This document shows, piece by piece, positions 1 through 35,791 of a stretch of 35,791 nt of DNA (positions within the stretch are counted from its first letter, which is position 1; each line of letters begins with the position of its first letter). This DNA is from Pseudomonadota bacterium (GTDB taxonomy: Bacteria > Pseudomonadota > Alphaproteobacteria > Rhodobacterales > Rhodobacteraceae), in NCBI GenBank assembly GCA_021813365.1, contig JAKALB010000012.1, forward strand, positions 1 through 35,791, read 5' to 3'. A program made the position numbers and the translations under genes. The notes under the pieces were generated by a model. That model worked only from the letters and a program-made list of their open reading frames with translations. It made no database searches and was not told the origin of the DNA.

Positions 1-883
1 ATCTAAGACGGCCCGCAGCGGCGGGGCCTTCATCGGCTGCGGGAACTATCCCGAGTGCCGCTATACCCGGCCGATCAGCGGGGCCGAGGATGGCAGCACT
101 GGTGATCGGGTCCTGGGCGTGGATGAGGCAGGGGTCGAGATCAGCCTCAAGACCGGGCGGTTCGGTCCTTATGTGCAGCGGGGCGAGGCGACGGCAGACC
201 AGCCCAGGCCGCCGCGGGCCAGCCTGCCCAAGGGCTGGTCGCCGGACACGATCACCCTGGAACGCGCGATCGAATTGTTGAGCCTGCCCCGGGTGATCGG
301 GCCGCATCCGGAAACCGGCGAACCGGTCGAGGCCGGGATCGGCCGGTTTGGCCCCTATGTCAAGCATGGCGCGACCTATGCGAACATCCCCGATGTCGAA
401 GAGGTCTTCACCATCGGCATGAATCGCGCGATCGAGGTGCTGGCGCAGAAGGCGGCGCGCGGTCCGACGCGGGGTGGCAGCACGCCGGCACCGCTGAAAG
501 TGCTGGGCGCGCATCCCGACGGCGGCGAGATACAGGTCATGGCGGGCCGGTATGGGCCCTATGTGAAATGGGACAGCGTGAACGCGACCCTGCCCAAGGG
601 CATGGCGCCCGAGGCGCTGACGCTGGAAGAGGCGCTGGTGCTGATCGCCGAAAAGGCCGCGAAATCGCCGGCTAGGAAGGGCAGGGCCAAGCCCAGGGCG
701 GCGGCCCCGGCCCCGGCCAAGGCGGTCCCGGCCCAGACGGTGGCGGCCAAGACCGTGCGCGCCAAGGCTGCGGCGGGCAGGAAGCCGGCTGACGGCAAAT
801 CTGCGGCCAAGAAGGCCTCCGCACCCCGGTCGGGTGCCGGAAAGGTCAGGAAAGCGCCCGCCGCGGAGGGTGACGGCGTCTGA
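1..883 (+). CDS. topA: DNA topoisomerase I, C-terminal part (5' end outside window)
   Basis: This is the C-terminal end (about 293 residues) of type IA DNA topoisomerase, which relaxes negatively supercoiled DNA. The reading frame is already open at base 2, so the catalytic core lies to the left of the window. Visible parts are a zinc-finger-like stretch near residues 10-24 (FIGCGNYPECRYTRP) and three copies of the topoisomerase C-terminal repeat motif, GRFGPYV, GRFGPYV and GRYGPYV, near residues 52, 114 and 182. From about residue 210 the tail is rich in Ala, Lys and Pro, low in complexity and basic, as is common in alphaproteobacterial TopA and probably DNA-binding. The gene converges on choV with only 35 bp between the stop codons. 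Family assignment is secure; function is from established knowledge. Confidence 0.96.
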   Translation, partial: SKTARSGGAFIGCGNYPECRYTRPISGAEDGSTGDRVLGVDEAGVEISLKTGRFGPYVQRGEATADQPRPPRASLPKGWSPDTITLERAIELLSLPRVIGPHPETGEPVEAGIGRFGPYVKHGATYANIPDVEEVFTIGMNRAIEVLAQKAARGPTRGGSTPAPLKVLGAHPDGGEIQVMAGRYGPYVKWDSVNATLPKGMAPEALTLEEALVLIAEKAAKSPARKGRAKPRAAAPAPAKAVPAQTVAAKTVRAKAAAGRKPADGKSAAKKASAPRSGAGKVRKAPAAEGDGV

Positions 884-918
884 TATGGCGGGGCCGGGCC
901 AGGATCCGCGTGGCCGGT

Positions 919-1953
919 TCAGCCCCGACCGCGCGGATCGATCAGCTTGGCCATCAGGCCCGCGGTGCGGATCAGGCCCAGATTCCGGCCGTTTTCCTGC
1001 ACCACCAGTTCGGTGACGCCCTCGCTCATCATCGTCATGATGTCGCGGATCGGGGTTTCGGCGGCCAGGGGCCGGGCCTCGGCCGAGGCTTCGCCATGCT
1101 CCATCACGTCGCGTGCGGTCAGAACGCCCAGCGGGTTCATGTGCGCCACGAAATCGGCCACGTAATCGCTGACCGGATTGGCGATGATCTCGCGCGCCGT
1201 CCCGACCTGCACGATGCGGCCACCATCCATCAGGGCGATGCGGTTGCCGATCTTGAAGGCTTCGTCCAGGTCGTGGCTGACGAAGATGATCGTACGTTTC
1301 AGTCGCGCCTGCAGGTCCAGCAGTTCGTCTTGCAGCTTGGTGCGGATCAGGGGGTCCAGCGCCGAGAAGGGTTCGTCCATCAGCAGGATCGGCGCCTGGG
1401 TGGCAAAGGCGCGGGCCAGGCCCACGCGCTGCTGCATGCCGCCCGACAGCTCGCCGACCCGGCGCTCGGCCCATTGCGACAGGTTTACCAGCGCCAGCTG
1501 TTCGTCGACCGGTTTGCGCCGCTGTTCCGGCGTCAGGCCGGCCAGTTCAAGCCCAAGGCCCACGTTTTCGCGCACGGTGCGCCAGGGCAAGAGGCCGAAT
1601 TGCTGAAACACCATGGCGATCCGCGACAGGCGGAGATGGCGCAGCGTATCCTTGTCGGCCCGGGTGACCGAGACCATCTTGCCACCGTCCAGAACCCGCA
1701 CTTCGCCCCGGACGACCGGGTTCAGCGCGTTGACGCCGCGCAGCAGGGTGGATTTGCCAGAGCCCGACAGGCCCATCAGCACCAGGATCTCGCCTTCGGC
1801 CACGGTCAGGCTGCAATCATGCACCCCCAGCACCTGGCCGGTTTCTGCCTGGATGTCGCCGCGGGACTTCATCGCGTCCATCAGCGGCAGGGCGCGGTCG
1901 GGGTGATCGCCAAAGACGATGGACACCCGGTCGAACTCGACGGCTGCGGTCAT
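919..1953 (-). CDS. choV: Choline ABC transporter ATP-binding protein ChoV
   Basis: ATPase subunit (344 aa) of a type I quaternary-amine importer of the ProV/OpuAA family. Walker A is GLSGSGKS (61-68), the Q-loop is in VFQQFG (about 115-120), the ABC signature is LSGGMQQ (169-175) and Walker B is ILLMDEP (189-195). Residues about 270-340 form the C-terminal regulatory region (IRDIMTMMSEGVTELVV) seen in this family. The ATG overlaps the choW stop as ATGA, so the two are translationally coupled. The position after choX and choW, and beside betI-betA, points to choline rather than a generic betaine or proline substrate. Family certain; substrate inferred from the choX binding residues and the neighbours. 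Confidence 0.94.
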   Translation of the reverse strand: MTAAVEFDRVSIVFGDHPDRALPLMDAMKSRGDIQAETGQVLGVHDCSLTVAEGEILVLMGLSGSGKSTLLRGVNALNPVVRGEVRVLDGGKMVSVTRADKDTLRHLRLSRIAMVFQQFGLLPWRTVRENVGLGLELAGLTPEQRRKPVDEQLALVNLSQWAERRVGELSGGMQQRVGLARAFATQAPILLMDEPFSALDPLIRTKLQDELLDLQARLKRTIIFVSHDLDEAFKIGNRIALMDGGRIVQVGTAREIIANPVSDYVADFVAHMNPLGVLTARDVMEHGEASAEARPLAAETPIRDIMTMMSEGVTELVVQENGRNLGLIRTAGLMAKLIDPRGRG

Positions 1954-2798
1954 TTCTTCACCTCGCGCCGCAGCATCCGGTCCAGCACGATCGCCACCAC
2001 CACGATGACAAAGCCGGATTCAAAGCCCTTGGCGGCATTCACCGATTGCAGGGCGCGCATCACCGGAATGCCCAGGCCGTTGGCCCCCACCATGGCCGAG
2101 ATCACCACCATCGACAGTGACAGCATGATGGTCTGGTTCAGCCCGGCCATGATCTGCGGCAGGGCCCAGGGCAATTCGACCTTCCACAGCCGCTGGCGTG
2201 GCGTGGCGCCAAAGGCGGTTGCGGCTTCCAGCAGTGCGGTGGGTGCCGAGGCGACGCCCAGGTGGGTCAGCCGGATCGGCGCGGGGAGCACGAAGACCAC
2301 GGTGGCGATCAGGCCGGGCACCATGCCCAGACCGAAGAACACGATGGCGGGAATAAGATAGACGAAGGTCGGCAGGGTCTGCATCAGGTCAAGGATCGGG
2401 TTCATCGCCGCATAAAGCCTGGGCCGGTGCGCCGCGGCGATGCCGATCGGCACGCCCAGCCCCATGCAGACGAGGCAGGAAGCCAGGATCAGGGTCAGGC
2501 TTTCGGTCGTCTCCTTCCAGTAGCCCTGGTTCACGATGAACAGGAATCCCAGCGCCACGCCCAGACAGGTCTTCCAGTTGCGCTGCAAGACCCAGGTCAA
2601 TGCCACGAAGACCGCGATCACCAGCAGGGCAGGTGGCGCATGCAGCATCCACAGGATGCCGTCGATCAGGCCTTCCAGAATGAGCGAGATCCAGTCGAAC
2701 AGGCCGTTCAGGTTCACCTTCATCCAGTCGAAGATCACCTTTGCCCCGGCGCCCAGCGGAATCTTGTGCGCGCTTATCTGTGTGATCAGCCAGTCCAT
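1950..2798 (-). CDS. choW: Choline ABC transporter permease ChoW
   Basis: Inner-membrane permease (282 aa) of the choline importer, of the ProW/OpuAB family. Several hydrophobic spans are visible. The cytoplasmic EAA coupling loop (EAATAFGATPRQRLWKVELP) docks on the ATPase. The N-terminal amphipathic stretch before the first span is typical of ProW-like permeases. The start is the ATG at 2798, 67 bp after the choX stop; that gap holds a perfect 12-bp hairpin (2829-2858), which may set a lower level of choWV than of the binding protein. The end overlaps choV by four bases. Family assignment is secure; choline specificity comes from context. Confidence 0.93.
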   Translation of the reverse strand: MDWLITQISAHKIPLGAGAKVIFDWMKVNLNGLFDWISLILEGLIDGILWMLHAPPALLVIAVFVALTWVLQRNWKTCLGVALGFLFIVNQGYWKETTESLTLILASCLVCMGLGVPIGIAAAHRPRLYAAMNPILDLMQTLPTFVYLIPAIVFFGLGMVPGLIATVVFVLPAPIRLTHLGVASAPTALLEAATAFGATPRQRLWKVELPWALPQIMAGLNQTIMLSLSMVVISAMVGANGLGIPVMRALQSVNAAKGFESGFVIVVVAIVLDRMLRREVKK

Positions 2799-2828
2799 GT
2801 CTGCCCCGTCAGGTGCCCGTCAGATAGA

Positions 2829-2858
2829 CGAAGGCCCCGGTTTCGCCCGGGGCCTTCG
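2829..2858 (-). terminator. Intercistronic hairpin between choX and choW
   Basis: Two perfect 12-base arms (2829-2840 and 2847-2858, each end reading CGAAGG or CCTTCG) enclose a 6-base loop. On the transcribed minus strand it lies just after the choX stop, and only a weak U-containing run (TCTATCTG) follows. It is therefore more likely a partial terminator or an mRNA-end-stabilising hairpin than a full stop. Such elements commonly let a binding-protein gene be expressed above its permease and ATPase genes. The structure is seen directly; the role is inferred. Confidence 0.7.
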
Positions 2859-2865
2859 AATCAGA

Positions 2866-3801
2866 TCACTGCAGCGCGGCTTCGACCGCGGCCACGGCAT
2901 CGCCACCGTCCTTGGTGGTCACACCGTCCAGCCAGGGCTTCCAGGTGTCGGGATGCGCGGCCAGCCAGGTCTTGGCCGCCACCGTCGGGTCGGTGCCGTC
3001 GTTCAGGATGGCGCCCATGATCTCGTTTTCCATCTGCAACGAGAAAACCAGGTTGGTCAGCAGCTTGCCCTGGTTCGGGCATTCGCTGACATAGCCGCCG
3101 CGGGTGTTGGTATAGACGGTCGCGCCGCCATAATTCGGGCCGAAATAGTCGTCGCCGCCGGTCAGGTAGCTCATCTTGAAGTTGGCGTTCATCGGGTGGG
3201 GTTCCCATCCCAAGAAGATGATCGCCTTGCCATCGGTGTCATGATTGGCCACTTCGGCCAACATGCCCTGTTCGGAGGATTCGACCAGTTCCATCCCGGC
3301 GGTCTTGAGCCCGAAGGCATCCTTTTCGATCATGTCCAGGATCAGCTTGTTGCCGTCATTGCCGGCCTCGATCCCGTAGATCTTGTTGTCCAGTTCGGCA
3401 GCATGCGGCGCGATGTCGGCGAAATCCTTGATGCCCAGTTCCGAGCCCTTGGCGTTGGTGGCCAGGGTGTATTTGGCGCCTTCGAGATTGGCACGCACCG
3501 AATCGACCGTCTTGGCCTCGCGGTAGGGGGCGATGTTCGATTCCATCGTGGGCATCCAGTTGCCCAGGAAGACATCGATGTCGCCCGAGGCCAGGCCCTC
3601 GTAGGTCACCGGAACCGACAGGACCTGGGTTTCGGTTTCATAGCCCAGCGCCTGGGCGATCAGGCTGGTCACGGCCGTGGTGGCGGTGATGTCCGTCCAG
3701 CCCACATCCGAGAAGGTGATCTTGTCGCAGCCCGCCGCATAGGCAGAGCCCGAGAAGGCGAAAGCCACAGCGCTGGCAAGCAGAGCGGATTTGAAGGTCA
3801 T
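2866..3801 (-). CDS. choX: Choline-binding periplasmic protein ChoX
   Basis: Periplasmic substrate-binding protein (311 aa) of the choline ABC importer. The chosen ATG (3801) has a GGGAG ribosome site and begins a signal peptide of about 23 residues ending AYA; a longer reading upstream would add a non-signal-like leader. Residues W35, D37, W82, Y111, N148 and W199 fall where Sinorhizobium meliloti ChoX has W43, D45, W90, Y119, N156 and W205: the aromatic box for the trimethylammonium group and the two residues that hold the choline hydroxyl. The offset is a constant 8 for five of the six. This is good evidence for choline rather than betaine as ligand. Two cysteines, C25 and one in SECPNQ, could form a disulphide. 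The ligand numbering is from memory of the published structure. Confidence 0.95.
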   Translation of the reverse strand: MTFKSALLASAVAFAFSGSAYAAGCDKITFSDVGWTDITATTAVTSLIAQALGYETETQVLSVPVTYEGLASGDIDVFLGNWMPTMESNIAPYREAKTVDSVRANLEGAKYTLATNAKGSELGIKDFADIAPHAAELDNKIYGIEAGNDGNKLILDMIEKDAFGLKTAGMELVESSEQGMLAEVANHDTDGKAIIFLGWEPHPMNANFKMSYLTGGDDYFGPNYGGATVYTNTRGGYVSECPNQGKLLTNLVFSLQMENEIMGAILNDGTDPTVAAKTWLAAHPDTWKPWLDGVTTKDGGDAVAAVEAALQ

Positions 3802-3820
3802 CAGGGGCTCCCTGTTTTTG

Positions 3821-3840
3821 TTGATTGACGAGTCAATAAA
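3821..3840. promoter_or_regulatory. BetI-type operator palindrome between choX and betI
   Basis: A near-perfect dyad: ATTGAC (3824-3829), a GA centre, and GTCAAT (3832-3837), with outer TT/AA pairs at 3821-3822 and 3839-3840 and a single mismatch. It sits in the 95-bp gap between the divergent choX and betI genes. BetI-family repressors bind ATTGA...TCAAT-like palindromes and are relieved by choline. One site here could control both choXWV and betI-betA. The palindrome is seen directly; the bound factor is inferred from the adjacent betI. Confidence 0.8.
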
Positions 3841-3896
3841 CTTCAAGCTAGCTGCCCAAGGCAAGCATTTTCTGCATCTCGCCTTCAGGATCAGCC

Positions 3897-4481
3897 ATGC
3901 CAAAGCTCGGAATGGAGCCTATCCGCAAAGAGGCGCTCGTTAAAGCCACGATCACCGAGATCGGGCGGACGGGGTCTCTGGACGTGACGGTCAGCCAGAT
4001 CGCCAAGCGCGCGGGCATGTCCAGTGCGCTGGCGCATCACTATTTCGGGTCCAAGGAAGACATTTTCCTGGCCGCGATGCGCCACATCCTGACGCTCTAT
4101 GGCGCCGAGGTGCGCGGCGCCCTGGCCACCACCACCACGCCACAGGCCCGGCTGAACGCGATTCTCGCCGCCAGTTTCAGCGCATCGAACTTCCGGCGCG
4201 AGGCGGTCTCGGCCTGGCTGAACTTCTGGGTGCTGGCCCAATCGGTGCCCGAGGCGAAACGGCTGCTGGCGGTCTACCAGCGCCGATTGCGCTCGAATCT
4301 GCTGGCCTGTCTGCGCCCGCTGGCGGGCGACCGGGCAGAGCAGGTGGCCGATGGCCTGGGCGCGCTGATCGACGGGCTGTACCTGCGCGAAGTGCTGAAA
4401 TCGGGGGCGCCGGATGGTGCGGCGGCGGTTCGGACCGCCCGCGATTATCTGGCGGCCGAACTGGGCCGCTGGGAGGAATAG
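3897..4481 (+). CDS. betI: TetR-family choline-responsive repressor BetI
   Basis: A 194-aa TetR-type repressor. The N-terminal helix-turn-helix spans about residues 25-55 ([20 protein letters not shown], then FGSKEDIF), matching BetI closely. The C-terminal half is the all-helical ligand/dimer domain. BetI represses the betaine-synthesis genes until choline is present. The start at 3897 has an AGGA ribosome site. The gene ends 7 bp before the betA start, and its own C-terminal codons contain the betA ribosome site (GGAGGA at 4472). It lies between the transporter and the dehydrogenase, as in Rhizobium and Rhodobacterales bet loci. Assignment is secure from sequence and context. Confidence 0.95.
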
Positions 4482-4488
4482 GACGAAG

Positions 4489-6153
4489 ATGGCTTGGGAT
4501 TACGTGATCATTGGGGCGGGTTCGGCCGGTTGCGCCATGGCCTATCGACTGGCCGAGGCAGGCAGGCGCGTGGCGGTCATCGAATATGGCGGATCGGATG
4601 CCGGTCCGTTCATCCAGATGCCCGCAGCCCTTTCCTATCCGATGAACATGAAGATGTACGACTGGGGTTTTGCCACCGAACCCGAGCCGCATCTGGGCGG
4701 CAGGGTGCTGGCCACACCGCGCGGCAAGGTGATCGGCGGGTCGTCCAGCATCAACGGCATGGTCTATGTGCGCGGACATGCCCGCGATTTCGACACATGG
4801 GAGGAAATGGGCGCGCAGGGCTGGGCCTATGCCGATGTGCTGCCCTATTTCAAGCGGATGGAGAGCTGGCACGGCGACCAGGGCGATCTGGCCGGCGATG
4901 TGGCCTGGCGCGGCACCGACGGTCCGCTGCATGTCAGCCGCGGTCCACGCGACAACCCGCTGTTCGATGCCTTCATCAGGGCGGGCGCCCAGGCGGGATA
5001 CCGCGTGACGCGGGATTACAACGGCGAGGCCCAGGAAGGCTTTGGCCCGATGGAGGCGACGATCTGGAAGGGCAGCCGCTGGTCGGCCGCCAAGGCCTAT
5101 CTGAACCCGGCGCGCGCCACCGGCAATGCCCAGGTGATCCGCGCCTTTGCCCGCCGCGTGGTGATCGAACAGGGCCGCGCCGTGGGGGTCGAGGTGGAAC
5201 ATTCCGGCCGGATCGAGGTGATCCGCGCCGACAGGGAAGTGATCGTGGCCGCTTCCTCCATCAACACGCCCAAGATCCTGATGCTGTCGGGCATCGGCGC
5301 GGGCGCACATCTGCGCGAACATGGCATCGAAGTGGTGGCCGATCGTCCGGGGGTGGGTGCGAACCTCCAGGACCATCTGGAACTCTATCTGCAATTTGCC
5401 TCGTTGCAGCCGATAACGCTATACAAATACTGGAATCTTCTGGGCAAGGGTCTGATCGGTGCCCAGTGGCTGTTCACGCGCAGGGGCCTGGGTGCCTCGA
5501 ACCAGTTCGAGGCTTGCGGTTTCATTCGGTCCAGGGCCGGGGTGGAATACCCCGACATCCAGTATCATTTCCTGCCCATCGCCGTCCGTTACGACGGCAA
5601 GGCCTCGGCGCATGGGCATGGGTTCCAGGTGCATACCGGCCCGATGCGGTCGAAATCGCGCGGCACCGTGACCCTGCGCTCGGCCGATCCGCGCGCGGTG
5701 CCGAAGATCCAGTTCAACTACATGTCCGAACCATCCGACTGGCAGGATTTTCGCACCGCCATCCGCCTCACGCGCGAAATTTTCGCGCAGGAGGCGATGC
5801 GGCCCTTCGTGAAGAGTGAAATCCAGCCGGGAGAGGCGCTGCAAAGCGATGCGGATCTGGATGGTTTCATCCGCGACCATGCGGAAAGCGCCTATCATCC
5901 CTGCGGAACGGCCCGGATGGGGCGGCGCGATGATCCGATGGCCGTGGTGGATCCGGAATGCCGGGTGATCGGTGTGGATGGGCTGCGGGTGGCCGACAGT
6001 TCGATCTTTCCGCAGATCACGAATGGCAACCTGAACGGCCCGTCGATCATGACGGGAGAAAAGGCCGCCGATCACATCCTGGGCCGCGAGCCCTTGCCCA
6101 GATCCAATCAGGAGCCGTGGATTCACCCGAACTGGCGAACCGCACAGCGCTGA
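4489..6153 (+). CDS. betA: Choline dehydrogenase BetA (GMC oxidoreductase)
   Basis: FAD-dependent GMC oxidoreductase of 554 aa, the usual BetA size. It oxidises choline to betaine aldehyde, and in many bacteria further to glycine betaine. The dinucleotide-binding motif GAGSAG is at residues 9-14. The GMC block around [15 protein letters not shown], the catalytic-site motif HPCGTARMG with H470, and the C-terminal [19 protein letters not shown] block are all present. The ATG at 4489 ([11 protein letters not shown]) is chosen because the Rossmann motif must be N-terminal and a GGAGGA site lies about 11 bases upstream. No betB (betaine-aldehyde dehydrogenase) follows: the next gene is a DUF465 protein, so betB is elsewhere or BetA does both steps. 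The family is certain. Confidence 0.95.
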
Positions 6154-6160
6154 CCCGTCC

Positions 6161-6188
6161 GGCCCGACCCCTCTGGCCCGACCCCTCT
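6161..6188 (+). repeat. 14-bp tandem duplication downstream of betA
   Basis: The unit GGCCCGACCCCTCT occurs twice head to tail (6161-6174 and 6175-6188), eight bases after the betA stop. It has no T-run and no clear hairpin, so I do not call it a terminator. It resembles a replication-slippage duplication. An unrelated repeat with the same 14-bp period lies on the other side of the DUF465 gene. Confidence 0.75.
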
Positions 6189-6223
6189 GGTCTGGCCCCG
6201 GGGCATGTGCGCGTTGCGGCTGG

Positions 6224-6239
6224 CTTGACCTGCGTCAAG
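6224..6239. promoter_or_regulatory. FNR/CRP-type box upstream of the DUF465 gene
   Basis: CTTGACCTGCGTCAAG is a perfect inverted repeat of CTTGAC/GTCAAG around CTGC. It fits the FNR/CRP-superfamily pattern TTGAN6TCAA, in the TTGAC-N4-GTCAA form often seen in Rhodobacteraceae. Its centre lies about 95 bp before the DUF465 start codon. If it activates from -41.5, transcription would start near 6273. The pattern is seen directly; which regulator binds (FnrL/FnrP, NNR-like or another) cannot be told. Confidence 0.65.
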
Positions 6240-6326
6240 GCAGGTGGACACGCGGCGAACCAGACTGGGCAACCCAGGCCGGGCGAACCGGACCGGAGCG
6301 ATCGGAAGAGAAGAAAGGACGCCTTG

Positions 6327-6560
6327 ATGAGCCACGTTGCCCACGAACTGCATGAGGAATTCCCCGAAAAGGCCGCCAAGATTCATGCAATGAAGGTTTC
6401 CGATCCTCATTTTGCCCGGTTGGTTGAGGAATATCACGAGGTGAACCGCACCGTGCATCGGGCGGAAACCCGGGTCGATCCTCTGGATGAGGCGACCGAG
6501 CACGCGCTGCGGCAAAGACGGGTGAAGCTGAAGGACGAGATTTTCCGCAGGCTTGCCTGA
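6327..6560 (+). CDS. Small DUF465/YdcH-family protein
   Basis: A 77-aa, highly charged, probably all-helical cytoplasmic protein beginning MSHVAHELHEEFPEKAAKIH. The pattern of a His/Glu-rich start, a central ...SDPHFARLVEEYHEVNR stretch and a Lys/Arg C-terminal helix matches the DUF465 (YdcH) family, whose biochemical role is unknown. The ATG at 6327 has a strong AAGAAAGGA site; reading further upstream would run through non-coding-like sequence. It is probably a single-gene transcript, with an FNR/CRP-type box upstream and the convergent pccR gene 67 bp downstream. Family call is good; no function is claimed. Confidence 0.88.
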   Translation: MSHVAHELHEEFPEKAAKIHAMKVSDPHFARLVEEYHEVNRTVHRAETRVDPLDEATEHALRQRRVKLKDEIFRRLA

Positions 6561-6566
6561 CCGGAC

Positions 6567-6591
6567 CGGCCAGGCAGAATCGGCCAGGCAG
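6567..6591 (+). repeat. Short direct repeat between DUF465 gene and pccR
   Basis: CGGCCAGGCAG is present at 6567-6577 and 6581-6591, a 14-base period with a 3-base spacer, in the gap between two convergent genes. The first copy can also pair imperfectly with TGCCTG at 6554-6559, at the DUF465 stop, to form a GC hairpin without a T-run. It may help 3'-end formation, but that is weak. Confidence 0.55.
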
Positions 6592-6627
6592 GCGCGGGCA
6601 TGGGGGTCCGGGCAACGGGCACGGGCC

Positions 6628-8019
6628 CTAATCGGCGATCGAATAGGGCAGAAGTGTCCGACGGTTCGCATCGACCGACAGCCGCCGCTCCAGGGGCGGG
6701 ACCGATCTTTGGTGGCAGTCGGCGCGGTCGCAGATGCGGCAGGAAATCCCGATCGGTTCGAACCGGCCTTTCAGGTCCAGCCCATCGGCATAGACCAGGG
6801 CGCCGGCATGGGCGATTTCACAACCCAGCCCGATGGCATAGCGGCGCACCGGAGCCAGAAAGGCGCCGCCCGGCTTGCTGACATCGCGGGCCAGGCAGAA
6901 ATAGCGCACACCGTCCGGGGTTTCGGCCAGCTGTCGCAGGAACTGGCCCGGCGTTTCGAAGGCGCGGTGGACGTTCCACAACGGGCAGGCCCCGCCGAAA
7001 CGGGCGAATTGCAGCCGGGTCGCGGAGTGGCGCTTGGTGATCGTGCCGGCCTGATCGACCCGGACGAAAAAGAACGGCACTCCCTTGGCGCCGGGGCGTT
7101 GCAGGGTGGAGAGCCGATGCGCCACCTGCTCGATCGAGGCGCCGAACAGGTCGGCCAGCCGCTCCAGATCATGCCGGGTTTCCTGGGCCGCGGTCAGGAA
7201 ACGGCGATAGGGCAACAGGGTGGCGCCGGCAAAATAGTTGGCCAGGCCGATCTTGGCGATATCCCGCGCCTCGGGCGTGGCAAAGCGGGCAAGGTCCAGC
7301 GTCGCTTCCAGCAGTTCGTTCTGGGTCAGAAGCGCCAACTGATACAAGAGCTGGAAGCGCTGGGTCGGCGCGGCTGCGCGGGCCGAAAGTGTCAGGCGTT
7401 TCGTGCCGGGATCGTATTGGCGCAGGATGGCATCCTCGCCGAAGGCCAGTTGCACCCCCCGCGCCTCCAGCGCCTCTGCCGCGGCGACCAGCATGTCCCG
7501 GCCCCTGGTGCCGCTGGCGAAATGCTCGGCCGCGCGGTCCACCGCATCGACATAGTTGTCGCAGTAATGGAAGAAGTCGCGCACCTCCTCCCAGGGCGAG
7601 GGTTTCAGGCTGGCATCCTCGCGCCCCAGCGCCTCGTCCAGAGAGGCCAGCCGTTCATGGGTCTGTCGGTAGGCGCGGTGCAGGTCCAGGAAGGCGCGGG
7701 CCAGGGCCGGGGCGTTCGAGGCCGCCAGTCGCAGGTCGGCCAGTGGCGGCGCGTGGGAAAACACCGGGTCGGCCAGCGCCTCGCGCATGTCCGACACCAG
7801 GCGTTCGCCTTCGCCGGCGTTCAGTTCCGTCACGTCCAGACCGAATTCCTGCGCCAGGGCCAGCACCACTGCGGCCGAAACCGGGCGGTGGTTGTTCTCC
7901 ATCTGGTTCAGATAGGGCAGCGAGACCTTCAGCTTGTCGGCGAAGGTCTTCTGGGTCAGGCCCAGGCGCAGGCGCAATTCGCGCAGCTTGGCCCCGGCGT
8001 ATAGTTTCTGCACCGCCAT
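6628..8019 (-). CDS. pccR: Short-chain fatty acyl-CoA regulator PccR (ScfR family)
   Basis: A 463-aa transcription factor with an N-terminal XRE-type helix-turn-helix (about residues 10-65, LRLRLGLTQKTFADKLKVS...YLNQMENN) and a long C-terminal sensor region ending in a cysteine cluster (CRICDRADC, near residues 430-440). This architecture is that of ScfR proteins, including PccR, which controls propionyl-CoA carboxylase in Rhodobacter sphaeroides, and RamB. The ATG at 8019 (MAVQKLYAGAKLRELR) has a GGGGG site. A longer start at 8058 would put two TTTGCAAA operators inside the coding region, so I reject it. The pcc genes nearby support the PccR role. The effector (propionyl- or another short acyl-CoA) is from family knowledge. 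Confidence 0.92.
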   Translation of the reverse strand: MAVQKLYAGAKLRELRLRLGLTQKTFADKLKVSLPYLNQMENNHRPVSAAVVLALAQEFGLDVTELNAGEGERLVSDMREALADPVFSHAPPLADLRLAASNAPALARAFLDLHRAYRQTHERLASLDEALGREDASLKPSPWEEVRDFFHYCDNYVDAVDRAAEHFASGTRGRDMLVAAAEALEARGVQLAFGEDAILRQYDPGTKRLTLSARAAAPTQRFQLLYQLALLTQNELLEATLDLARFATPEARDIAKIGLANYFAGATLLPYRRFLTAAQETRHDLERLADLFGASIEQVAHRLSTLQRPGAKGVPFFFVRVDQAGTITKRHSATRLQFARFGGACPLWNVHRAFETPGQFLRQLAETPDGVRYFCLARDVSKPGGAFLAPVRRYAIGLGCEIAHAGALVYADGLDLKGRFEPIGISCRICDRADCHQRSVPPLERRLSVDANRRTLLPYSIAD

Positions 8020-8030
8020 CGATGCCCCCA

Positions 8031-8059
8031 TTTGCAAAGCTGCAACGTGGCTTTGCAAA
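8031..8059. promoter_or_regulatory. Paired TTTGCAAA sites in front of pccR
   Basis: Two perfect TTTGCAAA palindromes lie at 8031-8038 and 8052-8059, 21 bp (two helical turns) apart. A degenerate TGCAA half-site (8041-8045) lies between them. They start 12 bp upstream of the pccR ATG. From memory, R. sphaeroides PccR acts at TTTGCAAA-X4-TTTGCAAA; here the spacer is 13 rather than 4. Probably an autoregulatory operator. Sites are seen directly; binding is inferred. Confidence 0.8.
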
Positions 8060-8068
8060 ACCCGTCCG

Positions 8069-9268
8069 TCAAGGGCGGCGTGCGAGCCAGAGCACCGCCA
8101 GATTCGAGGCGAGCGACGAGCCCAGCATCATCAGGACCAGCGGAAGCTGGCTCGAGCCGGGGTGCAGCACCGCGCCCGCCAGTGCGGCCAGCGCCGCGCC
8201 GCCGCCGATGGCAATGGCCGAGGACAGGCCCGAAGCCGTGCCGGCGATTTCCGGTTTCACCGACAGGATCCCGGCGTTGGCATTGGGCAGGCAGAGGCCA
8301 TTGCCGATGCCTACGGTCATCAGCAGGCCGAAGAACACCGTCACATTCGACAGGCCCATCAGGGCCAGCACCAGCAGCAGGGTCAGGCCGACGGTCGTCA
8401 GCCCGGTGCCCGCGATCACCATGCGCATGATGCCCATCCGCGCCGAAAACCGACCCGACAGGAAGTTGCCGCCGGTATAGCCCAGGGCCATCAGCAGGAA
8501 AAACAGACCCAGTTGCGAGGCGGTGAGGCCGAAGACCTCGGCCCCCACAAAGGGTGCGCCGCCCAGAAAGGCATAATAGCAGCCCGAGGTGAAGGTGGCC
8601 GCCAGGCAATAGCCCCAGAACACGGGTGAAACCAGAAGCTGCGGATACAGGCGGAACTGGGCGGTCAGGCTGACCTGCCTGATGTCTGCCGTTTCGCCCT
8701 GATCGAAGTAGACCAGCGCCGAAACGGCCGCACCCAGCCCCAGCAGGCAGGCGAAATTGGCCTGCCAGCCATAGGCCTGATCCAGCAGGCCGCCCACGGC
8801 GGGGCCGATCATGGGCATCAGGCTCATGCCCATCGTCACATAGCCCAGCATCGAGGCGGCGCGGGCATCTTCGAACATGTCGCGCACGACGGCGCGGCCC
8901 AGCACCGTGCCGGCGGCGACCACGGCCTGTGCCATGCGACAGACCAGGGAGATGTCGGCACTGGGGGCGACCAGCGTGCCCAGGGTGGCGAGCAGGAACA
9001 GGGCCAGCGCCACCAGCATCACCCGGCGGCGGCCAAAGCGGTCCGACAGCGGCCCGATCAGAACCTGCAGCACCGCCGACAGCGCCAGATACAGCGCGAC
9101 CGACAGCTGCAGCGTGGCATAGGGCGCGTCGAAATACCGCGCCATTCCGGGCAGGGACGGCAGGAAGATGTTCATCGACAGGCTGGCCAGCCCCGCCATC
9201 ATGGTCAGCGTCACGATATGCGGCGGGGTGTGGCGGTCGAGAAACCGAGCCTGGGGCGAGACCGCCAC
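8069..9268 (-). CDS. Bcr/CflA-type MFS exporter
   Basis: A major-facilitator protein of about 399 aa with around 12 membrane spans. The MFS loop motif GPLSDRFGRRRV follows span 2, and the motif around RMAQAVVAAGTVLGRAVVRDMF is typical of Bcr/CflA (drug-resistance transporter 1) proteins, which export drugs, sulfonamides or small metabolites by proton antiport. I chose GTG at 9268 (VAVSPQARFLDRHTPP), two bases after the DUF486 stop. A start at 9334 would add a Ser/Pro-rich leader overlapping the upstream gene by 65 bp. It lies between DUF486 and pccR in the same direction, so the three may be co-transcribed. The substrate is unknown. Confidence 0.85.
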   Translation of the reverse strand: MAVSPQARFLDRHTPPHIVTLTMMAGLASLSMNIFLPSLPGMARYFDAPYATLQLSVALYLALSAVLQVLIGPLSDRFGRRRVMLVALALFLLATLGTLVAPSADISLVCRMAQAVVAAGTVLGRAVVRDMFEDARAASMLGYVTMGMSLMPMIGPAVGGLLDQAYGWQANFACLLGLGAAVSALVYFDQGETADIRQVSLTAQFRLYPQLLVSPVFWGYCLAATFTSGCYYAFLGGAPFVGAEVFGLTASQLGLFFLLMALGYTGGNFLSGRFSARMGIMRMVIAGTGLTTVGLTLLLVLALMGLSNVTVFFGLLMTVGIGNGLCLPNANAGILSVKPEIAGTASGLSSAIAIGGGAALAALAGAVLHPGSSQLPLVLMMLGSSLASNLAVLWLARRP

Positions 9269-9269
9269 G

Positions 9270-9635
9270 CTAGATGACCTTGTGGAAGATGAAGAAGGCG
9301 CCGATGGCAATGAAGGCAAAGCCGATGGCGACATTCCAGGTCAGCGGCTCCTTCAGGTAGACCACCGAAAAGACCGCAAAGATCGTCAGGGTGATGACCT
9401 CCTGAATGGTCTTCAACTGCGCGCCGTTCAGGACGGTGCTGCCGATCCGGTTGGCGGGCACCTGCAACAGGTATTCGAACAGCGCAATGCCCCAGCTGAC
9501 CAGGATGACCACCAGCAATGGCGCGGACTTGAACCTCAGATGCCCATACCAGGCGAAGGTCATGAACACATTCGAGGCGATCAGCAGGCCGATGGTGATG
9601 ACGGGCGCGGGAAGATTGGGCATGATGGCATCCAA
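9270..9635 (-). CDS. DUF486-family small membrane protein
   Basis: A 121-aa (117 aa from the second Met at 9623) integral membrane protein with about four spans. Its core, FAWYGHLRF...WGIALFEYLLQVPANRIG...LKTIQEVITLTIF, is characteristic of the DUF486 family, a relative of small DMT transporters. It may be a half-size transporter acting as a dimer, but no substrate is known. Neither start has a strong ribosome site. It is the first gene of a probable leftward unit (DUF486-MFS-pccR) and is divergent from pccB across a 167-bp control region, so the sites described there could act on both sides. Confidence 0.85.
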   Translation of the reverse strand: MDAIMPNLPAPVITIGLLIASNVFMTFAWYGHLRFKSAPLLVVILVSWGIALFEYLLQVPANRIGSTVLNGAQLKTIQEVITLTIFAVFSVVYLKEPLTWNVAIGFAFIAIGAFFIFHKVI

Positions 9636-9704
9636 CAGAACCGCGTCTTGTTAGCGCGGCGGCGGCGGAAGGGGAAGGAACCACATGAATTCGCAAGTTT
9701 TCAA

Positions 9705-9759
9705 TTTGCAGACGCATGTCTGCCAATATTTTGCAAATTTGCCTGTTTCTGCTTTGCAG
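9705..9759. promoter_or_regulatory. Cluster of TTTGCAAA-type half-sites in front of pccB
   Basis: One perfect TTTGCAAA (9730-9737) is followed at once by TTTGC (9738-9742). Near-matches lie on both sides: TTTGCAGA (9705), TCTGCCAA (9719) and TTTGCAGC (9753). The same octamer occurs in front of pccR, and the motif is the known type for PccR/ScfR regulators. The region lies between the divergent DUF486 gene and pccB and touches the presumed -35 area of pccB. The exact arrangement is not the published TTTGCAAA-X4-TTTGCAAA (quoted from memory). Binding by PccR is inferred. Confidence 0.75.
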
Positions 9760-9780
9760 CGCCGGGGCTGACGCTATGGT
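9752..9780 (+). promoter_or_regulatory. Possible pccB promoter
   Basis: TATGGT (9775-9780) is a four-of-six -10 match. A -35 region would fall at CTTTGC (9752-9757, 17-bp spacer), overlapping the last TTTGCAG half-site. Transcription would start near 9787, leaving a leader of about 16 bases that carries the GGAGAG ribosome site of pccB. The overlap with a presumed PccR site fits control at the promoter. The -35 match is poor, so this is tentative. Confidence 0.4.
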
Positions 9781-9802
9781 GCGCGCGAAGCGGAGAGCCG
9801 AA

Positions 9803-11332
9803 ATGGACATTCTGAACGAGCTTGAGACCCGTCGCGAACGCGCCCGCCAGGGCGGCGGGGCGCGCAGGATCGAAGCGCAGCACGCCAAGGGCAAGCTGAC
9901 CGCGCGCGAGCGGATCGAACTGTTCCTGGACGAGGGCAGTTTCGAGGAATTCGACATGTTCGTGGCCCACCGCTGTGTCGACTTCGGGATGGAGCAGGAC
10001 CGGCCGTCGGGCGATGGCGTCGTCACCGGCTGGGGCACGGTGAACGGCCGCCTGGTCTATGTGTTCAGCCAGGATTTCACGGTCTTTGGCGGGTCGCTGT
10101 CGGAAACCCATGCCCAGAAGATCTGCAAGATCATGGACATGGCGATCCAGAATGGCGCGCCGGTCGTGGGGATGAACGATTCGGGCGGGGCGCGCATCCA
10201 GGAAGGCGTGGCCTCTCTGGCAGGCTATGCCGAGGTGTTCCAGCGCAACATCCTGGCCAGCGGCGTGGTGCCGCAGATTTCCCTGATCATGGGGCCCTGT
10301 GCGGGCGGGGCGGTCTATTCCCCTGCGATGACCGACTTCATCTTCATGGTGAAGGACAGTTCCTACATGTTCGTCACCGGCCCCGATGTGGTGAAGACCG
10401 TGACGAACGAGGTCGTCACCGCCGAGGAGCTGGGCGGAGCCGGCACGCACACGCGCAAGAGTTCGGTCGCCGACGGCGCCTATGAGAACGACATCGAGAT
10501 CCTTGCCGAGGCGCGGCGGCTGATCGACTTCCTGCCGCTGAACAACCGCATGAAGCCGCCGGTGCGCCCGTTCTTCGATGATCCGGCCCGGCTGGAACCC
10601 TCGCTGGACACGCTGGTGCCCGACAATCCCAACCTGCCCTATGACATGAAGGAACTGATCCTGAAGATCGCCGACGAGGGCGATTTCTTCGAGATTCAGA
10701 AGGATTACGCCGGCAACATCATCACCGGCTTCATCCGGATCGAGGGGCAGTCGGTGGGCGTCGTCGCCAACCAGCCGATGGTTCTGGCCGGGTGCCTGGA
10801 CATCGACGCCAGCCGCAAGGCCGCGCGTTTCGTGCGGTTCTGCGACGCTTTCGAAATCCCGATCCTGACGCTGGTCGATGTGCCGGGCTTCCTGCCGGGG
10901 GTGGCGCAGGAACTGGGTGGGGTCATCAAGCACGGCGCGAAACTGTTGTTCGCCTATGGCGAGGCGACGGTGCCCAAGGTCACGGTCATCACCCGCAAGG
11001 CCTATGGCGGGGCCTATGACGTGATGAGCTCGAAGCATCTGCGCGGCGATTTCAACTATGCCTGGCCCACGGCGGAAATCGCGGTGATGGGGGCCAAGGG
11101 CGCGGTGGAAATCCTGTATCGCAGCGAACTGGGCGACCGCGACAGGATCGCCGCCCGGGTCAAGGATTACGAGACGCGCTTTGCCAACCCGTTCGTCGCC
11201 GCCGAACGCGGTTTCATCGACGAGGTGATCAGCCCGCATTCGACCCGCAAGCGCGTGGCCCGTGCCTTTGCAAGCCTGCGGACCAAGAACCAGACCAACC
11301 CGTGGAAGAAGCACGACAACATTCCACTGTGA
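9803..11332 (+). CDS. pccB: Propionyl-CoA carboxylase beta subunit (carboxyltransferase)
   Basis: Carboxyltransferase subunit (509 aa; about 510 is usual) that moves CO2 from carboxybiotin to propionyl-CoA, giving methylmalonyl-CoA. Visible blocks are the N-terminal [19 protein letters not shown], the acyl-CoA oxyanion region [38 protein letters not shown], the carboxybiotin-side block [21 protein letters not shown], and the C-terminal end [11 protein letters not shown]. The ATG at 9803 has a GGAGAG site; upstream in-frame codons cross the operator region and are rejected. Partners in the complex are PccA (12811-14814) and, downstream in the pathway, the mutase. Expected control is by PccR through the TTTGCAAA sites upstream. 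Confidence 0.97.
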
Positions 11333-11344
11333 TGGGGGCGGACA

Positions 11345-11743
11345 ATGGGACAGGTGGTTCAGGTCCAGGCAGAGGGTGGCTTGGTCGAGCCGGGCTCGGA
11401 CGATCCGATCCCGGTGCCTTCGGGGCAGAAGGTGACGCTGATGGACGTGATCTGGAACATCCCCGGAGCCGAGGGTCAGGCCGTCCGTTTCCGCTTTCTG
11501 GCGCCGGCGGTCAGCAAGGAAGGTGGCACGGTCTCGGGCGCGGCCGTGCAGGCCGACATGATGGCGCTCTGCCGCGACTATGCCCTGCGGCGGGTGAACG
11601 CGACCTCCGGGCCGAAACCGGCGCAGATCATCATCTCGCTGTCGGATCGCCCGGTGCCCTTTGGCGAAGCCCATCCCGAAGCCACCCAGTATTTCGAATC
11701 CTATGCCCTGGAAGACGGGGATTGCGTCTGGAGCCTGTTCTGA
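11345..11743 (+). CDS. Uncharacterised protein of the pcc locus (DUF6497-like)
   Basis: A 132-aa soluble protein, MGQVVQVQAEGGLVEPGSDD..., with the block MDVIWNIPGAEGQAVRFRFLAP. I associate it, from memory and without certainty, with the Rhodobacterales-type DUF6497 family, which is sometimes mislabelled acetolactate synthase; it has nothing of that enzyme. No signal peptide, membrane span or catalytic motif is evident. It starts 12 bp after pccB with a GGGGGCGG-type site, so it is very likely co-transcribed with the carboxylase. A link to propionyl-CoA metabolism rests on context only. Confidence 0.72.
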   Translation: MGQVVQVQAEGGLVEPGSDDPIPVPSGQKVTLMDVIWNIPGAEGQAVRFRFLAPAVSKEGGTVSGAAVQADMMALCRDYALRRVNATSGPKPAQIIISLSDRPVPFGEAHPEATQYFESYALEDGDCVWSLF

Positions 11744-11789
11744 TGCCTCCGCGCCCGATCGCCGCCCAGGTTCCTGCAAGGAGGCAGCC

Positions 11790-12191
11790 ATGCTGAAGCA
11801 TCGTGGTTTTCCGGGCCGGATGCCCGGCACCGACTTCCAGTTCACCATCCGCCGCGCCAATGTGAAGGAAGGCGCCGCCAGGATCTTCCGCCGCGAGCGG
11901 TTCAAGGACCGCAAGGCCATCGACCGTGCCGCCGACACCGCCTTCATGGCGGCGCTGTGGGCGCAGTTCGGCGAGGAACCCTTCGAGCGCGGCAACCTGG
12001 ACGCCGGACGCCTGTCCTGGCTGTTCGGGCGCGAGGTCGTGCCGGCCGAGGATCCGTTCGATCCGACCTCTTACGAGGCGTTGCTGAAGATCGACGTGAA
12101 GCGGGCCGCGGTATCCTTTCCAACGGTTTTCGCGCCAGAGGCGGAACCGGTGGATTTCGGCGACTGGGATGACGAGGACGACGGGGAATGA
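11790..12191 (+). CDS. Hypothetical protein with acidic tail, pcc locus
   Basis: A 133-aa protein I do not recognise. It begins MLKHRGFPGRMPGTDFQFTI, is basic in its first half (RRANVKEGAARIFRRERFKDRK) and ends in a strongly acidic tail (DFGDWDDEDDGE). There is no signal peptide or membrane span. The ATG at 11790 has a near-perfect AAGGAGG site, much stronger than its neighbours', which suggests high translation. It follows the DUF6497-like gene by 46 bp and precedes a terminator-like hairpin at 12359, so pccB and the two small genes form one likely transcript. A partner or assembly role for the carboxylase is possible but unproven. Confidence 0.8.
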   Translation: MLKHRGFPGRMPGTDFQFTIRRANVKEGAARIFRRERFKDRKAIDRAADTAFMAALWAQFGEEPFERGNLDAGRLSWLFGREVVPAEDPFDPTSYEALLKIDVKRAAVSFPTVFAPEAEPVDFGDWDDEDDGE

Positions 12192-12358
12192 GCCGATTTC
12201 CGCGCAGGCTCGTGTCTCTTGTGCAAGTTCTGGCTGAATGCCCGACGGGCCGCGAGACCGGCTTTGCACCTGCGGCCGGTTTGGCGCATGATCGTGCCAG
12301 GGCCTTGGATCCCCGGTCCATCGCCCGGTTCTGGCTTGACTGTTACCCTTCCCGACTT

Positions 12359-12396
12359 GGGCAGCGCGGGCTGCGAACCGCCCCGCTGCCCGTTTT
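12359..12396 (+). terminator. Likely terminator of the pccB transcript
   Basis: Arms GGGCAGCG (12359-12366) and CGCTGCCC (12384-12391) pair perfectly. Two more G-C pairs form inside after a C-C mismatch, and GTTTTC follows. The T-run is only four long, so termination may be partial. It stands 168 bp after the stop of the 133-aa gene. Confidence 0.6.
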
Positions 12397-12436
12397 CGCG
12401 CGTCGGCGAGCTGTCGCCAACCGGCCGAATTCGGCC

Positions 12437-12464
12437 TTCAACATTTCGAGATTTCCGCTAGACT
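12437..12464 (+). promoter_or_regulatory. Possible promoter of the small lipoprotein gene
   Basis: TTCAAC (12437-12442), a 16-base spacer and TAGACT (12459-12464; four of six to the -10 consensus) stand in the most AT-rich part of this gap. The expected start is near 12471, giving a leader of about 30 bases before the ATG at 12502. Support is from pattern and position only. Confidence 0.45.
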
Positions 12465-12501
12465 CGTGGCACATAACAACCCTGCACAGAGGCAGTCACA
12501 C

Positions 12502-12708
12502 ATGCGTAAATCCATTCTGGTTCTCTCTCTTGTCGGCATTACCGTTCTGGCCGGCTGCATGCGCAACGGCATCAATGCCAACTGCACGGCGCTTGGCATG
12601 GCCGGTGGCGCAGCCCTTGGCGCGGCCACGAACAACGATCTCGCGCAATCGGCCATCGCAGGCGGTATCCTGGGCGCTGTCGCGGGCGACACGGGCGCCT
12701 GCAACTGA
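12502..12708 (+). CDS. Small glycine-zipper lipoprotein
   Basis: A 68-aa precursor. A lipoprotein signal (MRKSILVLSLVGITVLAGC) has the lipobox LAGC with lipidated Cys19, leaving a mature chain of 50 residues rich in Gly and Ala (GMAGGAALGAAT, AGGILGAVAGDTGAC) like a glycine-zipper membrane-inserting segment. Cys31 and the near-terminal Cys could form a disulphide in the periplasm. The start at 12502 has a GAGG site. It has its own likely promoter, and a strong terminator follows 41 bp after the stop, so it looks like a single-gene unit set inside the pcc cluster. The function is unknown. Confidence 0.85.
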   Translation: MRKSILVLSLVGITVLAGCMRNGINANCTALGMAGGAALGAATNNDLAQSAIAGGILGAVAGDTGACN

Positions 12709-12749
12709 CCCGACCCGCCGCGCCAGTTGCGGCGCAGCGTCGATCCTTG

Positions 12750-12790
12750 GGACCATCGGGGCACCGGCCCCGGTGGTCCTTTTCCTTTCT
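12750..12790 (+). terminator. Strong intrinsic terminator/attenuator just before pccA
   Basis: Thirteen-base arms at 12750-12762 (starting GGACCA) and 12767-12779 (ending TGGTCC) pair fully, with one G-U wobble, around an ACCG tetraloop. TTTTCCTTTCT follows. This is the strongest terminator in the window. It ends only 20 bases before the pccA start codon, leaving no room for an ordinary promoter after it. It may serve the lipoprotein gene and at the same time attenuate read-through into pccA. Confidence 0.85.
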
Positions 12791-12810
12791 CCGTCCTCAA
12801 GGCCCGCCTG

Positions 12811-14814
12811 ATGTTTGACAAGATCCTGATCGCCAACCGAGGTGAAATCGCCTGCCGGGTCATCAAGACCGCCCGCAAGATGGGCATCAAGACGGTGGCG
12901 GTCTATTCCGACGCCGACTGCAACGCGCTGCATGTGGCCATGGCGGACGAGGCGATCCACATCGGCCCATCGCCTGCCGCGCAAAGCTACATCGTGATCG
13001 ACAGGATCATGGCGGCTGTCCGCGACTCTGGCGCTCAGGCGGTGCATCCGGGTTACGGCTTCCTGTCGGAAAACCGCAACTTCGCAGCGGCCCTTGAGGC
13101 GGCCGGCGTGGTGTTCATCGGCCCGCCCAGCACCGCGATCGAGGCCATGGGCGACAAGATCACCTCGAAGAAGATCGCCCAGGATGCCGGCGTGTCGACG
13201 GTGCCGGGCCATATGGGCCTGATCGGGGATGCCGACCAGGCGGTGACGATTTCCCGCCGGATCGGCTATCCGGTGATGATCAAGGCCAGCGCCGGCGGTG
13301 GCGGCAAGGGCATGCGGATCGCCTGGACCGACGATGAGGTGCGCGAAGGCTTCCAGTCGTCCAGGAACGAGGCGGCTGCCAGCTTTGGCGACGACCGGAT
13401 TTTCATCGAGAAGTTCGTGACCCAGCCCCGCCACATCGAGATTCAGGTCCTGGCCGACAGGCATGGCAATTGCGTCTACCTGAATGAACGCGAATGCTCC
13501 ATCCAGCGGCGGAACCAGAAGGTGATCGAAGAGGCCCCCTCGCCCTTCCTGGATGCCGCAACGCGGCAGGCGATGGGCGAACAGGCCTGCGCGCTGGCGC
13601 GCGCCGTAGGCTATGTGAGCGCCGGCACGGTAGAGTTCATCGTCGATGGCAACCGGAACTTCTATTTTCTGGAAATGAACACCCGGTTGCAGGTAGAGCA
13701 TCCGGTCACCGAACTGATCACCGGCATCGATCTGGTGGAGCAGATGATCCGGGTCGCTGCCGGCCAGGCCTTGCCATTCCGGCAGGACTACATCCGCATC
13801 CATGGCTGGGCCATGGAAAGCCGGCTCTATGCCGAGGATCCCTATCGCAGGTTCCTGCCCTCGACCGGCCGGCTGACCCGTTACCGTCCGCCGGTGGAAG
13901 GCCAGACCGACCGCGGCGGCATCGTGCGCAACGACACCGGCGTGTTCGAGGGCGGCGAGATCAGCATGTTCTACGACCCGATGATCGCCAAGCTCTGCAC
14001 CTGGGGTCCGACCCGGGATGCGGCGATCGAGGAAATGCGCCTGGCGCTGGACACGTTCGAGGTGGAAGGCATCGGCCACAACCTGCCCTTCGTGGCGGCG
14101 GTGATGGACCATCCCCGCTTCGTCGCCGGCGACATCACGACCGCCTTCATCGCCGAGGAATATCCCGACGGCTTCAAGGGCGCCACCCTGCCCGAGGCCG
14201 AACTGCGCCGCGTGGCGGCGGCGGCGGCGGCGATGAACCGTGTCAGCGAAATCCGCATCAGCCGGATTTCCGGCACGATGGACAACCACAGCCGCAAGGT
14301 CGGCAACGACTGGGTGGTCAGCCTGGACGGCCATGCCTATGCGGTGACCGTCTCGGCCGACCCGACCGGCTCCACCGTCAGCTTCGCGGATGGCACGGCG
14401 ATGCGGGTGAAATCCGACTGGAAGCCCGGCCAGCCCCTCGCCCGGCTGAGCGTCGACGGTGCGCCCCTGGTCATCAAGGTGGACCATGTGCCAATGGGCT
14501 ACCGGATGCGGCTGCGCGGTGCGGACCTGCGCGTCTTTGTGCGCACGCCCCGGGCCGCGCAACTGGCCACGCTGATGCTCGAGAAGGCCCCGCCCGACAC
14601 GTCGAAATACCTGCTGTGCCCGATGCCGGGCCTGCTGGTGAGACTGGCCGTCAGCGAGGGCGACGAGGTGCAGGAGGGCCAGACCCTGGCCACCGTCGAG
14701 GCGATGAAGATGGAAAACAACCTCAAGGCCGAAAAGTCGGGTGTGGTCAGAAAGCTCTGCGCCGCCGCCGGGTCCAGCCTGAAGGTGGACGACGTGATCC
14801 TGGAATTCGAGTGA
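12811..14814 (+). CDS. pccA: Propionyl-CoA carboxylase alpha subunit (biotin carboxylase/BCCP)
   Basis: Biotin-containing subunit (667 aa) that carboxylates its own biotin with ATP and bicarbonate. In order: biotin carboxylase N-domain ([18 protein letters not shown]), ATP-grasp domain with the glycine-rich loop [12 protein letters not shown] (about 160-172) and [16 protein letters not shown] (about 288-303), biotin carboxylase C-domain, a PCC-type BT linker (about 460-570), and the C-terminal biotinyl domain with AMKM and the biotin-accepting Lys633. The ATG at 12811 is fixed by homology of the N-terminus; the ribosome site (AAGG) is modest and lies just after the terminator T-run. It works with PccB. 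How its mRNA is started is unclear (see the terminator). Confidence 0.97.
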
Positions 14815-14834
14815 TCCCGCCCGCCTTTCATCTT

Positions 14835-14878
14835 GCCGCAAATATCCCACGGGGGTCCGGGGGTGTGAAACCCCCGGC
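14835..14878. repeat. REP-like hairpin between pccA and mutase gene
   Basis: GCCGCAAATATCCCACGGGG leads into CCGGGGG (14857-14863), a TGTGAAA loop and CCCCCGG (14871-14877). The layout, an AAATATCC(C) lead-in followed by a GGGGTCCGGGGG/CCCCCGG hairpin, resembles a short dispersed palindromic repeat I recall as common between genes in Rhodobacteraceae. There is no T-run. It may stabilise mRNA ends or only be a resident repeat. The hairpin is seen; its wider distribution is from memory. Confidence 0.65.
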
Positions 14879-14897
14879 CGCTGACGAAGGAACCGCC

Positions 14898-17048
14898 ATG
14901 AGTGATCTTCCCGCCTCGACCGACGCCCGCATGCAGGCCTGGACTGCGCTCGCCACCCGGGAACTGAAGGGCAGGTCGCCCGACAGTCTGATCTGGGATA
15001 CGCTGGAAGGCATCCGGGTCAAGCCGCTCTACACCGCCGCCGATACGGTCGGGCTGGCGCATATGGGCGGTTTGCCCGGCATCGCCCCCTTCACCCGCGG
15101 CGTGCGGGCCACGATGTATGCCGGCCGACCCTGGACGATCCGGCAATATGCAGGTTTTTCCACCGCCGAGGCATCCAACGCCTTCTATCGCGCCAATCTG
15201 GCCGCCGGCCAGCAGGGCGTGTCCGTGGCCTTCGACCTGGCCACCCATCGCGGCTATGACAGCGATCACCCGCGCGTGCTGGGCGATGTCGGCAAGGCGG
15301 GTGTGGCCATCGACAGTGTCGAGGACATGAAGATCCTTTTCGACGGAATTCCGCTCGACAAGGTCTCGGTCTCGATGACGATGAACGGCGCGGTGATCCC
15401 GATCCTGGCGGATTTCATCGTGGCTGGCGAAGAGCAGGGCGTGCCGCGGGCGGCTCTTTCGGGCACGATCCAGAACGACATCCTGAAAGAGTTCATGGTG
15501 CGCAACACCTATATCTACCCGCCAGAACCCAGCATGAGGATCGTCGCCGACATCATCGAATACACCGCAAGGGAGATGCCGAAGTTCAACTCGATCTCGA
15601 TTTCCGGCTATCACATGCAGGAAGCGGGCGCGAATCTGGTGCAGGAGCTGGCCTTCACCCTGGCGGATGGGCGCGAATATGTCCGGGCCGCCATCGCGCG
15701 CGGGATGGATGTCGACGCATTCGCCGGACGGCTGAGCTTCTTCTTCGCCATCGGCATGAATTTCTTCATGGAAGCGGCCAAGTTGCGGGCGGCGCGACTG
15801 TTGTGGCACCGGATCATGTCGGAGTTCGGCGCGAAGAAGGCCGAGAGCCTGATGCTGCGGACGCATTGCCAGACCAGCGGCGTGTCTTTGCAGGAACAGG
15901 ATCCCTACAACAATGTCATCCGCACCGCCTACGAGGCGCTGGCGGCGGCGCTGGGAGGGACACAGTCGCTGCACACCAATGCCCTTGATGAGGCGATGGC
16001 GCTGCCCACCGAGTTCAGCGCCCGGATCGCGCGGAACACCCAGCTGATCCTGCAAGAGGAAACCGGCATCACCCATGTGGCCGATCCGCTGGCCGGCAGC
16101 TATTATGTCGAAAGCCTGACGGCCGAACTGGCCGAAAAGGCCTGGGCGCTGATGGAGGAAGTCGAGAGCCTGGGCGGCATGACCAGGGCCGTGGCCAGCG
16201 GCATGCCCAAGTTGCGGATCGAGGAATCGGCCGCACGGCGGCAGGCCATGATCGACCGGGGCGACGAGGTGATCGTCGGGGTGAACAAGTACAAGCCGGC
16301 CGCGCAGACCCATGTCGAGATCCTGGACATCGACAACATGGCGGTGCGCGAGGGCCAGATCGCCCGGCTGCGCGCCACCCGCGCGGCCCGGGACGAGGCC
16401 AGGACCCAGGCTGCCCTGGCCGAGGTGGAACGGCGCGCGCGCGACGGCGGCAATCTTCTGGACGCGGCGGTGGAAGCCGCCCGTGCCCGGGCAACGGTCG
16501 GGGAAATCAGCATGGCGATGGAAAAGGTCTTTGGCCGCCACCGGGCCGAGGTGAAGACGCTGGCCGGGGTCTATGGTGCGGCCTACGAGGGCGACGAGGG
16601 CTTTGCCGCGATCCAGAAGGACGTGGAAGCCTTTGCCGAGGCCGAGGGCCGCCGGCCACGGATGCTGGTGGTCAAGATGGGCCAGGATGGCCACGACCGG
16701 GGGGCCAAGGTGATCGCCACGGCCTTTGCCGACATCGGGTTTGACGTGGATGTCGGGCCCCTGTTCCAGACCCCGGAAGAGGCCGCCCAGGATGCGATCG
16801 ACAACGACGTGCATGTCGTGGGCATTTCCAGCCAGGCGGCGGGGCACAAGACCTTGGCACCCCGGCTGGTGCAGGCGTTGCGAGAAAAGGGCGCGGGGGA
16901 AATTCTGGTGATCTGTGGCGGGGTCATCCCGCAGCAGGACTATGACTTTCTGAAGGCGGCGGGGGTGAAGGCGATCTTCGGGCCGGGCACCAATATTCCG
17001 GCGGCAGCCAGGGAAATCCTGGACCTGATCCGTCTCGCCCGGCGTTGA
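14898..17048 (+). CDS. scpA: Methylmalonyl-CoA mutase (single-chain)
   Basis: Adenosylcobalamin-dependent mutase (716 aa) converting (R)-methylmalonyl-CoA to succinyl-CoA, the final step of propionyl-CoA assimilation. The N-terminal TIM-barrel domain shows [36 protein letters not shown] and [19 protein letters not shown]. The C-terminal B12-binding domain shows the base-off motif DGHDRG with H599 as cobalt ligand, [13 protein letters not shown] and a final GG-containing block ([12 protein letters not shown]). The ATG at 14898 has a GAAGGA site; the open frame extends far upstream but only as an overlap with pccA in another frame. No methylmalonyl-CoA epimerase or MeaB gene is seen beside it. 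The symbol varies in the literature (mcm, mcmA, scpA, bhbA). Confidence 0.96.
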
Positions 17049-17071
17049 TGGCGCCGATCGGGCGTCGCGGG

Positions 17072-17132
17072 CCTGCGTCTGCGGACAGGGCAACTCGCCC
17101 GCGCCGGCCGGCTGCGCGCCTTCGGACGCAGG
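17072..17132. terminator. Weak long-loop inverted repeat between mutase and EEP genes
   Basis: CCTGCGTC (17072-17079) and GACGCAGG (17125-17132) are complementary 8-base arms 45 bp apart, in the gap between two convergent genes. There is no T-run on either strand. Its position suggests a role in 3'-end formation, but the long loop makes this doubtful. Confidence 0.35.
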
Positions 17133-17172
17133 GGAATGGCCGCAGGTGATTGGCCGCGATCAGATCGGGCGG

Positions 17173-18258
17173 TCAGGTCGGGCGCGGGGCTGGCTCTGCG
17201 CCGGGGGGCGGCGCGATCTTGGCCAGATCCAGATCCACTGTCACCGGGAAGTGGTCGGATGCCTGCAACAGCGCCTCGCGCAGCTCGGGCACCTCAGCCG
17301 CGGCGGGGTCGTTGAACGGATGCCAGATCCGCCAGTCGGGCGAGGTGCGGGTCAGGTCGGACGAGACCATGATGAAATCCAGCATCGCCTCGAAATAGCG
17401 TTTGCGGGGGGCCAGCCAGAACCGGGCCGATGTCGGTGACAGGCCCATCCGCTGGCGCAGGTTCATGTCGGCATGGGGGTCGAACAGGCGCCGCTCGGGT
17501 GGCTCGTCGATGCCCAGCACCACCTCGATCCCGGAGTGCCCGAACAGCTTTTCATATTCGTCCAGTCCGGGACCGTCGTTGAAATCGCCCATGACGATCA
17601 GGGTCTCGCCGCGGTCGAGTTCCTCTTCGACCCGGGCGCGCAGCCATTGGCATTCGGCCAGTTGCTTGCGGCGATTCTCGATCGAGACGCGCCGGAACTC
17701 GACCAGGGTCATCTCACCATGCGGACCCTTGGATTTGGCATGAACGCCGATCAGCCGCAGGGCATGGCCTTCGGATTCGACCTGCAACTCCAGCGGTGGC
17801 TTGGAAAATCTTATCGGTTCCTCGACCCCGTCGAAATCGAGGTCGGCGCGCCGCACCGTGTCAAAGCGTGGCGCCCCGGTGGCGCCGTGCGAGTTGGAAG
17901 GTTCGCCGCGCGGATCGTGGCGGGCCGTCATCCGGTCAGGGTCATAGAGAAAGGCGATTTCCTGTTCGGTTTCCGAGGTGAAGCCCATGACCGCCTTGCG
18001 GCAGCGCAGCCCGTATTTGGCTGCGAAATTTTCCAGCGCACGGGTGGTCGAGCGGCGGTGATTCTGGTCCGGCGCCTCGATGATCATGATCCCGTCGGCC
18101 TCGATCGCGGTCATCACGATGGCGATGGCGCCCAGTTGCTCGGCGCGGGTGATCCGATAACGGGCCGAGGGCTGGTCATCGTCCATCACCCGGCCGCGGT
18201 CGTCGAACAGCGCGTTGAACCATTCGATATTCCAGGTGGCCAGACGCAGCGGCGCCAT
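17173..18258 (-). CDS. Endonuclease/exonuclease/phosphatase-family protein
   Basis: A 361-aa metal-dependent hydrolase of the EEP (DNase I/inositol-phosphatase-like) superfamily. The motifs WNIEWFN near the N-terminus, GVHAKSKG mid-chain, GDFND (metal/active site) and the C-terminal SDHFPV with the catalytic Asp-His are all present. The substrate could be DNA, RNA or a phosphoester and cannot be read from the sequence. There is no signal peptide, so it is likely cytoplasmic. The ATG at 18258 (MAPLRLATWN) follows the J-domain gene stop by one base, which suggests translational coupling. A longer start at 18300 would overlap that gene and add an Arg-rich leader; I reject it. It converges on the mutase gene. 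Confidence 0.88.
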   Translation of the reverse strand: MAPLRLATWNIEWFNALFDDRGRVMDDDQPSARYRITRAEQLGAIAIVMTAIEADGIMIIEAPDQNHRRSTTRALENFAAKYGLRCRKAVMGFTSETEQEIAFLYDPDRMTARHDPRGEPSNSHGATGAPRFDTVRRADLDFDGVEEPIRFSKPPLELQVESEGHALRLIGVHAKSKGPHGEMTLVEFRRVSIENRRKQLAECQWLRARVEEELDRGETLIVMGDFNDGPGLDEYEKLFGHSGIEVVLGIDEPPERRLFDPHADMNLRQRMGLSPTSARFWLAPRKRYFEAMLDFIMVSSDLTRTSPDWRIWHPFNDPAAAEVPELREALLQASDHFPVTVDLDLAKIAPPPGAEPAPRPT

Positions 18259-18259
18259 G

Positions 18260-18952
18260 TCAGGCCGCCTGCCGGCTCGAGATTTCCTCCCAGGCGGCAT
18301 TCACCGCGCGCAGCCGGTCTTCGGCCAGGCGAATCGCCTCGGGTGGCAGGCCGCGGGCAATTGCCACATCGGGGTGGCTTTCCTTGACTGCCCGTCGCCA
18401 GGCATTGCGGGCAAGCTCAAGATCGGCGCTGGGCGGAAGCCCCAGCACGTCATAGGGGTCGGGCGTGGTGCCTTCGACGTGCTGTGCCCTGAGCGCGCGA
18501 AAACAGCAGCCGTGCAGGTCGAAGATCTTTGCCACATTCTCCAGAAAGTGATCTTCGGCCGGGTGAAACTCGCCATCTGCCATGGCGATGTGGAACAGCC
18601 CATCCATCAGGTCGATCAGCACCTCGCGGTCATCGGGGCCGAACATGGCCTTGATCTTGCGGGCATAGGCATCAAAGCCCGCCACGTCCTGCCGTGCCAG
18701 ATTGAACACCCGCGCGGCCGCCGGCTCATCGGCCTTGGACAGGCTGAAGACGCGACGGAAGGCCGAGACCTCGTCTCTGGTCACCTGGCCGTCTGCCTTG
18801 GCCATCTTGGCCCCCAGTGCGATGACCGCGATGGTGAAGGCGACCGATTTTTCCGGCGCGCGGTTCTTGCGCAGGTGGTCGAAGACAGCCGTCAGCCCCT
18901 CGCCCTGGGCGAGGCTGGAGAGGGCGGCAGTGATGCGGGTCCAGATCGACAT
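18260..18952 (-). CDS. TerB/J-domain co-chaperone-like protein (DjlA-like)
   Basis: A 230-aa protein with a central TerB-like all-helical domain (about residues 30-145; two acidic repeats, KADGQVTRDEV and MADGEFHPAEDHF, resemble metal-binding loops). A C-terminal J-domain (about 165-225, PYDVLGLPPSADLELARNAWRRAVKESHPD) carries an intact HPD, so it should stimulate a DnaK ATPase. Unlike E. coli DjlA it has no N-terminal membrane span, so it is probably cytosolic. The start at 18952 is the first Met and fits family length. It is followed, with a one-base gap, by the EEP-family gene. No partner can be named from sequence. Confidence 0.9.
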   Translation of the reverse strand: MSIWTRITAALSSLAQGEGLTAVFDHLRKNRAPEKSVAFTIAVIALGAKMAKADGQVTRDEVSAFRRVFSLSKADEPAAARVFNLARQDVAGFDAYARKIKAMFGPDDREVLIDLMDGLFHIAMADGEFHPAEDHFLENVAKIFDLHGCCFRALRAQHVEGTTPDPYDVLGLPPSADLELARNAWRRAVKESHPDVAIARGLPPEAIRLAEDRLRAVNAAWEEISSRQAA

Positions 18953-18983
18953 GCGGCCAGTCTAGCCGCAGTGCGGCATCCTG

Positions 18984-19469
18984 TCAGGAGAGGATTTTCT
19001 GATAAAGCAACAGGTCCATGTAGCGGCCAAACTTGTGGCCGACCTGCGGGATGCGGGCGATCAGGGCAAAGCCCAGACGTTCGTGGAAGGCGGCGCCTTC
19101 GGGGTTTTCGGCGCTGACGCCGGCCATCATGGCATGGATGCCGGATCGGGCCGCATGGGCCAGAAGCTGGTCCATCAGGGCGCGCCCGACACCCTGGCCG
19201 CGCGCCCGCGGGGCCAGCAGCACCGTATGTTCGGCGCTGCGGGCATAGCCGGGGCCGTTGCGAAAGGCACCATAGGTGGCAAAGCCCGCGACACCCTCCA
19301 TCTCTGCAACCAGAAAGCCCTGGCCGGCGGCCTGCCGCTCGCGGATCATTGCTTCCAGAGCGGGCAGGGTCTTTTCGGCGGTGGTGAAGGTGATGGCCGT
19401 GTCGCGAATGATCGGGTTCCAGATCGCCGCGATGCCGGCGGCATCTTCGGGGCGGGCCGGGCGGATCAC
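18984..19469 (-). CDS. GNAT N-acetyltransferase (PAT/MnaT-like)
   Basis: A 161-aa GNAT acyltransferase. The order is N-terminal MIRPARPEDAAGIAAIWNPI, then the acetyl-CoA pyrophosphate loop LAPRARGQGVGRALM (motif A, near residue 90), then GVSAENPEGAAFHERLGFA (motif B). This is the phosphinothricin/methionine-sulfoximine N-acetyltransferase subgroup, which acetylates amino-acid-like amines. The start is GTG at 19469, overlapping the stop of the upstream VOC gene as GTGA; no ATG lies at the right place, and reading further upstream would run through the VOC gene in another frame. It is thus co-translated with the VOC/ppx string. The substrate is not predictable. Confidence 0.88.
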   Translation of the reverse strand: MIRPARPEDAAGIAAIWNPIIRDTAITFTTAEKTLPALEAMIRERQAAGQGFLVAEMEGVAGFATYGAFRNGPGYARSAEHTVLLAPRARGQGVGRALMDQLLAHAARSGIHAMMAGVSAENPEGAAFHERLGFALIARIPQVGHKFGRYMDLLLYQKILS

Positions 19470-20080
19470 AGCTGCCGCCTCGCGTTCGGGGTGTCGAATT
19501 CCGCGCGCATCGTCCTGGTCGAAGCCTGGACGATTGCCACGCGGGGATCGTCCAGCCGCCCGGCAAGCGCCGCGCGCAGATCGGCGGCGCGGGGATGGCC
19601 GATTTCCAGCCGCACCAGTCGAAGGCCGCAATCGTCCAGCGCCTGGGCGGGATGGGCCGGGCCCTGCCATTCGATCAGGCCCGGAAAGGCGCTGTCAAAG
19701 GGCAGGATGCCGTCATCGGGTACGGCCATGCGCCAGCGGTAATTGCCGCGGGCCAGGGCCATGGGCCGACCAACACCGGGAGGCGAGGCCGCAATCTCGG
19801 CCTCCAGATCGTCGCAGCGCGCGATCCAGTTGGTCAGCCGCGGCGGGCCGGCGAAACGATCCAGGTCGAACCAGCGCGGCCAGGCGGGGCGGGGCGCGGC
19901 CGGATCGGGGGCGATCACCTCAAGATACAGGTCGCCCAGACCCAGCAGGCGATTGTGCGTGGCCATCTGTGGATGCCGACCGCCGGCTTGCAGGGCAATG
20001 CCCAGCGCGGCCTCGACCGCTGCCACCCCGGAATCCAGCGTCAGCGCCGAAACGGCCAGATGGTCAAGCCGCAGCATCAT
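19466..20080 (-). CDS. VOC/glyoxalase-like domain protein
   Basis: A 204-aa protein with the vicinal-oxygen-chelate pattern: LRLDHLAVSALTLDSGVAAVEAALG at the N-terminus (metal-side His in DHL), GLGDLYLEVIAPD after it, and a second half with LPFDSAFPGLIEW and LRLVRLEIGHP. It resembles the glyoxalase-like domain of uncharacterised alphaproteobacterial proteins rather than true glyoxalase I. Its start overlaps the ppx stop by four bases (ATGA) and its own stop overlaps the GNAT start, so it sits in a coupled ppx-VOC-GNAT string. A role in polyphosphate turnover is not implied by the fold. Confidence 0.85.
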   Translation of the reverse strand: MMLRLDHLAVSALTLDSGVAAVEAALGIALQAGGRHPQMATHNRLLGLGDLYLEVIAPDPAAPRPAWPRWFDLDRFAGPPRLTNWIARCDDLEAEIAASPPGVGRPMALARGNYRWRMAVPDDGILPFDSAFPGLIEWQGPAHPAQALDDCGLRLVRLEIGHPRAADLRAALAGRLDDPRVAIVQASTRTMRAEFDTPNARRQL

Positions 20081-21627
20081 CCGGCCTCGGTGACGGCGGT
20101 TTCGGCGCGCAGACTGACCGCCAAAGAGGCAAAACGGGCCTGCGCCACTTCGCCGAAGAGGTCGCGGCCGATCGAGGTGAGGGTCAGGCTCAGCAGACGT
20201 TTCTTTTCGTTCCAGGCCAGCTTGCCCGCCTTGCCGGGATCGCCCGAGGCGAACATGGCGCCGAACCGCATGGCCTTGCCCAGAACTTCCGCCGCCTGAA
20301 TCTGCTCGTCGTCCAGCAGGCGGAACAGCGGCTCCAGCCGGCTGCCGGCGCGGCTGTTCTTGTAGCGGTGCAGCAGCGAAAGGCCCAGAAACACCCGGCC
20401 CGGATGGTCCAGGCCGCCAAGGTTGGCGCGGGTGGCGTTGTCGAAACAGGCTTCGGCCCGGTAATCGGGATGGGCACGCCAGGTCGTATCATGCAACAGG
20501 CAGGCGGCCTTCATCAGGCGCAGCCGTTCCCTGGGCCATGTGTCAAACAGCGGCAACAGGAAGTCATGCAGCATCTTGCCCGTGCCCGGCATCCGCGCCG
20601 ACGAAACCTCCATCGCGCGGGCGGCCTCGATCAGCGGATCGCGGCGGCGCAGGCGGTCGGGCATCTGTTCATAGAGCAGCCCCTCGCGGATGCCATAGGC
20701 CGACACGTCGATTTCGCTGGGCCTGAGGCTGGTGATCAGCCCGCGCAGCACCTCGCAGGCCAGCGGCACCAATTCCATGCGTTCTGCCGATGTGCCGGTC
20801 CGGGCGCGCAGCACGGCCAGATCGGACCCGAGGATCCAGCTGATCGTGTCCAGCAGGCCCTGCGGCTGCATGCGGTATTCGTGCAGCACGGTCAGGGGGT
20901 AGTTCCGCCGTTCCATGTCGAGGCGGGCGATCACCCGCCAGGAGCCGCCGACCAGATACAGCCGTTCACCCTCGGACTTCATTTCCTTCTGCAAGTCCTT
21001 GAGTATTCTGTCGATATGCACCGCACGGGCCTTGGCGCCGCCGGCCATCTGCTGCAGGCGGAACGGTCCCAGCGGCGAAGTGACACGCTTGCCCACGCGG
21101 CCGCCGCCGATGCGGGCCAGTTCCATCGAATTGCCGCCGATGTCGCAGACCACACCCTTGGCATCGGGCCAGCCAAGCAGCACGCCCTGCGCCGACAGCC
21201 GCGCCTCCTCGTCCCCGTCGATCACATGCAGCCGCAGACCGGTTTCCCGCAGCACGGCTTCGGTGAACTCGGGGCCGTCCTCGGCTTCGCGCATGGCGGC
21301 GGTGGCCACCACGGTCAGCGTCTCGATTCCCATGCCCTTGGCCATCACGGCAAAGCGTTTCAGCGCCTTCAGGGCGCGGATCCGGCCCTCGGGGTTCAGC
21401 CGGCTGGTTTCGGCCAGACCCTTGCCCAGGCCGCACATGATCTTTTCGTTGAAGAAATAGGCCGGGCTTCGCGCCGCACCGTCGAACACGACCATGCGGA
21501 CCGAGTTCGACCCGACATCCACCACGCCCACGCGGCTGAGCGCCCGGGCCCCGGGATCCTCGAACAGGGGCTTTCCGAACAGCATGACATCATCTTCGGG
21601 ATGGTCCTTCAGAACCTCTGCCGACAT
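20077..21627 (-). CDS. ppx: Exopolyphosphatase (Ppx/GppA family)
   Basis: A 516-aa member of the Ppx/GppA phosphatases, which release orthophosphate from the ends of polyphosphate and/or convert pppGpp to ppGpp. It shows the ASKHA-type ATPase loops VGVVDVGSNSVRMVVFDG (about 33-50) and VVCDIGGNSMELA (about 150-165), the motif TVVATAAMREA between them, and a C-terminal HD-like helical region (LLHDTTWRAHPDYRAE). Length fits Ppx better than the shorter GppA forms. It starts 39 bp after the ppk stop and overlaps the VOC gene by four bases. Pairing with ppk supports polyphosphate as substrate; (p)ppGpp activity cannot be excluded. Confidence 0.93.
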   Translation of the reverse strand: MSAEVLKDHPEDDVMLFGKPLFEDPGARALSRVGVVDVGSNSVRMVVFDGAARSPAYFFNEKIMCGLGKGLAETSRLNPEGRIRALKALKRFAVMAKGMGIETLTVVATAAMREAEDGPEFTEAVLRETGLRLHVIDGDEEARLSAQGVLLGWPDAKGVVCDIGGNSMELARIGGGRVGKRVTSPLGPFRLQQMAGGAKARAVHIDRILKDLQKEMKSEGERLYLVGGSWRVIARLDMERRNYPLTVLHEYRMQPQGLLDTISWILGSDLAVLRARTGTSAERMELVPLACEVLRGLITSLRPSEIDVSAYGIREGLLYEQMPDRLRRRDPLIEAARAMEVSSARMPGTGKMLHDFLLPLFDTWPRERLRLMKAACLLHDTTWRAHPDYRAEACFDNATRANLGGLDHPGRVFLGLSLLHRYKNSRAGSRLEPLFRLLDDEQIQAAEVLGKAMRFGAMFASGDPGKAGKLAWNEKKRLLSLTLTSIGRDLFGEVAQARFASLAVSLRAETAVTEAG

Positions 21628-21666
21628 GGGCCAACCTTTCCATCTTCGGGTCTTCGGACCCGCATC

Positions 21667-23829
21667 CTACGCCAGTTTCGGCGCGTCCTTGCCCCCGGCC
21701 GAGCCGCGCCCGGACAGTGACGGGTTTTCCATGAAGAACCGATGACAACTGAACAACTGGCCATTGCCGGGCGTCAGGTCGCGCCGGTAGTCACCCTTGG
21801 CGTCGAGCACCCAGCTTTGCGCCTCGTCCGCCAGATTGGCGGCCATGATCTGGCCGGCAATCTGCGCCTTGACGGTGGGGTTGTGGATTTCGACCAGCGT
21901 TTCCACCCGCCGCTGCAGGTTGCGGCCCATCCAGTCGGCAGACGAGATGAACACCCGCGCCTCCTTCGACGGCAGGCCATGGCCCGAACCGAAACACATG
22001 ATGCGCGAGTGTTCCAGGAACCGTCCGACGATCGACTTGACCCGGATGTTCTCGGACAGGCCCTTCACGCCGGGGCGCAGGCCACAGATGCCGCGCACCA
22101 CCAGGTCGATCTTCACCCCATCGTTCGAGGCGGCATAGAGCGCGTCGATCACATCGGGTTCGATGATCGAGTTCAGCTTGATCCAGATCGCGCCGGGCCG
22201 GCCGCTGCGGGCATGTTCGGCCTCGGCCCGGATCAGCTCCAGCAGGCGCGGTTTCAGGGTGATCGGCGCAATGGCCAGATTTTCCAGACCTTCGGGCTGC
22301 ACATAGCCCGAGAGGTAGTTGAACACCTTGGACGCATCGCGGCCCAGCGCCGGATCGCAGGTAAAGAAGCTGAGGTCGGTGTAGATACGGGCGGTGATCG
22401 GGTGGTAATTGCCGGTGCCATAGTGGGTATAGGTCACCAGGCTGTCGCCTTCGCGCCGAACCACGGCAGAGATCTTGGCATGGGTCTTCATCTGGGTGAA
22501 GCCATAGACCACATGCGCGCCGGCCCGTTCCAGTCGGCGGGATTGCAGGATATTCGCGGCCTCGTCGAAGCGGGCCTTCAGTTCGACCAGGGCGGTCACC
22601 GACTTGCCGTTTTCGGCCGCCTCGCACAGGGCCTGCACGATCGGGCTGTTGTTGCTGGTGCGGTAAAGCGTCTGCTTGATCGCCAGGACATCGGGATCGC
22701 GCGCCGCCTGTTCCAGAAAGCGGATCACCATGTCGAAGGTTTCATAGGGGTGATGCAGCAGCATGTCCTTTTGCCGGATTGCCGCGAACATGTCACCTTC
22801 ATGATCCTGCACCCGTTCGGGCACGCGCGGCTTGAACGGCGGCCACAGCAGGTCGGGCCGGTTGGGCAGGACCAGTTCCTTCAGGTCAGCCACACCCAGA
22901 AGGCCGCGCACTTCCACCACCTCGTCGCCGCTGACCCCCAGTTCCTCCATGATCAGCGATTTCAGATCATCGGGCGCGCCGGCGGACAGCTTCAGACGGA
23001 TCACCTCGCCCCGGCGACGGCGTTTCAGTGCGGTCTCGAACTCGCGCACCAGATCTTCGGCCTCTTCCTCCACCTCCAGGTCGCTGTCGCGCAGCACGCG
23101 GAAACTGCAATGGCCGCGGTCGGTATAGCCGGGAAAGAGGACACCCAGGTGGATCAGCAGCAGTTCCTCCAGCGGCAGAAAGCGGCTTTCTCCGGGGCGG
23201 CCGGGCAGGGGGATGAAGCGGGCGATCTGCTGCGGGATCGGCAGCAGGGCCTTCAGTGTGCGGCGGTCGGACACCCGCTCCAGCGCCAGCGCCAGCGAGA
23301 AGCCGGTGTTGGGGATGAAGGGGAAGGGATGCGCGGGGTCGATGGCCAGCGGCGACAGCACCGGAAACACCTTGTCCAGGAAGTGCTCTTCCAGGAATTT
23401 CAGGTCTTTCGATGTCAGCTTGGACCGCGTGCAGATCACGATCCCTTCGGCCTCCATTTCCTTCTTCAGCTTGTTGAGGACGGCCTGCTGATACTGCATC
23501 AGACGCCGGGCATCGGCGTGAATCAGGCGCAACTGCTCGGCCGGGCTGCGGCCGTCATCGGAATAGACCGCATTGCCGGCCCGCATCAGTTGTCTGAGGC
23601 CCGCCACGCGGACGGTATAGAATTCATCCAGGTTGGTGGCGGAAATCGACAGGAAGCGCAGGCGCTCCAGCAGGGGCACTGCGGGGTTGCGCGCCTCTTC
23701 GATGACGCGCCAGTTGAAGGCCAGCCAGGAGAGCTCGCGGTTGAAGAAGCGCGACGGCCCGTGGATGTCGACATCCGGCAGGGCGATGGGCGCGGGGATG
23801 GGTGCTTTCAGGAAATCGGCCTGGGTCAT
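21667..23829 (-). CDS. ppk1: Polyphosphate kinase 1
   Basis: A 720-aa PPK1, which reversibly transfers the gamma-phosphate of ATP to polyphosphate at the inner membrane or in granules. The domain order N, head, C1, C2 is visible: [19 protein letters not shown] at the N-terminus, [11 protein letters not shown] with H469 (the presumed autophosphorylated His), [13 protein letters not shown], and [13 protein letters not shown] with H607, the second conserved His, then [14 protein letters not shown]. The ATG at 23829 ([12 protein letters not shown]) is chosen over longer readings that run into hdaA; its ribosome site is weak. It lies 43 bp after hdaA and 39 bp before ppx in one leftward string. 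No PHO box was found in front of it. Confidence 0.96.
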
Positions 23830-23872
23830 GGGCGGGGCTTCGCCGAGGATTGTGACAACCGGATGAAATCTT

Positions 23873-24577
23873 TCACTCTGTATCCGGCCTGTCCAGCGCG
23901 ACATCCAGAGGCATGGCCAGCAGTTCCGCCGCATCCTGCCGGCTGATCGGCCCGCCTCGCGCCAGTGCCCGGCGGTCAAGTTCGGCCACCAGACGGCGCG
24001 CGGCATCGATGGAGCGTTCCATCCGCGCCACCACCCAGGGGATCAGCGTCGGCGGCACCACCACCTGCCGGTCGGAAAACAGCTTGGCCAGGACGGCCGA
24101 CAGCAGGGCATCGTCCGGCGCCTCCAGCCGGGTCAGGGCAAGGCTCTGCATCCGGCTGGCCAGGTCGGGCAGGGTCAGGCCCCAGTCGCGCGCCGGGCCG
24201 CGCGCCGTGAGCAGCACGGGCAGACCGGCGGCGCGGGCCATGTTGAACAGATGGAACAGCGCGGTTTCCGCCGCCCCGTCGCCCGCAATCTGATCGGCAT
24301 CCTCGATCGCCAGGGCCGGTGCGGCCGCGAGGCCGGGCAGGTCAAGCCCGGCCAGCGCGCGCGCCGGGGCAATCCGCGCGCCCGCCTCATCGGCCCAGAT
24401 CTGCGCCAGATGCGACTTGCCCGCGCCTTCCGGCCCTGCCAGCAGCATCATCGCCCCCGGCCACATGCGCCACATGTCCACCATGGCCAGCGCCGCCGCA
24501 TTCGCCGGCGAGATGAAGAAATCCGCCCGACTCATCGCCGGCCGCCCGGGCAGATCGAAGGCCAGTTGCCGGCTCAC
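23873..24577 (-). CDS. hdaA: DnaA-homologous replication regulator HdaA
   Basis: A 234-aa AAA+ protein resembling DnaA domains II-III but lacking the DNA-binding domain IV. Walker A is GPEGAGKSH (48-56), Walker B-like is LAIEDAD (about 88-94), and sensor-like helices end in [12 protein letters not shown]. The N-terminal motif [13 protein letters not shown], a clamp-binding type QLAFDL, is the hallmark of Hda/HdaA, which with the sliding clamp promotes hydrolysis of DnaA-ATP and limits re-initiation. Its start overlaps the perM-like gene stop by four bases (ATGA). In alphaproteobacteria hdaA commonly follows such a membrane-protein gene. Family call is strong. Confidence 0.93.
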
Positions 24578-25701
24578 CCCGCGGCCCCGCCATCGCCAGG
24601 CTCATCCACGGCATCCCCTGCCGGATCCCCATGCCCCCGGTAGAGCATGCTTTGCTGGTATTGCCCCACGGCAAAGCGCGCCAGCACGCCCAGCGCGGCG
24701 GCCACCGGCACGGCCACCAGCATCCCCGCGAAGCCGAAGAGGGTTCCCATCGCGGACAGGGCGAAGATCAGCCATACCGGATGCAGGCCGACCGATTTGC
24801 CGACCAGCCGCGGCGTGATGACGTTGCCTTCCATGAACTGGCCCAAGGCAAAGATCGCCACGACGACGGCCACGGAAAACCAGTCGCCCCAGAACTGGAA
24901 CAGCGCCAGGCCGATGCCCAGCCCGCCGCCGACCAGGGCACCGACATAGGGGATGAAGGTGATCGTCCCGGCGATCGCGCCGACGATCAGCCCGAATTGC
25001 AGCCCGGCCAGCATCAGCGCCACGCTGTAATAGGTGCCGAGGATCAGACAGACCAGCAACTGACCGCGCACGAAGGCCGCCAGCACCTGGTTCACCTCGC
25101 GCCCCAGTTGCCGGATCACCGGCGCATGATCGCGCGGCAGCAGCGCATCGACCCGCGCCACCATGTGGTCCCAGTCCAGCAGCAGATAGAAGGCCACCAC
25201 CGGAACGACCAGGATGAAGACCACCCAGCCGATCACTCCGAGTGCCTGGTTCAGAAGACCCTGAGCCAGTTCCGCGCCCTTGGATTGCAGCGTGACCGCC
25301 AGTTCGGACAGGGTCTGGCTCATGGTCGAGGTCTTGTCGGCCAGTTCCGGAAACCGCGTGACGACGAAGGCAGTCAGCCGCTGCACGATGCCGGGTGCCG
25401 CGTCGATCAGCGCGCGCAGTTGCTGATACAGCAGCGGCACGATGCTGAGCGCGACCAGCACGAAGACCAGCACGGCGCCCAGCGTGATGACCGTGGTGGC
25501 CAGCGCCCGGCTGAGCCCCAGGCGTTCCAGCCGGTCGGCGACCGGGTCCAAGAAATAGGCCACGGCGCCGCCCACCAGAAAGGGCAGCAGGACGCTGCTC
25601 AACTGCCACATGAACAGGAAGAACACCGCCGCGGCGATGCCCCAATAGGTAAGTTGCAGGCGGCTTGGCAGTGCCATCGTGGTCCCCGGGTTTTCCGACA
25701 T
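24574..25701 (-). CDS. AI-2E/PerM-family transporter
   Basis: A 375-aa membrane protein (367 aa if the second Met at 25677 is used) with about seven or eight spans. The first two are LTYWGIAAAVFFLFMWQL and LLPFLVGGAVAYFLDPVADRLE. A large central soluble segment (about 85-150) and the C-terminal signature FIPYVGALVGGG, then GQFMEGNVITPRLVGKSVGLHPVWLIFAL, define the AI-2E transporter (PerM/YhhT) family. Some members export autoinducer-2 or act as sodium/proton antiporters; the role here is unknown. It heads the hdaA-ppk-ppx string and is translationally coupled to hdaA. Confidence 0.92.
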   Translation of the reverse strand: MSENPGTTMALPSRLQLTYWGIAAAVFFLFMWQLSSVLLPFLVGGAVAYFLDPVADRLERLGLSRALATTVITLGAVLVFVLVALSIVPLLYQQLRALIDAAPGIVQRLTAFVVTRFPELADKTSTMSQTLSELAVTLQSKGAELAQGLLNQALGVIGWVVFILVVPVVAFYLLLDWDHMVARVDALLPRDHAPVIRQLGREVNQVLAAFVRGQLLVCLILGTYYSVALMLAGLQFGLIVGAIAGTITFIPYVGALVGGGLGIGLALFQFWGDWFSVAVVVAIFALGQFMEGNVITPRLVGKSVGLHPVWLIFALSAMGTLFGFAGMLVAVPVAAALGVLARFAVGQYQQSMLYRGHGDPAGDAVDEPGDGGAAG

Positions 25702-25737
25702 ATCAGCGCAGCCGGGCGCACGCGCAAGGGGCAGGGA

Positions 25738-27159
25738 TCAGCTGAGGTCGATATAGACTCCGTTCGACCAGCCGAAGCCGTCCTGCAGGGCGTATTCACC
25801 CCCGCCCGAAGGTGCCAGCGGATCCAGCACGTTGTATTTCTCGACAAACTTGCCGGTCGAGGCGAACACCGCATCGCAGGTGGCCAGCCAGCGGCGGCGC
25901 AGCGTCTCGGCCAGGTCGTCCAGACCATAGCGGCGCAGGCCCTGCACGGCGATCCAGTTCAGCGGCGCCCAGCCGTTCGGCGCATCCCATTGCTGGCCCG
26001 AGGTCACGTCGCTGGTCAGAAGCCCGCCGGGTTTCAGCAGATGCCGTCGCGCCCAATCCGCGGCCGCGCGGGCCTGTTCGTCGGTCGCAGCCCCGGCCCA
26101 GAGCGGAAACAGCCCGGCGGCCGTGGTGATCGGGATCACCTGGCCGTCGTCGATGGACAGGTCAAAGAAATAGCCGCGCCCGGGGTCGAAGAACCGGTCC
26201 TGGATGGCCTGCCGCCGGGCGATGCCGGCCTCACGGTAGGCTTCGGCGGCCGGCGCGGCCCGGGCCAGGATTTCCTCCATCCGCAGCAGCAGGCAATTCA
26301 GGTCGACCGGCCAGATCCGCGTGGTGCGGATCGTTCCCAGGTCGAAAGGGTCCACCAGCCAGCGCGCGGAAAAATCCCAGCCGCTTTCGCAAGCTGCCCG
26401 CAGGTCGCGGTAAAAGCCGGGCCGCGCCGCCTCGACGGCCGCCATCCGCCGGTCGCTGCCCAGCATTTCCACACGCGGGCCCGCGGCCTCGTCCCAGTAT
26501 CGCGCCAGGCCCTGGTGACAGTGTTCGGTCGTCAGGAAATAGCGGTATTCGGCTTCGATCTCCGGCAGGAAATGTGCCAGCGCCCCCGCCTCATCCCCCA
26601 TCGCGCGACCGTAATCCACCACCATCTGGGCAAAGAACGGCGGCTGGCTGCGGGTCAGAAAATAGCTGCGGAACCCGTTCGGGATATGACCGATCACCCG
26701 GATCGCGTGGGCGAAATTCTCCAGCATGTCGCGGACCAGCGCGTGGCGGCCGGTTTTCAGAAGGCCCAGTTGGGTGAAATAGCTGTCCCAGTAGTAGCTT
26801 TCCTGGAACCGCCCGCCGACCACGACATAGGGCCTGGGCAGGGGGAATCGGCTGGAAATCTCGCCCGGATCGTCGGCAGGGCGGGTCAGAATCGGCCAAA
26901 GCGCTTCGAGATGGTCCAGGGGCCTCTGGTTCGGCCTGGAATGATAGGTGACAGTCTCGCCGCCCACGGGGCGGAACCACTGGTCGAAGAAGCCATGAAG
27001 GTCGACCGGGCCGCTGGCCTTTGCCGCATGGTAGGCAGCCCGGATTTCCTGAGGATTTGCACGCAGAATCGCATCTGCCAACGGCTTTTCATCCTGCCAG
27101 AGGCCAGATCCGGTCAGATCGTCAAACACTTCGCCCAGGGCCTGATCGATGTATTCCAT
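25738..27159 (-). CDS. treF: Trehalase, GH37, cytoplasmic type
   Basis: A 473-aa glycoside hydrolase family 37 enzyme that splits trehalose into two glucose. Both family signatures are present: VGGRFQESYYWDSYF (about 112-126) and QQWDAPNGWAP (about 400-410). The likely catalytic Asp is in ESGWDFSARW and the Glu in GGGEYALQDGFGW. There is no signal peptide, so it should act in the cytoplasm (TreF-like rather than TreA-like). The ATG at 27159 (MEYIDQALGEVF) has an AGAGG site; a TTG 51 bases upstream coincides with a -35 element and is rejected. The gene stands alone with no sugar transporter beside it. A LacI-type operator core lies upstream. Confidence 0.93.
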   Translation of the reverse strand: MEYIDQALGEVFDDLTGSGLWQDEKPLADAILRANPQEIRAAYHAAKASGPVDLHGFFDQWFRPVGGETVTYHSRPNQRPLDHLEALWPILTRPADDPGEISSRFPLPRPYVVVGGRFQESYYWDSYFTQLGLLKTGRHALVRDMLENFAHAIRVIGHIPNGFRSYFLTRSQPPFFAQMVVDYGRAMGDEAGALAHFLPEIEAEYRYFLTTEHCHQGLARYWDEAAGPRVEMLGSDRRMAAVEAARPGFYRDLRAACESGWDFSARWLVDPFDLGTIRTTRIWPVDLNCLLLRMEEILARAAPAAEAYREAGIARRQAIQDRFFDPGRGYFFDLSIDDGQVIPITTAAGLFPLWAGAATDEQARAAADWARRHLLKPGGLLTSDVTSGQQWDAPNGWAPLNWIAVQGLRRYGLDDLAETLRRRWLATCDAVFASTGKFVEKYNVLDPLAPSGGGEYALQDGFGWSNGVYIDLS

Positions 27160-27197
27160 GCCCGCCTCTCTTGTCTGGTCTTGGGATGGCACATCCA

Positions 27198-27210
27198 AAG
27201 CGCTTGTCAA
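27198..27210 (-). promoter_or_regulatory. LacI-type operator core and -35 box of the trehalase gene
   Basis: AAGCGCTT (27198-27205), an 8-bp palindrome with the central CG typical of LacI-family sugar repressors (for example AglR and ThuR types), abuts and overlaps by one base a perfect TTGACA (27210-27205 on the minus strand). That hexamer is well placed as -35 of the trehalase promoter. The -10 is weak (around 27183-27188). Repression by a LacI-type factor encoded elsewhere is the simplest reading. Sequence seen; function inferred. Confidence 0.6.
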
Positions 27211-27288
27211 TCTCCTTCCTCAGGCCCTTTCGCTTGATGGCTGCGCCCGCAGCGGCTAGGAACACGGGAACCGTTTCAAGAGGCCCAA

Positions 27289-28626
27289 ATGCGTCTGTCC
27301 CGCTACTTCCTGCCCGTCCTGAAGGAAAACCCCGCCGAGGCGCAGATCGTCTCGCATCGCTACATGTTGCGTGCCGGCATGATCAAGCAGCAGGCCGCGG
27401 GGATCTATTCCTGGCTACCGCTGGGTTTTCGCGTTCTGAGCCGCATCCAGGACATCGTGCATCAGGAACAGATCCGCGCCGGGCATATTCCGCTGCTGAT
27501 GCCCACGCTGCAGCCCGCCGATCTGTGGCGGGAATCGGGCCGCTATGACGACTATGGCCAGGAAATGCTACGCATCAAGGATCGGCAGGGCCGCGAAATG
27601 CTGTATGGCCCGACGAACGAGGAGATGATCACCGACATCTTCCGCGCCCATGTCAGCAGCTACAAGGATCTGCCGCTGACGCTCTATCACATCCAGTGGA
27701 AGTTCCGCGACGAGATGCGGCCCCGGTTCGGCGTGATGCGGGGGCGCGAGTTCCTGATGAAGGACGGCTACAATTTCGACGTCGACCGCGACGGCGCGCT
27801 GCATGCCTACAACCGCCATATGGTCAGCTATCTGCGCAGCTATGAACGCATGGGTCTGACCGCGATCCCGATGCGGGCCGCCTCGGGGCCGATCGGTGGT
27901 GACAACACGCATGAATTCCTGGTGCTGGCGCAGACAGGGGAATCGGAAGTCTTCTACGATGACCGGGTGACGACGCTGAAGCTGGGGGCGCGCGACATCG
28001 ACTATGACGACCGCGCCCAGGTGGCCGCGGTCTGCCGCGAGTTCACGACGCTTTACGCCCGCACCGACGAGACCCACGACGCGGCATTGTTCGCCCAGGT
28101 GCCCGAGGCGCATCGCAAGGTGGGTCGCGGCATCGAGGTCGGGCAGATCTTCTACTTCGGCACCAAGTATTCCGCCACGATGGGTGCCACGGTGACCAAT
28201 GAGAAGGGCGAGCAGGTTCCCGTCGAGATGGGCAGTCACGGGATCGGCGTCTCGCGGCTGCTGGGGGCGATCATCGAGGCGAGCCATGACGACAGGGGGA
28301 TCATCTGGCCAGAGGGGGTGACGCCGTTCCCGGTGGGGATCGTCAACCTGAAGCAGGGCGATGGCGCGGCCGATGCGGCCTCGGCGGCGCTGGAAAAGGC
28401 GCTGCTCGCTCGCGGGCTGGAGCCGCTTTACGACGACCGGGACGAGCGGGCCGGGGCGAAATTCGCCACGATGGACCTGATCGGCCTGCCCTGGCGGATC
28501 ACGGTCGGGCCGCGCGGGCTGGCGCATGGCAAGGTCGAGCTGACCTCGCGTCGGACCGGGGAAAGCGAGGAGATGAGCCCCGAGGCCGCGGTGGACCGGG
28601 TGGCGCAGATCTACGCCGGCCGGTAG
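27289..28626 (+). CDS. proS: Prolyl-tRNA synthetase, short form
   Basis: A 445-aa class II synthetase that charges tRNA-Pro. Motif 2 is visible in [22 protein letters not shown], the proline-pocket block in [15 protein letters not shown], motif 3 in [14 protein letters not shown], and the anticodon-binding domain in the last 100 or so residues ([20 protein letters not shown]...). It lacks the INS editing domain of about 180 residues found in E. coli-type ProRS: only about 80 residues separate the HEFLV block from the [11 protein letters not shown] block. This is the known short alphaproteobacterial form, whose Ala-tRNA-Pro editing relies on free-standing enzymes. The start at 27289 has an AGAGG site. 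Confidence 0.96.
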
Positions 28627-28691
28627 GGGCAGAGGCCAAAGCGGTGCCGGCAGGGCTGCGGGCAGACCCGACCGACGCCGGAGCCGGGGAA

Positions 28692-28719
28692 GGGCCCGGG
28701 GCGCGTGCGCCTCGGGCCC
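28692..28719 (+). terminator. GC hairpin downstream of proS
   Basis: Arms 28692-28703 (GGGCCCGGGGCG) and 28708-28719 (CGCCTCGGGCCC) pair over 12 bases with one G-U wobble around a CGTG tetraloop, 65 bp after the proS stop. No T-run follows. It may slow polymerase or protect the 3' end; it is not a classical terminator. The rest of the gap (28627-28832) shows only GC-rich sequence with several GGCCGG-type palindromes. Confidence 0.55.
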
Positions 28720-28832
28720 TGCTGTGGCCGGAAGGGCGCGACCCGGGCGATGCCCGGCCTTGTCGGCCAGCCGGATTTCGGCCGGGCCATCGCAGTTCAC
28801 CGAATGGCATTGGCCCGGGGGGGATGCCGTGC

Positions 28833-29480
28833 TCAGGCCGCGGCCAGGGCGGGGCGCGAGGGGCGGGAGATCAGCGCCTCGGCCACGGCGAGGTTCAGCG
28901 CCCAGGCGCTGATGAAGGCGAGGTCGGCGGCCAGCCCCTCGACCTTGCCGTAAATCACGAAGACCGGAAACAGCATCAGGGTCTGGGTGCCTGCGCCCAT
29001 GCTGATCGCATAGGCGCGCAGCATCCAGGCACGATGGGCGGCGAAGTCGCGGGCACGGGCGGCGGCAAGTCCAAGCGCCGCAACGGCGAGAAAGGCCGCC
29101 GCCATGATGTTCTGCGCGCCGTTGTGAAGCTGGCTTTCGGGCAGCGCAAGCGGGCTGGCGTTCATCCACAGCGCCGAGAGCGCCACGCCCGCGCCCAGCG
29201 CCAGAAGCACGCGGCCCAACCAGCGGTGCAGCCGCGGCAGGCGGCGGCGCAGCGTGGCCGAGAATTGCGTCAGGCCCAGGATCACCATGGCCGAACCCCC
29301 GACGACATGCAGCACCATGGCCAGCGGATAGGAGGCGCGGCGGACGATATCGGCTGGGTCCGAAACGCCGTTGAGCGATCCGGTCGCCATGGAGGCCAGG
29401 ACGAAGCCGCCGATCAGAACCGGGGGCAGGGCAACAAGAAACAGGCCCGCGCGCGAGGCGGCGGAGAGGAAACGGGACAT
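28833..29480 (-). CDS. DUF2306-family membrane protein
   Basis: A 215-aa integral membrane protein with about six or seven spans. The pattern LHVVGGSAMVILGLTQFSAT, then RRRLPRLHRWLGRVLL, is the signature of the DUF2306 family; its paired histidines suggest haem or metal binding, though this is unproven. The ATG at 29480 (MSRFLSAASRAGLF) has a GAGGG site 10 bases upstream. It starts 16 bp after the stop of the mini XRE gene and is therefore probably the third gene of one leftward transcript with it and the DUF2178-like gene. Confidence 0.85.
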   Translation of the reverse strand: MSRFLSAASRAGLFLVALPPVLIGGFVLASMATGSLNGVSDPADIVRRASYPLAMVLHVVGGSAMVILGLTQFSATLRRRLPRLHRWLGRVLLALGAGVALSALWMNASPLALPESQLHNGAQNIMAAAFLAVAALGLAAARARDFAAHRAWMLRAYAISMGAGTQTLMLFPVFVIYGKVEGLAADLAFISAWALNLAVAEALISRPSRPALAAA

Positions 29481-29496
29481 GGGCAACCCTCAGGTG

Positions 29497-29709
29497 TTAG
29501 TCGGTTTCGAAATGGAAGACATCGGTCAGCGGCCGGTTGAATGCGCGGGCAATCAGGAAGGCGAGCTCGAGCGAAGGGGCGTATTTCGCGGCCTCGATGG
29601 CCATGATGGTCTGTCGCGTGACGCCCGCGCGCTGCGCCAGATCGGCCTGGGTCATTTCGCCCGCTTCGAACCTCAGGCGGCGGATCTGGTTGGTGATGCG
29701 GTGGCCCAT
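29497..29709 (-). CDS. Mini XRE-family transcriptional regulator
   Basis: A 70-aa protein that is almost entirely a helix-turn-helix: HRITNQIRRLRFEAGEMTQA, ADLAQRAGVTRQTIMAIEAA, then KYAPSLELAFLIARAFNRPL. It matches the small YozG-like XRE regulators that accompany DUF2178 membrane proteins. The ATG at 29709 shares one base with the upstream gene's stop (TGATG), showing coupling. With no ligand domain it is likely either an autorepressor or controlled by its membrane partner. Its likely operator is the ATGTA/TACAT array at 30190-30225. Confidence 0.9.
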   Translation of the reverse strand: MGHRITNQIRRLRFEAGEMTQADLAQRAGVTRQTIMAIEAAKYAPSLELAFLIARAFNRPLTDVFHFETD

Positions 29710-30155
29710 CAGCTGCACCGATAAAGGCCCAGCTTCACCAGCGAGTTGCAGACATCGCCGAGAAAGAAGCCAAGATAGATCAGGTTGAAGGCATTGAAGG
29801 CAGAGCCTCCAAACGCAAGCCAGATCATGGCCCCCAGAAAGGCCATCACCACCATCAGGATCATCGCACCCATGCCGTGGAGTTCGAAATTGCGGTCGCG
29901 CTCGTCCTTCAGGAACAGGATCCGGGGTTGGCCGGTCACGGCGCCTTCAACGATCGAGGCAAGAATCGTCAGGCCGATGTTGGCGACAATCGAGACGGGA
30001 ATGACCCAGAGCATCGAGCGCGCCCAGATCTGAAGCCCGTCGGGGGCCAGATGCGTGCCGGATTGATACATGGCCCAGACAAGATGGCCGAACCAGGCAT
30101 TCACCGTCAGGCTGGCGCAGAGCGAGACCCAGGTATTGCGTTCTCCGGCGTTCAT
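29709..30155 (-). CDS. DUF2178-like membrane protein paired with XRE regulator
   Basis: A 148-aa protein with four membrane spans, arranged as two pairs around a cytoplasmic loop FLKDERDRNFELHGMG. The DERDR-containing loop between the second and third spans resembles the DUF2178 family, which is typically encoded next to a mini XRE regulator as here. The function is unknown; a sensor or regulator partner of the XRE protein is a reasonable guess. The ATG at 30155 is followed by a hydrophilic start (MNAGERNTW). Its stop overlaps the XRE start by one base. It is the first gene downstream of an AT-rich region with inverted repeats. Confidence 0.75.
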   Translation of the reverse strand: MNAGERNTWVSLCASLTVNAWFGHLVWAMYQSGTHLAPDGLQIWARSMLWVIPVSIVANIGLTILASIVEGAVTGQPRILFLKDERDRNFELHGMGAMILMVVMAFLGAMIWLAFGGSAFNAFNLIYLGFFLGDVCNSLVKLGLYRCS

Positions 30156-30189
30156 GGCTGTGCCTTTCGGGTCTGGTGAACGTGACCTG

Positions 30190-30225
30190 ATGTATATTGA
30201 TTCTGACCGGATGTAAAGTATACAT
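30190..30225. promoter_or_regulatory. ATGTA/TACAT operator array upstream of the DUF2178/XRE/DUF2306 module
   Basis: Three half-sites, ATGTA (30190-30194), ATGTA (30211-30215) and TACAT (30221-30225), lie in a markedly AT-rich stretch. The first two are 21 bp apart and the last two form an inverted repeat with a 5-bp spacer. On the minus strand TTTACA (30217-30212) and TATACA (30196-30191) could be -35 and -10, though their 15-bp spacing is short. Best read as the promoter/operator of the leftward module, possibly autoregulated by the XRE protein. Confidence 0.55.
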
Positions 30226-30379
30226 TACTTCAGGTCTGGCATGGCTGACACAACGGGGGCATGTCGGCATAGGCTCGCGCCTTCCCGCAATCGCCTGGGC
30301 GGCGTGTTTCCGCCAGGCTGAAAGCTCTGGACTCTTCGGCATGGCTTCGACTCAATACGGGCAAAGCGCGGAGGATGGC

Positions 30380-31036
30380 ATGGGCAAGCGGGCATTGGTG
30401 ACCTGGGGCGGATGGGAGGGGCACCAGCCCGAACGGGTGGCGGCCCTGTTTGCGGGCGATCTGCGCGCCGAAGGATTCGAGGTCGAAGTGACCGATACGC
30501 TGGCCTGTTTCGACGATGCCGGGCGGGTGAAGAGCTTTGACCTGATCGTGCCGGTCTGGACGATGAGCCAGATCGAGAAGGACCGCTCCCAGGCCGTGGC
30601 CGATGCGGTGGCGGCGGGCACCGGGCTGGCCGGCTGTCATGGGGGGATGTGCGATGCCTTCCGCACGGATGTGCTGTGGCAGTTCATGACCGGGGCGCAA
30701 TGGGTGGCGCATCCGGGCAATGACGGGGTGGAGTACAAGGTGCGGATCACGGATCCGGGCAATCCGCTGGTTGCGGGCATTGCCGATTTCATGGTCAAGA
30801 CCGAACAGTATTACCTGCACATCGACCCGGCGGTGAAAGTGCATGCCGTGACCGACTTTCCGGTGGTGGACGGGCCGCATGCGGCAAACGGGGCGGTGGC
30901 GATGCCGGTGGCCTTTACCAAGCTGTGGGGCAAGGGACGGGTGTATTACAACGCGCTGGGCCATCAGGCCGACGTGATCGACCATGGCCCCCCGCGCGAG
31001 ATGATCCGCCGCGGCATGCTGTGGGCGGCGCGCTAG
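30380..31036 (+). CDS. ThuA-like (trehalose-utilisation) domain protein
   Basis: A 218-aa protein of the ThuA family, which has a class I glutamine amidotransferase-like fold. Visible blocks are MGKRALVTWGGWEGHQPE, DLIVPVWTMSQIEKDR, GLAGCHGGMCDAFR, TGAQWVAHPG, then YYLHIDPAVKVHAVTDFP and a final KGRVYYNALGHQADV. ThuA was described in Sinorhizobium trehalose/maltitol catabolism together with ThuB, but many members act on other sugars or are uncharacterised. The ATG at 30380 has a strong GGAGGA site. It is followed after 3 bp by the DUF2937 gene. No thuB-like dehydrogenase is present, so sugar specificity stays open. Confidence 0.88.
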   Translation: MGKRALVTWGGWEGHQPERVAALFAGDLRAEGFEVEVTDTLACFDDAGRVKSFDLIVPVWTMSQIEKDRSQAVADAVAAGTGLAGCHGGMCDAFRTDVLWQFMTGAQWVAHPGNDGVEYKVRITDPGNPLVAGIADFMVKTEQYYLHIDPAVKVHAVTDFPVVDGPHAANGAVAMPVAFTKLWGKGRVYYNALGHQADVIDHGPPREMIRRGMLWAAR

Positions 31037-31039
31037 GCG

Positions 31040-31534
31040 ATGCGTGTCCTGGTGGTCTTTGCCGGGATCATGGGAGCGGCCAGTCTGGCGCAGTTTCCCG
31101 AATTTTCGCAGCAGTATCTGCAGCGCCTGGCCGGCAAGGTCGATGGGCTGCGGGCGGTGACCCAGCAATTCGACGCCACGGCGGCGGCCAGCGGTCTGAG
31201 CCGGGAGGGCGCGCTGCGGCAGTTGTCGGGATCAGAGCTGCTGGAGGCGCAGCAGGCCGACATGCGGGCGAGCTTCGTGCTGGAACAGCAGTTGTCGGCC
31301 GACCTCGAGGCCTTGCGGGCGGCCACGCCCGTGCAGCGGCTGGCCATGCCGCGCGCCTTTCGCGACGAGGCGCTGCTGGAAGCGACCTATGCCGATTACC
31401 GGCCCGCGATGCCGACAACGCTGGACGGGGCGATCTGCGCCGGGATCGGCTATCTGCTGGCCTCGACGATCATGGGCACGATCCTTGCCCTGCTGCGCCG
31501 GATGATCCGGCCCCGGCGGGGGGCTGCCGTCTGA
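31040..31534 (+). CDS. DUF2937-family membrane protein
   Basis: A 164-aa protein with an N-terminal hydrophobic segment (VLVVFAGIMGAASLAQF), a long helical, Gln/Glu-rich middle (about 20-125, likely extracytoplasmic and partly coiled coil) and a C-terminal membrane span (GAICAGIGYLLASTIMGTILALL) followed by a basic end. This two-span layout with QFPEFSQQYLQRLAGKVDGL near the start is the DUF2937 family, of unknown function. It lies 3 bp after the ThuA-like gene and 67 bp before the lolC/E gene, so co-transcription with the former is likely. Confidence 0.82.
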   Translation: MRVLVVFAGIMGAASLAQFPEFSQQYLQRLAGKVDGLRAVTQQFDATAAASGLSREGALRQLSGSELLEAQQADMRASFVLEQQLSADLEALRAATPVQRLAMPRAFRDEALLEATYADYRPAMPTTLDGAICAGIGYLLASTIMGTILALLRRMIRPRRGAAV

Positions 31535-31601
31535 CGCCGGGCAGGCTTGACGGCGCGGGCCGATTGCCCGCAGGGTCCGCCGCAAAGAAGGCAGAGCAGA
31601 A

Positions 31602-32885
31602 TTGGCAGACATTGCGCCGTTTTCCCGTCTGGAATGGATGATCGCCTGGCGATACCTGCGCGCCCGTCGGGCCGAGGGAGGCGTGGCGGTGATGACCTGG
31701 ATCAGCCTGATCGGCATCACGCTGGCGGTCTTTGCCCTGATCGCCACCCTGGCGGTGCGCGCCGGGTTCCGGGCCGAATTCGTCGATACGATCCTGGGGG
31801 CGAATGCCCATGTCACGGTGCTGTCGGCGGGCTCGCAGGCCCCGGATGGGCGTATCGTGAGGGGCTGGCCGAATTATGCCGAGCTGGCCGGCGCCATCCG
31901 CAACATTCCGGGCGTGGTGCAGGCGGCGCCGGTGATCCGCGGCCAGGTCATGGTGACGGCGGGTGATGCCACGCGCGGCGCCGAGGTCTATGGCATGTCC
32001 GGCGCCGATCTGGCGGCCATACCGCGCATCGGCAAGGGGGCGGAACACAGCGGCGATCTGGCGAATTACGATCAGGGGCTGGCGCTGGGCTCGGGGCTGG
32101 CGCGGGAACTGGGACTGGCGGTGGGTGACCGGGTGCGGCTGATTTCGCCGCAGGGGGCCAGGACGGCCCTGGGGATCAGCCCGCGCGTCAAGGCCTATAC
32201 GGTGAGCTACATCTTCACTGCCGGCCGCTACGACATCGACCGCACGCGGATCTACATGCCCTTTGCCGAGGCCCAGAGTTTCTTCAACCGCGAGGGTCTG
32301 GCGGACGAGATCGACGTCGAGGTGGTGAACCCCGAAGCAATCGAGGATTACGGCCCGGCGCTCTATCAGGCGGGCGGGCCGCAGGCGATGCTGTGGACGT
32401 GGAAGCAATCCTCGGGCGCCTTCCTGCGGGCGCTGACGGTCGAGGACAACGTGATGTTCGTGATCCTGTCGATCATCGTTCTGGTGGCGACGCTGAACAT
32501 CGTGTCGGGGCTGATCATGCTGGTCAAGAACAAGGGTCGCGACATCGGCATCCTGCGCACCATGGGTCTGACCGAGGGCGCGGTCTTGAGGGTCTTTTTC
32601 CTGTGCGGGGCGGTGACGGGCATCCTGGGCACGATCTGCGGCGTGGTGCTGGGCAGCCTGTTCGCCCTCTACATCGACCCGATCTTTTCCTTCGTGAACT
32701 ACTGGGCCGGCGGCGGGGTCTGGGATCCGTCGATCCGGGGAATCTATGCCTTGCCGGCCCGGTTGCAGCTGCAAGACGTGCTGTCGGCCTGTGCCCTGTC
32801 GCTGGGCCTCAGCTTTGGCGTGACGATCTTTCCGGCGCGGCGTGCGGCCAGGCTGAACCCGGTGGAGGCGCTGCGCTATGAGTGA
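31602..32885 (+). CDS. lolC: Lipoprotein-releasing ABC transporter permease LolC/LolE
   Basis: Inner-membrane subunit (427 aa) of the Lol complex, which extracts outer-membrane lipoproteins from the inner membrane for hand-over to LolA. The layout is MacB/FtsX-like: N-terminal span MTWISLIGITLAVFALIATL, a periplasmic domain of about 230 residues, then three C-terminal spans with DIGILRTMGLTEGAVLRVFF between them. The likely start is TTG at 31602, because family members begin about 12 residues before the conserved WMIAWRYLRARR; ATG at 31638 would cut into that block. It overlaps lolD by 8 bases. Only one LolC/E gene is present. Confidence 0.92.
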   Translation: MADIAPFSRLEWMIAWRYLRARRAEGGVAVMTWISLIGITLAVFALIATLAVRAGFRAEFVDTILGANAHVTVLSAGSQAPDGRIVRGWPNYAELAGAIRNIPGVVQAAPVIRGQVMVTAGDATRGAEVYGMSGADLAAIPRIGKGAEHSGDLANYDQGLALGSGLARELGLAVGDRVRLISPQGARTALGISPRVKAYTVSYIFTAGRYDIDRTRIYMPFAEAQSFFNREGLADEIDVEVVNPEAIEDYGPALYQAGGPQAMLWTWKQSSGAFLRALTVEDNVMFVILSIIVLVATLNIVSGLIMLVKNKGRDIGILRTMGLTEGAVLRVFFLCGAVTGILGTICGVVLGSLFALYIDPIFSFVNYWAGGGVWDPSIRGIYALPARLQLQDVLSACALSLGLSFGVTIFPARRAARLNPVEALRYE

Positions 32886-33555
32886 CGCGGTGCTGGAATT
32901 GGCCGGGATCACCAAGACCTACAACGCCGGAAGGCCCAATGAGGTGGCGGTGCTGAAGGGCGTCGATCTGAGTGTGGCGCGCGGCGAGGTCGTGGCGCTG
33001 GTCGCGCCCTCGGGCGCCGGAAAATCGACGCTGCTGCATGTGGCGGGGCTGCTGGATGTGCCCGATGCGGGCAGTCTGCGGCTGGCGGGGCGCGACATGG
33101 CGAGGGCCGGCGACCGGGCGCGCACGGCGGCGCGACGGCAGGATCTGGGCTTTGTCTACCAGTTTCATCATCTGCTGCCGGAATTCACCGCGCTGGAAAA
33201 CGTGGTGATCCCGCAATTGGCCAATGGAGCAGGCCGGAAGGCCGCCGAGGCACGGGCGTTGCACCTGCTGGGGCAGGTCGGCGTGGCGGATCGCGCCGGC
33301 CATCGCCCATCCGAGCTGTCTGGCGGGCAGCAGCAGCGCGTGGCCTTCTGCCGGGCGCTGGCCAACGGGCCAAAGCTGCTGCTGGCGGACGAGCCGACCG
33401 GCAACCTGGATCTGGAGACGGCTGCCCAGGTCTTTGCCGCGCTGATGGAGGTGGTGCGCGCCACAGGCATGGCGGCGCTGATCGCCACGCACAACCTGGA
33501 CCTGGCGGCGCGGATGGACAGGATCGTGCACCTGGCGGCCGGCCGGGTGCGGTAA
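32878..33555 (+). CDS. lolD: Lipoprotein-releasing system ATPase LolD
   Basis: ATP-binding subunit (225 aa) of the Lol complex. Walker A is APSGAGKST (about 43-51), the Q-loop lies in VYQFHHLLPEFTALENV, the signature is LSGGQQQRVAFCRAL and Walker B is LLLADEPTGNLD, followed by the H-loop IATHNLDLA. The YQFHHLLPEFTALENV stretch is the LolD hallmark that binds the LolC/E cytoplasmic helix. The ATG lies inside the last codons of the permease gene (8-base overlap), a coupled pair. Assignment is secure. Confidence 0.95.
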   Translation: MSDAVLELAGITKTYNAGRPNEVAVLKGVDLSVARGEVVALVAPSGAGKSTLLHVAGLLDVPDAGSLRLAGRDMARAGDRARTAARRQDLGFVYQFHHLLPEFTALENVVIPQLANGAGRKAAEARALHLLGQVGVADRAGHRPSELSGGQQQRVAFCRALANGPKLLLADEPTGNLDLETAAQVFAALMEVVRATGMAALIATHNLDLAARMDRIVHLAAGRVR

Positions 33556-33642
33556 ACCCGCGGGCCCCCTTGCACCCTGACGGGCGGCGTGGGAATCTGC
33601 ATGAAACGAAACGGGCGGCAAGCCCGGGGCGGAGGGCAGGTG

Positions 33643-34068
33643 ATGCGTCGGATCATGCTGGGACTGGGGGCCTGGATCGCTCTGGGCGGGCTGGGCGCCT
33701 GCGTGCTGACCGGCGGGCTGGACCCCGAGGCCACCCCCGACCGTGGCGCGGAGGATTTCACGGCGCTTTGTGCCCCCTGCCACGGCGCCACGGGCCGGGG
33801 TGACGGCGCGTTGGCCGCGGGGCTGGAGCGTCCGCCGGCCGACCTGACCGGCCTTTCGGCGCGGAATGGCGGTGCATTCCCGATGGCCTATGTGATGCAG
33901 AAGATATGGGGTTACGCCGAAGGTCAGGCGCCGATGGCGATCATGCCCCGGTTCGGCCCGGTGCTGGACAGTCCGATCGTGCTGTTCGATACCGGCGACG
34001 GGATCGAAACCCCGACGCCGGAACGGCTGGTCGATCTGGCCAACTATCTGACCACGATCCAGAAATGA
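33643..34068 (+). CDS. Lipoprotein c-type cytochrome (mono-haem)
   Basis: A 141-aa precursor. Its N-terminal segment (MRRIMLGLGAWIALGGLGAC) has the lipobox LGAC, so it should be lipidated and exported. The mature part holds one haem-c site, CAPCH (about residues 46-50), and a likely axial methionine in APMAIMPRFGP. It therefore looks like a small membrane-tethered electron carrier of the cytochrome c class I type. The ATG at 33643 has GGAGGG upstream; an earlier ATG at 33601 would add an Arg-rich leader and a poorer signal. It follows lolD by 87 bp. Its redox partner is not encoded here. Confidence 0.85.
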   Translation: MRRIMLGLGAWIALGGLGACVLTGGLDPEATPDRGAEDFTALCAPCHGATGRGDGALAAGLERPPADLTGLSARNGGAFPMAYVMQKIWGYAEGQAPMAIMPRFGPVLDSPIVLFDTGDGIETPTPERLVDLANYLTTIQK

Positions 34069-34069
34069 C

Positions 34070-34345
34070 CTATTCCGCCGCCTGCGGGTCGGCGCCGCGG
34101 CCGTAGCCATAACCGCCCGACAGGGCTTCGCGATCGGGTTGGGGTTCGCGGCGCTGGTCGCGGGCCGACAGGGGCAGGAAGGCCAGCGTGGTCAGCGCCG
34201 GATAGATGGTCAGAAAGGCCACCAGCACCGTCTTGTGCAGTTCCGAAAGCCCGGTGGCGATGCCCAGCACCAGGCCCACGATGGTCTCGATCCCGAAGGC
34301 GAAGGCCGCAAAGACGGCCAGGGGCGGCAAGGACAGGCGCGACAT
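34070..34345 (-). CDS. Small two-span membrane protein, unknown
   Basis: A 91-aa protein: two hydrophobic spans (LPPLAVFAAFAFGIETIVGL and VLVAFLTIYPALTTLAFL) joined by a short loop (GIATGLSELHK), then a hydrophilic Gly/Tyr/Arg-rich C-terminal tail (about 60-91). I do not recognise a family. The ATG at 34345 has a strong GGAGG site six bases upstream; the longer frame reading has no such site and would cover the promoter. It converges on the cytochrome gene with one base between stop codons. A possible promoter with an inverted repeat lies at 34403-34435. Confidence 0.8.
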   Translation of the reverse strand: MSRLSLPPLAVFAAFAFGIETIVGLVLGIATGLSELHKTVLVAFLTIYPALTTLAFLPLSARDQRREPQPDREALSGGYGYGRGADPQAAE

Positions 34346-34402
34346 GTAACCTCCGCAGGCCCGGCCGCAGGGGGTGGCAGCGGGACGGCTGCGGCGGGCC
34401 GT

Positions 34403-34435
34403 GCGATCATTGCAACCTTGGGATGATCGCGTCAA
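34403..34435 (-). promoter_or_regulatory. Promoter with perfect inverted repeat, 34345(-)/34536(+) gap
   Basis: On the minus strand TTGACG (34435-34430), an 18-base spacer and AATGAT (34411-34406) form a fair promoter for the small membrane-protein gene. A perfect 8-base inverted repeat, GCGATCAT (34403-34410) and ATGATCGC (34423-34430), centred 20 bp apart, covers its spacer and -10. This is what a dimeric repressor site would look like. The factor is unknown. Confidence 0.55.
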
Positions 34436-34535
34436 CCGGTTTCGCCCGTGAGTCGCGGCCTGGTCCGCAGCGGCTTGCCTGCCCCCCTTTTCTTCTGCGC
34501 CGGGGCATGGTTCCCTGCCTTCAGGGAGAGCACCC

Positions 34536-35045
34536 ATGCAATTTGCCTATGTGACGGCTGATGAACGCGGCGCGACCGACCTGTGTCTGGCGCGGATGGT
34601 GGCGGCGCTGCAGGGATCCGGATTGCGGCTGGCGGGGGGCGTGCAGTCGGCCATCGCAAGAACGGACCGCGATCTGTGCGACATGGAGTTGACGCTGCTG
34701 CCCGATGGGCCTTCGGTGCGGATCAGTCAGGATCTGGGGCCGCTGGCCGAAGGTTGCCGGCTGGATGCGGACGCGCTGGAAACGGCGGTGGCCGAAGTGG
34801 CGCGGCGCCTGCCCGCGGCCCATGCGCTGGTGGTCAACAAGTTTGGCAAGCAGGAACAGCTGGGGCGCGGTTTCGTGCCGCTGATCGCCGCCGCGCTGGA
34901 GGCCGGGCAGCCGGTTCTGGTGGGGGTCAATGCGATGAATCTGGCCGGATTTCTGGAATTTGCCGGGGATATGGCTCTGGCGCTGCCCAATGATGCCGAG
35001 GGCGCGGCGCGCTGGCTGCGCGCGGCTTGCGCCGCCCGGGTGTGA
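34536..35045 (+). CDS. DUF2478-family protein
   Basis: A 169-aa cytoplasmic protein. It starts MQFAYVTADERGATDLCLAR, has DMELTLLPDGPSVRISQDLG in the middle and the highly typical block ALVVNKFGKQEQLGRGFVPL (about 100-119), then PVLVGVNAMNLAGFLEFAG. This is DUF2478, whose members are sometimes encoded by molybdate-transport loci and resemble P-loop NTP-binding proteins without an evident Walker A here. No molybdate gene is nearby. The ATG at 34536 has GGGAGAG upstream. It is followed 10 bp later by acuI and is probably co-transcribed with it. Confidence 0.82.
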   Translation: MQFAYVTADERGATDLCLARMVAALQGSGLRLAGGVQSAIARTDRDLCDMELTLLPDGPSVRISQDLGPLAEGCRLDADALETAVAEVARRLPAAHALVVNKFGKQEQLGRGFVPLIAAALEAGQPVLVGVNAMNLAGFLEFAGDMALALPNDAEGAARWLRAACAARV

Positions 35046-35055
35046 AGGAGACGCG

Positions 35056-35791
35056 ATGTTCCGTGCGATGGTGGTCGAGAAGGATGCCGAGGGGCGGACC
35101 AGCGCCTCGGTCCAGGAGGTCGACGAGGCGCGGCTGCCCGCGGGCGACGTGACCGTGGCGGTCGAGTATTCGACGGTGAATTACAAGGACGGGCTGTGCC
35201 TGGGCAGTGGCGGCGGGCTGGTGAAGACCTGGCCGCATGTGCCGGGCGTGGATCTGGCGGGGACGGTGCTGGACAGCCGCGATCCACGTTATCGGCCGGG
35301 GGACAAGGTGCTGCTGGGCGGCTGGCGCGTGGGCGAGATCTGGTGGGGCGGGTTTGCGCAGAAGGCCTGTGTCAAGGCCGATTGGCTGGTGCCCCTGCCA
35401 GCCGGGCTGACGACGCGGCTGGCGATGGCGATCGGCACGGCGGGACTGTCCGCGATGCTGGCGATCAATGCGCTGGAGGCGCATGGGATGACGCCCGACC
35501 GGGGCGAGGTGCTGGTGACAGGGGCGGCGGGAGGGGTCGGTTCGGTCGCGGTGACGCTGCTGGCGCGGCTGGGATACCGGGTGGCGGCCGTGACGGGGCG
35601 ACCCGAGACGGAGGCCTATCTGCGCGACCTGGGCGCGGCACGGATCGTGCCGCGGGCCGATCTGGCGGAAGTGTCGAAACGGCCGCTGGAGAGCGAGACC
35701 TGGGCGGGATGTGTCGATGCGGTGGGCGGGGTGATGCTGGCGCGGGTGCTGGGGCAGATGAAATACGGGGCCTCGGTGGCTGCGGTGGGGC
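35056..35791 (+). CDS. acuI: Acrylyl-CoA reductase AcuI, N-terminal part (3' end outside window)
   Basis: An NADPH-dependent medium-chain reductase/dehydrogenase; 245 residues are visible. It starts MFRAMVVEKDAEGRTSASVQ and shows YSTVNYKDGLCLGSGGGLVKT, VPGVDLAGTV, RYRPGDKVLLGGWRVGEIWWGG and the cofactor-binding loop TGAAGGVGSVAV. This closely matches AcuI, which reduces acrylyl-CoA to propionyl-CoA in DMSP, acrylate and 3-hydroxypropionate metabolism; related quinone-oxidoreductase-like MDR proteins are the alternative. No zinc-ligand cysteine pattern is visible, as expected for this group. The GAAGGAGA site fixes the ATG at 35056. Its product would enter the pccAB-mutase route encoded earlier in the window. 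The frame is open to the last base. Confidence 0.92.
   Translation, partial: MFRAMVVEKDAEGRTSASVQEVDEARLPAGDVTVAVEYSTVNYKDGLCLGSGGGLVKTWPHVPGVDLAGTVLDSRDPRYRPGDKVLLGGWRVGEIWWGGFAQKACVKADWLVPLPAGLTTRLAMAIGTAGLSAMLAINALEAHGMTPDRGEVLVTGAAGGVGSVAVTLLARLGYRVAAVTGRPETEAYLRDLGAARIVPRADLAEVSKRPLESETWAGCVDAVGGVMLARVLGQMKYGASVAAVG

Follow-up and report, generated by a model that had tools for sequence, protein, structure and literature searches.

The stretch of DNA analyzed here (the window: 35,791 nt from a draft Rhodobacteraceae genome of 227 contigs) raises a simple question: why does a strong terminator-like element, which we call T2, stand between the genes for the two subunits of propionyl-CoA carboxylase, its stem ending 30 nt and its T-rich tail 20 nt before the start codon of pccA (12811–12813)? 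The preliminary description of this locus had proposed either that pccA is transcribed by regulated read-through, T2 being an attenuator that sets the PccA:PccB ratio, or that a pccA promoter overlaps the hairpin. We favor, with a probability of roughly 0.55, the reading that T2 ends the unit of a small lipoprotein gene (LIPO) nested in the pcc operon, and that pccA and mcm are transcribed by constitutive read-through.

The genes of the locus are, in order, a pccR-like ScfR gene, an MFS gene and a small gene, all on the minus strand, followed on the plus strand by pccB, the DUF6497 gene, HYP, LIPO, pccA and mcm (Table 1). In a tree of PccA proteins, the rows nearest to that of the window were a Tabrizicola MAG and Rhodobacter calidifons. 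The LIPO protein scored 16.1 bits against Pfam Gly-zipper_YMGG (PF13441), below the gathering cut-off of 28.9.

Table 1. Features of the pcc locus in the window.
Feature	Position	Strand	Remarks
pccR-like ScfR-family regulator	6628..8058	-	PF09856 ScfRs, 4.5e-69
pccB, carboxyltransferase subunit	9803..11332	+	
DUF6497 gene, between pccB and pccA	11345..11743	+	
HYP, conserved hypothetical gene	11661..12191	+	frame open from 11661; later start likely
Putative T1 promoter, TTTGCA - 18 - CATGAT	12263..12292	+	picked by eye
T1 element, GTTACCCTTCCC; hairpin 12359-12391, tail GTTTTCGC	12342..12399	+	candidate 3' part of an sRNA and first terminator in the pccB-pccA interval
Putative LIPO promoter, TTCAAC - 16 - TAGACT	12437..12464	+	-10 starts 43 nt before LIPO ATG; positional peak across relatives
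LIPO, 68-aa glycine-zipper-like lipoprotein gene, lipobox LAGC	12502..12708, stop included	+	family HMM matches in relatives
T2 stem-loop, GC-rich, 14 pairs (10 G-C), loop of 4	12749..12780	+	scan and fold
T2 T-rich tail, TTTCCTTTCT, interrupted by C	12781..12790	+	directly after stem
pccA, biotin carboxylase / biotin carrier subunit of propionyl-CoA carboxylase	12811..14814	+	
mcm, methylmalonyl-CoA mutase	14898..17048	+	named from translation and context

T2 has both hallmarks of an intrinsic (Rho-independent) terminator, a GC-rich stem-loop and a T-rich tract directly after the stem. The hairpin and its position close to pccA are thus as first described, with the correction that the scan finds a stem of 14 rather than 13 bp. 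Its energy is -29.5 kcal/mol; the segment 12740–12815 has a minimum free energy of -32.8 kcal/mol (z -2.3), and 4 of 200 shuffled sequences fold equally well. Six terminator-like sites were found between 10000 and 16000 on both strands, where shuffles lead one to expect 3.9, and T2 has the longest stem among them: the class is common by chance, and T2 stands out within it.

For comparison with relatives, we drew on two sources: the best 80 among at least 596 pccA loci, and the genomes of the family, of which 241 of 246 contain PccA. Upstream regions from the second source were taken for 80 of the first 83 places listed besides that of the window, G021 and G082 (both too near a contig end) and G122 being left out. 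After four duplicates were dropped, 157 sequences including the window remained. By assigned name and identity, 134 of them belong to Rhodobacterales; the other 23 include L069, a MAG labeled Rhodobacteraceae with 62% identity. L064 (Rubrimonas) was counted within the 134, except in the count of PccR-type boxes before pccA (133 loci). Ruegeria, Paracoccus and Gemmobacter relatives in the set share the layout of the window. The ATG at 12811 was used as the pccA start in the comparisons. LIPO homologs were found with a family HMM in two rounds, and a T2-type site was defined as a hairpin of at most -18 kcal/mol followed by 8 bases that include at least 4 T.

The tiny lipoprotein gene of the preliminary description proved to be real: 108 of the 134 Rhodobacterales loci have a homolog no more than 350 nt upstream of pccA, as against none of the 22 other loci with at least 400 nt of upstream sequence. 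A hairpin with a T-tail follows LIPO in 105 of these 108 loci (all but L023, L126 and L146), as compared with 47 of 540 shuffles, which were scanned with a slightly simpler detector; its result for the real loci is an identical 105 of 108. Within 120 nt of pccA, a T2-type hairpin is present in 101 of the 108 LIPO loci versus 5 of the 26 LIPO-less loci (Fisher p 3.3e-14, kinship ignored). In one of these five, L121, the hairpin is preceded by a truncated lipoprotein frame, in L116 the T1 element described below occupies the place, and the hairpins of L046, L130 and L142 look incidental.

All 105 T2 stems differ in sequence, their pairing itself being required by the selection. The distance from the LIPO stop to the stem (median 43, sd 16) is steadier than that from the stem to the pccA ATG (median 54 nt, sd 35, range 21–249), and in L040, L120, L134 and L152 the terminator stays beside LIPO, 160–249 nt from pccA; both observations indicate that the hairpin belongs to LIPO. 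The comparison with related genomes that had been suggested as a check bears out the hairpin, its spacing to pccA being variable. Tandem LIPO copies precede pccA in L016, L021, L027, L036, L038, L095, L133, L143 and L161, including the three Paracoccus loci of the best-80 set. Where two copies lie near pccA (eight loci), a terminator follows the last copy within 140 nt in seven; in L133 it lies farther on, 116 nt to the stem. Five of the eight are without a terminator after the first copy.

On a tree of 62 PccA proteins (the best-80 set and the window only), the presence of LIPO needs nine changes, at least four of them forced by well-supported branches, so that LIPO was gained or lost several times; we infer that it is ancestral in the family. 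The only genome of the same genus in the draw of family genomes, G073, carries the DUF6497-HYP-T1-LIPO block on another contig (L165), and its pccA (L091) starts 8 nt after the pccB stop, which leaves no room there for a promoter of its own. Since, in addition, PccB lies within 35 nt of pccA in 10 of 20 other loci with an upstream PccB match, a plain pccB-pccA operon exists and the intervening block is separable. HYP ends 15–64 nt before pccA in seven Rhodobacterales loci that lack LIPO. Behind the displaced LIPO block of L165 (3100–3960) we also observed repeated AGGGAGGAGG units and, by eye, a convergent DUF1127-like gene on the opposite strand, an array that resembles the CcsR/CcaF1 sRNA array of Rhodobacter.

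Promoter-like sequence was scored with an E. coli-like matrix, which would miss activator-dependent or unusual promoters, at a high cut-off of 8 and a lower one of 6. In the 100 nt before LIPO, 39 of 102 loci (38%) reach the high cut-off as compared with 18% of shuffles, and 62 (61%) the lower one, as compared with 41%. In the 100 nt before pccA, none of 102 loci reach 8 (shuffles 7%) and five (5%) reach 6 (shuffles 21%); as scored by this matrix, the pccA leader is depleted of promoter-like sequence. When 150 nt are scored, 55 of 102 loci have their best -10 starting 31–50 nt ahead of the LIPO ATG. With only 60 nt, LIPO no longer exceeds shuffles (17% versus 21% at 6), which we attribute to the -35 falling outside. 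Thirteen LIPO-less loci with long intergenic stretches are at shuffle level before pccA (3 of 13, 23%; shuffles 23%). A -10 motif trained by expectation maximization settled on TTGCGC, which is not a -10, and was dropped; its scores (pccA 5.09, LIPO 5.00; shuffles 4.50 and 3.43) do not separate pccA from LIPO, contrary to the read-through reading. The earlier view of lipoprotein gene and terminator as a cassette inside the carboxylase operon holds up, given their unit-like behavior and a promoter-like sequence of their own, and the statement that a terminator before pccA would otherwise make no sense was too strong, as T2 makes sense as the 3' end of LIPO.

Regulatory boxes show an asymmetry between the two subunit genes. 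An exact TTTGCAAA, which we take from the PccR (ScfR) literature to be the PccR-type box, lies upstream of pccB in the window (9730–9737), and two more lie near the start of the pccR-like gene (8031–8060); with the MFS gene and the small gene in between, pccR and pccB are not directly divergent here. Across loci, an exact box occurs within 150 nt upstream of pccB in 42 of the 53 loci where this region is covered, and within 150 nt upstream of pccA in none of 133, eight having a box with one mismatch. Within 400 nt of pccA, three of the 133 have an exact box and 22 one with at most one mismatch. PccR control exerted from pccB, if it reaches pccA, has to pass T2.

Our preferred reading of these data is as follows. 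LIPO would constitute a one-gene transcription unit (promoter, 68-aa lipoprotein, terminator) between HYP and pccA, transcribed from the putative promoter marked in Table 1, and T2 would be its intrinsic terminator, closing most LIPO transcripts in vivo. The pccA and mcm genes appear to be without a recognizable promoter of their own. Their transcripts would then stem from polymerases that started at the LIPO promoter or at the PccR-controlled pccB promoter and, in some proportion, get past T2 (and also T1 in loci that have it), an effect of constitutive partial termination and not of a ligand-controlled attenuator. As the layout recurs across the family, pccA is probably made only by polymerase read-through of T2. 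The notion that T2 is tuned to be weak was rejected in a small comparison with 21 other terminators from L004–L052: T2 sites have on average 4.94 T in 8 bases versus 4.38, and a mean stem energy of -26.8 versus -22.5 kcal/mol. Since T2 is not weak, read-through may be low.

The foremost alternative is a separate pccA promoter that overlaps T2 or its tail and is of a type that the matrix misses, T2 simply insulating pccA from LIPO transcription. The preliminary description had excluded a normal promoter between hairpin and start codon; this stands where at most 35 nt separate stem and ATG (24 of 105 loci, among them the window). At the median of 54 nt, many loci could accommodate a short promoter, and the retention of strong terminators at the LIPO-pccA junction does look like insulation. 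Moreover, according to the accessible part of a study of C. sphaeroides, pcc insertions are only acetate-compromised and mcm and meaB insertions are acetate-negative (PMC12632250); mcm is thus not silenced by upstream insertions, and internal promoters (or read-through from the marker) fit these phenotypes at least as well as nested read-through does. Against this, the promoter overlapping the hairpin that had been offered earlier was not seen, the scores before pccA being below those of shuffles. Downstream of T2, a score of at least 6 was found in only 2 of 105 loci, and among the four loci with more than 150 nt between T2 and pccA, only L152 has a promoter-like match, at 6.0. In the window aligned with 11 near relatives, the hairpin is the sole clear block after LIPO. 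On balance, we consider a separate pccA promoter rather unlikely.

The hairpin might, alternatively, act mainly as an RNA element in a continuous transcript, protecting a 3' end after processing or setting the stability of a segment. In the puf operon of Rhodobacter, stable intercistronic hairpins between genes of one operon can set relative expression via mRNA decay; T2 is likewise a stable hairpin within an operon and could set relative expression, but differs in its T-tail and in standing behind a gene that itself has promoter-like sequence. The very stable T2 stems, in comparison with the 21 control terminators, would suit such a role. So would the strong hairpins without a T-tail that persist after LIPO in L031, L145 and the displaced copy of L165. 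A point against the nested-unit reading is that no T-tailed terminator was found 3' of LIPO where it lies more than 600 nt from pccA (L031, L145, L160 and the second, last copy in L161). Together, these cases suggest that complete T-tails are perhaps retained chiefly next to pccA. However, a T-rich tail, which stability alone does not need, accompanies the hairpin in 105 of 108 loci, far above shuffles even though at least 4 T in 8 was part of the search criterion, and we regard a role mainly in RNA stability as distinctly improbable.

Like trp-type or riboswitch-type attenuators, T2 is a terminator ahead of the gene that would be controlled; unlike them, it comes with no antiterminator signal and no Rfam match. 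In 89 of 102 loci, the spacer that separates T2 from the LIPO stop folds with E <= -8, though only slightly better than shuffled sequence (mean z -0.75; z <= -2 in 5 of 102). The competing anti-terminator that had been suspected gave no signal, pairing of the spacer with the 5' arm of T2 being no better than in shuffles (mean z -0.20; z <= -2 in 2 of 102 loci). The pccA leader after T2 folds no better than shuffles (mean z -0.24, 96 loci). Rfam gave no match at the gathering cut-off in the window, T1 and T2 included, and weak matches in 12100–12900 (the best being ftsZ-DE, 23.8 versus 72.2 bits) were taken as chance. Opening of T2 by a ligand or a leader structure at high propionyl-CoA, which would set PccA:PccB, is suggested by the position of T2 before one subunit gene and by the folding of the spacer, but is very improbable in view of these null results and of the 21 kcal/mol that the window segment loses when the 5' arm is forced open. 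The proposal that pccA is expressed by regulated read-through thus survives in one half: read-through is the most likely source of its transcripts, and the regulation is unsupported, there being neither an antiterminator signal nor, in 133 loci, an exact PccR-type box near pccA. Translation of pccA from an upstream start through the hairpin was likewise rejected, the frame being open through T2 in only 59 of 105 loci.

A second terminator-like element, T1, lies between HYP and LIPO. Its hallmarks are CGTTACCCTTCCCC, a covarying hairpin and a T-tail. Within the 1600 nt before pccA, the exact motif ACCCTTCC is present in 56 Rhodobacterales loci (of 134) and absent from all 23 others. We aligned 71 loci picked by ACCCTTCC and its variants, so that the near-invariance of the motif is partly a matter of choice; the hairpin, which lay outside this choice, has all 10 consensus pairs changed on both sides. 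A model of this alignment adds 19 loci at E <= 1e-3 (those it was built from being left out) and, in whole genomes, gives matches in 60 of 120 at E <= 1e-4 and in 92 of 120 at E <= 0.1, many matches at the looser cut-off being weak and partial. In the genome of the window, the pcc copy is the only strong match (43.4 bits), three others reaching at most 18 bits. Twelve places matched by the model were picked for inspection, and 11 of them lie beside HYP. The twelfth, L166 (G005:C1:255599), is a second match in its genome, with 33.7 bits and no pcc gene or HYP in the surrounding 4.2 kb.

Terminator-like sites between HYP and LIPO are present in 66 of 98 loci, whereas shuffles yield about 20 of 98. 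In 36 of the 71 loci, the best promoter-like -10 starts 51–60 nt before the T1 motif, with a mean score (5.96) only slightly above that of shuffles (5.36). We predict that T1 is an sRNA gene of about 105 nt, which in the window would run from roughly 12299 to 12399, and whose terminator would also stand between pccB and pccA. In the accessible passages of published sRNA work on Rhodobacter, Ruegeria and Paracoccus, we saw no match to T1. As a tentative extension of the nested-unit reading, one that is possible with the odds somewhat against it, many Rhodobacterales may have two nested, independently promoted units in series between pccB and pccA: an undescribed sRNA gene of about 105 nt with the C-rich single strand CGUUACCCUUCCCC and its own terminator, then LIPO with T2. 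The pccA and mcm genes would then be the read-through tail of the sRNA, lipoprotein and PccR promoters.

A known counterpart of such a junction is the UpsM/mraZ-dcw leader of R. sphaeroides. In the part of PMC5089854 available to us, the UpsM terminator lies 84 nt before mraZ, which has no other start site, read-through is estimated at about 1 in 100, and the terminator is described as conserved in Rhodobacteraceae. T2 resembles it as a strong intrinsic terminator that recurs shortly before an important operon in the family (within 120 nt of pccA in the 101 LIPO loci counted above), the downstream genes being, presumably also in the case of pccA, transcribed by read-through. By contrast, UpsM is a leader RNA described as an sRNA, whereas the T2 unit encodes a lipoprotein, lies inside an operon and has read-through as a prediction. 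By analogy, the precedent makes read-through into pccA plausible.

Other published data, as far as the accessible passages go, bear on the expression of the subunits. In D. shibae, PccA and PccB gave similar peptide counts in a Streptactin pull-down (PMC10890935), so that both subunits are made, by whatever mode of expression. In Ruegeria, SPO1094 (pccB) is co-transcribed with the next two genes, in a passage that stops short of pccA (PMC3305630). A description of the LIPO-T2-pccA junction or of T1 was not seen in the literature searched, which is weak evidence of novelty, most subscription papers and supplements having been outside its scope.

A nested lipoprotein unit that recurs in the family would explain a seemingly senseless terminator before the gene of a key subunit. 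Two parts of a single enzyme complex would then differ in how they are transcribed, linked solely via read-through, and induction data for pccB should accordingly not be taken as describing pccA. The pcc locus also likely harbors a new sRNA family, and, if the reading with two units in series is true, the level of the carboxylase would be tied to envelope and sRNA regulation.
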